Positions 1 through 64,000 of a DNA stretch of 64,000 nt are shown in pieces. The DNA is from Clavelina lepadiformis. Lineage: Eukaryota > Chordata > Ascidiacea > Aplousobranchia > Clavelinidae. Position numbers and translations under genes: made by a program. How positions within the stretch are numbered: the first letter of the stretch is position 1; each line of letters opens with the position of its first letter. The notes under the pieces were generated by a model. It saw nothing but the letters and a program-made list of their open reading frames with translations. It made no database searches and had not been told where the DNA came from. The stretch covers positions 22,266,479 through 22,330,478 of the forward strand of contig NC_135243.1 of NCBI RefSeq assembly GCF_947623445.1, given 5' to 3'.

Positions 1-551
1 CTCTCCACATTAAACTTGGTCTCATGAAAAACTATACCAAAGCACTTGATAAAGATGGCCCAACCTTCAAGTTCTTACAAATGAAATTTCCCCGTATCTC
101 TGAAGCGAAGCTACGAGCAGGAGTCTTTGATGGGCCACAGATCCGTGAGCTGATGAAAGACGAATGTTTTACTGCACACATGAGTGCAGTAGAAAAAAGA
201 GCATGGACAGGATTTCGAGCAGTAATTTCAAACTTCCTTGGAAAGCATAGAAGCCCTGATTATGAAGCACAGGTTAAAGAGCTGCTTGAAAGTTTTCAAT
301 CCCTTGGAGCTCGGATGTCTGTGAAAATGCACTTTCTGAGTTTGCATTTAGATTACTTTCCTGACAACTGTGGTGACTACAGCGAAGAACAGGGAGAGAG
401 ATTCCACCAAGACCTTCGCCATATGGAAGAAAGGTACCAAGGATACTGGGACGTAAACATGCTTGCAGATTACTGTTGGTGCTTAAAAAGAGATCTTCCC
501 AATACCACACATAGAAGAAAATCTTTGAAGCGACACTTTTTGTCAGCATAA
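1..551 (+). CDS. C-terminal part of a widespread multicopy invertebrate ORF
   Basis: The frame is open to the left edge (codons from base 3) and ends at 551; an internal Met lies at base 24. The last 175 residues match, as I recall it, a protein tail found in many copies in arthropod, cnidarian and other invertebrate genomes, with the hallmark stretch GERFHQDLRHMEERYQG followed by MLADYCWCLKRD and a basic end. The family's function is unknown to me; its copy number suggests carriage by a transposable element. No intron is evident in the visible part. The 5' part is outside the window, so I cannot say whether the gene is intact. Seen: long open frame and motif. Inferred: TE association. Confidence 0.55.
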   Translation, partial: LHIKLGLMKNYTKALDKDGPTFKFLQMKFPRISEAKLRAGVFDGPQIRELMKDECFTAHMSAVEKRAWTGFRAVISNFLGKHRSPDYEAQVKELLESFQSLGARMSVKMHFLSLHLDYFPDNCGDYSEEQGERFHQDLRHMEERYQGYWDVNMLADYCWCLKRDLPNTTHRRKSLKRHFLSA

Positions 552-1119
552 GTCATTTGTATTTATATTGTTATTGCATTTAACGTCGTAATATCATCAT
601 GTGCGGCACAACGCTTTCTGTGTTAAGCTATTTTGAACACTTCGTTTTTATTTCACACATTGATGTTGGCAAGTATTTCACATTTAAAACACATTTGTGA
701 TGTTAAGTGTTTACGTGTCTATAGTGTAACATATTAACTTCTACTTTTAGGTTGAGCACCGTTGAACAAAATTATGTGTTAGGAAGCTTTCTTGGTTAGT
801 TGTAAGTGCCTTTATTTCAACTGTGTCATTATATTTTTTTAGTATTTAAAATGGCTGTCATTGCAAAAACCTTACATTCAAATAAAAATACCATCTTGCG
901 AAAATTGACAACATGCATGACCAATTAAGCTACCCCAGAAATTAGTTTCTTTGTGCACAATAATGACCAAAGCTAGCATAATTAAATATGTGATAGAAAA
1001 AAAACTTGACCTGATTGAAAAAAACTGGTTGCATTTTTGAGTTCAGCGCAAAAAATCGATTCAGAAACAGTTAAAACATCTTTGACCTATGAAAAAAAAT
1101 TTTCAAACGCAGCACAGTG
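552..1119. other. Non-coding stretch
   Basis: AT-rich sequence between the multicopy ORF and the XDH relic. I see no coding frame, RNA gene or clear repeat in it. Confidence 0.5.
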
Positions 1120-4100
1120 TTATTGATACAAAAACTTCATACTTTAAACATCCATCACATATAAAACTGCCCAAAATAAAAATCTTTTTCGAAATACTTA
1201 ACTAATATAGCACCTTTCAATCGTGTTACTTTATTAGCTCGAAATAATTTGCAAAATTCAAAAATTAACAACAATAAATTACTTATTTTTAAATCAAGTG
1301 GATATACAGAAATGTTCGTATAAAATACGGTAGAAATGCATGGAAAATATGTAGCATTTGAAGTGAACTGCAATCAAAATTGGCAATCACTATGTTTAAT
1401 CTTATTAAATTTAATGTATAAAATTTTATGATTTTGTTACTGCTACAAAATATGTCAAAATCAAAACCAAGATATAGGTTGGCACACTGAAGGTTAGCTT
1501 TATTTATGATTCTTCTACGCGAGCTGTCGTAAAAAACGCTGGCTTCTTCAGGCGTACTAAGAAAACCTCTATCTTATTTTTTTATTTTACTATATACTGG
1601 GTTAACATGATTCAGCCACCATCAACTTTGTAAGCAATATCTTAAACATATTTCATTTATTCACAAAAAGTTACGCCTGAACAGACCATGGGGTGGCGTT
1701 GGAGGCGTCGTCATCTTTGGAATGTAATTTGTGCTAAAAAAAAGAAACATATATTAAAAAAAAAAACTTGCATTCCATCATCGAATGAATAAAATATTTT
1801 TGGTTATTAATGCATATTTTTCTAATATAAAATATAAAATGTAATATTTAATAATTTTTATTTATCTAATTAATAGTTTTTATTGATTGAATATTTAATA
1901 ATAAGTTTTTGTAAGATTTATAAAATATTTTTAGTTATTTTTGGTTAATATTTTTATTTTTTCAAAGCCTGGATAATTTAAAGTTTTGGTCATTAGTTGT
2001 AATAAAAAACCTGTTTGGTGAAGCGGTCAGCGCAAGACATTCTAATACGTTCTGCTGACGCTGGAGAATCCAGTCGGAACTGTCTTGACAATCCCGAGTC
2101 TTCTCTGGCGTAACCAATCGCGTCTTTTATCGCAAAAAAACTGATGATGCCAGGAAGAGCGGAGGTTCTCCGACAGCCTGTGTATATTTGTTATATTTTG
2201 CTTGCAGTAGATATCGATTTGACAAAGTTATTGACACATATTTACACGTTAATGCTCATAGAGTATGAAATCTTACTTTGGATGAAAATATTGCTTTGTC
2301 ATTTGAAACGCCTCTCAGCAAATGTACGTTAAACTCTTTAGGGCAATCCCCGAAACCGGGAATCTTGTAAGTTCCTGGTCCTCTTGTGAGCATTTCTCCT
2401 TTTGGCGAGTAAAGTGGTTCTTCTAAAGTCATCATTCCATACCCTTGAGTAAAAGCTCCTTCGATCTACAAAACAAAGGTACTTCGCCAAATTTCAAATG
2501 TACAGTATGAGGTTGGAGATTTGTATAATTTAAAAACGTTGTTGATTGGATAATTGTTTGAAACAAACGTATTGTTTCGTTAAACTGTATATAATATAAT
2601 CAAAACTGTTTGATGTTGAACGAAAAAGATAACAAAGTAATAAACGGGTCGTTGTTCAAATTGAAAACACCTCACCTGACCAATGTCGATGCCTGGATTA
2701 AGGCTTCTTCCCAAATCCATGACGATGTCAGTTCTGAGCACGATGTGATCTCCAGTCAGGCAGTCAATTTCAACTTCAGAAGCCGCTGCACCGTATGTAA
2801 AATAACTGAAGGGTTTTGAAATCCCAACTTTTCCTGTTTCCATGTTCCAGTCGGAAAAAATTTCGGGCGTACTGTAGAGGTTTAAAAATAATTATCTTTT
2901 AATAAAGTATTAACACAGTAAATTGTTTTGCATGTGTTGAAATTGAAATCATGTCAAACAAATTAGCAACAATTTCTATTTTAGCTTTACCTTGATAAGT
3001 TTTTGTCCCAGACGTATACTAGTCTCTCATGGGAAATAGCACCGAGACTGGATTTAGCCTATCATCTTATAAACGTAAAGGGCGCTATCGGCACTGAATA
3101 TATTACTGCAATATGTTTACCTGTAGAATCCTGTTGCGGAGAGGCTAATCCGTTCAAAGTACGCGTTTTCGATAATTTTATTCCAAGTTAAATTCGGATG
3201 CTTGGCTTGAAGAGGTTGAAGTCGTTCTTTAATTATTTCACAAGCATTCTTCAAAAATTATTTAGTATTAGAAGCATGTTAAGTTTTAAATAATTATGTG
3301 TATTAAAAGTATTAATAAGTATTAGAAGTATTAGAAGCATGCACGCGAAAACAACCAGAGTTAACCAGCTTAGAACCAGATTATAACTTAGCTGATATGA
3401 ATCAAGTTAAACGTATATTTTCATTAACTGTGTTGAAAAGCAAGCAGTAAGACAGATTTTTGATATGGTGATTTTCTCCTACCGTGTCTAAATTTTTAGA
3501 TTCTGTTTTTCCTACCTTCACGGCCATGCCGTTGATGTCAGAACTAACGCTAGCAGCTGTAGGAGATGTGTTCGGAACGGTGCTGGTGCTTGTTTCAGAA
3601 AGATGTATTCTTGAATGTGGTACACCCAGGCAGCGACTTGCAATCTGTAAAAGTCAGGTTCTCTTTGTTATTTTCATTGCTTTATTCATTGTCATACCAT
3701 GCAAAGCTAATAACTTATATGTTATACTAACTTGGATCATTTTTGTAAGCAGCCCTTGTCCCATTTCTGTGCCTCCATGAGTAACTAGAACTGATCCTTC
3801 TCTGTAAACATGCACCAGTGCCCCAGCCTGGTTGAGATGCAGTGCGTTAAATGAGATGCCAAATTTTGTCGGAATGCAAGAAATACCTCGTTTTCGCCAC
3901 CTTTGTTAGAAATATTTTAGATGAAAGCCATCGCACTTTGTTGTTTTAACACTAATAGCTTTACAAAGTATGTCCTTTTTTAGCGTATTTCGGAATTTTT
4001 GCATGGAAAAACACTTTTTCACGTTCTTATATCACCCTATGACAGTTTTGTTTGCCTCGTCTTACTCCAAGCCTGTACAATTTGCACAACATTCAGTCTC

Positions 4101-4465
4101 TGTTACCTACCTTGAATTAGTGTTGTAGATATCAATCTCTGCTTTCCTTTTGTCAAACATGGCACGCTGCAAGCATTCATGCCAGCATTTTCCCGCAAGA
4201 AAATTTTCAAGCTTTTGACCAAAATGTGTAACGTCGCCTTCTCTGTACATGTTTATTTCTCTAACCTAAAAAGCCATCGTTTAATATTAAACCGCTGATA
4301 GATAAGAGCATAGGTTCTGTTGTAATAACACCAGATGCAAATGTCGACTAAATGTTTGTTGCTACTATATTAATGCATTCTGTTGTCACTTGTCATTTGG
4401 AAGTACAAAAGAAATATAAAACATAACAACCTTCCAGATTTAACGAATTGGAATAAATGAATCAA
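1120..4465 (-). pseudogene. XDH 3'-end relic (exons 23-30)
   Basis: A truncated copy of the XDH genes found at 30-41 kb and 48-58 kb. Exon equivalents on the minus strand are 4111-4265, 3732-3900, 3516-3644, 3121-3248, 2676-2871, 2277-2465, 2011-2177 and 1671-1733 (stop at 1671-1673). All match the intact genes in length except 2011-2177. That exon has seven A's instead of eight at about 2134-2140, giving a 1-nt frameshift shortly after the catalytic-Glu motif AVGEPPLF. Homology begins at 1120 and stops at about 4465, 27 bp short of where exon 22 would begin, so all the iron-sulphur, FAD and most molybdenum-domain exons are missing. Its first ~1.4 kb is closer to the copy at 47.7-49.1 kb than to the copy at 29.8-31.3 kb. 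Confidence 0.88.
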
Positions 4466-6763
4466 ATAAAAACACAATTTTCTTTATTTTTGCGTTTGCT
4501 TCAGTAAATAATATAAGTTTAATTTTGAAATTAATAAAACTAATAGGTTTAAAATACTTCAATTCATTGTTTTCTTTTATATTGTCTATGTTTAAATAGT
4601 GTTATTTTCAACTATTTGAACAAAATCTTTAACATAAACTTATTGCAATAAATGATAAAGCCGTCTTGTATCATGTTAATATTGACGAATTCAGTGGTTT
4701 CAATACACTCAATAAAATTTTATAAATTAAAGAACCCTTCAACACCACATTAGGCCACACAAGTTTTTTGTTTCATTATACGAATTTACTAAAAAAACTG
4801 ATTACTCGAAAAATCCCCAATGGAGCTCTCTGAAGTTTTGTTTGTCAGTTTAGTATGCTTTGGACTAACATTCCGTAAAATGTCATTAACAAATAACACT
4901 CCAAACTTTTTTAACAGAAACGCAAAATTTACGCTAGTATTTGTGGCCTTAAAAACAGTTTTAGCTACATTCATGACAATTCTTAGCCTGAACCTGCACT
5001 CGAGTCTCGAACTAAGACTTTCATGAATACTAACCGGTAGGGTAGGTTCCAGGCTAAAAGACAATACCAATCATACCGCTCTCTGGTTGGTCTAGTCTAG
5101 CCAGATATTTAAATACTTTTGTAGGAGTCATAGAGATCTTAGTTTTACTTAATAGGATGATAGAGACCTTATCGTAGACAGAGAAAAGATAGACGAAGTG
5201 ACACAGGTAGAAGAGATAGGGAATCATAGAGATCTTATCTTATCTTGGACAGAGATTTTAGTTTTACCCAGTTTGACGGCTCCTTAAGTGCAGCTATTTC
5301 AAAAAATTTTTTGCCATGACTGACATGTAAAGTGCTATCTTAATCATAACGCTCTCATTCCCTATCTGCCTTTCGTCAATAGTTCATTGTTAGAAAATAA
5401 AATTGTGCTATTGCACTGGAGGCTTATCATGTACAAATTTAAGTTTGGAAATAAATTGTTAACCAATTTTTAATTTCAAGCAGATGTTAAACAAAAAAAA
5501 TAAAAACAACTGGAACTTTCTGGAAACCTTTATGCAAACAATGTTTAGAACTTTCTGCAGAATACTTTCAAAACAATTCTTATAATTAATGGGGTAACGG
5601 CTAATCCGCTAACGGCATATAAGTAATAACTTTAACGCCGATCGGATTTCTGGCGTAAAGTGTATTCTAACGAAAGGCAGTAACTACATTTATCGGTATC
5701 AAACATACTTTGTTGCGTATATTCTACATGGAGCCAGAACGTGGGAGGAAAGTAGGAAAGCAAGCAGTTTGAGCGTTTGTGTAGGTGGTTTCATGAACGG
5801 TGCCCGTGTCCGTTCGGTAAATTTTTACTGCACGTATAGCTGCGCTACATTGCAAAATATATGTCACGTTCTTATCACTATGGCGACGCCGACTCAATAG
5901 ATGTTTTGAAATAATTGCAGTGCATAACGTTTCATTCTTTAAAATTTTACCTAAAACTTAAATCTTTGTGGTTTACTAATTTGAACGACTGTATTTTTAT
6001 TAGAGCTTTACCGTTTAAAACACGTTATACCTGAAAGACTACATATGACAACAATAAATAATTTAATAAACCATTTAAACGAAAAACCTACAAATTAATC
6101 TTTGAGTGAGCTGTAACGTATCAATGTTTATTAAAATGCTCGTTATTTGAGATAAAGCAAAAAGTTAAAAGCAATTTAGCGAAATTAAGCAAAACAATCT
6201 CAGGTGGTAGTGAAAGTTGAAACTTCTGCAGGTCAATTTCGAAACATCTCAGGTATGGTTGCGTAGGTGGAGCAGGCAAAGAGTATATGTGCAGATACCA
6301 CACACACAATATTTACCGACAACAAATATTTCTGATGAAATGATCGGCACAATAGACCTACTTTAGTCAACGAGATTTATCAAATGAGAACGTTCTTTGT
6401 AGCGATTGTTGCCTGGAGGCAGTCTGTCAAAAGATGCTTTAAGTAGTTTAAGATACAACTTTCAGGTCGAAATATCCCATGCTTTGCTGTGTTGCTAAAA
6501 CGTACATATTCGTGGCTTGATAAACCGAACTAAGCAAACACTTTAAGTTTGATTATGAAAAGTTGAATATTTTTTCAAATGCATGATTGCACATCACGAT
6601 AATGCTTATACTCATCCCAACGTTGATAGCTATAATTTATCTCAATGCCCACGGAGCTGTAGCAATACCTTATTATTGTATTCGGTTGGATATTAGCTGG
6701 AAAATTTGCGTCTTGGACAAATTTTGTTTTCTATGTTCGTATAAAAATCGTGAATGACGTTGC
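4466..6763. other. Intergenic, no gene seen
   Basis: About 2.3 kb between the XDH relic and the Polinton insertion. Only short incidental frames occur. At 5100-5280 there are several loose repeats of 'tagagatctta'-type words, but no clean tandem array. Confidence 0.5.
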
Positions 6764-6769
6764 GACTAT
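6764..6769. repeat. Left target-site duplication (GACTAT)
   Basis: GACTAT immediately precedes the element's first bases AGTAGTATAG. The same hexamer immediately follows the element's last bases CTATACTACT at 18881. Six base pairs is the usual Polinton/Maverick target duplication, and AG...CT are the usual termini, so these fix both ends of the insertion. Confidence 0.9.
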
Positions 6770-6800
6770 AGTAGTATAGTGTTGCCACCCCAGGAGTCTT

Positions 6801-6863
6801 ACCACCACGCCACCACCACACCACCACCACGCCACCACCACCGCCACCACCACGCCACCACCA
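6801..6863 (+). repeat. CACCAC-type minisatellite in TIR tip (left)
   Basis: Tandem imperfect trinucleotide-like repeats (accaccacg / ccaccaccac / gccaccacc variants) start about 30 bp inside the element end. The strand is strongly C-rich. The mirror copy is at 18788-18850. Confidence 0.8.
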
Positions 6864-7311
6864 TGCCAGCAACTGTGAAGTAGGTCACTCCAAGATTAGG
6901 TCATTCAAGTAATTAGGTCATATGTAAAAAGAGATAAGAAAAGTGACGTCATAATTTTGGTTCCACACGTAAAGAAAAAAGATGTTAGAAAAGTACAAGT
7001 GTAAAAGTGACGTTATAGTTTTCGTTTCATAGCGCCAACATGTGGTAAACATGTTCTAGGTTTCTAGAGAAAAGGGTGTAACAAAAGAGAAAAAACATCT
7101 TGGGTTTGTGGATATTCGATATCAGTTACATCATAGTTTCAGCGTAAAGTATACAGAACGATGAACCGTATGAATTACCACCTGGAATCATATGGAGAAA
7201 AGCCTAGAGTAAGAACGCGTTAATCGTATTTGCATATGCTAACATGACCTGGTTATGAATTCCAGCTTGGGTTGAAATAAGCCAGACTTTAGAAACAAAG
7301 CATTGGAATGT

Positions 7312-7560
7312 ATTACAACCAATCCAGTCGATTCCAGATGTAAGAGAAGAATAAATAATAGCTGGTACCCAGATGTGATTTGTTTTGACCCGATTATGAA
7401 GGCAAGTCCAAACCTGTCTGGTGGAAACAAGTGTGTTGGACAGGTCGAAAGGGTGGTATATTGCACAATCCAACCAATCCACTCACAGCCAGTTGTGAGA
7501 AAGAATAACTAAAAGCTGGCTTTCAGATGTGATTTGTTTGTTTTGTTTTCGTGAAGGAAG
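7312..7560 (+). repeat. Imperfect ~90-bp direct repeat in left TIR
   Basis: Segments near 7312-7402 and 7464-7560 share ordered blocks: 'aaccaatcca', 'gagaagaata/gagaaagaata', 'agctgg', 'cagatgtgatttgtttt' and 'gaagg'. They lie just upstream of the 171-aa gene's TATA box, so they could be promoter or replication-control elements; that role is inference. The mirror is at 18091-18339. Confidence 0.65.
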
Positions 7561-7561
7561 G

Positions 7562-7568
7562 TATATAA
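7562..7568 (+). promoter_or_regulatory. TATA box of 171-aa gene (left)
   Basis: TATATAA lies 56 bp before the first ATG of the gene. Mirror copy at 18083-18089. Confidence 0.6.
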
Positions 7569-7623
7569 TACTCTGCGTTTGAGAATTGAAATCATTACAT
7601 CAACAAATACAAAACGAAGTGAT

Positions 7624-8139
7624 ATGTCGTGTGAACCGAGAAGCAAAAGAAGAAAGCTCGATTTCGATGCTGTTACCATTCAAAAGGTGTTTGAAGAAAG
7701 GGTAGTGATGAAAACTGATTATCAACCACGGACACACGTGTATCAAGCGTATCTCTCGGTGAAAACGAAATATGGCAGTTACTATGACATGTCACGCCTT
7801 GAAGACGTGATTCGTTTGATATTCAAGGATCGACCATGTATCATGCTACTCACAAAGCCACGATCGGACTTCGTTTCGGTGGGTGTGATGTATTTCTCCG
7901 ATCCCAATCCAGTGATGTGTGAATATTTTGAGAGAGTGGAAGAACTTCGCAAACAAGTCAAACCAGACGGGGTGACAATCCGATTTTCTCGAAAGCCCGT
8001 GTTTAATGCAGAATCCTACCTGAAGTTTGTCTTGAAAAGAGTACCAGGCACTAAAATCATTAACAAACACTGTAAACTATCGAATGAAGACGACCAAAAG
8101 GAGTTCGATAAAATCATTTCGAATGTCTTGTTGCAATAA
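7624..8139 (+). CDS. Orphan Polinton accessory protein, 171 aa (left copy)
   Basis: I do not recognise this protein. The open frame extends upstream to a TTG at 7579, but the first ATG is at 7624, downstream of a TATA box, so I use that start. The N-terminus has a nuclear-localisation-like SKRRK. The body is mixed alpha/beta with a lysine/arginine-rich composition and no signal peptide or membrane segment. The stop codon overlaps an AATAAA polyadenylation signal. It sits alone at the element end, in its own promoter-terminator unit and in the same direction as the adjacent BIR-RING gene, as accessory host-interaction genes of DNA viruses often do. An identical copy lies in the right arm. Function unknown; DNA binding or host modulation would be guesses. 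Confidence 0.75.
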   Translation: MSCEPRSKRRKLDFDAVTIQKVFEERVVMKTDYQPRTHVYQAYLSVKTKYGSYYDMSRLEDVIRLIFKDRPCIMLLTKPRSDFVSVGVMYFSDPNPVMCEYFERVEELRKQVKPDGVTIRFSRKPVFNAESYLKFVLKRVPGTKIINKHCKLSNEDDQKEFDKIISNVLLQ

Positions 8140-8175
8140 AAAAATGGAATACGTGTAAATAAAACAAGTTACGGT

Positions 8176-8225
8176 TAAATTCTGTTGTGTTTGTGTATAG
8201 TAAATTCTGTTGTGTTTGTGTATAG
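8176..8225 (+). repeat. Two tandem 25-bp repeats (left)
   Basis: The unit 'taaattctgttg...tgtatag' occurs twice with no mismatch at 8176-8200 and 8201-8225, between the 171-aa gene and the TATA box of the BIR-RING gene. Mirror at 17426-17475. Confidence 0.9.
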
Positions 8226-8277
8226 GTACTGGTGAGAGAGAACGCATTAGAAAAAATAAAAAATGACAAAACGATGC

Positions 8278-8283
8278 TATAAA
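8278..8283 (+). promoter_or_regulatory. TATA box of BIR-RING gene (left)
   Basis: TATAAA overlaps the upstream ATG at 8283, which makes that ATG unlikely to be transcribed. It supports the start at 8331, about 50 bp downstream. Mirror at 17368-17373. Confidence 0.65.
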
Positions 8284-8330
8284 TGCGAGTGATATGTGAG
8301 TTGATTTCAGTGAGAACATTCAGTTTTAAT

Positions 8331-8972
8331 ATGGATGTTGGAGAAAGGAAACGATTGGTAAAGTTTCCATGTTATTTTCCACATCAACCTTGCATGAGAT
8401 CGATTGAAAGACGAACTCTAACCTTTCTAAATAATGCCAAAAGCTGGGTCATGTTCGAGATGAACATAAGCTTTTATGAACTTGCGGAAGCAGGATGGTG
8501 TTACACCGGAGACAAAGATCGTGTAAAGTGCTGGTACTGTAGCGGGATTTTACAGCAATGGCACGTGAATGATGACCCGTGGGAAGAGCATGCAAAATGG
8601 TTCCCTTTATGCGAGTATATTCTACAACGAAAAGGAGGAGACTATGTATTCGGTGTTGTTTCGAGATTTCCGAATTTGAGAAGACCTAACATTTCCAATC
8701 CGGCGAATGGGGAGGAGATAGAACGAATTCGAAGAATGTTACCTCGATCAACACCTGCTGGTGAAATACTGATGAGGAGTCTACGAGAAGACGATGAACT
8801 ACAAATCGTCCGTGAAAGAGAGAAATGTGTTGTATGTTTTACCCATACAACAAACGCGTTAATTATACCCTGTGGTCATTTATGTATGTGTTTGGAATGT
8901 GTTGTGAAAGTACAGACCTGTCCAATGTGTAGAACTGAAATTTACCAAACGCTAAAAGTGTATAGAGCGTAA
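8331..8972 (+). CDS. IAP-like BIR-RING protein (left copy)
   Basis: A 213-aa inhibitor-of-apoptosis-type protein. Residues ~24-97 form one BIR domain: the zinc ligands Cys67, Cys70, His87 and Cys94 are all present, with the typical LAEAGWCYTG and DDPWEEHAKWFP blocks. Residues ~166-200 form a C3HC4 RING (Cys166, Cys169, Cys181, His183, Cys187, Cys190, Cys197, Cys200), the E3 ubiquitin-ligase module of IAPs. Known role of the family: binding and ubiquitylating caspases or other death regulators. Such genes are repeatedly captured by animal DNA viruses. Here it is intronless, sits in the arm outside the capsid genes and has its own TATA box. The stop overlaps an AATAAA signal and it is convergent with the capsid gene. 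Its role in the element is inferred as protection of the replicating cell from apoptosis. Confidence 0.93.
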   Translation: MDVGERKRLVKFPCYFPHQPCMRSIERRTLTFLNNAKSWVMFEMNISFYELAEAGWCYTGDKDRVKCWYCSGILQQWHVNDDPWEEHAKWFPLCEYILQRKGGDYVFGVVSRFPNLRRPNISNPANGEEIERIRRMLPRSTPAGEILMRSLREDDELQIVREREKCVVCFTHTTNALIIPCGHLCMCLECVVKVQTCPMCRTEIYQTLKVYRA

Positions 8973-8976
8973 TAAA
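8971..8976 (+). terminator. Poly(A) signal of BIR-RING gene (left)
   Basis: AATAAA overlapping the stop codon. It faces the poly(A) signal of the convergent capsid transcript about 40 bp away. Mirror at 16675-16680. Confidence 0.75.
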
Positions 8977-9012
8977 ACATAACCATGAACCTTATTCATT
9001 CGGATGTTTTTT

Positions 9013-9018
9013 TTTATT
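9013..9018 (-). terminator. Poly(A) signal of capsid transcript (left)
   Basis: AATAAA on the minus strand, 37 bp after the capsid stop codon. It probably ends a polycistronic or nested late transcript. Mirror at 16633-16638. Confidence 0.75.
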
Positions 9019-9054
9019 GAATCGAAAAGTACACAGAAAACAAATGACATTCAA

Positions 9055-10359
9055 TCAGGGTGCATAATCAAAAATAACGTTGCGACTACGATCGATTTCC
9101 AGAATATTATCGAATTCTCCGTAAACGATTGTATTGATGGTGGCCGGTAGAGGTCGTGCAAAATGCATTTCCATGCGTAGATTTCCACGTTTCACGAGAT
9201 CGAAATGACCGCCATCACTGAGGTCGGGTGAGAGATCAAAAACAAACAAGGTGTATCCGTTAGGATAATCCGTTCTATTGATCGCGTTACCGGTATCTTT
9301 GAAATGCTGGTTCGATCCAGTGAAAAGACTGTTATAAGCTCGAATATACTGCTGCTGTTCAAACTTTGGTTGGAGAGGCTTGCAAGGGATCTGTTCTCCG
9401 TTCACGTATACCGCCAGAAAGGAGATGTTATAATTTTTAAAATCAAAGGGGTTTTCCTCTATGACACCGTTGAACGCGGTATTATTAACACAACCGATGA
9501 CAATCCGTTTAGGAAGTTGTCCTAGAAAAACATTTTCTTGATTGCAAGACATATTTCCACGTGGAACACTAAAAACTTTGGTTTGTATTCTTCGAATGGG
9601 ATATTTCGCGTTAGAGACTTGCAAAGCTTTGATATGTGCCAATGCCACCTGAGCAGAAGGAGTGACCTTGCGGACGTATAGAATGACCTGATTAATTTTT
9701 GTTTTGAATGTACTTCCTCGAGCAGCCATTAAATTAAACTCAGACTTGGTACGGGTAAGCTTCAACTTCATGTTTATTCCACTGAGTAAATAACGACTTT
9801 GAAAAAAGAGATCCAAGTGGAGTTTTCCGACCATCTCCACCTCGCCACTCATTGCAGTGAAAGCTTTTCTCTTTTCAAAACCGGTATTCGCTTGGGTCAA
9901 AGCACTCATATGCCCGGCAGTATCCTCATACCATAGAGCACCAGTCAATTGAGAAGTCTTGGCTTCATCCCCAAAGCTGAGTAAAGTTTCCAAATAGGCT
10001 CGATACGGATAGGTGTTGGTAGACGCCGAGACCAGTTTATCGTTCAGTGATAGATCGACCTGACCGAATAAAGCATTCAACCAATAATTAACCGGTGCCA
10101 CGACTGCATCGTCTCCGAGATCACTACCATCATTCTTTTGAATTTGAGCCTTCACAAAAATGACGCTATTGCTTAAGTCCAAGTAGGCATCGGTCGAGGA
10201 TTGAATCGCAAACTCAATCGGCCCCGAATCCGAGATGTTGTTTAAAGGTTGGTGTTCCACCCATACCCCGCTTTCGATACTGGACTGGGTCGGTGGAACG
10301 GAAAATAAGTCTAATTCGCTTTTCGTGCAAATACAGGAAAGAGGATGAATGAGTGACAT
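9055..10359 (-). CDS. Polinton major capsid protein (left copy)
   Basis: A 434-aa protein of the family often annotated as 'F54H12.2-like' in invertebrates, recognised as the Polinton major capsid protein (double jelly-roll type). The N-terminal region has the family's LDLFSVPPTQ and a GPIEFAI block. The middle carries the YPYRAYLETLLSFG segment, and the C-terminus has RGNLRMEMHFA followed by an ENIVYGEFDN-type motif. The ATG at 10359 overlaps the stop of the upstream 135-aa gene (TGATG), so translation is probably coupled or from a shared transcript. An identical protein is encoded at 15292-16596, so the element carries two intact capsid genes. No frameshift or stop is seen. Role: forms the icosahedral shell; whether virions are made is unknown. 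Confidence 0.9.
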   Translation of the reverse strand: MSLIHPLSCICTKSELDLFSVPPTQSSIESGVWVEHQPLNNISDSGPIEFAIQSSTDAYLDLSNSVIFVKAQIQKNDGSDLGDDAVVAPVNYWLNALFGQVDLSLNDKLVSASTNTYPYRAYLETLLSFGDEAKTSQLTGALWYEDTAGHMSALTQANTGFEKRKAFTAMSGEVEMVGKLHLDLFFQSRYLLSGINMKLKLTRTKSEFNLMAARGSTFKTKINQVILYVRKVTPSAQVALAHIKALQVSNAKYPIRRIQTKVFSVPRGNMSCNQENVFLGQLPKRIVIGCVNNTAFNGVIEENPFDFKNYNISFLAVYVNGEQIPCKPLQPKFEQQQYIRAYNSLFTGSNQHFKDTGNAINRTDYPNGYTLFVFDLSPDLSDGGHFDLVKRGNLRMEMHFARPLPATINTIVYGEFDNILEIDRSRNVIFDYAP

Positions 10360-10766
10360 CACTCAAAAATATCGTTTATGACCTTTCTTCGCTTTGTCCT
10401 CTTGGAACTGATCGTTTTCTTTCGTTTTTTTCTGTTTATATTCACTCTTTCACCGGGTGGGGTTAACATACGTTCGCTTGCCGTTTCCAGGAGATGCCTT
10501 CCAGCTTCCTTGGATCGCCGAAGAGCCGCCTGTTTCAGGTTTTGTCCTTGTAAGACGTCACTGAGAACTTGTGTGCCAGATTGGAGAGCCTGTTTCCCCA
10601 AGGCCTTTGCACCACTTTTAATGAGAGGCATAACCAATTTCGAGAGACCGGAAAAAACGCTTCCGATACCGTATCCTCTTTGGTATTCTCTACCGTGAAA
10701 AACAGGTAGACCTGAACCGGCTTGATTGACGTAATACCTCTGATAGAGATCTCCGTGGTTCACCAT
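10359..10766 (-). CDS. Small basic virion-type protein, 135 aa (left copy)
   Basis: A basic 135-aa protein between penton and capsid genes, a position and type conserved in Polintons and the related adintoviruses. It has a Gly/Tyr-rich N-terminal part, a central amphipathic helix region (about residues 40-95) and a strongly basic tail (KKRKK, KRTKRRK). This resembles the minor virion/membrane-active or core proteins of adenoviruses (pVI/pVII-like role), but that is by position and composition, not clear homology. It overlaps the penton gene by 7 bp at its start and the capsid gene by 1 bp at its end. The right-arm copy is identical in protein sequence. Confidence 0.8.
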   Translation of the reverse strand: MVNHGDLYQRYYVNQAGSGLPVFHGREYQRGYGIGSVFSGLSKLVMPLIKSGAKALGKQALQSGTQVLSDVLQGQNLKQAALRRSKEAGRHLLETASERMLTPPGERVNINRKKRKKTISSKRTKRRKVINDIFE

Positions 10767-11548
10767 TTTCTTTTACGACGTATGTGAAGTGTTATGACCA
10801 ATCGTCCACCTTCAAATAAGATAGGATTCCCCTGGCTATCCCTTATATCTATTTCTACCGTATCAAACGTTTTGATAGCGAGGAGGTGATAAAATAATTT
10901 TTCGTGGGTAAGACAAATAACTTCTCCCGGTTTCTTGGTGACGGGTACGACTCGTAAAAGTGAAGTAAACGAATCTCCCACGACAGAGGGCTCAACTAAG
11001 TCACAGTACACGTAGAGTGCAGGTACATTATAAAAACTATGGATTGGTTTCCCTATCTCTCCTTCGGGAAGTAACATATCTTCTGTTCCGAGAAATTCAT
11101 AAAGTGAATTGTTCACAGCTATTCTTAAATCTTTCATTTTTTCGAAGGAAAATTTCTTCGTGGCTTCATCGAATTGCACGACAAGGGGTTTTACATTCTC
11201 CCCCAGAGGGGTGAGGGAATCATCGTCACGTTCACTGATACGTTTGCTATAATCCTCTTTAAACTTTTTCGTTAATGTTCGAAACGTGTCAATGATCATC
11301 TTCGCCTTGTAGTAATTTCCAGCGGGAAACTTATATTCGAACAGTTCGTGGTTGTACAGGTAAACCACCACCGATGGTAAGGCTAGATTATTCCAGCTGT
11401 GTGGATACTGTATCTCACCCAATCCGATTTCATAATCTCCTCCACTATCCAGTTCAATGCGATGTGGCAGTCTCGTTTTGTAATTGGTTAAAGTATTTCC
11501 GGGAAAGATATCCATGGAAGAATTGGATGGTAGCGTCAAATAAAACAT
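10760..11548 (-). CDS. Penton-like minor capsid protein, 262 aa
   Basis: Intact single-jelly-roll-type minor capsid (penton) protein of Polintons. The N-terminus has the family's FYLTLPSNSS, then 'NTLTNYKTRLP' and 'WEVGLGEIQYPHSW'-like segments (here EIGLGEIQYPHSWN). The C-terminus is basic. The gene spans the left arm/core border at 11378, which shows that left arm plus core is the original arrangement. Its start overlaps the end of the 74-aa membrane-protein gene. The copy at the right join lacks the first ~57 residues. Role: vertex protein of the capsid by family assignment. Confidence 0.87.
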   Translation of the reverse strand: MFYLTLPSNSSMDIFPGNTLTNYKTRLPHRIELDSGGDYEIGLGEIQYPHSWNNLALPSVVVYLYNHELFEYKFPAGNYYKAKMIIDTFRTLTKKFKEDYSKRISERDDDSLTPLGENVKPLVVQFDEATKKFSFEKMKDLRIAVNNSLYEFLGTEDMLLPEGEIGKPIHSFYNVPALYVYCDLVEPSVVGDSFTSLLRVVPVTKKPGEVICLTHEKLFYHLLAIKTFDTVEIDIRDSQGNPILFEGGRLVITLHIRRKRKW

Positions 11549-11772
11549 TATTTCGGGAGGGAAGGATTCGGTAAGATGTAACCGATACTACTCGATAAGA
11601 GTGAAATCCAAAGATCTTTCTGTTCACTTCCAACAGTGAGGTTGTACAATGATATGGCAGCGACCACAAACACGAGTAGAATTTGACATATAAATACTAT
11701 ACTATGTTTACGTTCGTTTGTCGTCGAATCGGTTAACCGAACCGAGTCGTCAGACGTTCCGTCACCCGTCAT
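11548..11772 (-). CDS. Small Polinton membrane protein, 74 aa
   Basis: A 74-aa protein with a polar N-terminus, a hydrophobic segment at about residues 24-45 and a conserved-looking C-terminal block, SSSIGYILPNP. I recognise this tail as typical of a small ORF next to protease/penton genes in many Mavericks; its function is not established. It lies in the single-copy core between protease and penton and is nearly contiguous with both, suggesting a shared transcript. Confidence 0.72.
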   Translation of the reverse strand: MTGDGTSDDSVRLTDSTTNERKHSIVFICQILLVFVVAAISLYNLTVGSEQKDLWISLLSSSIGYILPNPSLPK

Positions 11773-11814
11773 AGTTGGAATGAAATAAATACGAGACTTT
11801 TACTTCCAAACCAT

Positions 11815-12363
11815 TTATAGAGGGAGAATACGGAACGATACATCGATGTTATAGTTGTCCTCGATAAAGTCATGTACCAGTGTATCGTTCAAGAACAGGT
11901 CCTCCGAGTACATACCCAAGATCTGACGAAGGGAATAATCTCTCACTATCATGAGACTGAATAAAAGTACATGTTGACCGCATACATTCGTGAACGTCTG
12001 CACGGTTCGAGAGTTGAAAGTACACGCGATTGAATTCATTCTTAAAAAGATGTAAAACTCACGGTGAATCGGACGACATCCGAAAGAATCGAAATAGGTA
12101 GCCTTGTTCTCGCGATCAATGTATATTCCGACCCAGTGCGATCCGGGGTTTCTGGAACTATCGCTATTTACCACGTACAAGCTTGGGTTGTCATAGTTCA
12201 ACAGTAGCAATTCGTCGCGCGGAAAACACCCTCGAAACACTTTCTTGGTTTCAATATCTCGACTCAATACGTTCGATATCTGTAGAGTATCCATAGTAAT
12301 AGACGATCTTTGTTTCGAATACAGAGTTTTTATTACGAGTAAGACACAAACAAAAAAATGCAT
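11815..12363 (-). CDS. Adenain-like cysteine protease
   Basis: A 182-aa C5/Ulp1-fold virion protease. Catalytic residues visible are His76 (in GSHWVGIY), Asp92 (YFDSFG), Gln122 and Cys128 (NVCGQH), in the order His-Asp-Gln-Cys expected for adenain and Polinton proteases. A second Met at residue 24 (12294) begins the part that aligns with the family. The first 23 residues form a hydrophobic leader that may be untranslated, so the start is uncertain. It lies 10 bp from the integrase stop. Role: maturation cleavage of capsid precursors, by family knowledge. It is present once, in the core. Confidence 0.92.
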   Translation of the reverse strand: MHFFVCVLLVIKTLYSKQRSSITMDTLQISNVLSRDIETKKVFRGCFPRDELLLLNYDNPSLYVVNSDSSRNPGSHWVGIYIDRENKATYFDSFGCRPIHREFYIFLRMNSIACTFNSRTVQTFTNVCGQHVLLFSLMIVRDYSLRQILGMYSEDLFLNDTLVHDFIEDNYNIDVSFRILPL

Positions 12364-12372
12364 TCGATAGAA

Positions 12373-13419
12373 TCAGGGTCGGTACGCTTTCATATCAGAT
12401 TCATTCACCCAACTGTTGAAGTTTGATGGCCAACCGAGCCATTTGACGAGATATTGTTTCCTTTTTCCACGCTTTCTTGTTTCGAGGATGGCTTCGATCA
12501 AAAATTCATCGTCCTTTTTTACAATTTTTTGTAATTCTTGTTCGTAAAAGCTTCCGTGTAATTCTTCGGAATGATAATCTTTTAGCTTGTAAGTAGGTGG
12601 ATTTCCCGGGATCCGTTTGACGATGGTGAATATCTCTTCGGTCCAATTCGGAAGATAGCCCTTTTCGAATACTTGTTTGTTCTTACTGATTCTAACCACG
12701 TCACCGGGTTGAAACTTTGGTTTTCTTTCTCGCATCGGTTTTCCATACAAGTTTTGCCATATCTCATCTTGATTTTTCCAAGTTACCGAGACCGGGGTAG
12801 TTTTGATAGAACGGTGATAAGAACGGTTGTATGCGTCCAGCATGGGTTGTAAAACGTCGACGTACTTTAGAGTATTCTTGGCCGTAAAATACCGCCACAT
12901 CTTTGTCTTTAAGGTTCTGTTAAATCGTTCCACAATGGCCGCTTTTACCTCATTAAAACTGGTAAAGAATAGAATTTGATTCTCTTTGAGAAACGTTTGA
13001 AAACGTCTGTTTGTAAATTCAGAACCCTTGTCAGTTTGCAATTGTAATGGTTTCCTTTCTCGTACAATTTCCCCGAAAGCTTTCACCAAACTTTTCCCGG
13101 TCTTATCTTTCAGAGGGATCGCCCAGGCGTACTTTGAAAAGACATCGATACACGTCAGCAGGTATCTGTAATCACGATTATAACGTTTTAATTTGGATAA
13201 ATCCACCAAATCGGCTTGAAACTGCTGGTCGATTCCGCTCACAATCACCTTTCTCCTGGTAAAATATCGTCTCGCGGGTTTATGGAGTGTATAGGGGTCT
13301 TGTTGGGATAGAAATTGTTTGACGCTTTTCTGTGTTTGTCCAGATTGAATTTGTAACTGCCTGACACCACCGAAACTACCGGCTTTGGATGGGGAATAAT
13401 AGATTTCACGCAGAGTCAT
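12373..13419 (-). CDS. Polinton integrase (rve, chromodomain)
   Basis: A 348-aa retroviral-type DDE integrase. The catalytic triad is Asp70 (QADLVDL), Asp130 (QTDKGSEF) and Glu164 (VERFNRTLK), with 33 residues between the second Asp and Glu. Residues ~302-348 form a chromodomain with the YLVKWLGWP core, a common feature of Polinton and Ty3-like integrases that may steer insertion to marked chromatin. The ATG at 13419 overlaps the end of the upstream 84-codon frame. No disabling change is visible, consistent with the clean 6-bp target duplication. It occurs once, in the core. Confidence 0.95.
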   Translation of the reverse strand: MTLREIYYSPSKAGSFGGVRQLQIQSGQTQKSVKQFLSQQDPYTLHKPARRYFTRRKVIVSGIDQQFQADLVDLSKLKRYNRDYRYLLTCIDVFSKYAWAIPLKDKTGKSLVKAFGEIVRERKPLQLQTDKGSEFTNRRFQTFLKENQILFFTSFNEVKAAIVERFNRTLKTKMWRYFTAKNTLKYVDVLQPMLDAYNRSYHRSIKTTPVSVTWKNQDEIWQNLYGKPMRERKPKFQPGDVVRISKNKQVFEKGYLPNWTEEIFTIVKRIPGNPPTYKLKDYHSEELHGSFYEQELQKIVKKDDEFLIEAILETRKRGKRKQYLVKWLGWPSNFNSWVNESDMKAYRP

Positions 13420-14007
13420 AACTTAACCAAGGACGAGGTTCGGTGACGGAATTTTCGATTCTTGGTTTGATGAAATTCCACCTATCCTTGTTTCCAACCA
13501 AGCTTTCGGGTACATTCAATAGTTTTAAAGCCGAGGCGAATTCTCGCCAACCGGTAGGTGAAAAATTCTTCTTCTTTCTGAGGAGATCGTCTACCAAATC
13601 GAATATATGACTGTGAGGTATGGCCTTGTCTTGAATTATTAATTCACCTTCTGATTCCAAGCAATAGAATTACTTCTTTTAAGGAATTTTAATAACTGTT
13701 CAGCCTTTTTTCGTTTATTGAGTGGTACACCGTTTGTGATTTGTTGTTCGAGATTCAATTCCTTCACTCGCGGTTCTTGGATTCGCAGTGTAATGGGTTC
13801 GGTTAATTTTTCTTGAAAGGTTATATAACGTTGTAAGATTTGCTGGTAACGTTTCACTTTCTCGTTGGTGTCCATATTTTGTTGTAAAACATTTTCCATT
13901 TCTTGGTCTAATTTAGACATGGCTTTAGCAGTGGAGTTGGTCGGTCGATTGGTGTCCGGTAGTTGGCGCGGATCCATCAATATCATCTTTTTGGCGTAAT
14001 TCATCAT
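13406..14007 (-). pseudogene. Frameshifted conserved Polinton gene (two frames)
   Basis: Two overlapping frames lie in the order seen within one Polinton protein of unknown function. The upstream frame (14007 down to 13639) starts with a typical AKKMILMDPR block and is rich in coiled-coil-like sequence. The downstream frame (13660 down to 13406) carries the usual IPHSHIFDLVDDLL and FSPTGWREF segments. The downstream frame has no ATG near its beginning (only TTG at 13660). The frames overlap by ~20 bp around 13640-13660, where a single-base shift would be needed to pass from one to the other. I therefore read this as one gene broken by a 1-nt indel; programmed frameshifting or a sequencing error are alternatives. 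It sits just upstream of integrase. Confidence 0.65.
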
Positions 14008-14270
14008 TTGTGAAACAAACTCGTAAGGGCGGGTAAAACAGCTCCGATGAGTGGTCCGATCAAAGCAGATAGAAATCCACCCCTCTGAATAATAATCTTC
14101 TTTTTATAGAGAGGCGTTTTCTTCTTGACAATTTCACGAAGTGGTTTTCTATATTTTTTTAATCGAAGTTTTTGCCCGGTGTTTAAAGGCACATTCCCCG
14201 CCAACACGTTTCGTGCACATTCACAAATGGCTTTTACCAGATCCGAACTACCCCGATGTAAAAGTTGTCT
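14004..14270 (-). pseudogene. pX-like basic virion gene, 5'-truncated at palindrome join
   Basis: The frame is open from an in-frame stop exactly at the right palindrome join (14271-14273) to 14004, with no ATG in the first half. The protein has the Polinton hallmark CECARNVLAGNVPLN, then a lysine/arginine-rich stretch and a C-terminal RGGF plus hydrophobic glycine/alanine-rich segment. This layout is typical of the small core or membrane-active (pX-like) protein of Polintons and adintoviruses. The missing N-terminus shows that the inverted copy of the left arm replaced the original DNA beyond this point. The end overlaps the ATG of the next frame. Confidence 0.75.
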
Positions 14271-14272
14271 TC

Positions 14273-14891
14273 ACCATCGGTGGTGGTTTACCTGTACAAC
14301 CACGAACTGTTCGAATATAAGTTTCCCGCTGGAAATTACTACAAGGCGAAGATGATCATTGACACGTTTCGAACATTAACGAAAAAGTTTAAAGAGGATT
14401 ATAGCAAACGTGTCAGTGAACGTGACGATGATTCCCTCACCCCTCTGGGGGAGAATGTAAAACCCCTTGTCGTGCAATTCGATGAAGCCACGAAGAAATT
14501 TTCCTTCGAAAAAATGAAAGATTTAAGAATAGCTGTGAACAATTCACTTTATGAATTTCTCGGAACAGAAGATATGTTACTTCCCGAAGGAGAGATAGGG
14601 AAACCAATCCATAGTTTTTATAATGTACCTGCACTCTACGTGTACTGTGACTTAGTTGAGCCCTCTGTCGTGGGAGATTCGTTTACTTCACTTTTACGAG
14701 TCGTACCCGTCACCAAGAAACCGGGAGAAGTTATTTGTCGTACCTACGAAAAATTATTTTATCACCCCCTCGCTATCAAAACGTTTGATACGGTAAAAAT
14801 AGATATAAGGGATAGCCAGGGGAATCCTATCTTATTTGAAGGTGGACGATTGGTCATAACACTTCACATACGTCGTAAAAGAAAATGGTGA
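14273..14891 (+). pseudogene. Penton gene, 5'-truncated copy at right join
   Basis: Encodes roughly the last 205 residues of the penton protein. The first ~57 codons and the ATG are missing. The open frame extends back only to a TTG at 14265 made of core sequence. Five substitutions relative to the intact copy fall here, at least four changing the protein (for example Ile to Val, Leu to Arg, His to Tyr, Leu to Pro, Glu to Lys). This is consistent with relaxed selection on a dead copy. Confidence 0.88.
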
Positions 14892-15292
14892 ACCACGGAG
14901 ATCTCTATCAGAGGTATTACGTCAATCAAGCCGGTTCAGGTCTACCTGTTTTTCACGGTAGAGAATACCAAAGAGGATACGGTATCGGAAGCGTTTTTTC
15001 CGGTCTCTCGAAATTGGTTATGCCTCTCATTAAAAGTGGTGCAAAGGCCTTGGGGAAACAGGCTCTCCAATCTGGCACACAAGTTCTCAGTGACGTCTTA
15101 CAAGGACAAAACCTGAAACAGGCGGCTCTTCGGCGATCCAAGGAAGCTGGAAGGCATCTCCTGGAAACGGCAAGCGAACGTATGTTAACCCCACCCGGTG
15201 AAAGAGTGAATATAAACAGAAAAAAACGAAAGAAAACGATCAGTTCCAAGAGGACAAAGCGAAGAAAGGTCATAAACGATATTTTTGAGTGA
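14885..15292 (+). CDS. Small basic virion-type protein, 135 aa (right copy)
   Basis: Protein identical to that at 10359-10766: basic, with a central helix and a KKRKK/KRTKRRK tail. It starts inside the end of the truncated penton frame and ends in a TGATG overlap with the capsid start. Because the upstream genes are cut at the join, its expression from this arm would need a promoter other than that of the core operon-like cluster. Confidence 0.78.
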   Translation: MVNHGDLYQRYYVNQAGSGLPVFHGREYQRGYGIGSVFSGLSKLVMPLIKSGAKALGKQALQSGTQVLSDVLQGQNLKQAALRRSKEAGRHLLETASERMLTPPGERVNINRKKRKKTISSKRTKRRKVINDIFE

Positions 15293-16596
15293 TGTCACTC
15301 ATTCATCCTCTTTCCTGTATTTGCACGAAAAGCGAATTAGACTTATTTTCCGTTCCACCGACCCAGTCCAGTATCGAAAGCGGGGTATGGGTGGAACACC
15401 AACCTTTAAACAACATCTCGGATTCGGGGCCGATTGAGTTTGCGATTCAATCCTCGACCGATGCCTACTTGGACTTAAGCAATAGCGTCATTTTTGTGAA
15501 GGCTCAAATTCAAAAGAATGATGGTAGTGATCTCGGAGACGATGCAGTCGTGGCACCGGTTAATTATTGGTTGAATGCTTTATTCGGTCAGGTCGATCTA
15601 TCACTGAACGATAAACTGGTCTCGGCGTCTACCAACACCTATCCGTATCGAGCCTATTTGGAAACTTTACTCAGCTTTGGGGATGAAGCCAAGACTTCTC
15701 AATTGACTGGTGCTCTATGGTATGAGGATACTGCCGGGCATATGAGTGCTTTGACCCAAGCGAATACCGGTTTTGAAAAGAGAAAAGCTTTCACTGCAAT
15801 GAGTGGCGAGGTGGAGATGGTCGGAAAACTCCACTTGGATCTCTTTTTTCAAAGTCGTTATTTACTCAGTGGAATAAACATGAAGTTGAAGCTTACCCGT
15901 ACCAAGTCTGAGTTTAATTTAATGGCTGCTCGAGGAAGTACATTCAAAACAAAAATTAATCAGGTCATTCTATACGTCCGCAAGGTCACTCCTTCTGCTC
16001 AGGTGGCATTGGCACATATCAAAGCTTTGCAAGTCTCTAACGCGAAATATCCCATTCGAAGAATACAAACCAAAGTTTTTAGTGTTCCACGTGGAAATAT
16101 GTCTTGCAATCAAGAAAATGTTTTTCTAGGACAACTTCCTAAACGGATTGTCATCGGTTGTGTTAATAATACCGCGTTCAACGGTGTCATAGAGGAAAAC
16201 CCCTTTGATTTTAAAAATTATAACATCTCCTTTCTGGCGGTATACGTGAACGGAGAACAGATCCCTTGCAAGCCTCTCCAACCAAAGTTTGAACAGCAGC
16301 AGTATATTCGAGCTTATAACAGTCTTTTCACTGGATCGAACCAGCATTTCAAAGATACCGGTAACGCGATCAATAGAACGGATTATCCTAACGGATACAC
16401 CTTGTTTGTTTTTGATCTCTCACCCGACCTCAGTGATGGCGGTCATTTCGATCTCGTGAAACGTGGAAATCTACGCATGGAAATGCATTTTGCACGACCT
16501 CTACCGGCCACCATCAATACAATCGTTTACGGAGAATTCGATAATATTCTGGAAATCGATCGTAGTCGCAACGTTATTTTTGATTATGCACCCTGA
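15292..16596 (+). CDS. Polinton major capsid protein (right copy)
   Basis: 434 aa, identical in protein sequence to the copy at 9055-10359, with the same TGATG overlap at its start and its own AATAAA downstream. Complete identity of the two copies means either a very recent arm duplication or ongoing arm-to-arm homogenisation. See the left copy for domain evidence. Confidence 0.9.
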   Translation: MSLIHPLSCICTKSELDLFSVPPTQSSIESGVWVEHQPLNNISDSGPIEFAIQSSTDAYLDLSNSVIFVKAQIQKNDGSDLGDDAVVAPVNYWLNALFGQVDLSLNDKLVSASTNTYPYRAYLETLLSFGDEAKTSQLTGALWYEDTAGHMSALTQANTGFEKRKAFTAMSGEVEMVGKLHLDLFFQSRYLLSGINMKLKLTRTKSEFNLMAARGSTFKTKINQVILYVRKVTPSAQVALAHIKALQVSNAKYPIRRIQTKVFSVPRGNMSCNQENVFLGQLPKRIVIGCVNNTAFNGVIEENPFDFKNYNISFLAVYVNGEQIPCKPLQPKFEQQQYIRAYNSLFTGSNQHFKDTGNAINRTDYPNGYTLFVFDLSPDLSDGGHFDLVKRGNLRMEMHFARPLPATINTIVYGEFDNILEIDRSRNVIFDYAP

Positions 16597-16678
16597 TTGA
16601 ATGTCATTTGTTTTCTGTGTACTTTTCGATTCAATAAAAAAAAACATCCGAATGAATAAGGTTCATGGTTATGTTTTA

Positions 16679-17320
16679 TTACGCTCTATACACTTTTAGC
16701 GTTTGGTAAATTTCAGTTCTACACATTGGACAGGTCTGTACTTTCACAACACATTCCAAACACATACATAAATGACCACAGGGTATAATTAACGCGTTTG
16801 TTGTATGGGTAAAACATACAACACATTTCTCTCTTTCACGGACGATTTGTAGTTCATCGTCTTCTCGTAGACTCCTCATCAGTATTTCACCAGCAGGTGT
16901 TGATCGAGGTAACATTCTTCGAATTCGTTCTATCTCCTCCCCATTCGCCGGATTGGAAATGTTAGGTCTTCTCAAATTCGGAAATCTCGAAACAACACCG
17001 AATACATAGTCTCCTCCTTTTCGTTGTAGAATATACTCGCATAAAGGGAACCATTTTGCATGCTCTTCCCACGGGTCATCATTCACGTGCCATTGCTGTA
17101 AAATCCCGCTACAGTACCAGCACTTTACACGATCTTTGTCTCCGGTGTAACACCATCCTGCTTCCGCAAGTTCATAAAAGCTTATGTTCATCTCGAACAT
17201 GACCCAGCTTTTGGCATTATTTAGAAAGGTTAGAGTTCGTCTTTCAATCGATCTCATGCAAGGTTGATGTGGAAAATAACATGGAAACTTTACCAATCGT
17301 TTCCTTTCTCCAACATCCAT
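16679..17320 (-). CDS. IAP-like BIR-RING protein (right copy)
   Basis: 213 aa, identical to the left copy, with full BIR and RING zinc ligands. The start at 17320 is chosen because the upstream in-frame ATG (17368) overlaps the TATA box at 17368-17373. Convergent with the right capsid gene. Duplication of this gene doubles the dosage of the putative anti-death function. Confidence 0.92.
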   Translation of the reverse strand: MDVGERKRLVKFPCYFPHQPCMRSIERRTLTFLNNAKSWVMFEMNISFYELAEAGWCYTGDKDRVKCWYCSGILQQWHVNDDPWEEHAKWFPLCEYILQRKGGDYVFGVVSRFPNLRRPNISNPANGEEIERIRRMLPRSTPAGEILMRSLREDDELQIVREREKCVVCFTHTTNALIIPCGHLCMCLECVVKVQTCPMCRTEIYQTLKVYRA

Positions 17321-17511
17321 ATTAAAACTGAATGTTCTCACTGAAATCAACTCACATATCACTCGCATTTATAGCATCGTTTTGTCATTTTTTATTTTTT
17401 CTAATGCGTTCTCTCTCACCAGTACCTATACACAAACACAACAGAATTTACTATACACAAACACAACAGAATTTAACCGTAACTTGTTTTATTTACACGT
17501 ATTCCATTTTT

Positions 17512-18027
17512 TTATTGCAACAAGACATTCGAAATGATTTTATCGAACTCCTTTTGGTCGTCTTCATTCGATAGTTTACAGTGTTTGTTAATGATTTTAG
17601 TGCCTGGTACTCTTTTCAAGACAAACTTCAGGTAGGATTCTGCATTAAACACGGGCTTTCGAGAAAATCGGATTGTCACCCCGTCTGGTTTGACTTGTTT
17701 GCGAAGTTCTTCCACTCTCTCAAAATATTCACACATCACTGGATTGGGATCGGAGAAATACATCACACCCACCGAAACGAAGTCCGATCGTGGCTTTGTG
17801 AGTAGCATGATACATGGTCGATCCTTGAATATCAAACGAATCACGTCTTCAAGGCGTGACATGTCATAGTAACTGCCATATTTCGTTTTCACCGAGAGAT
17901 ACGCTTGATACACGTGTGTCCGTGGTTGATAATCAGTTTTCATCACTACCCTTTCTTCAAACACCTTTTGAATGGTAACAGCATCGAAATCGAGCTTTCT
18001 TCTTTTGCTTCTCGGTTCACACGACAT
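17512..18027 (-). CDS. Orphan Polinton accessory protein, 171 aa (right copy)
   Basis: Identical in protein sequence to the left copy at 7624-8139, with the same TATA box (18083-18089) and the AATAAA overlapping the stop. No recognised domain; SKRRK near the N-terminus. Confidence 0.75.
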   Translation of the reverse strand: MSCEPRSKRRKLDFDAVTIQKVFEERVVMKTDYQPRTHVYQAYLSVKTKYGSYYDMSRLEDVIRLIFKDRPCIMLLTKPRSDFVSVGVMYFSDPNPVMCEYFERVEELRKQVKPDGVTIRFSRKPVFNAESYLKFVLKRVPGTKIINKHCKLSNEDDQKEFDKIISNVLLQ

Positions 18028-18090
18028 ATCACTTCGTTTTGTATTTGTTGATGTAATGATTTCAATTCTCAAACGCAGAGTATTATATAC

Positions 18091-18339
18091 CTTCCTTCAC
18101 GAAAACAAAACAAACAAATCACATCTGGATGCCAGCTTTTAGTTATTCTTTCTCACAACTGGCTGTGAGTGGATTGGTTGGATTGTGCAATATACCACCC
18201 TTTCGACCTGTCCAACACACTTGTTTCCACCAGACAGGTTTGGACTTGCCTTCATAATCGGGTCAAAACAAATCACATCTGGGTACCAGCTATTATTTAT
18301 TCTTCTCTTACATCTGGAATCGACTGGATTGGTTGTAAT
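18091..18339 (-). repeat. Imperfect ~90-bp direct repeat in right TIR
   Basis: Mirror of 7312-7560. Two substitutions between the arms lie here, at about 18122-18129. Confidence 0.6.
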
Positions 18340-18787
18340 ACATTCCAATGCTTTGTTTCTAAAGTCTGGCTTATTTCAACCCAAGCTGGAATTCATAACC
18401 AGGTCATGTTAGCATATGCAAATACGATTAACGCGTTCTTACTCTAGGCTTTTCTCCATATGATTCCAGGTGGTAATTCATACGGTTCATCGTTCTGTAT
18501 ACTTTACGCTGAAACTATGATGTAACTGATATCGAATATCCACAAACCCAAGATGTTTTTTCTCTTTTGTTACACCCTTTTCTCTAGAAACCTAGAACAT
18601 GTTTACCACATGTTGGCGCTATGAAACGAAAACTATAACGTCACTTTTACACTTGTACTTTTCTAACATCTTTTTTCTTTACGTGTGGAACCAAAATTAT
18701 GACGTCACTTTTCTTATCTCTTTTTACATATGACCTAATTACTTGAATGACCTAATCTTGGAGTGACCTACTTCACAGTTGCTGGCA

Positions 18788-18850
18788 TGGTGGTGGCGTG
18801 GTGGTGGCGGTGGTGGTGGCGTGGTGGTGGTGTGGTGGTGGCGTGGTGGT
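18788..18850 (-). repeat. GGTGGT-type minisatellite in TIR tip (right)
   Basis: Mirror of the CACCAC array at the left tip, ending about 30 bp from the element end. Confidence 0.8.
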
Positions 18851-18881
18851 AAGACTCCTGGGGTGGCAACACTATACTACT

Positions 18882-18887
18882 GACTAT
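18882..18887. repeat. Right target-site duplication (GACTAT)
   Basis: Follows the terminal ...ACTACT of the element and matches 6764-6769 perfectly. Confidence 0.9.
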
Positions 18888-21742
18888 ACCAAATACAACG
18901 AGTCGTGACCATACGCAGCCGCCCTGCGTAGAATCTCTCTCATGGAGAATTATAATAGTAATAAAAACTAGCTCTGTAACTTGTGGCCGAGAGTCATAAT
19001 AAAAGGTTTTGAACAATTTTGTACCATTTTCCACAAAAAAAACTGCACAGCTTTATACAAAACTGCAAACTTCATTGGTCATTGTTTTGAAAAACGTATT
19101 GAAAAGTTTGTTTCAGCAAGTGGTGTTCCAACAAGGTTAACTCGTAGGCTACTTGACAAGAAATGTGCAATTTAATGGAGTTTAACCATTTTCTCTGTAA
19201 TGCCGTAAATCGAGTTATACTTACAATATTAACACACAATAAAAAAAATCGGATTTTAATCTTGGTGGGGTAAATTGCGAAAGCAACTGCGAGAAGATGT
19301 TGCGTTTCAACGTGATGACATCAAAAACTTATAATGTGACGTCATGTTTGTTGTTTAATTTTACATATTGTATTAATTTTTCGATTTGCAAGAGCTTTTG
19401 ATTATATTTATGTTAACTTGTTTCAATATGCATTGTGACAAAGTGATGATAAAGATGGCTTAGATTCTTAGAAAAAATATTTTTACACATAAGTTTCAAA
19501 ATTTCTCAAATATTATGGCATCTACGTAAGAAACAGGTTGTACAAAATTAAACCAGCAAATTTCAGAAAGGATTTTCCATGTGAAATAATTTGGAAATGT
19601 TTCCCAGGTCATTTTCGACTCAGCTCATATTGTGGAAAGTAAAGAAAATAACACCGTAAAATTACATCGTGTTCACCAGTTTGAAGTCGACAGATATTTA
19701 CAGTACCATGAAATAGGCCTCATTTATGCATAACTGGGTGATTTAAATTCAGCTGAAGAAAGTTATCCGTAGTCTTTTTATAACTCATACTGCTTAGAGG
19801 CAGTTTATATAGTTAGATGGCGGAGGTGGTTTAATATAGATTTATTGTAAAACAATTCGTGCTATTTAGATCAAGTTTAAATTCTTGTGGCTTGGCCATC
19901 ATAAATAAATCACAACTCAAACTAAGTGATTATTATTTGAAACACTGCTTTTCAAACATGGATAAAATAAGTCTTTGAAGGTAAAAACATTACAATTTGT
20001 AGAAAGATTGCGGTTTATTCGACGAAAGCCAACAGATTATTTTCTTGGAAATAAAGCACAATTTGTATTTCTCTTGTATTGACTACGGTATCAGAAACTT
20101 CAATTTATATTATAGTTTATAGTATTCTAGTATACCGGAAGTTCCCCAACTTGGGAGCTTGAACTCTTTGCATGAGATATTTCTAATAATAAAATATAGT
20201 TTAGTTTTTCTTTATTCATTTCCGTTCATTGCAGTTTATTCATCTGCGGTCCCTTATCGTGTCTATAACTTATAAAGACTTACAACGACTATAACAGTAA
20301 GTGCTGTGGAAGCTACAGACAACTTCGTTATTAAACGATGACGGTAATGGAAAAAATGATTTGTTAGTTGTCAAACACGGCAGGTTGTTTGGCGCTTGGT
20401 CCAATGTGAACAACTGAGGTGGATTTTGTTTGCTTGTTTGGAGTTACACATTTACAACAACTGCTTCAAAGGTTTCACCCATCCTTGTTTTAATATACTA
20501 TATTCGGCCTGTGAAGCTGACTTTTATTTTTGGCCTAGCAAAATATCAAAAAGTCGAAAATCACCAAACTTACCAACTCAAACTTGAAGAAGTATTACGT
20601 AATTATATTAGCTTTCCCTCTACATTCAGCCTGTGATGACTTCATCACTTAATCTAATAATCTTAACTTAATAATCGCACTATAGTAACACTAGCATTCC
20701 TAGTAGCAATGCCAATTCGATTTATACACCACTGCGCTCCCCAACTTGAGTTGATTTGCCACATGATGTTGACAAAGCGCAATTAAGACTGCATGCTTCA
20801 CCTAATGTATCAACGCTCACCATATGATACTAAAACTTAATTGGAACACCTTGACCTAAATCAGGCTATTTTATTCAGATTTTTTAGAAGAGGACAGTTC
20901 ACGTTGTTTAACATAAAGTTCAGAAGACAGAACGTCTCATTGGTACCGCGATACAAATAACCTATTTCGAAGAAATTGAATCATTTATAACGCCTCCTTG
21001 CCAATTAAGTTTGTTTAACTACTATCTTATGATGCTTTTTCTTTACATAAATCATTCTTCCATGTTCCCTTCTCGCAACTTTGTTTACTTTAGAAATAAT
21101 ATTTGTTATAAAAATAGTTGTATTACCTCAGTATCTAAATAACATACGTAGCAACTGTGTCTACCTATCAAGCGTCTTAACGGATCGCAAAAAAAACAAT
21201 GACAAACTTCCATAAATCAGTACTTTTCGTGGAAATTTTGTTTATTTGCAAACTAATTTATGATTGCAACAATTACTAGCAAGGTTGTAATAAATACGGT
21301 GTAAAAATAGTAAACATCCATCATGGCTTTGTACTGTGAATGTACTCTTTTTGCTTCTATAGTAATTATGTATTGGTGGGCCATTTAAGGAAACATTTTT
21401 CTTGGCCACCAAATAATAATACTTGAAATAATAGATCTGCAATTTTAAACGGATCATGCCAGCATCAAGATAATTCATGAAAACTAATTCAGTTTGGTGA
21501 AATTGGAATGTCCATCGTTAACAGAATTCTTTTCGCCAAATCTCGTATCTGTCTTTTAAAATAGGTTTTAATAAAATTAAACGTTAACTTTCAACTTAAG
21601 CTGCCCTGTGACATTTCCCTGCAACAAACACTTTGTCTACAAACCACAACCAGTAAACGAGAAGTACCATGTTTTACTTATCTGTCTATATACGACGCTT
21701 AGCTACACTTATAGTACAGTATACATACATATAGTAACCGAC
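18888..21742. other. Intergenic, no gene recognised
   Basis: 2.9 kb between the Polinton and the end of the kinase gene. A 64-codon frame at 18981-19175 has no recognisable feature. It presumably holds the kinase 3' UTR at its right end. Confidence 0.5.
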
Positions 21743-24700
21743 TTACTTAATCTTCCTGTTGTCACCAACTTTCACGGCCAATGCCGTTACACTTTTCACC
21801 AATTCAGACACTTTGCTCAGTTTATTTTTGCTGTGAGCGACGAGACAAAGACTTTCGACTAGTTGCAAACCAAAAAGATTCATGTTTTCTTTACCTAAAA
21901 GTACACAAAATACCACTGTGATAAATTTTTCACAACTATAATTTTTTTTACAACAGTTTGAGAGCAAAAAATGTTCGTTTAATTAAAGCGTTCAACAGTT
22001 GAATTTGTAAAAACTGTTTAAAGCTTGAAACATTGACTAATTATTATTCTTTTACATCCAAAAAGCCAAAACGCCTTCTTGCTTTGAACCAGATTAATTG
22101 CGGTAATCTTACGCTTCAATTCGACAGAAGAAGACACAAATTAAAAGAACTTTATTTATTACGTTATGGAGCAAATGTGTTCATTGATACCTGATTTTAA
22201 AAAAGCCACAAGTGAAGATGTGATGCCTGGGTATTCTACCATAATTGCTACGCAGTTTTGAGGATTCCGAGCCAATTGCGCTAAACCGCTGCAAAGCGAA
22301 TAAGCTGACCTACTGACGCTCCCGTCATTGCATCTTTGCTCATTGAATGTTTTCCGCAACGCATTCTCCATTCCCTACAGTCATAAAATATACAGGATAG
22401 CAGTAAACGGAACAATAGCAACAAAAATCTTTGAGTGCTGGATCATCTAAACTATATTGAAATGACAATATGTAAGCAAAAATCCTTACTTTGACAATAT
22501 ATTTTATTACAACTTGATCAGTGGGTATCAAGTGGATTTGATCTTCGTGAGCAACATAGCCTGATAGCATAGCAGACGTAACGTACAAAACAAGTCCTAA
22601 ACCCTGAAATAAAATTGAAATTAATAAAATGTAGTTAAAAAATTAAATTGTTAATGACATTTGCCAATATCAAATTTGCTAATTCAAAATATCTACGGAT
22701 TTTGTAGGTCTACCAAATAGTAAAGCTGAATTTTTAGGCTTGTAACTCTTCAGTGAATGCAGAAACGTTGTGATCTCTGCTTATTTATAAACCTAAGCCA
22801 TGAAAACATTGCAAGTAAAAGTTACAGTAACTACTATACATGCGAAAGAGGTTTAAGGGATTTTACAGATTATGTTTTTGCTTTTGATTGTTTTTTTACG
22901 CCTTTTTTCTTAAAACACCAAGCTTGCCTTTGTTTTGTTTGTATAACACTTCATTAAGTCAAACATGTTCAAGTTTTTAAGGCAACTTAGACTTTCAGGA
23001 CATCTTGCACAGTTGAAGAGAATACCTAGGTTCCATATTTCACCCTCTTCAGTGATCTGAAAATAGACAAAAATGCAATGATAAAAGTTCTATTATTAAT
23101 GATGCATAACGCAACAAACATTTATCACCACCTTATACTGACCTATAATTAAAGTTCAAATAACGTCTTTTTGTAATAAACAGTATAACATTGATAACAA
23201 ATTTACTTTGCCTCCAGGAGATACGTTTTTTCTTATATTTCGTATGTGAGCCACTAATAACGAAAGTAAACCAGATTTGGCACATTCGACACAAAATGAC
23301 CAGCTAACATCAGTCCCGGAAAGGAGGAAAAGTTTGATATTTTCCAGGCATTCACTTTCACCTCTGAAATTGTTAAAAATTTGGTAAATACCATCACCAG
23401 CCAAATTAATACCGATTTGACAAGATTCCAGATTAAAATTGCTCGTGTACTTGTTTTTAGGGTAAAGGTTTTTTGTGCCAGTTAAAAGCATAAAGTAGTT
23501 AACGAAAAGTGGAATAACCCCAAGTTTGCAAAAATCATCTGCCACCATCTGGCGTATTTTCTAAACAAAAATAGGCAAATATTAACTTACAAACAACATT
23601 ATACCTTTTACAAATATTTAATTAAAATTTTAATAAAAAATAAGAAAAATTTTATAAATAAATGACAACTGTGCATAAGTTTAAATGTGTGGTATAGCCA
23701 AGACGTCAGAAAAGGATAAATTTTCAATCATAACAAATTAAACCTTACGGTATTTCGGTGTTTACCTCTTTTGGGTTTAGCAAGTGATTCTTCATTTGGG
23801 TGATATGATTGATGACTTCATTTATAAATGTATCGCTGCGATCCTGACTAAATAAACAATTCTTTAACTGCTGGACACAGCGTTGAAACTTCTCTGAAAC
23901 ATCATATGTAATAATGTTGGCAAAGTTTTATAACTAGTGTATTATGTTTTCTGTTTTATTTGCAATTATTGGTCGCGTTTATCACGTTGTAGATTTAATT
24001 TAGTTTCGATAAACGCTACAAAATATTACATCTATTTCACAATAACAGTTTCTGTTCACCATACCCGGTATTGAGGCAACTTGAAGAACTTTTGGCTGTG
24101 TTTGAAAGCTCATAAAGCTCGAAGATGTTTCACTATGTTCTATCCAGGAACGTTACAACATTACGACTAGTAGTTATTGTTTGTTATCACAACAAAATTT
24201 ATTTAAATACTTGTAGTTGCGAAACAAGAAGTTAAATAAACGTGATAATATCGTGACAATGGTGAAAAACTTACCATCATCAATGACGTTATCACTTTCG
24301 GATTTTGATTTATTTGTTGGTGGAATAACGCCTGAAAAAATATAACAACGCAAATGTATAAAAAGCAAACGTTTTTCTATTATTTTTATTTTATTTAAAC
24401 ATGTAAATGTTTACAGATTAAGCTACGCCAATATTACGTCATGCAAGCTGTCTTTTTCGCAACGCAGTAGCGCACGTTAGCGGTTGGATCCTGAACAGGA
24501 GTCAAAATAATCTTTTTTATAGATTCTAATCATTGCAGCCTTGATTAATCGTTAACCTAATCTGCAATAGCTTTGTTCACCTATGTACAGGCACTGGCTT
24601 ACTGGTAACATACGACAGTGTAATGTTACTTTGGACGCTAGCAGATCCGGCCTACAGTTACATAATCGAAATTAAGTTAATTCGACTTTCTGGATACGAT

Positions 24701-27700
24701 CCTAGCTTAAGTTAACAAAAACTTATGAAGAGTAATTTCATTAAAACATTCAAAAACCGTGCAAAATACTTTTAAGAAAGGAATGGTGGATTTTTGATGG
24801 ACTTAGACCACTTGACAGAGATTTGAAACAGTAGAAAGAAAAGCAAAATTAAAATTGCTGGAGTGAAAGGACGATGTGCAAATGTTAACTATCTTATTCA
24901 CGTGCAGCAGTAAAAGTACGACAAGTAGCAAATAAATACAAGTCGTAGTTTGCATTTGTGATTTCATAAGTTAATTATTAGCTCCAGCTCAAACAAAAAA
25001 GGATTTTACCTCTCGAAGAAGTGCTGTTGGCTTCCAAAGACCTGGTTCCAGTTTGCTGAACATTAGTTATTGTTGTATCTATTTTCAGTATCAAATGCAA
25101 GCTAAATCCATCATTTGGCGTGAACTTACTGTACTGGACCACAACAACAAAATATTACAAAACAACAAACCTCTAGGATTGTCAGCAAATTCAGCCGAAC
25201 CAACGACAGAAACTGCATCGGTGTTAGATACAGCTCTGTTTCTTGCTTCGTCAGCATCTGTAAATAAAAACTTTTAAGTGACTGCTCAATATTTTTTGGT
25301 CTTGACACAAACATTCTGGGTGAAAACACTCGCCAAAGACGCCGTCAACCACCAAACACAAAAATCTTTATGATTTTGGTGGTCTCTTTTCGAAAGCATT
25401 TATTAAAAACAACGACTAGATCAATGAACGGGTTTTACGTTTGGTATTGTTTTCAGGTTGGGAATTTTTCTGCCAGTCAGTAGCCTATTTCCCTGTTTTT
25501 CGAAGTTTCGGATCCCATACAAGAGGTTGTTAAAACTTGACTAAAAGATAGACAAATATGCATTTTTAAGCCAAACACTTAGCTGATTATGAGCTTCGTT
25601 TACAGAAATTTGTGATATATGATTTTCATTTCATGAAATGTTGGCCCAGACTGCCATTTAGCAATTTTAACATATAAGCTAACAAAAAGTATTTTGTGGC
25701 ATTTCCAGGTGGTTGACGGCTCCTTAATTTACCGTGTAAAGCAAAGTTTGGTGGATGGAAGTTGTCAATTGTATAATGTTCTGTTGTGAGTAATGGAGGT
25801 TTTTCAAGTTCCATGTTGTTTAAAGCTTGTGCGACGTGTGATTGAGTGACCGCGATGTCATAATGTGACATTTGTTCGTATAACTTGTTCCGCAACTGAA
25901 GCATTGTCGGTCGATCGGCTGGATCCTGTTGCCAGCATTTCACCATTTCGTCTTTGAGGAAGTCAATAACTTGAGATCCACCCCGATCACCTGAATCCTG
26001 CAGCTCTTGTAAATAATCCAAAATTGTTTGTAAATTTGGTCTTTGTCCTTCGATAATCCTCATTGTGAGAACTTCAATTTGATTGAGCGATCTTTCATCA
26101 AACGGCATTTCTCTGCTAAGGATCATATGGAAAGTGATCCCAACGCTGTATGTGTCATATTTGGGAGTGATTTTAGTGGATATATTTTCAAGATGCTCCG
26201 GCGCAGCATACACGTAAGTAAGCTGCATGGTTTTAGGCTGCTTTGCGGTGCTGGATCCTGTATAACCTGACAAGTGTGCAGCGCCGAAGTCTCCTATTTT
26301 GCAATGTAAGTCTTCTGTCAAGAGGATATTTGCCGGCTTTATGTCTCCATGTAGTAGGCGTTTGCTATCAAATAGGTTATGAATAAATGCAATACCATTT
26401 ACAATTTCATAGCAAAATCGTAATCGAAGTATTGGAGCAAGGAGAATATCGTCATCTAAAAGAACTCCCTTAAGATTGCCTGCAGGAAGAAATTCCATGA
26501 CAATTGCTATAGCACCAGGCCACTGCGTCCATCCAAAAACACGTACTATGTTGTCATGGTTAGCTTGTTGGAGATGAAGAATTTCCTTTTGTATTCTAAA
26601 GTCGTCAGAAATCCATTACATTTAAAACGAAAACTGTTGTAAGTAGAATGATACAAGAGATGGTAAAAACAAGAAAAGTTTAAGAAGAGTAATTTCATTG
26701 TTAATCTACGTTTCCATTTATGCAAACCTCACTTTTTCTCAAGCAATTTTCTTTCTCTTCGTCCTCCTTTCATCTCAGAAAACTTTACTGCAATTGCTCC
26801 GAGAATTTCGTTGAATCCGAGGCGGACTTTTCCGTAAGAACCTTCGCCAAGGTCTCCACCTGCCTCAGCTAGGCAAAAAATTTCATCCGATCGGAAGAAT
26901 TTAATCTGCAACGATAGAAAACGTAATAAACTCACTCCCAGCAAACGTTGGGTTTTCCATTTTGTTGCATGCAGGTTTGTCCCCAGCAATAGATGCACTT
27001 TACACATATAAGGCTAAAGTATTGTAGTCAAATTGACTACAAATATCATTAAGTGCATTAGGAAACAAAATAAGGCATAATAAGACTTGATAACAGAACT
27101 CCAGCTGGTCACCGATTCGTCGTGACTGTGATAGGTGGATATAAATCAAGCCTTTAAGCATTACCATTCACTTTATTTGTTATTTAACATCGTAAACTGT
27201 TACGCCTTATTTGAACAACTTTCTTTTTGGGCATATCAATTGCTTGCGAGCGAATAATGTGTGTGTGTATGTGTGGTTGCGGTTTGTCATCAAACTTACT
27301 CTTGTTGTTGAAGATTAAAATAAAGGTTTTGAACACAGTCTTTTAAAACAACACACCAGTAAATACAAGGGAAAGATTTTCTACGAGTAAGCGCAAATGA
27401 GTGTACACTGTCAAATAACCTTATTCTTTATATTTCATTTGCTTGAATACGTTATAAAAAACGATATTTCAGTCTTTATTTTACTGCAGATATACATACT
27501 ACAACGCAAACATCTGTGGACGAAAAATTATTTACTTCATATGTAACAGTTTTTTTCCTGTCGCCATAAAGCATGTGGTTTCAAAACAATAGTTTATGCC
27601 ATTTGATACTAATTGATAAATAACATTTAATCGAAACCATTTTGGTAGTATGTACTCAACGTACAGAAATTAGTAAACTGCCTATGTCTTCAAACTGGTT

Positions 27701-27772
27701 GAGTAACACTCAAAGAAGTGAGTATAACCACCGTACGAACCTAACGACTTTACTTACCTCGTTTTGGGACAT
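21743..27772 (-). CDS. RIPK/IRAK-like non-RD kinase with helical-repeat C-terminus
   Basis: My exon model, all phases agreeing, is 27758-27772, 26733-26905, 25733-26595, 25130-25257, 25010-25055, 24275-24331, 23766-23893, 23207-23560, 22928-23056, 22490-22603, 22191-22374 and 21743-21894. It gives 780 aa. The kinase domain spans residues ~10-330: glycine loop GEGSYGKV (~25-32), Lys46 in IAVKF, Glu67, catalytic loop HGDIKPANIL with Asp147 and Asn152, DFG at 165-167, then AAPEH. HGD replaces the usual HRD, making it a non-RD kinase, a class enriched in innate-immune signalling (IRAK- and RIPK-related). Residues ~430-780 are helical and resemble armadillo/HEAT repeats (for example ARNPQNCVAIMVEYPG). 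Exon 1 encodes only MSQNE. Exon 9 ends in a GC donor. Exon 4's donor is ambiguous (25130 or 25171). The first exon and promoter lie in duplicated DNA. Confidence 0.82.
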
Positions 27773-30447
27773 TCTGACGACTTACACTTAAACATTCATC
27801 AGCTGTATATTTTGATTAAAACTAGACTACGCTTTTCGCTTGCAGGTATTGCTGATAAAACTATATAAAACTAATGCTATGCTAATAAAACTATGAAATT
27901 TCAGAGCAAAGCGTGATTGTTTGCCAATCAATGCGTGTTCTTGCGCGCGCATTGTCTACATTATAAATAGAACATGGTAAATATTTTCAAAGACTACCGG
28001 TTACGCGCCTTGCCTCTTCAGGTTAACTGCCCTCAGAAAAACTTAAGAAAACATCGCCCACAACAGAGGTATATTCGTTCCGCCTTTTAGATCTATTGGT
28101 CACGCGTTGCGGAACGGGTAGACTAGTTCTTTCATACGACACCGAAACAGAGTAGTAATGAAAAGGCAGAGTTGAACGTCAACACAAGCCGACTGACAAT
28201 GGCCGCTGTTATCGCCACGCATCACTGCAGTCGCTTCTACAATTTGCAGTTTACTTCAATTTGGCAATTTTTGAGAGTTGCTGAAAGTCGTTATAGTCTA
28301 CAGGTAGAAGCAGTGACTTGTAGCGTGTATTTTGGCTGCCTCGTGCGGAAAAAAATGTCGCCCTGTTGCCAGTGGCTTATTTAAAACGGAACATATTAAC
28401 AGCCATTTTACCATGTCACTATGGCATTATAACTATGTCACCGCCACCCACATGGCACCTATTACTATTAATTAAACACCTATTACATTTTTTTGCATAG
28501 ACGATTTCATTACGTTCTTTTCATTTTATTGCCGCTGATTCCACAGGCAGGGCCACTTTTTTATGCAGTTTTGGGAAAATTGTGCATAACAAAAGTATGT
28601 ATGCACAATTTCAAAATTAGGTCAATAACATTTTCGTTCTAATAAACCTTAACAAAGATTTCTTCATTCACGAATCATGATTTTCGTTTTAAAGACTTTC
28701 TCCCAAATAAATAACGAAACAAGAAAAGATTTCTTTAAACAGACCCGAAAAAATGGTCATGGATGCGGCTGCTTTGTTCTAAAAAATTACAAAAATATGG
28801 CATTACATATAGTATGTACAATTAGCCAACCCTTTATCAAAATCAAAGAACTCCAGCATAGTTTCGTTTGTTCTCCACAAGACACAAGCATCTTTAAACT
28901 TGTCAAGATTTCTAAGTAATTGGCATGTCATACTTATCATTTCTAGAAAAAATTATGTCTCCGCTTTCCGATTTTTAAGTTCTTTTATAAACGTCAGTTG
29001 CGAGATCTACATAAAATTTCACAGTAAATAAAAGTTAGTCCTTGATGTAAGCTATACCTTATTGATCCACATTAATTTAGTATCCCTAGCAAATGAGTCA
29101 AAGAAAGTTGATGTACCGAGTGAGCAAATACCGTGTGAAATGTTGTGCAAAAAGTACATTACCATCTTAAAATTGCTTAAAACATTTACGTTTAAACACC
29201 ATAATTTGCGCAAGATAACGCTCTAACCACTTTGTGTCACGTGCATTATTCACAAACTTAAAACAGTGCAAATAACTGAGAAACCATAAACTAGAAGTAC
29301 GTATAAGTTACATTCATAGCATACCAATGTAGAAAACAGCTATCACTTATTACGTTAAACCTTTTATCATCATTATATGGATCTTTGTTTTGCGTGAGGA
29401 CGCGAGAGAGAAAATCAATATGCTAATTATAACATAATAATATAAGTATAATAATAATATAAATAATATAATTAATATAAATATAGTATAAATAATATAA
29501 TTAATATAAATATAATATTAATAAAATATTTAAATAATACAATTAAATAATAATTAATTATAATTAAATAATATAATATTAATATAAATAGATATTAATA
29601 TATATATAACATAATTAAATAATAATATAATATAAGGTAATGATAATGTTGAGAGTAAGGCACTAGAGTTAGAAGTATTAACCCGTTACTTAACCCTTTG
29701 CAACTTCTTCAGATGTTTTTTTTTTAATTTAGGTTAAACTTTTCCCACAGTAACCTTTTGAAATAAAGCATATCTTAACATTTTGAATTGTTCTAGTGTA
29801 TTTCAGGAAACGATTACGCAGTTTAACCAACCTTTATTATTGATACAAAAACTTCATACATTAAACGTCCTTCACATTTAAAACTGCCCAAAATTAAAAT
29901 CTTTGTCAAAATACTTGACTAATATAGCACCTTTTAATCGTGTTACTTTATTAGCTCGAAATAATTTGCAAAATTCAAAAATTAACAACAATAAATTACT
30001 TATTTTTAAATCAAGTGGATATACAGAAAATGTTCGTGTAAAATACGGTAGAAATGCATAGAAAAAATATAGAATTTGAAGTGAATTGCAATCAAAATTG
30101 GTTTAGAGATATTTGTATCATTTACAGTTGTTACGCTATATTGGGTGTTTTGTAATAGGTGTCACTATTTTTAATCTTATTAAATCTAATGTATAAAATT
30201 TTATGCTTTTTGTTACCGCTACAACAATATCTTATAAATCAAAAACAAGATATAGGTTGGCACTCTGAAGGTTAGCTTTATTTATGATTATTTTACGCGA
30301 GCTGTCGTAAAAAACGCTGGCTTCTTCAGGAGTACTAAGAAAACCTCCATCTTATTTTTTATTTTACTATATACTGGGTTAACATGATTCAGCCGCCATC
30401 AACTTTGTAAGCAATATCTTAAACATATTTCATTTGTCCACAAAAAG
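27773..30447. other. Kinase upstream region, non-coding
   Basis: Promoter-proximal DNA of the kinase plus XDH downstream DNA. I see no supported gene; a 70-codon plus-strand frame at 28172-28384 has decayed in unit 2. An AT-rich simple-sequence tract occupies 29420-29640. Confidence 0.6.
29420..29640. repeat. AT-rich (TAATATAA-type) simple sequence
   Basis: Almost pure A/T with irregular taatataa/aataatataa periodicity. The counterpart at 47263-47475 differs by indels. Confidence 0.85.
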
Positions 30448-33400
30448 TTACGCCTGAACAGACCATGGAGTGACGTTGGAGGCGTCTTCATCTTTAGAAT
30501 GTAATGTGTGCTAAAAAAAGAAACATTTATTAACAAAAGAACTTGCATTCCATCATCAAATGAATGAAATATTTTTGGTTATTAAAGCATATTTTTGTAA
30601 TATAAAATATATAATGTAATATTTAATAATTTTTATTTATCTAATTAATACTTTTTATTTATTGCATAATTAATAATAAGCGTTTTAATATTTATAAAAT
30701 ATTTTTGGTTAATATTTTTATTTTTTTAAAGCCTGGATAATTTAAAGTTTTGGTCATTAGTTGACCAAAAAAACCTGTTTCGTGAAGCGGTCAGCACAAG
30801 ACATTCTAATACGTTCTGCTGACGCGGGAGAATCCATTCGGAACTCTCTTGACAATCCCGAGTCTTCTCTGGCGTAACCAATCGCGTCTTTTATCGCAAA
30901 AAAAACTGATGATGCCAGGAAGAGCGGAGGTTCTCCGACAGCCTGTGTAGATTTGTTATATTTTGTTTACAGTAGATATAGATTTGACAAAGTTATTCAC
31001 ACATATTTACACGTTATTTCTCATAGAGTATGAAATCTTACTTTGGATGAAAATATTGCTTTGTCATTGGAAACGCCTCTCAGCAAATGTACGTTAAACT
31101 CTTTAGGGCAATCCCCGAAACCGGGAATCTTGTAAGTTCCTGGTCCTCTTGTGAGCATTTCTCCTTTTGGCGAGTAAAGTGGTTCTTCCAAAGTCATCAT
31201 TCCATACCCTTGAGTAAAAGCTCCTTCAATCTACAAAACAAAGGTACTTCGCCAAATTTCAAATGTACAGTATGAGGTTGGAGATTTGTTTAATTTAAAA
31301 ACGTTGTTGATTGGATAATTGTTTGATACAAACGTATTGTTTCGTTAAACTGTATGTAATATAATCAAAACTGTTTGATGTTGAACGAAAAAAATAACAA
31401 AGTAATAAGCGGGTCGTTGTTCAAATTGAAAACACCTCACCTGACCAATGTCGATGCCTGGATTAAGACTTCTTCCCAAATCCATGACGATGTCAGTTCT
31501 GAGCACGATGTGATCTCCAGTCAGGCAGTCAATTTCAACTTCAGACACCGCTGCACCGTATGTAAAATAACTGAAGGGTTTTGAATTTCCGACTTTTCCT
31601 GTTTCCATGTTCCAGTCGGAAAAAATATCGGGCGTACTGTAGAGGTTTAAAAATAATTATCTATTAATAAAGTATCAACACAGTAAATTGTTTTGCATGT
31701 GTTGAAATTGAAATTATGTCAAACCAACTAGCAACCATTTCTATTTTAGCTTGACCTGGATAAGTTTTTGTCCCAGACGTATACTAGTCCCTCATGGGAA
31801 ATAGCACCGAGACTGGATTTAATCTATCAGCTTATATACGTAAAGGGCGCGATCGGCACTGAATATATTACTGCAATATGTTTACCTGTAGAATCCTGTT
31901 GCAGAGAGACTAATCCGTTCAAAGTACGCGTTTTCGATAATTTTATTCCAAGTTAAATTGGGATGCTTGGCTTGAAGAGGTCGAAGTCGTTCTTTAATTA
32001 TTTTACAAGCATTCTTCAAAAATTATTTAGTATTAGAAGCATGTTAAATTTTAAATAATTATGTGTATTGTAAGTATTAGAAGTATGCACGCGAAAACAA
32101 CCAGAGTTAACCAGCTAAGAACCAGATTATAGCTGATATGAATCAAGGTAAACTTTTATTTTCATTAACTGTGTTGAAAAGCAAGCAGTAAGACAGATTT
32201 TTGATATGGTGATTTTCTCCTACCGTGTCTAAATTTTTAGATTCTGTTTTTCCTACCTTCACGGCCATGCCGTTGATATCAGAACTAACGCTAGCAGCTG
32301 TAGGAGATGTGTTCGGAACGGTGCTGGTGCTTGTTTCAGAAAGATGTATTCTTGAATGTGGTACACCCAGGCAGCGACTTGCAATCTGTAAAAGTCAGGT
32401 CCTCTTTGTTATTTTCATTGCTTTATTCATTGGCATACCATGCAAAGCTAATAACTTATATGTTATACTAACTTGGATCATTTTTGTGTGCAGCCCTTGT
32501 CCCATTTCCGTGCCTCCATGAGTAACTAGAACTGATCCGTCTCTGTAAACATGCACCAGTGCCCCAGCCTGGTTGAGATGCAGTGCGTTAAATGAGATGC
32601 CAAATTTTGTCGGAATGCAAGAAATACCTCGTTTTCGCCACCTTTGTTAGAAATATTTGAGATAAAAGCCATCACACTTTGTTGTTTTAACACTAAAACC
32701 TTTACAAAGCAAGTGCTTGTTGAGCGTATTTCGGAATTTTTGCATTGAAAAACATTTTTTCGCGTTCCTATCTCACCCTATGACAGTTTTGTTTGCCTCA
32801 TCTTACTACAAGCCTGCACAATTTGCACAACAATCAGTCTCTGTTACCTACCTTGAATTAGTGTTGTAGATATCAATCTCTGCTTTCCTTTTGTCAAACA
32901 TGGCACGCTGCAAGCATTCATACCAGCATTTTCTGGCAAGAAAATTTTCAAGCTTTTGACCGAAGTGTGTAACGTCGCCTTCTCTGTACATGTTTATTTC
33001 TCTAACCTAAAAAGCCATTGTTTAATATTAAACCGGTGATAGATAATAGCATAGGTTCTGTTGTAATACAGCAGATGCAAATGTCGACTAAATTTTTGTT
33101 GTCACTATATTACTGCATTCTGTTGTCGTTTGTCATTTGGAAGTACGAAAGAAATATAAAACATAACAACTATCCAGATGTAACGGATTTGAACGAATGA
33201 ATCAGAAGTGCTCTTTTAAGAGTGTCCATACTTTTTCTGGGGCCACATGTAAAACTGCCGCCATTCTTGTGATCCACTCTTCAGCGATAAGCAAGCCTTG
33301 GGGCCCACCAAATCCACGAAAGGCGGTGTTGGACGCAAGGTTGGTTCGACACATGAAACCTCTTAGGCTGACATTTGGTATTCTACAGTAATACACCGAT

Positions 33401-36400
33401 TTAAGGACATATTTTTTACAAAATAAGTTAAGGTCTTCTAAAGTAGTCCGCATAATATGTATAAATCTAGTACAAAATTGGAAGCAAAAATTGCAACAAA
33501 TATTAGTTGAAATTGAAACCCTTAGAAATTTTAATGTTGTTTAAAGCAAACTTGTAGCAGTTGTCTGAGTGAAACAAGGCGCGACCCATCACTCCTGTGG
33601 AAAGATCCAAACTGTTTCCGCAGTTTGAGTACAAATCGTTTTCAAGAGCTAAAATCTTTCCTTCCTTATTAAAACCAACCTAATGAAAAAAGAAACATAT
33701 TGTTTTTTGATACAGTAAAGGTGAAGAAGCATCAGCAGATAGGTAAATCATCATTGTTTAAACACCATATTTTCAGCTTTCGTCTACTGATGTTGCCTAC
33801 AGTTTCAAAACCGGAGCAAATTAACTTACCTTATATTTAGAAAGGAAGGCATGGCGTTGCCCAGTTAAAAGCATGTCTTCCTGTCTGGTTAGCATACATC
33901 TCACGGGCTTCCCACATCTAATAATTGTAGTTTATGTGTAATTATGTTTTGGCAATGGTTTTTGAAGAAATTTCAGAAACGTTTTTCAAATCAACCACAT
34001 ACAGGTGTTTATTGAGAAATTTTATTGGTTATGGGTTTTATAACTGTATTTGTATAAGCAAAGAAAATTAACTTATACAGTAAGTATATTTTCATTGTTT
34101 CACATTTTAACAGCGTGGTTTTAAAGACGCTTTCTTACTTGTTAGCGGCTACAATGACAGGGTTGGACAAAACGTTGTATCGCGTCTCTTTTCCACCAAA
34201 CCCCCCACCCATTCGCTTTACTCTCACCACGATTTTATTGCACTCAACGCCTAAAGCACTTGCAGCCTGAAAAAGTATTCATAAAACGTTAAAAAATTTT
34301 GAAATGTTACAAAATTACGCTCAATGTAAACTCTTTAACAATAACTTAACTTTTTGTTATAGTGTATAGCTTATTACTTTTGGTATGCTTATTGCAACCT
34401 TTCAAAATTGAACAAAATAATCGAGGATCTTCTCTCACTAATCTGAGTACTGAAATATTTTTGTTCAAATCAAACAATAATGCGCTTTATTGATAAAATG
34501 TGCTCACGTCAAGCTGTAGTGCAGTAGGATTTTGTGAAGAAGCAAATATTTCCATTTCTCCATCTTCTCCCTTCGGCACTGCAAGACATGCTTGCGTTTC
34601 CAGGTAGAAATGCTCTTGGCCAGCAATTCTACGAACAAATGGTAGTGAGTTAAGAGTTAAGTTAAGAGTTTGCCACGTAGAAAGCGGCATAATGTGATGA
34701 AAAAGGGATCAGTTTAGAAGAAACAGCGATTTAGTAGCTTCATTGGCATCTGAATTCTCGCTTATACCTGCATTCGCCACTGATGACGTGATCGCAAAAT
34801 GCCATCACCTTTTCCACATCTCCCTGCTTGATCTTGCTGATAGGTTTGTAGTAAGATTCATGTTCTATTGCTTCCTAAATTTGAATATTTTAGTTTGGGA
34901 ATTACCGATAAAACAACTTTTTGGTTGCTCGGCTTGCAAGCCAATCATTTTAATATCAAAGCAATCACTTAAGAATTTTCTGCAAAGCTTTCATTAAACG
35001 AAACAAAACATACCTCAATTGTTATTATTCTTGTTGTTATGTCTTCATACTCAACTTTTACCAACCTAGCTGCTCTCTGCGCATGCGCATGATTATCTGC
35101 AAGCACAGCACCAATGACATGACCAACATGGGTTACCTAGAAAGGATATGTCGTTAATACAATACTTTTGCTAAAACAAGCGGCTTGTTTTCACACAAAA
35201 ATACTTATTCTTGGCGAATATATTTAAGTCTACGGTTAACAGTCATTCCATTGGCCATGGGCCATAAAGTTCACAACAGTAACAATAAAACTAGCACAAT
35301 ATGTGCCTTGTCCTTGGCAAAAACTTGATCCTGTTTGTCAATTCCAACATTATTGGAACCAGGTACGTCGCGATAATCTACGTAGGTGACAAAGCCCGGT
35401 GTTGTTTTTGCTTCGTCAACATTAACACCTCGAATGTAAGCATGAGCTCTTGTACTTGTCACCAAGCACAAATACAACTCATCTGTCAACAAACAACCTT
35501 TAGTTATAAGAAATTAAAGTAGTATGCAATACGTTATTGCACTTAAAATACAGTAATTCAACAGACTTCATAGGTTAATGTAATGGGACAGATTCAGAAC
35601 GTTTAAAACCGTTAGGTTGTTCTATGTCTTATCCTCTGTACGTACCAGCATAAGGAGGAATATCATCCAAGTAAATTGCTTCTCCGGTCACTTGCTTTTC
35701 AGCTGAAATATGCTTCATTGGCCTTCCGACGGGATCATCAGCTGGTTGGTCTGCGGGCACCTTTTAATCACGCAGAGATTTTAAATTACCTTTAGATCAT
35801 TGAACATTTTTTTGGCCAGTTTAAGTGCCATGTTTGAGTAAGCAAGTAGAAATTTATAATAATTACACTGACTTTTACTCAAAGTTCAAATCAACTTACA
35901 AAGAAAGTTACGCAAAAGACAGTAACTGTAAATTAATGCAACGCACAACAAGTGCTGCCCCAAGCGGTATAGAAAGGACAAGCTATGAAAGTTGAAAGTG
36001 AAAAAGTTCGCTTCACCTCAATAAAGTGTAATATGGCCGACCAATAAAAGCAGTCTGTGTAACAAAACAAACCACTAAAATCATAAACTATATCTTTCTT
36101 CGTTTACCTCTTCAAATGTCTGCGTGCCTAAGCAATTGTGATGATTACCACCAAGGCGATCTGTCGTAGAGTCTTCTTCAGTTGACAAGCAGCTCTGTAA
36201 GTTTTAAATTGAGAAAAAACAAAACCTTTAGTTATAAAGTTCAAGTAAATCTTACGTTGGCCAGTCCATCTCTGATTAAACTTTCCTTGACATGGACAAA
36301 GAACTTGAAGAAAAAACTGGCTGCGAGAGCTTCTCTGTACTCCACCATTCCTCCAGGAGCACTCAGTAGAAGAGGAAGATCCTCAGCAAGCCATTTAATT

Positions 36401-39400
36401 CCATCCTCCAGCAATGCTTCATCCCAGTCCCTAATGTAGAAAAAATTCAGGAAAACGTTTTTATAAAGCAGCCAAATTTTGCTGACATTTGGTATTTGTA
36501 AAATGTAGCTTTAACGTATAATACTGTATATGCAGATGGACCTACCATGCTTTTCATTAACCTAGTTAAAAACAGAAACACTTGGGGTCATACCTATCTT
36601 GCATTTTCTTCATCATTTCAGACGGCATGATTGATGTTGCAGCCATGCCACCAAACGCGGAGACAAATTTTTCCACTTTACTTGTTCCTGGATAAAACTT
36701 GACACGCATTGCAGCGTTGACAATCGCAATGTCATCCTCTCGGCGTTTCGATTGCATGTAAAACTTCATATACTCATCCTAATCACAAAACGAGAGCACT
36801 TTGCTTTTAGCAACATGTTTTGTTTTGTTAGGCACCACACAACCTTTTGCATTTACATCAGAGGTTTATTTACTTTCAAATCATTACAAACGTCCATTCC
36901 ATTCACTTTCGGTGACGATCACATTCATTAAGCAAAGTACCGTTTTTGTAAATGGAAGAGTGATGGACTCTAAAACTTCTCCAGGTATAGCTGCAGTTTT
37001 TCTGTAACTCGGGAAAAAATCTTGATCCATTTTCAAAGTTCGTTCACCTCGGGAATGAAGCATGAATTTTGCCTCGCTCTCGCAAGTCATTAGAATAGGG
37101 TTAAGGTCAGATATGGGACTTGCTGTCATGACGTTTCCTCCTAACACCTAAAATTGGGTCGAGAGAAAGCGTTAAAGTATTTTGTGTCTTATTTTGTAGG
37201 ATTTTCGAATAATGTTCGCTTTTTGTGTCAAGCTAAACAGTATTTTACTTTAGCACACAGATAGTTAATACAAATATACACACAGAATAGATGAATAAAC
37301 ATCAGAAAGTTGATTACTTAATTTTAAAATAACTACCGCAACATTTCGTATTTGGTTCCCAGCAAACCAATAAAGCGAATCAAGAACAGATTGCATTGGC
37401 TGGGTCTCGTAAGTTGGCCGATCTTTTATGATTGCTTCAAGCTTGCAATAAATTTGCGTTAATGTACATGAAGCGCCGATGGTAACGCCTACGTAACAAA
37501 CACACCCCTTTAACATCAACTCGAATAACTAATAGAAAGCAAGCTGCATTAGACAATGGCTAAATGTGTATGATAGTAAATAAAGTTAAAGTTAAAAAAG
37601 TTAATGTTTTATGGCGGAAAAATGCTGTTGTTTGCCTTGTACAAGATTTAGCTACCGCTTAACTAATAAACTGAACATTTTGTTTGATCAGACAATGTTT
37701 AACTTATTGTTTAGCTTGGACCGTTGTTTGGAAACAAATACGTATGAACACCAATACAAGTTAGTTGTACTTATGCCAAACCTATTTCATTGGTAGATAT
37801 GGTCGCCAATTCGTCTACGTAAGCAGGACAAACGATGACAGGATGGTGTTGACCTTTGACCCAAATCTCTATTCCGATCTCAGTGTTGCCGACAACAAGA
37901 TGTGCTCGTGGATACTTTTCCTTTAAGTCGGTTAATTGGTCCAAGGTGACTGGTCTATACCACGTGACACGATCGCTCTCAAATTTCAAAGGTTTTGGAG
38001 CATTTTGTTGGCTGGTTATCTGAAAAAAATTGTTGTGTTAAAAATTTATTCCGCTATTGTGTTCTTATAACAGTTTTTTTTGGTTTCGCATCTTTTCCAT
38101 CCTTGGTTCGGGCAGTGATAAGCAAAAGTGTAAGGAATATTTGCAATCAAAACATTTTTTGCTTACTACATCTTAAAAAATTGTACTTTCAGCAATATCT
38201 TAGTTACTTTAATCTATTTTGTAACTACACTAAACAAGTAAACTTTTACATGACTGTAATAAAAGAACGCTTTACCAATAATTCTGGGGGAAATATGGGT
38301 TCCTGTGTTGTGTCGTATGGAGCATATTGACCAATATGCTTTTCATCATTAACTTCACATTTTTCCTTTCCATTTACAGCAAACTCTCCGTTCACTGCAA
38401 GGTATAAAAACTAAACTCTGTCGATACCCAATAAGTGGTCTTAACTATGTGTAAAAGTCAATGTAAGATATGGTATGCTTAACTGTTGCAGCCATTTTGC
38501 AAGTTTTTGCAGCATTTTTCACCCATTGGACACCCTGAAGCTTTTGACGAGCTCTTGTTTGTAAACGTGTTAAATGCTGAAACAAAAAAGATGAACTACT
38601 TGCTTTTACTATTTTTCAGCAAATATTTGGATTGCCATTAAATTATTTCCATTTGGATTATATTCGTAAATTATTGGCAAGGCAATAACGGACATTGCAA
38701 TAAGTATTTCAACATTTTGACTGGGATGAAAGCTGACTGACCGCTCAATATCGGACGATAGCCTGTACATCGACATAAATTGCCTTGAAGTGACATTTCG
38801 ATGTCATGTGAGGTCGGAACTGTTTTATTACGTAACAAGGTATACATCGACATAACAATGCCAGGAGTGCAGAAACCGCATTGCGATCCATGAAAGTCAG
38901 CCAGACGTTCCTGTTTTAAAAAAGAAAATAACTATTTAGTAAAGTTAAATTTTAAAACATGCTCATTCTTGCAATCTACATAAAATACAATGCAAGTGAA
39001 ATACAAGTTTAATGCTGACCTGAACTGGGTGAAGCTTTGTTTTTGTGCTTCCTATTCCTTCTACCGTTGTAACAGCACATTCATGCATTGATACAACTGG
39101 TGCTAGGCAGGCATTAACGGAAATGTGACTAACAAATGAGAAACAATTAAGCATTTAAAGTTGCCATTTACAGTAACAAGGGAATCGTGAAACTGATATT
39201 TGTCGAAACTTTGTTGTTGAATGCTTTGCTTTGTTTGCAAATTCAAATACGTAGTGTCGGTACGTTATTAACAAACACAGTGGTGTATATAACAGTATAA
39301 AGAACTTTCAAAACAACCTATATTTATACTCACATTATTCTTCTTTCATCACGGCTCCATCTGGACACCATGACAGTGCAAGCTCCACAACCTCCTTCCC

Positions 39401-40610
39401 CGCATCCTAGCTTGGTCCCGGTTAATCTGACTACAGAAAAAATAAGAAATACTTCATTGATAATTAATTTAATGGTTCCTATCAATTCTTGTGCGTTTTT
39501 TCGTTTTTTTTTTTGCAAAAGTTTGAAAGTATAACATAGCCTAAATAATCACTGGTCTACATACTCACGCTTTGCTCTCAAGTAAGTTAAAAGAGACACC
39601 TCAGGATCCGCATTGTGTTCAATGATCTACAAACAAAGTTTCAACTTATCATTTACTTTTCATCGAAAAAAATCCAGCTTTTAACTCCTCCCAAAAATTT
39701 ACCAGCCATTTTATGATAAGCTTAATAAAAACGCAAGAAGCAGGAATAAAAAGTTTCCTTGTTGCATTATGTCAGAGTATAGTTTTGCTAAGTTGCTTGT
39801 AGCCAATGTCAATACTTAAGAAGCAAACTAACATTTTTCCAAGGATGATTTGTACTTATAGATCCTGGTGTTTCATTATAGCAAAAGAAAGATAAATATT
39901 AGTATGTAACAGCGCACGGTTCTGGACACATTAGTAGTCGCGGAACGCTATGAGCTTAAGGGTTATTAATTATTATGAAATGCACAGTATACAAACGTAG
40001 CAAGAAAACTCTTTTGAAATACTCAATTACAACCGGTCATTTTCAGAATTTTCATACGTCATTACTTTCTACTGGCATTTGTTAGTTTTTACTCGTTGTT
40101 GCTTGCGAGTTATGGAATTGATTTGCTGAGTGTCACGTGATCACACTCAATCTTTCCGTTGATTTATTGTAAACACTTGTTATGTAATTACACGAGTACA
40201 CGTCACATCCTACTTTATGTTCCTAAAAGATTTATCTCACGATAGGCTCACGATTTATCCCACTGTGAAATAATTTCTTCTATACGCATCCATGTACGGA
40301 TAACGTGAACGAATATAAGTGTGGGACATGTAGGCATAGTCTCATATTCTACAAAATTTTCATTAAATACATATTTCTGTGTTGGTTTAGCTCCGGGGTC
40401 ACACGTCGGGTCTTTTACTTGGGTTCTTGGTACCTCACACGTCCGAGCTAATTTCACATTCTCCCAACCCTATATAGCCCGGACTTTAGTTGTATTATAT
40501 TGAACTTTTGAACTTGAATTGTATTACTCGACATTTTTCTTCACCTTTTTTCCATTGACATAGAATACCAAGAAATCTTTCGGTCTGTTCCAAATGTGCT
40601 CTTCTGACAT
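30448..40610 (-). CDS. XDH: Xanthine dehydrogenase, copy A (30 exons)
   Basis: Molybdo-flavoenzyme oxidising hypoxanthine and xanthine to urate. Exons: 40545-40610, 39569-39626, 39334-39430, 39020-39128, 38742-38910, 38484-38576, 38276-38394, 37782-38019, 37337-37488, 36941-37147, 36594-36778, 36256-36430, 36108-36194, 35646-35760, 35307-35482, 35014-35136, 34768-34874, 34508-34628, 34139-34266, 33830-33917, 33552-33679, 33232-33382, 32852-33006, 32473-32641, 32257-32385, 31886-32013, 31441-31636, 31042-31230, 30775-30942, 30448-30510. All phases agree and the protein is 1,362 aa (vertebrate XDH ~1,330). Visible in order: both 2Fe-2S clusters ([24 protein letters not shown] with [10 protein letters not shown]), the FAD domain ([25 protein letters not shown]), and the molybdenum domain ([25 protein letters not shown], catalytic Glu in AVGEPPLF, C-terminal PWSVQA). 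Exon 15 uses a GC donor. No stop or frameshift found. Confidence 0.95.
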
Positions 40611-43466
40611 ATTCAAATACGATATTCACCTAATGAACCGTTAACAATAAACATCGCTTGTATGTGCAATTTATTATATTTAAACGTCATAATGTTGTGA
40701 TATAAGACATGACGCGCCGGATATTGTTATAACGAGTTATGCGGTAAGATTCAGCATATGCATGAATCATGTATTATGATGTTTATGTTAACGATTAACC
40801 AACTGCTGTCAAATGACGTATCTTGACTATAGGCATGCATTTCCGATGTTCACAGCTTTCACTCACTTAACCAAATTGACTAATTGTACCTTTTTTGGCT
40901 GAAAATCTTTTGCTTTTAAAGCAATCATTTTGCTGAAAACGCTGTTAACGGCGTTCCTCTTTTAAAACTACATCATTAGTAGAAATTTTAAGTTATATAA
41001 ACCAGCCATGTTAGGTCAAATATTAACAAAACAAGGTTATCTAAAGTAATAAGGTTATATTCATAACACTGTAAGCAGTCAGTGCATTTGTCCTCTTTTA
41101 TTTCCCTTAAATTGAACAATTTTAAAAGCGTTGTCACACAACCACACATAAGAAAACTTCTTAAATCAACAAACTTAACTTTTCTTTTGGCCACAAAATC
41201 TTTTCTGCTTGTCTTTGAACTTTGATTTTTTGTGTAACCTTTATCAGAGAACTTAGGGCTAAAAGTTAACGAAATTTACAAGCGTCCGCATCGGTTTGTT
41301 TGCCAAGCACGTCGACTCTTGTTTAAAGCAGGTTGGGATGGATTACTTTGGAGAAACTTTAGTCAAATAAATTTAAGGCATCATGTACAAAAACATTTGG
41401 GTTTGTTGCGACATCGCTATGATCTCTTGTATTTTTGTGCCAATCGTTATGTTTCTTTAAGCTACGCGTTGTTTCTGAAACTACCGCACTTGTTTTCATT
41501 AATTAACACGTACTAGCTGCATTTTTCTGTTAATTAATTGTCCGCTTCGTGCGTCAAGATGTACGTGAGAACGTAAATGTATGGTAAGGCAAACGTATGC
41601 ATAAGGTAAACATTTGCGTCAACGCGTTTTGACATTTGCAATTAATTGGTTTACCTTCAACAGTCGACTGTTTTCTTACTGGGTTTCTGGTAATACAATT
41701 TGGAATTTGCGTTTATCTATGCTTCTACTGTATATTGGTTCCTGCACTGACAGGGAAGAATACGCAACCTTGCATTACGTAGTCAATTAAACAGCCACGT
41801 ATGACTACAGGTTTAAGTACTTACTATACACGTTATAGCTCGGAGCTTCTCAACTTTCACGAAGTCTCCCTGGAAAGGATGTTTTTGGTTTAAGGGAAAG
41901 AATATTCTGTTTATGGTATGGTTTTGTTCAAAAGTTTGCAAAAAAGAACAGACAATCAAGCGCGCCGCACGATTTTACGATTTATGAAAATTTGCTTACT
42001 TGAGTGACACCACCTGTCGTGTATCACTCTGCCAACAAATGCGTTATCTACAATTCCGAAATATTATTGCCCCAAACAGCAAACGCCAGTAAATATTTTG
42101 AAGATGAAGAAATAAACAACAACAAGGATTGAAGTAGAAACTTATTAAAAGTTATCTGGACTGCGGGATTTTCTGCGTTTCTACAATTACCAAAAATAGG
42201 TAGTTCTCTTATTCAATCACATTTTGCCGTTACTTAGAAATGCCCGTAAACACTTGGTAAAGTATTTATGTATTACCACCAGCTGGCACTCGCAAAACGT
42301 AGCACAAGATGGTGGCAAAGTCTTTCCCAACCATGTGGTAAATGTGCATTGTTTGGTAACTACACAAATTATTAAAACATTTTCGTAGTGACGACATTTA
42401 TTTCATCCCGGTACATTCCTACGTCGCCTAAAACAATTTCTTACTTGCCGAGGTTGTGGTAATAACGCAGCCTCACTGCATCGTACATTTTATCTTTCAA
42501 TTGTGGATTTTTTGCAAAGGTCTTAAACTATTTATACACATAACTGACTTATTTTTACTCTTACTTTTATACATCTTTAATATTTTCTTTGTATCAAAGT
42601 AAAAGTTTTCAAAAGTGCATTAAGAGAAATGAGATATTCCTGTATGTTGCAGTTACTACAAAGTTACTTGGAACTTGCTGTATGGGACACCACCTGCCAT
42701 TTCTTTTTTTTCTACCAAATGATATTAAAGATTTAAACGGTTCCTTACTATGTAGACCGTTAATATTAATCCTTGTGTATATGACATTGTATGAACAAAC
42801 AAATTTCACATTACACAGAGTTTAATTATAAAATATAAATTGCAAAAATACAAATGCTATTAGAGACAGTGCTCGTAAAAATTAATGATATGTGTGTGGC
42901 GAAATAATATTTCGCACTATTGTTTGTTTGTTTTCGTGCATCTTCCCACGCCTTTGTTTTCCTTAGTTATCAGTTAACTTTTATTCTGTTTGTTATTTCT
43001 CTTGATGATCCGATTTTATTGATTTCGCTTGTCCACTGTTTTTTCACGTTGTTTATACCGCCTCAAGTGTTTCGATGTGGTCCAGTGCAGATTCAAACGT
43101 GTCCTGTTTTCGGTTGGTCTCCCGCATGGGCTTCAGGCGGGAGAGACGATCTGGCGAGAAAAAGGTGGCTTTCATGGCAGTCGTGGAATGGGCGTTTAGG
43201 AAGTGGACCTGTCGTGTTTGTTGGTCACTCAGAACTGCCCTGGTTGCTTTATTATATTTTACTATTTTATTGTAAAACGTGTGCACCGAAAGTCAAGCCC
43301 CAAAAGCAAAAGCGGAGTATTTTTATCTGTTATCGAAATGCAATCGGACTTCATTAAAAGAGGCCTGTTGGCTTTGAGTGGGCCGTGAAAGCGGTGGAGA
43401 AGGACCTGGCAATAGAAAATCTGTAACAAATTCCACAACCGCTGAGAAGAAGTTACCTGAGAAATC
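40611..43466. other. XDH upstream region, no gene seen
   Basis: 2.9 kb of DNA, nearly identical to 58490-61344. No coding frame or known repeat is recognised. It should contain the XDH promoter. The last few hundred bases before 43467 are probably 5' retroelement sequence. Confidence 0.5.
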
Positions 43467-44354
43467 ATGGACCCAAGACTGTTTGTGCCACGACCATTTT
43501 ACCGAAGAGGCGACGATTTGGAAAAGTTTATTTACCTGTTCAAGTCATATTGTCGCCTTACCAACTTTCCTGAAGAAGAGAAAAAAGCATTTTTATTAGC
43601 TTCTATAGAAGAAACCTTACTTCTAGAGCAAGATGACGCCGCTGTCAGGAAAGGCGACTTTGATGATCTCGTTTACCTGATCGAGCTAGCGGTGGATGGA
43701 CAAAGTGCTGTGTTTAGAATGCGAAGATCCTTTCTTCGCACATGTCAGCTAGATCATGAATCTGCTTGTGACTTTGTTTTAAAAGTGAAGACTTTGGGCA
43801 AGCGAGCTTATCCTGCTGAAGAGGATGAACATGTCCTCAATTTCTTGATGTTCCTTTGCGTGGTGAAGGGCTTACGTGACCCGCGGCAAGTCATGCAACT
43901 TCCCGAACGAGTGTTCGACGAAAAAGATTTTGACGCACTTTGCAAATTCTTAATAACCCCGCAGACAGCGCTCCAAAAGACGAACACGCCTGACGCTGAA
44001 TTGGCCACACAAGTTAACGACGAAGATATTACAACTGAGAAAGCCGACGTACTTCCTGCTAAACAAGAACTGAACCTTGCGTTGAAGTATTCAAATTCAG
44101 CGCTCGTCGTTTCTCACCTCGGATTTCCGGACAACGCACACCAAGTTCAAGAAGACAACGCTACAAACTGGGAAGTGGTCGTAACCAACGTCGTTTCCGG
44201 CAGAATGATAAGGCTTTCACTCACTACGTGGAATTCACCTACCGTTGACGGTTTCGTTGATGTTTGTCAATCATTGAGCACTTGCTGTTACCAGTTCTCT
44301 GCACTTCACCTGAGTGGAACGACTTTGAGACACTTATCTTGGGATGTTGGGTAA
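43467..44354 (+). pseudogene. Retrotransposon gag remnant (unit 1)
   Basis: A 295-codon frame opening with MDPRLFVPRPFYRRGDD. Residues ~1-170 look like the capsid part of an LTR-retrotransposon Gag: helical, with LEKFIYLFKSYCRLTNF and a following MRRSFLRTCQL segment. The remainder does not resemble Gag, and no zinc knuckle, protease, reverse transcriptase or integrase follows before the LTR 40 bp downstream. This is therefore an internally deleted or truncated element. The copy in unit 2 (61345-62232) encodes the same protein. Assignment to a Ty3-like group is tentative. Confidence 0.62.
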
Positions 44355-44392
44355 AAATTTCCCAGGTGGGTAAATATTTAAGGTGGGGAGAG

Positions 44393-44695
44393 TGTAACGA
44401 AATTATGTCACGCGTTATTCACACTATTTTGTATTTTACCGTTTTTGTGAGTTTGTTCTCTAGTGCGTTGATTGGTTGCAATTACCGTTGTTTGTCTCAC
44501 GTTTTGTGCACTTTTATCTTATCACTAATTTGGCGCCTTGCCTTTTGTGCCCTATAAAAGCCGTTCGTTAAGTGATTTGAGCAGGTCGGTTTTGGTTTTG
44601 GGTCGTAGAGGCTGTTGAATAAAATGAGTTGATTTCTTGGGTTTTACTGGTGGTGTCGCGGTTCACCGTGAATGTGGAAATTGAGCCTGGCTACA
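44393..44695 (+). mobile_element. 3' LTR of gag remnant (unit 1)
   Basis: Starts TGTAACG directly after a purine-rich tract (ggtggggagag, PPT-like). It contains a TATA box (TATAAAA at 44553) and AATAAA (44618-44623) and ends near ...GGCTACA. No matching 5' LTR is found upstream of the gag frame, so the element is 5'-truncated. The right end is approximate. Confidence 0.65.
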
Positions 44696-44970
44696 CGAAA
44701 GAAAAAGTTCTGTTACATGTACACAAATTAAACAAGCATATAAAATCAGTTCAACGTTCTTGTTTGTAATGCACAAACAAACCTATAAAATTAATGTTAC
44801 CATGATAACCAGATGCTTAACATCGCTACCTGTCAATCAAGATATTACGTCAAGTCTCATGTATCACTTCGTAAGAGACACTAACATAATTAGAAGTAGC
44901 ATTTTGATTGGGGCTTAAACGAACAAACAAATCCGAATATGAGTATGTTCCCAGGGAGTAATCTCTTACG

Positions 44971-45503
44971 TCATAGAAATGTGTGATGGTTTTCAAAACC
45001 CCAGTTTACAGTGAGTTGGGTAACACCATTGGGAATATAAGAACGAGCTATTTTTAATTCAATAGATGAAGAATTACTTAGAATCAGACACCACGCACGC
45101 CATATGTCGCCATAAAGATAGTCGTTGCCACTTTCATAATAAGCGTAAAACTTCATTGGACATGGTGTACCAAAATCAATTGATTCAACCTCATCAACGG
45201 GCACAGATCGGTACTTGGCCTGAAACCCTCGTCCTGTTGCTGTATAATCGCTATTGAAGTAAATGTTTACATGGGGAGATTTAAATGGGAATTGTGAAGT
45301 TACGTTGTACCATGGGCGAATATACGTTGAACCAGTACCATGGTATACTTCAAGCAAATCTGCAACATCAAAGTCAAAGTCAGTAAACACTACTTCAATC
45401 AAATCGTTACTCTGGGGTGGACGAATATCCCAATAACAATACATTCCATTAAAATATGAAAGAGGATAACCAGGTGATGAAAGATATTGATAGTGGCGAT
45501 CGG
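44971..45503 (-). pseudogene. Truncated CUB-domain fragment (unit 1)
   Basis: The minus-strand frame from the unit edge to a stop at 44971 encodes a CUB domain: the SSPGYPLSYFNGMYCYWDI opening, an FDFDVADLLEVYHG calcium-site-like segment, and NIYFNSDYTATGRGFQAKY. About 75 residues with little recognisable homology follow. CUB domains occur in secreted or membrane proteins. There is no signal peptide: the 5' side is cut where the sequence switches to kinase intron 1 at 45503/45504, leaving the kinase exon MAQNE 18 bp upstream and in a different frame. It is probably a dead fragment of a larger gene. The unit 2 copy differs by a few residues. Confidence 0.75.
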
Positions 45504-45521
45504 CCTAACGACTTTACTTAC

Positions 45522-45536
45522 CTCGTTTTGGGCCAT
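45522..45536 (-). pseudogene. Orphan copy of kinase exon 1 (unit 2)
   Basis: The minus strand reads ATG plus four codons (MAQNE) and a perfect GTAAG donor, matching kinase exon 1 (MSQNE) with one amino-acid change. The following kinase exons are absent; a CUB fragment follows instead. The duplicated promoter could still drive transcripts here. Confidence 0.8.
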
Positions 45537-48221
45537 TCTGACGACTTAAACATAAACACTCATCAGCTGTATATTTTGATTAAAACTAGGTTATGCTTTT
45601 CGCTTGCAAGTATTGCTGATAAAACTATATAACATTAATGCTATCCTAATAAAACTACGAAATTTACTTGTTCAGAGCGAAGCGTGATTGTTTGCCAATC
45701 AACGCGTGTTCTTGCGCGATCATTATCTACATTATAAATAGAACATGGAAAATATTTTCAAAGAATACGGTTACGCGCCTTGCCCCGTCAGGTTAACTGC
45801 CCTCAGAACAACTTAAGAAAACATCGCCCACAACAGAGGTATATTCGTTCCGCCTTTAAGATCTACTGCTGACGGGTAGACTAGTTCTGTCATACGACAC
45901 CGAAACAGAGTAATAATGAAAAGGCAGAGTCGAACGTCAAGACAAGCCGACTGAGAATGCCATCGCCACGCATCACGGAAAGCGCTCCTACGATTTCCAG
46001 TTTACGTCAATTTGGCAATTTTTTAGAGTTGCTCAATGTCGTTATAGTCTACAGGTAGAAGCAGTGACTTGTAGTGTGTGTTTTGGCCGTCTTGTGTGGA
46101 AACGAAAAATGTCCCCCGGTTGCCAGTGGGTTATTTTAAACGGAACATATTAAAAGCCATAATACCATGTCACTATGGCATTTTAACCATGTTACCGCCA
46201 CCCACATGGCAGCTATTATTATTAATTTAACACCTATTAATTATTAATCATACCTATTCCTATTCACTTTTTTGCATAGTCGAATTCGTCACGTTCTTTT
46301 CATTTCATTGCCGCTGATTCCACAGGCAGGGCCACTTTTTTATGCAGTTTTGGTAAAATTATGCATAACAAAATTATGTACGCACAACTTCAAAATTAGG
46401 TCAATAACATTACAAGAAATTTGTTTCTAATAAAGCGTAAAGAAGAATTCTCATTCAAGAATCATGATTTTCGTTTTAAAGACTTTGTCATAAATAAATA
46501 ACGTAACAAGAAAAGATTTCTTTAAACAAAACCGAAAAAATGGTCATGAATACGACTGCTTGGTTCTTACAAATTAGAGAAATATGACATTACATATAGT
46601 ATGTATAACAATAAGCCAACCCTTTATCAAAATCAAACAACTCCAGCATAGTTGCGTTTGTAATCCAAAAGACACAAGCATCTTTAAACGTGTCAAGATT
46701 TCTAAGTATCTGGCACATTATACGTATTATTTTTAGAAAAAATTATGCCTCTGCTTTCCGATTTTTAAGTTCTGTTATAAACGTCAGTTGCAAGATCTAC
46801 ATAACATTTCAAAGTAAATAAAAGTTGGTCCTTGCTATAAGCTATACTTTTCTGATCCATATTGTTTCAGTAACCCTAGAAAATCAGTCAAAGGAAGTAG
46901 ATGTAACGGGTGAGCAAATACCTTGTGAAATGTTGTGAATAAAGAACATTATGTTGAAATAAAAACAATAAAGAACATTACTTAAAATTGTTTAAAAAAT
47001 TTGCGTTTAAACACCATAATTTGCACAAGATAACGCTCTAACCACTTTCTTTCACTTTGTTTCACATGCATTATTCACAAACTTAAAACAGTGCAAATAA
47101 CTGCGAAGCCATAAACCAGAAGTACGTCTAAGTTAAATTTATAGCTTACCAATATAGAAAACAACTAGCACGTATCATTTTAAACCTTTCATCATCATTA
47201 TATGGATCTTTGTTTTGCGTGAGGACGCGAGAGAGCAAATCATAACGCTAATTATGACATTATAAAATAAGTATAATAATAATAATATAAATAATATAAT
47301 TAATAAAAACATAGTATAAATAATATAATTAATATAAATATAATATTAATAAAATATTTAAATAATAAAATTAAATAATAATTAATTATAATTAAAAAAT
47401 ATTATATTAATATAAATACATATTAAAATATAACTGTATATAATATAATTAAATAATAATATAATATAATGTAATAATAATGTTGAGAGTAAGGCACTAG
47501 AGTTAAAAGTATTTACCCGTTACTTAACCCATTGCAACTTGTTTAGATGTTTTTTTTTAAATTTAGGTTAAACTTTCCCCACAGTAACCTTTTGAAATAA
47601 AGCATATCTTAACATTTTTAACTGTTCTAGTGTGTTTCAGGAAACGATTACGCAGTTCAACCAACCTTTATTATTGATACAAAAACTTCATACTTTAAAC
47701 ATCCATCACATATAAAACTGCCCAAAATAAAAATCTTTTTCGAAATACTTAACTAATATAGCACCTTTCAATCGTGTTATTTTATTAGCTCGAAATAATT
47801 TGCAAAATTCAAAAATTAACAACAATAAATTACTTATTTTTAAATCAAGTGGATATACAGAAATGTTCGTATAAAATACGGTAGAAATGCATAGAAAATA
47901 TGTAGCATTTGAAGTGAACTGCAATCAAAATTGGCAATCACTATGTTTAATCTTATGAAATTTAATGTATAAAATTTTATGATTTTGTTACTGCTACAAA
48001 ATATGTCAAAATCAAAACCAAGATATAGGTCGGCACAATGAAGGTTAGCTTTATTTATGATTCTTCTACGCGAGCTGTCGTAAAAAACGCTGGCTTCTTC
48101 AGACGTGCTAAGAAAACCTCCATCTTATTTTGTTATTTTACTATATACTGGGTTAACATGATTCCGCCACCATCAGCTTTGTAAGCAATATCTTAAACAT
48201 ATTTCATTTATTCACAAAAAG
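45537..48221. other. Kinase-promoter duplicate and XDH downstream DNA
   Basis: Homologous to 27773-30447 with many substitutions and indels. It includes an AT-rich tract at 47263-47475. No gene seen. Confidence 0.6.
47263..47475. repeat. AT-rich simple sequence (unit 2)
   Basis: Counterpart of 29420-29640, with the same taatataa-type periodicity and length differences. Confidence 0.85.
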
Positions 48222-51200
48222 TTACGCCTGAACAGACCATGGGGTGGCGTTGGAGGCGTCTTCATCTTTGGAATGTAATTTGTGCTAAAAAAAAGAAACA
48301 TATATATTAAAAAAAAAACTTGCATTCCATCATCGAATGAATAAAATATTTTTGGTTATTAATGCATATTTTTCTAATATAAAATATAAAATGTAATATT
48401 TAATAATTTTTATTTATCTAATTAATAGTTTTTATTTATTGAATATTTAATAATAAGTTTTTGTAAGATTTATAAAATATTTTTAGTTATTTTTGGTTAA
48501 TATTTTTATTTTTTCAAAGCCTGGATAATTTAAAGTTTTGGTCATTAGTTGTAATAAAAAACCTGTTTGGTGAAGCGGTCAGCGCAAGACATTCTAATAC
48601 GTTCTGCTGACGCTGGAGAATCCAGTCGGAACTGTCTTGACAATCCCGAGTCTTCTCTGGCGTAACCAATCGCGTCTTTTATCGCAAAAAAAACTGATGA
48701 TGCCAGGAAGAGCGGAGGTTCTCCGACAGCCTGTGTATATTTGTTATATTTTGCTTGCAGTAGATATCGATTTGACAAAGTTATTGACACATATTTACAC
48801 GTTAATGCTCATAGAGTATGAAAACTTACTTTGGATGAAAATATTGCTTTGTCATTTGAAACGCCTCTCAGCAAATGTACGTTAAACTCTTTAGGGCAAT
48901 CCCCGAAACCGGGAATCTTGTAAGTTCCTGGTCCTCTTGTGAGCATTTCTCCTTTAGGCGAGTAAAGTGGTTCTTCCAAAGTCATCATTCCATACCCTTG
49001 AGTAAAAGCTCCTTCGATCTACAAAACAAAGGTTCTTCGCCAAATTTCAAATGTACAGTATGAGGTTGGAGATTTGTATTATTTAAAAACGTTGTTGATT
49101 GGATAATTGTTTGATACAAACGTATTGTTTCGTTAAACTGTATATAATATAATCAAAACTGTTTGATGTTGAACGAAAAAGATAACAAAGTAATAAGCGG
49201 GTCGTTGTTCAAATTGAAAATACCTCACCTGACCAATGTCGATGCCTGGATTAAGACTTCTTCCCAAATCCATGACGATATCAGTTTTGAGCACGATGTG
49301 ATCTCCAGTCAGGCAGTCAACTTCAACTTCAGACGCCGCTGCACCGTATGTAAAATAACTGAAGGGTTTTGAATTCCCAACTTTTCCTGTTTCCATATTC
49401 CAGTCGGAAAAAATATCAGGCGTACTGTAGAGGTTTAAAAATAACTATCTTTTAATAAAGTATCAACACAGTAAATTGTTTTGCATGTGTTGAAATTGAA
49501 ATTATGTCAAACCAACTAGCAACCATTTCTATTTTAGCTTGACCTTGATAAGTTTTTGTCCCAGACGTATACCAGTCCCTCATGGGAAATGGCACCGAGA
49601 CTGGATTTAGTCTATCATCTTATAAACATAAAGAGCGCTATCGACACTGAATATATTACTGCAATATGTTTACCTGTAGAATCCTGTTGCAGAGAGGCTA
49701 ATCCGTTCAAAGTACGCGTTTTCGATAATTTTATTCCAAGTTAAATTGGGATGCTTGGCTTGAAGAGGTTGAAGTCGTTCTTTAATTATTTCACAAGCAT
49801 TCTTCAAAAATTATTTAGTATTAGAAGCATGTTAAATTTTAAATAATTATGTGTATTTTAAGTTTTAGTAAGTATTGTAAGTATTAGAAACATGCACGAG
49901 AAAACAACCAGAGTTAACCAGCTTAGAACCAGATTATAGCTGATATGAATAAAGGTAAACGTCAATTTTCATTAACTGTGTGGAAAAGCAAGCAGTAAGA
50001 CAGATTTTTGATATGGTGATTTTCTCCTACCGTGCTTAAATTTTTAGATTCTCTTTGTCCTACCTTCACGGCCATGCCGTTGATATCAGAACTAACGCTA
50101 GCAGCTGTAGGAGATGTGTTCGGAACGGTGCTGGTGCTTGTTTCAGAAAGATGTATTCTTGAATGTGGTACACCCAGGCAGCGACTTGCAATCTGTAAAA
50201 GTAAGGTTCTCTTTGTTATTTTCATTGCTTTATTCAATGGCAGAGCATGCAAAGCTAATAACTTATATGTTATACTAACTTGGATCATTTTTGTGTGCAG
50301 CCCTTGTCCCATTTCTGTGCCTCCATGAGTAACTAGAACTGATCCGTCTCTGTAAACATGCACCAGTGCCCCAGCCTGGTTGAGATGCAGTGCGTTAAAT
50401 GAGATGCCAAATTTTGTCGGAATGCAAGAAATACCTCGTTTTCGCCACCTTTGTTAGAAATATTTGAGATAAAAGCCATCACACTTTGTTGTTTTAACAC
50501 TAAAAGCTTTACAAAGCAAGTGCTTGTTGAGCTTATTTCGGAATTTTTGCATTGAAAAACATTTTTTCGCGTTCCTATCTCACCCTATGACAGTTTTGTT
50601 TGCCTCATCTTACTACAAGCCTGCACAATTTGCACAACAATCAGTCTCTGTTACCTACCTTGAATTAGTGTTGTAGATATCAATCTCTGCTTTCCTTTTG
50701 TCAAACATGGCACGCTGCAAGCATTCATACCAGCATTTTCTGGCAAGAAAATTTTCAAGCTTTTGACCGAAGTGTGTAACGTCGCCTTCTCTGTACATGT
50801 TTAATTCTCTAACCTAAAAAGCCATTGTTTAATATTAAACCGGTGATAGATAATAGCATAGGTTCTGTTGTAATACAGCAGATGCAAATGTCGACTAAAT
50901 TTTTGTTGTCACTATATTACTGCATTCTGTTGTCGTTTGTCATTTGGAAGTACAAAAGAAATATAAAACATAACAACTTTCCAGATTTAACGGATTTGAA
51001 CGAATGAATCAGAAGTGCTCTTTTAAGAGTGTCCATACTTTTTCTGGGGCCACATTTAAAGCTGCCGCCATTCTTGTGATCCACTCTTCAGCGATAAGCA
51101 AGCCTTGGGGCCCACCAAATCCACGAAAGGCGGTGTTGGACGCAAGGTTGGTTCGACACATGAAACCTCTTAGGCTGACATTTGGTATTCTAAAATAATA

Positions 51201-54200
51201 CACCAATTTAAGGACATATTTTTTCATAATGGGTTAAGGTCTTCTAAAGTAGTCCGCATAATATGTATAAATCTAGTACAAAATTGGAAGCAAAAATTGC
51301 AACAAATATTAGTTGAAATTGAAACCCTTAAAAATTTTAATGTTGTTTAAAGCAAACTTGTAGCAGTTGTCTGAGTGAAACAAGGCGCGACCCATCACTC
51401 CTGTGGAAAGATCCAAACTGTTTCCGCAGTTTGAGTACAAATCGTTTTCAAGAGCTAAAATCTTTCCTTCCTTATTAAAACCAACCTAATGAAAAAAGAA
51501 ACATATTGTTTTTTGATACAGTAAAGGTGAAGAAGCATCAGCAGATAGGTAAACCATCATTGTTTAAACACCATATTTTCAGCTTTCGTCTTCTGATGTT
51601 GCCTACAGTTTCAAAACCGGAGCAAATTAACTTACCTTATATTTAGAAAGGAAGGCATGGCGTTGCCCAGTTAAAAGCATGTCTTCCTGTCTGGTTAGCA
51701 TACATCTCACGGGCTTCCTACATCTAATAATTGTAGTTTATGTGTAATTATGTTTTGGCAATGGTTTGTGAAGAAACTTCAGCAACGTTTTTCAAATCAA
51801 CCACATACAGGTGTTTATTGAGAAATTTTAATGGTTATGGGTTTTATAACTGTATTTGTATAAGCAAAGAAAATTAGCTTATACAGTAAGTATATTTTCA
51901 TTGTTTCACATTTTACAGCGTGGTTTTAAAGACGCTTTCTTACTTGTTAGCGGCTACAATGACAGGGTTGGACAAAACGTTGTATCGCGTCTCTTTTCCA
52001 CCAAACCCCCCTCCCATTCGCTTTACTCTCACCACGATTTTATTACACTCAACGCCTAAAGCACTTGCAGCCTGAAAAAGTATTCATAAAACGTTAAAAA
52101 ATTTTGAAATGTTACAAAATTACGCTCAATGTAAACTCTTTAACAATAACTTAACTTTTTGTTATAGTGTATAGCTTATTACTTTTGGTATGCTTATTGC
52201 AACTTTTCAAAATTGAACAAAATAATTGAGGATCTTCTCTCACTAATCTGAGTACTGAAATATTTTTGTTCAAATCAAACAATAATGCGCTTTATCGACA
52301 AAATGTGCTCACGTCAAGCTGTAGTGCAGTAGGATTTTGCGAAGAAGCAAATATTTCCATTTCTCCATCTTCTCCCTTTGGCACTGCAATACATGCTTGC
52401 GTTTCCAGGTAGAAATGCTCTTGGCCAGCAATTCTACGAACAAATGGTAGTGAGTTAAGAGTTAAGTTAAGAGTTTGCCACGTAGAAAGCGGCATAATGT
52501 GATGAAAAAGGGATCAGTTTAGAAGAAACAGCGATTTAGTAGCTTCATTGGCATCTGAATTCTCGCTTATACCTGCATTCGCCACTGATGACGTGATCGC
52601 AAAATGCCATCACTTTTTCCACATCTCCCTGCTTGATCTTGCTGATAGGTTTGTAGTAAGATTCATGCTCTATTGCTTCCTAAACTAGAATACTTTAGTT
52701 TGAGAATTACTGATAAAACAACTTGTAGATAGTTCGGCTTGCACGCCAATCATTTTAAAATCAAAGCACTTAAGAATTTTCTGGAAAGCTTCCATTAACT
52801 TAAACGAAACAAAACATACCTCAATTGTTATTATTCTTGGCGTTATGTCTTCATACTCAACTTTTACCAACCGAGCAGCTCTTTGCGCATGCGCGTGATT
52901 ATCTGCAACCACAGCACCAATGACATGACCAACATGGGTTACCTAGAAAGGATTTGTTGTTAATACAATACTTTTGCTAAAAAAGTGGCTTTTTGTCATT
53001 CAAAAATAATAATTATTCTAGGTGAATATATTTAAGTCTACGGTTAACAGTCATTCCATTGGTCATGGGCCATAAAGTTCACAGCAGTTACAATAAAACT
53101 AAAACAATATGTGCCTTGTCCCTGGCAAAAACTTGATCCTGTTTGTCAATTCCAACATTATTGGAACCAGGTACGTCACGATAATCTACGTAGGTGACAA
53201 AGCCCGGTGTTGTTTTAGCTTCGTCAATATTAACACCTCGAATGTAGGCATGAGCTCTTGTACTTGTCACCAAGCACAAATACAATTCATCTGTCAACAA
53301 ACAACCTTTAGTTATAAGAAATTAAAGTAGTATGCAATACGTTATTGCACTTACAATACAGTAATTCAACAGACTTAATAGGTTAATGTAATGGGACAGA
53401 TTCAGAACGCTTAAAACCGTTAGGTTGTTCTATGTCTTATCCTCTGTACGTACCAGCATAAGGAGGAATATCATCCAAGTAAATTGCTTCTCCGGTCACT
53501 TGCTTTTCAGCTGAAATTTGCTTCATTGGCCTTCCGACAGGATCATCAGCTGGTTGGTCTGCGGGCACCTTTTAATCACGCAGAGATTTTAAATTACCTT
53601 TAGATCATTGAACATTTTTTTGGTCGGTTTAAGCGCCATGTTCGAGTAAGCAAGTAGAAATTTATAATAATTACACCGACTTTTACTCAAAGTTCAAATC
53701 AACTTACAAAGAAAGTTACGCAAAAGACAGTAAATTAAATTAATGCAACGCACAACAAGTGCTGCCCCAAGCGGTATAGAAAGGACAAGCTATAAAAGTT
53801 GAATATGAAAAAGTTCGCTTCACCTTCGATAAAGTGTAATATGGCCGACCAATAAAAGCAGTCTGTGTAACAAAACAAACCACTAAAATCATAAACTATA
53901 TCTTTCTTCGTTTACCTCTTCAAACGTCTGCGTGCCTAAGCAATTGTGATGATTATCACCAAGGCGATCTGTCGTAGACTCTTCTTCAGTTGACAAGCAA
54001 CTCTGTAAGTTTTAAATTGAGAAAAAACGAAACCTTTAGTTATAAAGTTCAAGTAAATCTTACGTTGGCCAGTCCATCTCTGATTAAACTTTCCTTGACA
54101 TGGACAAAGAATTTAAAGAAAAAACTGGCTGCGAGAGCTTCTCTGTACTCCACCATTCCTCCAGGAGTACTCAGTAGAAGAGGAAGATCCTCAGCAAGCC

Positions 54201-57200
54201 ATTTAATTCCATCCTCCAGCAATGCTTCATCCCAGTCCCTAATGTAGAAAAAATCCAGGAAAACGTTTTTATAAAGCAGCTATTGTATAAATTTTGCTGA
54301 CATTTGGTATTTGTAAATTGTAGCTTTAACGTATAATACTGTATATGCAGATGTAGGCCTTACATACCATGTTTTTATTAACCTAGTTGAAAACAGAAAC
54401 GCTTTAGTTCATACCTATCTTGCATTTTCTTCATCATTTCAGACGGCATGATTGATGTTGCAGCCATGCCACCAAACGCGGAGACAAATTTTTCCACTTT
54501 ACTTGTTCCTGGATAAAACTTGACACGCATTGCAGCGTTGACAATCGCAATGTCATCCTCTCGGCGTTTCGATTGCATGTAAAACTTCATGTACTCATCC
54601 TAATCACAAAACGAAGTCACTTTGCTTTATAAACATGTATTTGTTGTTTTGTTAGGCACCACACAACCTTGTGCGTTTACATCGGAGGTTTATTAACTTC
54701 CAAATCGTTACAAACGTCCATTTCATTCACTTTCGGTGAAGATCACACTTATTAAACAAAGTACCGTTTTTGTAAAAGGAAGAGTGATGGACTCTAAAAC
54801 TTCTCCAGGTATAGCTGCAGTTTTTCTGTAACTCGGGAAAAAATGTTGGTCCATTTTCAAAGCTCGTTCACCTCGGGAATAAAGCATGAACTTTGCCTCG
54901 CTCTCGCAAGCCATTAGAATAGGGTTAAGGTCAGATATGGGACTTGCTGTCATGACGTTTCCTCCTAACACCTAAAATTGGGTGGAGAGAAAGCGTTAAA
55001 GTATTTCGTGTCTTACTTTGTAGGATTTGCGAATTATGTTCGCTTTTTGTGTCAAGCTAAACAGTATTTTACTTTAGCACACAAATAGTTAATAAAAATA
55101 TACATACAGAATAGATGAATAAACATCAAAACGTTGATTACTTAATTTTAAAATAACTACCGCAACATTTCGTATTTGGTTCCCAGCAAACCAATTAAGC
55201 GAATCAAGGACAGATTGCATTGGCTGGGTCTCGTAAGTTGGCCGATCTTGTATTATTGCTTCAAGCTTGCAATAAATTTGCGTTAATGTACATGAAGCGC
55301 CGATGGTAACGCCTACATAACAAACACACCCCTTTAACATCAACTCGAATAACTAATAGAAAGCAAGCTGCATTGGACAATGGTTAAATGTGTATTATAG
55401 TAAATAAAGTTAAAGTTAAAAAAGTTGATGTTTTATGGCAGAAAAATGCTGTTGTTTGCCTTGTACAAGATTTAGCTGCCACCAAACTAATAAAATGAAA
55501 ATTCGGTTTCATCAGACAATGTTTAACTTATTGTTTAGCCTGGACCGTTGTTTGGAAACAAATACGTATGAACACCAATACAATTTAGTTGTACTTATAC
55601 CCAACCTATCTCATTGGTAGTTATGGTCGCCAATTCGTCTACATAAGCAGGACTAACGATGACAGGATGGTGTTGACCTTTGACCCAAATCTCTATTCCG
55701 ATCTCAGTGTTGCCGACAACGAGATGTGCTTGTGGATACTTTTCCTTTAAATCGGTTAATTGGTCCAAAGTGACTGGTCTATACCAAGTAACACGTTCGC
55801 TCTCAAATTTCAAAGGTTTTGGAGCATTCTGTTGGCTGGTTATCTGAAAAAACATGTTGTGTTAAAAATTTATTCCGTTTATTGTGTTCTTATAAAGATT
55901 TCTTGGTTTCGCATCTCATCGATCCTTAGAAACTATTTCACGTCGTGGAAAATATTGATCATAAACTTGGTTGGGGCAGTGATAAGGATGTGTTTAAGCG
56001 AAAGTGTAAGGAATAATTAAAATCAAAACATTTTCTGCCTACTACATCTTAAAAATGTGCTTTACTTTCAGCAATATCATAGTTGTTTTAATCTATTTTG
56101 TAACTACAGTAAAAAAGTAAACGTTCTCATGACTGTAATAAAAGAACGCTTTACCAATAATTCTGGGGGAAATATGGGTTCCTGTGTTGGGTCGTATGGA
56201 GCATATTGACCAATATGCTTTTCATCACTAACTTCACATTTTTCCTTTCCATTTACAGCAAACTCTCCGTTCACTGCAAGGTATAAAAAGTAAACTCTGT
56301 CGATACCCAATAAGTGGTCTTAATTATGTGTAAAAGTCAATGTAAGATATGGTATGCTTAACTGTTGCAGCCATTTTGCAAGTTTTTGCAGCAATTTTCA
56401 CCCATTGGACACCCTGAAGCTTTTGACGAGCTCTTGTTTGTAAACGTGTTAAATGCTGAAACAAAGAGGTAAAACTACTTGCTTATACTATTTTTCAAGC
56501 AATATTTGGGTTGCCATTAAATTATTTCCGTTTGGATTATATTCGTAAATGATTGGCAAGACAATTACGGACACTGCAATAAGTATTTCAACATTTTGAC
56601 TGGGATGAAAGCTGACCGACCGCTCAATATCGGACGATAGCCTGTACATCGACATAAGTTGCCTTGAAGTGACATTTCGATGTCATGTGATGTCGGAACT
56701 GTTTTATTACGTAACAAGGTATACATCGACATAACAATGCCAGGAGTGCAGAAACCGCATTGCGATCCATGAAAGTCAGCCAGACGTTCCTGTTTTAAAA
56801 AAGTAAATAACTATTTAGTAAAGTTAAATTTTAAAACATGCTCATTCTTGCAATCTACATAAAATACAATGCAAGTGAAATACAAGTTTAATGCTGACCT
56901 GAACTGGGTGAAGCTTTGTTTTTGTGCTTCCTATTCCTTCTACCGTTGTAACAGCACATTCATGCATTGATACAACTGGTGCTAGGCAGGCATTAACGGA
57001 AATGTGACTAACAAATGAGAAACAATTAAGCATTTAAAGTTGCCATTTACAGTAACAAGGGAATCGTGAAACTGATATTTGTCGAAACTTTGTTGTTGAA
57101 TGCTTTGCTTTGTTTGCAAATTCAAATACGTAGTGTCGGTACGTTATTAACAAACACAGTGGTGTATATAACAGTATAAAGAACTTTCAAAACAAGCTAT

Positions 57201-58489
57201 ATTTATACTCACATTATTCTTCTTTCATCACGGCTCCATCTGGACACCATGACAGTGCAAGCTCCACAACCTCCTTCCCCGCATCCTAGCTTGGTCCCGG
57301 TTAATCTGACTACAGAAAAAATAAGAAATACTTCATTGATAATTAATTTAATGGTTCCTATCAATTCTTGTGCGTTTTTTCGTTTTTTTTTTTGCAAAAG
57401 TTTGAAAGTATAACATAGCCTAAATAATCACTGGTCTACATACTCACGCTTTGCTCTCAAGTAAGTTAAAAGAGACACCTCAGGATCCGCATTGTGTTCA
57501 ATGATCTACAAACAAAGTTTCAACTTATCATTTACTTTTCATCGAAAAAAATCCAGCTTTTAACTCCTCCCAAAAATTTACCAGCCATTTTATGATAAGC
57601 TTAATAAAAACGCAAGAAGCAGGAATAAAAAGTTTCCTTGTTGCATTATGTCAGAGTATAGTTTTGCTAAGTTGCTTGTAGCCAATGTCAATACTTAAGA
57701 GGCAAACTAACATTTTTCCAAGGATGATTTGTACTTATAGATCCTGGTGTTTCATTATAGCAAAAGAAAGATAAATATTAGTATGTAACAGCGCACGGTT
57801 CTGGACACATTAGTAGTCGCGGAACGCTATGAGCTTAAGGGTTATTAATTATTATGAAATGCACAGTATACAAACGTAGCAAGAAAACTCTTTTGAAATA
57901 CTCAAGTACAACCGGTCATTTTCAGAATTTTCATACGTCATTACTTTCTACTGGCATTTGTTAGTTTTTACTCGTTGTTGCTTGCGAGTTATGGAATTGA
58001 TTTGCTGAGTGTCACGTGATCACACTCAATCTTTCCGTTGATTTATTGTAAACACTTGTTATGTAATTACACGAGTACACGTCACATCCTACTTTATGTT
58101 CCTAAAAGATTTATCTCACGATAGGCTCACGATTTATCCCACTGTGAAATAATTTCTTCTATACGCATCCATGTACGGATAACGTGAACGAATATAAGTG
58201 TGGGACATGTAGGCATAGTCTCATATTCTACAAAATTTTCATTAAATACATATTTCTGTGTTGGTTTAGCTTCGGAGTCACACGTCGGGTCTTTTACTTG
58301 GGTTCTTGGTACCTCACACGTCCGAGCTAATTTCACATTCTCCCAACCCTATATAGCCCGGACTTTAGTTGTATTACTTTGAACTTTTGAACTTGAATTG
58401 TATTACTCGACATTTTTCTTCACCTTTTTTCCATTGACATAGAATACCAAGAAATCTTTCGGTCTGTTCCAAATGTGCTCTTCTGACAT
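48222..58489 (-). CDS. XDH: Xanthine dehydrogenase, copy B (30 exons)
   Basis: Paralogue of copy A with the same 30 exons and identical exon lengths: 58424-58489, 57448-57505, 57213-57309, 56899-57007, 56621-56789, 56363-56455, 56155-56273, 55606-55843, 55161-55312, 54765-54971, 54415-54599, 54064-54238, 53916-54002, 53454-53568, 53115-53290, 52820-52942, 52573-52679, 52313-52433, 51944-52071, 51636-51723, 51358-51485, 51039-51189, 50659-50813, 50280-50448, 50064-50192, 49674-49801, 49229-49424, 48830-49018, 48563-48730, 48222-48284. It predicts 1,362 aa with all cofactor motifs intact and the same GC donor at exon 15. Differences from copy A include Cys to Ser in the VCPAY segment of the FAD domain, Arg to Lys before TDIVMD, and Met to Leu in FRMDSP. 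It appears functional; whether both copies are expressed is unknown. Confidence 0.95.
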
Positions 58490-61344
58490 ATTCAAATACG
58501 ATATTCACCTAATGAACCGTTAACAATAAACATCGCTTGTATGTGCAATTTATTACATTTAAACGTCATAATGTTGTGATATAAGACATGACGCGCCGGA
58601 TATTGTTATAACGAGTTATGCGGTAAGATTCAGCATATGCATGAATCATGTATTATGATGTTTATGTTAACGATTAACCAACTGCTGTCAAATGACGTAT
58701 CTTGACTATAGGCATGCATTTCCGATGTTCACAGCTTTCACTCACTTAACCAAATTGACTAATTGTACCTTTTTTGGCTGAAAATCTTTTGCTTTTAAAG
58801 CAATCATTTTGCTGAAAACGCTGTTAACGGCGTTCCTCTTTTAAAACTACATCATTAGTAGAAATTTTAACTTATATAAACCAGCCATGTTAGGTCAAAT
58901 ATTAACAAAACAAGGTTATCTAAAGTAATAAGGTTATATTCATAACACTGTAAGCAGTCAGTGCATTTGTCCTCTTTTATTTCCCTTAAATTGAACAATT
59001 TTAAAAGCGTTGTCACACAACCACACATAAGAAAACTTCTTAAATCAACAAACTTAACTTTTCTTTTGGCCACAAAATCTTTTCTGCTTGTCTTTGAACT
59101 TTGATTTTTTGTGTAACCTTTATCAGAGAACTTAGGGCTAAAAGTTAACGAAATTTACAAGCGTCCGCATCGGTTTGTTTGCCAAGCACGTCGACTCTTG
59201 TTTAAAGCAGGTTGGGATGGATTACTTTGGAGAAACTTTAGTCAAATAAATTTAAGGCATCATGTACAAAAACATTTGGGTTTGTTGCGACATCGCTATG
59301 ATCTCTTGTATTTTTGTGCCAATCGTTATGTTTCTTTAAGCTACGCGTTGTTTCTGAAACTACCGCACTTGTTTTCATTAATTAACACGTACTAGCTGCA
59401 TTTTTCTGTTAATTAATTGTCCGCTTCGTGCGTCAAGATGTACGTGAGAACGTAAATGTATGGTAAGGCAAACGTATGCATAAGGTAAACATTTGCGTCA
59501 ACGCGTTTTGACATTTGCAATTAATTGGTTTACCTTCAACAGTCGACTGTTTTCTTACTGGGTTTCTGGTAATACAATTTGGAATTTGCGTTTATCTATG
59601 CTTCTACTGTATATTGGTTCCTGCACTGACAGGGAAGAATACGCAACCTTGCATTACGTAGTCAATTAAACAGCCACGTATGACTACAGGTTTAAGTACT
59701 TACTATACACGTTATAGCTCGGAGCTTCTCAACTTTCACGAAGTCTCCCTGGAAAGGAGGTTTTTGGTTTAAGGGAAAGAATATTCTGTTTATGGTATGG
59801 TTTTGTTCAAAAGTTTGCAAAAAAGAACAGACAATCAAGTGCGCCGCACGATTTTACGATTTATGAAAATTTGCTTACTTGAGTAACACCACCTGTCGTG
59901 TATCACTCTGCCAACAAATGCGTTATCTACAATTCCGAAATATTATTGCCCCAAACAGCAAACGCCAGTAAATATTTTGAAGATGAAGAAAGAAACAACA
60001 ACAAGGATTGAAGTAGAAACTTATTAAAAGTTATCTGGACTGCGGGATTTTCTGCGTTTCTACAATTACCAAAAATAGGTAGTTCTCTTATTCAATCACA
60101 TTTTGCCGTTACTTAGAAATGCCCGTAAACACTTGGTAAAGTATTTATGTATTACCACGAGCTGGCACTCGCAAAACGTAGCACAAGATGGTGGCAAAGT
60201 CTTTCCCAACCATGTGGTAAATGTGCATTGTTTGGTAACTACACAAATTATTAAAACATTTTCGTAGTGACGACATTTATTTCATCCCGGTACATTCCTA
60301 CGTCGCCTAAAACAATTTCTTACTTGCCGAGGTTGTGGTAATAACGCAGCCTCACTGCATCGTACATTTTATCTTTCAATTGTGGATTTTTTGCAAAGGT
60401 CTTAAACTATTTATACACATAACTGACTTATTTTTACTCTTACTTTTATACATCTTTAATATTTTCTTTGTATCAAAGTAAAAGTTTTCAAAAGTGCATT
60501 AAGAGAAATGAGATATTCCTGTATGTTGCAGTTACTACAAAGTTACTTGGAACTTGCTGTATGGGACACCACCTGCCATTTCTTTTTTTTCTACCAAATG
60601 ATATTAAAGATTTAAACGGTTCCTTACTATGTAGACCGTTAATATTAATCCTTGTGTATATGACATTGTATGAACAAACAAATTTCACATTACACAGAGT
60701 TTGATTATAAAATATAAATTGCAAAAATACAAATGCTATTAGAGACAGTGCTCGTAAAAATTAATGATATGTGTGTGGCGAAATAATATTTCGCACTATT
60801 GTTTGTTTGTTTTCGTGCATCTTCCCACGCTTTTGTTTTCCTTAGTTATCAGTTAACTTTTATTCTGTTTGTTATTTCTCTTGATGATCTGATTTTATTG
60901 ATTTCGCTTGTCCACTGTTTTTTCACGTTGTTTATACCGCCTCAAGTGTTTCGATGTGGTCCAGTGTAGATTCAAACGTGTCCTGTTTTCGGTTGGTCTC
61001 CCGCATGGGCTTCAGGCGGGAGAGGTGAGCTGGCTAGAAAAGGTGGCTTTCATGGCGGTCGTGGTATGGGCGTTTAGGAAGAGGACCTGTCGTGTTTGTT
61101 GGTCACTCAGAACTGCCCTGGTTGCTTTATTATATTTTACTATTTTATTGTAAAACGTGTGCACCGAAAGTCAAGCCCCAAAAGCAAAAGCGGAGTATTT
61201 TTATCTGTTATCGAAATGCAATCGGACTTCATTAAAAGAGGCCTGTTGGCTTTGAGTGGGCCGTGAAAGCGGTGGAGAAGGACCTGGCAATAGAAAATCT
61301 GTAACAAATTCCACAACCGCTGAGAAGAAGTTACCTGAGAAATC
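58490..61344. other. XDH upstream region (unit 2), no gene seen
   Basis: Nearly identical to 40611-43466. The same short frames occur by chance; none is recognised. Confidence 0.5.
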
Positions 61345-62232
61345 ATGGACCCAAGACTGTTTGTGCCACGACCATTTTACCGAAGAGGCGACGATTTGGA
61401 AAAGTTTATTTACCTGTTCAAGTCATATTGTCGCCTTACCAACTTTCCTGAAGAAGAGAAAAAAGCATTTTTATTAGCTTCTATAGAAGAAACCTTACTT
61501 CTAGAGCAAGATGACGCCGCTGTCAGGAAAGGCGACTTTGATGATCTCGTTTACCTGATCGAGCTAGCGGTGGATGGACAAAGTGCTGTGTTTAGAATGC
61601 GAAGATCCTTTCTTCGCACATGTCAGCTAGATCATGAATCTGCTTGTGACTTTGTTTTAAAAGTGAAGACTTTGGGCAAGCGAGCTTATCCTGCTGAAGA
61701 GGATGAACATGTCCTCAATTTCTTGATGTTCCTTTGCGTGGTGAAGGGCTTACGTGACCCGCGGCAAGTCATGCAACTTCCCGAACGAGTGTTCGACGAA
61801 AAAGATTTTGACGCACTTTGCAAATTCTTAATAACCCCGCAGACAGCGCTCCAAAAGACGAACACGCCTGACGCTGAATTGGCCACACAAGTTAACGACG
61901 AAGATATTACAACTGAGAAAGCCGACGTACTTCCTGCTAAACAAGAACTGAACCTTGCGTTGAAGTATTCAAATTCAGCGCTCGTCGTTTCTCACCTCGG
62001 ATTTCCGGACAACGCACACCAAGTTCAAGAAGACAACGCTACAAACTGGGAAGTGGTCGTAACCAACGTCGTTTCCGGCAGAATGATAAGGCTTTCACTC
62101 ACTACGTGGAATTCACCTACCGTTGACGGTTTCGTTGATGTTTGTCAATCATTGAGCACTTGCTGTTACCAGTTCTCTGCACTTCACCTGAGTGGAACGA
62201 CTTTGAGACACTTATCTTGGGATGTTGGGTAA
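61345..62232 (+). pseudogene. Retrotransposon gag remnant (unit 2)
   Basis: Same 295-codon frame as 43467-44354, with identical protein. It was inherited through the tandem duplication, not by an independent insertion, since flanks and position in the unit match. Confidence 0.62.
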
Positions 62233-62270
62233 AAATTTCCCAGGTGGGTAAATATTTAAGGTGGGGAGAG

Positions 62271-62573
62271 TGTAACGAAATTATGTCACGCGTTATTCAC
62301 ACTATTTTGTATTTTACCGTTTTTGTGAGTTTGTTCTCTAGTGCGTTGATTGGTTGCAATTACCGTTGTTTGTCTCACGTTTTGTGCACTTTTATCTTAT
62401 CACTAATTTGGCGCCTTGCCTTTTGTGCCCTATAAAAGCCGTTCGTTAAGTGATTTGAGCAGGTCGGTTTTGGTTTTGGGTCGTAGAGGCTGTTGAATAA
62501 AATGAGTTGATTTCTTGGGTTTTACTGGTGGTGTCGCGGTTCACCGTGAATGTGGAAATTGAGCCTGGCTACA
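62271..62573 (+). mobile_element. 3' LTR of gag remnant (unit 2)
   Basis: Copy of 44393-44695 with the same PPT-like tract, TATA box and AATAAA. Confidence 0.65.
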
Positions 62574-62848
62574 CGAAAGAAAAAGTTCTGTTACATGTAC
62601 ACAAATTAAACAAGCATATAAAATCAGTTCAACGTTCTTGTTTGTAATGCACAAACAAACCTATAAAATTAATGTTACCATGATAACCAGATGCTTAACA
62701 TCGCTACCTGTCAATCAAGATATTACGTCAAGTCTCATGTATCACTTCGTAAGAGACACTAACATAATTAGAAGTAGCATTTTGATTGGGGCTTAAACGA
62801 ACAAACAAATCCGAATATGAGTATGTTCCCAGGGAGTAATCTCTTACG

Positions 62849-63381
62849 TCATAGAAATGTTTGATAGTTTTCAAAACCCCAGTTTACAGTGAGTTGGGTA
62901 ACACCATTGGGAATATAAGAACGAGCTATTTTTAATTCAATAGATGAAGAATTACTTAGAATCAGACACCACGCACGCCATATGTCGCCATAAAGGTAGT
63001 CGTTGCCACTTTCATAATAAGCGTAAAACTTCATTGGACATGGTGTACCAAAATCAATTGATTCAACCTCATCAACGGGCACAGATCGGTACTTGGCCTG
63101 AAACCTTCGTCCTGTTGCTGTATAATCGCTATTGAAGTAAATGTTTACATGGGGAGATTTAAATGGGAATTGTGAAGTTACGTTGTACCATGGGCGAATA
63201 TACGTGGAACCAGTACCATGGTATACTTCAAGCAAATCTGCAACATCAAAGTCAAAGTCAGTAAACACTACTTCAATCAAATCGTTACTCTGGGGTGGAC
63301 GAATATCCCAATAACAATACATTCCATTAAAATATGAAAGAGGATAACCAGGTGATGAAAGATATTGATAGTGGCGATCGG
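62849..63381 (-). pseudogene. Truncated CUB-domain fragment (unit 2)
   Basis: Copy of 44971-45503, again cut at its 5' side where the kinase-intron sequence of the next unit begins. It differs by a Gly to Arg change after TATGR and by changes near the C-terminus. Confidence 0.75.
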
Positions 63382-64000
63382 CCTAACGACTTTACTTACC
63401 TCGTTTTGGGCCATTCTGACGACTTAAACATAAACACTCATCAGCTGTATATTTTGATTAAAACTAGGTTATGCTTTTCGCTTGCAAGTATTGCTGATAA
63501 AACTATATAACATTAATGCTATCCTAATAAAACTACGAAATTTACTTGTTCAGAGCGAAGCGTGATTGTTTGCCAATCAACGCGTGTTCTTGCGCGATCA
63601 TTATCTACATTATAAATAGAACATGGAAAATATTTTCAAAGAATACGGTTACGCGCCTTGCCCCGTCAGGTTAACTGCCCTCAGAACAACTTAAGAAAAC
63701 ATCGCCCACAACAGAGGTATATTCGTTCCGCCTTTAAGATCTACTGCTGACGGGTAGACTAGTTCTGTCATACGACACCGAAACAGAGTAATAATGAAAA
63801 GGCAGAGTCGAACGTCAAGACAAGCCGACTGAGAATGCCATCGCCACGCATCACGGAAAGCGCTCCTACGATTTGCAGTTTACGTCAATTTGGCAATTTT
63901 TTAGAGTTGCTCAATGTCGTTATAGTCTACAGGTAGAAGCAGTGACTTGTAGTGTGTGTTTTGGCCGTCTTGTGTGGAAACGAAAAATGTCCCCCGGTTG
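63382..64000. repeat. Start of tandem unit 3
   Basis: Begins with the same kinase intron 1 / exon 1 sequence (MAQNE at 63400-63414, minus strand) and continues as the kinase upstream region to the window edge. It is nearly identical to 45504-46120, so the array has at least three units. Confidence 0.92.

Follow-up and report, generated by a model that had tools for sequence, protein, structure and literature searches.

A giant palindromic Polinton-type element in Clavelina lepadiformis probably formed by a copy-back template switch

Results

Architecture of the palindromic element

In the window, the whole 64,000-nt stretch of C. lepadiformis DNA that was analysed, we identified a Polinton-type provirus in which a second, inverted copy of the left 4,609 bp replaces the right part, probably through a copy-back template switch during linear-DNA replication; seven other palindromes in the genome are likely to have arisen alike. 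The palindrome that had been described from the letters alone was confirmed in full, with equal 4,609-nt arms, 7 mismatches, a 2,894-nt core, both termini and the GACTAT duplication (Table 1). The element starts with AGTAGTATAG... on the left and ends with ...CTATACTACT on the right, and its inverted AGTAGTAT termini are intact. Because the inverted match extends over 4.6 kb at 99.85% identity, a chance repeat was rejected. Two head-to-head Polinton insertions were also ruled out, as only a single pair of termini and a single target duplication enclose the whole. The left join falls within an open penton-like ORF, as had been proposed, and the right join indeed cuts two genes, namely the second penton-like copy (208 versus 262 aa) and a 136-aa ORF found complete in C5 (L023:66-476), a relative in the same genome. 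No clear microhomology was found at the turn, which is without a scar and known from a single copy.

Table 1. Coordinates of the features of the palindromic element in the window
Feature	Position	Strand	Remarks
Target duplication GACTAT, left copy	6764..6769	.	6 bp
Left arm	6770..11378	+	4,609 nt; terminus AGTAGTAT at 6770
186-aa ORF	7579..8139	+	No Pfam match; inverted copy 17512-18072
IAP-like gene	8283..8972	+	BIR and RING domains; inverted copy 16679-17368
435-aa ORF	9055..10362	-	Presumably Polinton major-capsid-like; inverted copy 15289-16596
135-aa ORF	10359..10766	-	No Pfam match; inverted copy 14885-15292
262-aa ORF	10760..11548	-	Presumably penton-like; crosses the left arm/core join
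Single-copy core	11379..14272	+	2,894 nt; ~98% identity to C1, C5 and C6
182-aa ORF	11815..12363	-	Weakly adenovirus-protease-like; PF00770 E 0.069, under the curated cut-off
Integrase	12373..13419	-	rve core (PF00665 E 1.1e-13) and chromodomain (Chromo E 3.7e-10)
Two overlapping ORFs	13406..14007	-	84 and 122 aa; one 200-aa ORF in C5
Inner part of the 136-aa C5 ORF	14004..14272	-	Truncated at the turn
Penton-like ORF, right copy	14265..14891	+	Truncated, 208 aa
Turn point	14272..14273	.	Core ...GTTGTCTTC, then inverted arm ACCATCGG...
Right arm	14273..18881	-	Left arm inverted; 4,609 nt, 7 mismatches
Target duplication GACTAT, right copy	18882..18887	.	6 bp; perfect match to the left copy

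Gene content and Polinton membership

The window element resembles Polintons/Mavericks (polintoviruses) in its rve integrase, putative capsid-like genes, terminal inverted repeats (TIRs) and 6-bp duplication. The 435-aa ORF, which we take to be Polinton major-capsid-like, had 1,755 homologues. The double jelly roll profile PF21738 was present on one among the 120 matches listed and on 1 of 13 aligned and scanned members of the family, the window protein itself being without it. In one scan of viral contigs, four stretches fitted the pattern of the capsid-like protein and none encoded a relative. The presumably penton-like ORF had 131 homologues, with no family name on any of the 120 listed, and the best match of the 182-aa ORF to a solved structure was a weak one to S273R (E 0.29). 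The element differs from Polintons/Mavericks in that its arms measure 4.6 kb and contain whole putative capsid genes, against TIRs under 1 kb, and in that a protein-primed polymerase B and a packaging ATPase are absent from it, as assessed by its ORFs and by blastn against C5.

Straight relatives in the same genome

The left arm and core are common to three relatives in the same genome (C1, C5 and C6), which run straight past the right end of the core, carrying GTACTCTCGG at the position that matches the turn, and whose TIRs measure about 0.34-0.86 kb. These short TIRs rule out ordinary long TIRs of the family, and full-length relatives with the same long arms, which the sequence-only reading had regarded as an observation that would speak against it, were not found among them. 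That reading had also proposed that the left end was copied onto the right side in place of the original right part, and the three relatives do carry other sequence there. Since all three are straight at the turn and have short TIRs, the window copy is a derivative and its right part is gone.

We annotated the right side of one straight relative, C5, and found ATPase and polymerase genes beyond the turn position, which further links the family to Polintons/Mavericks. The ATPase matched Pox_A32 (E 1.5e-08) and Adeno_IVa2 (E 2.3e-05). The polymerase is split across two ORFs, neither of which matches a polymerase family in Pfam; for the 466-aa piece, PF03175 was present on 6 among the 120 homologues listed, and a PDB search with a polymerase piece gave no match. 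The right region of C5, which lies between TIR and core and contains the ATPase and the polymerase pieces, had no blastn match in the window element. Because the polymerase is absent here and present, in split form, in C5, we classed the window copy as a defective, Polinton-derived element.

Other palindromes and their turn points

Seven of the ten other elements that were fetched and compared base by base were giant palindromes, with arms of 5-7 kb; at five further places, symmetry was read from match coordinates. A search for palindromic derivatives with different join points had been proposed as a check, and they were found in this genome, with turn points that vary. One turn is common to C9a and C2 and a second to C7 and C3, and the insertion sites differ. 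As each of these two turns is present at two insertions whose target duplications differ, the palindromes were inherited and moved, and it is likely that they went on to spread as independent mobile elements. Perfect 6-bp target duplications, all different, were present in 10 of the 11 elements examined; in C6b, the right terminus and target duplication were not recognisable. The arms of C9a, C2 and C6b contain right-end (polymerase-end) sequence, whereas the window element doubles the left end.

Two elements carry marks of how a turn was made. At the turn of C6b, 12 nt of the turn target were copied, 62 nt were re-copied, and the turn followed. A match of 12 nt was reached in 0 of 10,000 shuffles, and this abortive copy of the turn target is the scar of a serial template switch. 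Alternatively, the C6b turn could reflect a deletion that ran asymmetrically across an older palindrome's centre. C6c has a second-generation turn inside an older palindrome (604 = 982 - 392 + 14, about 99% identity).

Homogeneity of the arms

We compared the arms within and between elements. Arms within one element differed by 0-14 substitutions (0-0.29%), whereas aligned arms of different elements were 0.87-13% apart in 21 of 21 pairs; the arms therefore evolve together. Arm lengths are unequal in some elements, with gaps totalling 96 nt between the arms of C2 and a block of some 470 nt between those of C6c. In the window element, 5 of the 7 mismatches lie inside 385 nt (0.0031 of 20,000 random placements), and private changes are present in both arms; this pattern hints at patchy correction, and the likeness of the arms could be maintained by gene conversion in place.

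Discussion

Proposed origin by copy-back

Copy-back is well supported as the origin of the palindrome: an inverted copy of one end stands in place of the other end of the known parents, and the sister elements show varied turn points and marks of template switching. A growing strand would copy the left end and core, quit its template where the core ends, aided by hardly any microhomology or none, and restart 2.9 kb back, either on itself or on a sister strand, to proceed outward as far as the left terminus. The resulting molecule would have a usable terminus at both ends and could be inserted into the chromosome by the integrase. Complete elements would help to copy the polymerase-less palindromes, and the arms would be re-copied from, or corrected by, each other at or near every round. 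The likeliest setting would be extrachromosomal DNA that is linear and protein-primed, and virus-style copy-back errors in replication are the likely maker of the palindromes. Among adenoviruses, defective genomes are known in which one end of a protein-primed linear replicon has been copied to the other. In the portions of the literature consulted, no description of adenovirus snap-back or duplicated ends was found, and neither a search on poxvirus terminal transposition nor a Drosophila virilis paper proved informative.

Several known systems resemble the window element in part. According to the sections cited here, AAV snap-back genomes are self-complementary from the left or right part, symmetric or with an unpaired middle, and genomes from the capsid side contain capsid genes twice, as the window element does with its putative ones; however, AAV is a parvovirus with rolling-hairpin replication, and its snap-back genomes are packaged in particles rather than forming a chromosomal insertion family (PMC8235507). 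In poxvirus ITR expansion, as in mpox 2022, one end is inverted over the other and genes are lost there, but poxvirus genomes are described in the cited section as large, hairpin-ended and not integrated, with recombination between genomes invoked (PMC10230479). Galileo and Foldback-like transposons share long, dynamic TIRs with coding DNA and changes common to both arms, yet in the text cited they are P-superfamily cut-and-paste elements with 7-bp duplications and without polymerase or capsid genes (PMC4168063). Neither a P-type transposase nor a 7-bp duplication was found here, and the family has an rve integrase and 6-bp duplications instead.

Alternative explanations

The arms might instead have a chromosomal origin, in which integrated copies underwent break repair or template switching off the other end, as invoked for Galileo/Foldback-like transposons, and gene conversion in place homogenised the arms. 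The clustered mismatches of the window element suit such patchy conversion. Galileo, which is not a protein-primed replicon, likewise extends its TIRs across coding DNA, recruiting it and receiving secondary insertions in both TIRs, and its authors invoked gap repair, template switching and ectopic recombination in the sections cited (PMC4168063); inverted linear fragments also arise by template switching at yeast forks, as part of another report describes (PMC10766183). Varied turns within one family, together with nested and inherited turns, nevertheless weigh against this origin, as they point to copying that recurs in the life cycle of the element. Repair would also need an excision gap to start it, which would be unexpected with Polinton integrases, as excision by these enzymes is not known. 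We consider a chromosomal origin unlikely. A somewhat smaller chance was given to poxvirus-like recombination, in which linear genomes in opposite orientation are joined without homology to give one product that carries the left end twice and a reciprocal product that carries the right end twice. A non-homologous recombination model was offered for mpox genomes in which a copy of one end has displaced genes at the other (PMC10230479, section cited), and both left-end (the window element) and right-end palindromes (C9a, C2 and C6b) exist here. However, none of the ten fetched elements was the reciprocal of the window element, and the C6b scar and nested C6c turn read more simply as template switches. 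Fold-back reads are a known sequencing artefact, and such a read or a mis-join might have generated the inverted arm. This is highly improbable. Beyond its regular terminus, the right arm is bordered by the second copy of the 6-bp duplication and by flanking DNA unlike that on the left; 7 mismatches distinguish the arms, each of which has private changes; and sister palindromes at unrelated loci have exact turns in common.

Significance for Polinton biology

Among the best-ranked open-licence literature, judged by titles and the beginnings of abstracts, no description of palindromic or copy-back Polintons was found. No extracellular Polinton had been observed as of 2021, according to the section cited (PMC7805220). 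Replication of Polintons as free, protein-primed linear DNA is deduced from gene content. Turn scars, inherited turns and the joint evolution of the arms record the copying process in physical form, and palindromes with these features make the replication mode testable from genome sequence. We tentatively suggest that the palindromes may be heritable satellites without polymerase and ATPase, which complete Polintons would replicate as self-folding linear DNA, with the arms re-templated at each round, new turns arising within old palindromes and insertion by the Polinton integrase; they might then preserve defective viral genomes as a fossil record in the chromosomes. If the copy-back reading holds, copy-back defective genomes can become chromosomally fixed and spread.

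Structure of the window element and its straight relatives

The window element is an inverted repeat whose two arms differ at 7 of 4,609 positions. It starts with AGTAGTATAG, ends with the complement of that sequence, and is enclosed by a perfect 6-bp duplication, GACTAT. The left arm holds ORFs for a 186-aa protein, an IAP-like protein (BIR + RING), a 435-aa capsid-like protein, a 135-aa protein, and most of a 262-aa penton-like protein; the remainder of the last lies in the core, together with a weakly adenain-like protease and an integrase with a chromodomain. The capsid-like ORF belongs to a large family (1,755 homologous proteins) and the penton-like ORF to a family of 131. Of 13 aligned members of the capsid-like family, one has a double jelly roll profile; the window protein has none. 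On the basis of these families and this profile, we take the two ORFs as putative capsid and penton genes. The IAP-like gene and a RING-only ORF in the arm of C9a, a sister palindrome, are possible host-derived apoptosis genes.

The window core had three relatives at ~98% identity in the same genome (C1, C5, and C6), and its sole other genome match was 80 nt long. The left-arm sequence is also present in all three. At the turn, the point of entry into the inverted arm, the window element reads ...GTTGTCTTC followed by ACCATCGG, with no clear microhomology in the junction sequence; at the same point all three relatives read ...GTTGTCTTC followed by GTACTCTCGG. Beyond the turn, C5, the one relative with an annotated right side, encodes an ATPase of the Pox_A32/IVa2 type, followed by a polymerase divided between two ORFs. 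A Pfam scan of both polymerase pieces reached no polymerase family, but 6 of the 120 homologues listed for the 466-aa piece carry PF03175. The window element did not match the C5 stretch from right TIR to core, and the TIRs of the straight relatives are short. These results, together with the straight course of the relatives at the turn, indicate that the window element is a derivative in which the right part was lost and replaced by the inverted left end. The sequence-only reading had proposed just this copying of the left end, and the relatives sharing left arm and core all proved straight; its truncation of two genes at the right join was also borne out, as the turn cuts two ORFs. Elsewhere in the window copy, two shorter ORFs stand in place of one 200-aa ORF of C5, and the matching gene is broken.

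Locations of the elements and their features
Element or feature	Location	Arm or TIR	Core or length
Window element	window 6770-18881	arms 4,609 nt (6770-11378 / 14273-18881)	2,894 nt
IAP-like gene	window 8283-8972		
Minisatellite of CCACCACCACG type, immediately internal to both termini	window 6790-6880 and 18770-18860		
ORFs in place of C5 200-aa ORF	window 13406-14007		84 aa + 122 aa
Arm mismatch cluster	window 10855-11239 / 14412-14796		385 nt
C1, straight	C1:7.10 Mb	TIR 654 aligned nt	
C5, straight	C5:10.30 Mb	TIR ~0.80-0.86 kb, two overlapping blocks	
C6, straight	C6:0.61 Mb	TIR 340 aligned nt	
C9a	C9:4.98 Mb	arm ~6.1 kb	4,941 nt (L026/L027, C9:4986389-4991329)
C9a RING-only ORF	L026:6062-6463		133 aa
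C2	C2:3.89 Mb	arm ~7.2-7.3 kb	982 nt
C7	C7:16.68 Mb	arm ~5.9 kb	960 nt
C3	C3:5.40 Mb	arm ~6.0 kb	1,030 nt
C6b	C6:15.33 Mb	arm ~5.5 kb	673 nt
C6c	C6:17.63 Mb	arms ~5.2 and ~5.6 kb	604 nt
C9b	C9:11.81 Mb	arm ~5.6 kb	centre <=134 nt
Symmetric by match coordinates only (n=5)	C2:21.23 Mb, C8:5.81 Mb, C5:0.41 Mb, C6:15.11 Mb, C6:15.13 Mb		
C1 mirror copies	C1:1794445-1803523 and C1:2055900-2064978		each 9,079 bp between termini
C1 ends resembling another mirror pair	C1:2397672-2397691 (-) and C1:4042607-4042626 (+)		
ORF ending at left flank of C5 element	L022:169-1755		528 aa

A population of palindromes

The outer 1,030 nt of the window element had at least 73 genome matches. Ten further elements were fetched as pieces, of which seven were giant palindromes and three the straight relatives. 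Perfect 6-bp duplications, each different, surround 10 of the 11 elements (window element and straight ones included); the exception is C6b, whose right terminus was not recognisable. Searching the genome for the 20-nt terminus, allowing at most two mismatches, gave 77 sites, and its reversed control gave 0. We paired the ends by eye, each inward-facing right end with the closest preceding left end, and obtained 15 pairs 8-20 kb apart. Nine were palindromes with arms of at least 4.5 kb (seven compared in sequence, two by coordinates); the other six were the three straight relatives, two mirror copies of one partly palindromic C1 element, and one C6 composite. Judged by sequence, the single palindrome of the sequence-only reading is real, but it is one of many, and the derivatives with different join points that it had proposed to look for exist among the seven sisters, whose turns are not all alike.

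The C1 mirror copies are oppositely oriented, are separated by 0.25 Mb and match equally well by score; they represent either a large inverted chromosome duplication or an assembly duplicate. The ORF flanking C5 looks retrotransposon-polyprotein-like by eye, with CCHC and reverse-transcriptase-like stretches.

Inherited and repeated turns

The turns of C9a and C2 are identical on both sides, and C7 and C3 have a common turn, single substitutions aside; each pair therefore comes from one palindrome. Since target duplications differ within both pairs, it was the palindromes that moved. C6b and C6c have arm sequence in common with C9a, but their turns lie at other points. Read from the right, C6c shows a C2-type core, then 14 nt of the second arm, then a turn back at core position 392; its core length equals 982 - 392 + 14, at ~99% identity. 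Here an older palindrome acquired an additional turn within itself, and we read 0-1 nt of microhomology at the junction. C2 has a far shorter core than C9a at the same turn and the first 658 nt agree, so ~4 kb was probably inserted into the C9a core. Whereas the left end is doubled in the window element, right-end (polymerase-end) sequence of C5 lies within the arms of C9a, C2, and C6b, and C9a carries a 140-aa piece similar to the beginning of the polymerase ORF.

In C6b, the strand runs to ...TTTCAAAC and continues with 12 nt identical to positions 1-12 of the turn target (AACGCATATTGC, 3 nt shared). It then returns and recopies 62 nt; after 4 added nt, it turns at that very target. When the 26-nt junction window was shuffled 10,000 times, a 12-nt match was never reached. 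The junction is a scar as expected from serial template switching; the rest of this turn could reflect asymmetric loss of sequence across the centre of a pre-existing palindrome.

Joint evolution of the arms

Substitutions between the arms of the seven palindromes numbered 0, 1, 1, 6, 8, 8, and 14 (0-0.29%), counted for C6b, C6c, C7, and C9b over just the arm parts lying in separate pieces. Between elements, all 21 pairs showed differences of 0.87-13% in aligned left-arm sequence (C9a-C2, 1.9%, 85/4,449; C7-C3, 1.4%, 66/4,764). In the turn-sharing pairs, blocks found in just one element occur in both of its arms. This small divergence within elements, larger divergence between them, and block distribution indicate that the arms template or correct each other. 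Arm likeness has two exceptions: the C2 arms differ by 96 nt of gaps, and one C6c arm has a ~470-nt block. Five of the seven window mismatches fall in one cluster, with private changes on each side. Arm identity cannot be read as a simple clock. At window position 10911, both arms are unlike the three relatives.

Origin of the palindromes

The anatomy fits a copy-back switch, in which a strand would copy the left end and core, resume on itself or on a sister strand, and run outward to the same terminus. AAV snap-back genomes have the same form and arise from either end (PMC8235507); mpox ITR expansions are built alike, and recombination between genomes is the explanation offered for them (PMC10230479). 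The main rival is a chromosomal origin. Galileo transposons have TIRs extended over coding DNA, and their structural variation has been attributed to gap repair, template switching, and ectopic recombination (PMC4168063); at yeast forks, template switching yields inverted linear fragments (PMC10766183). The many turns within one family make a chromosomal origin less likely, as does the absence of known excision by Polinton integrases. Our literature search, which covered titles and abstract openings of mostly open-access papers, found no description of palindromic Polintons.

The copy-back reading is well supported. Linear replication would be its natural setting, because Polintons encode a protein-primed polymerase (PMC6431247), and the setting was probably extrachromosomal and protein-primed. 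In this genome, the Polinton palindromes form a population; their turns are inherited and repeated, and one bears a scar.
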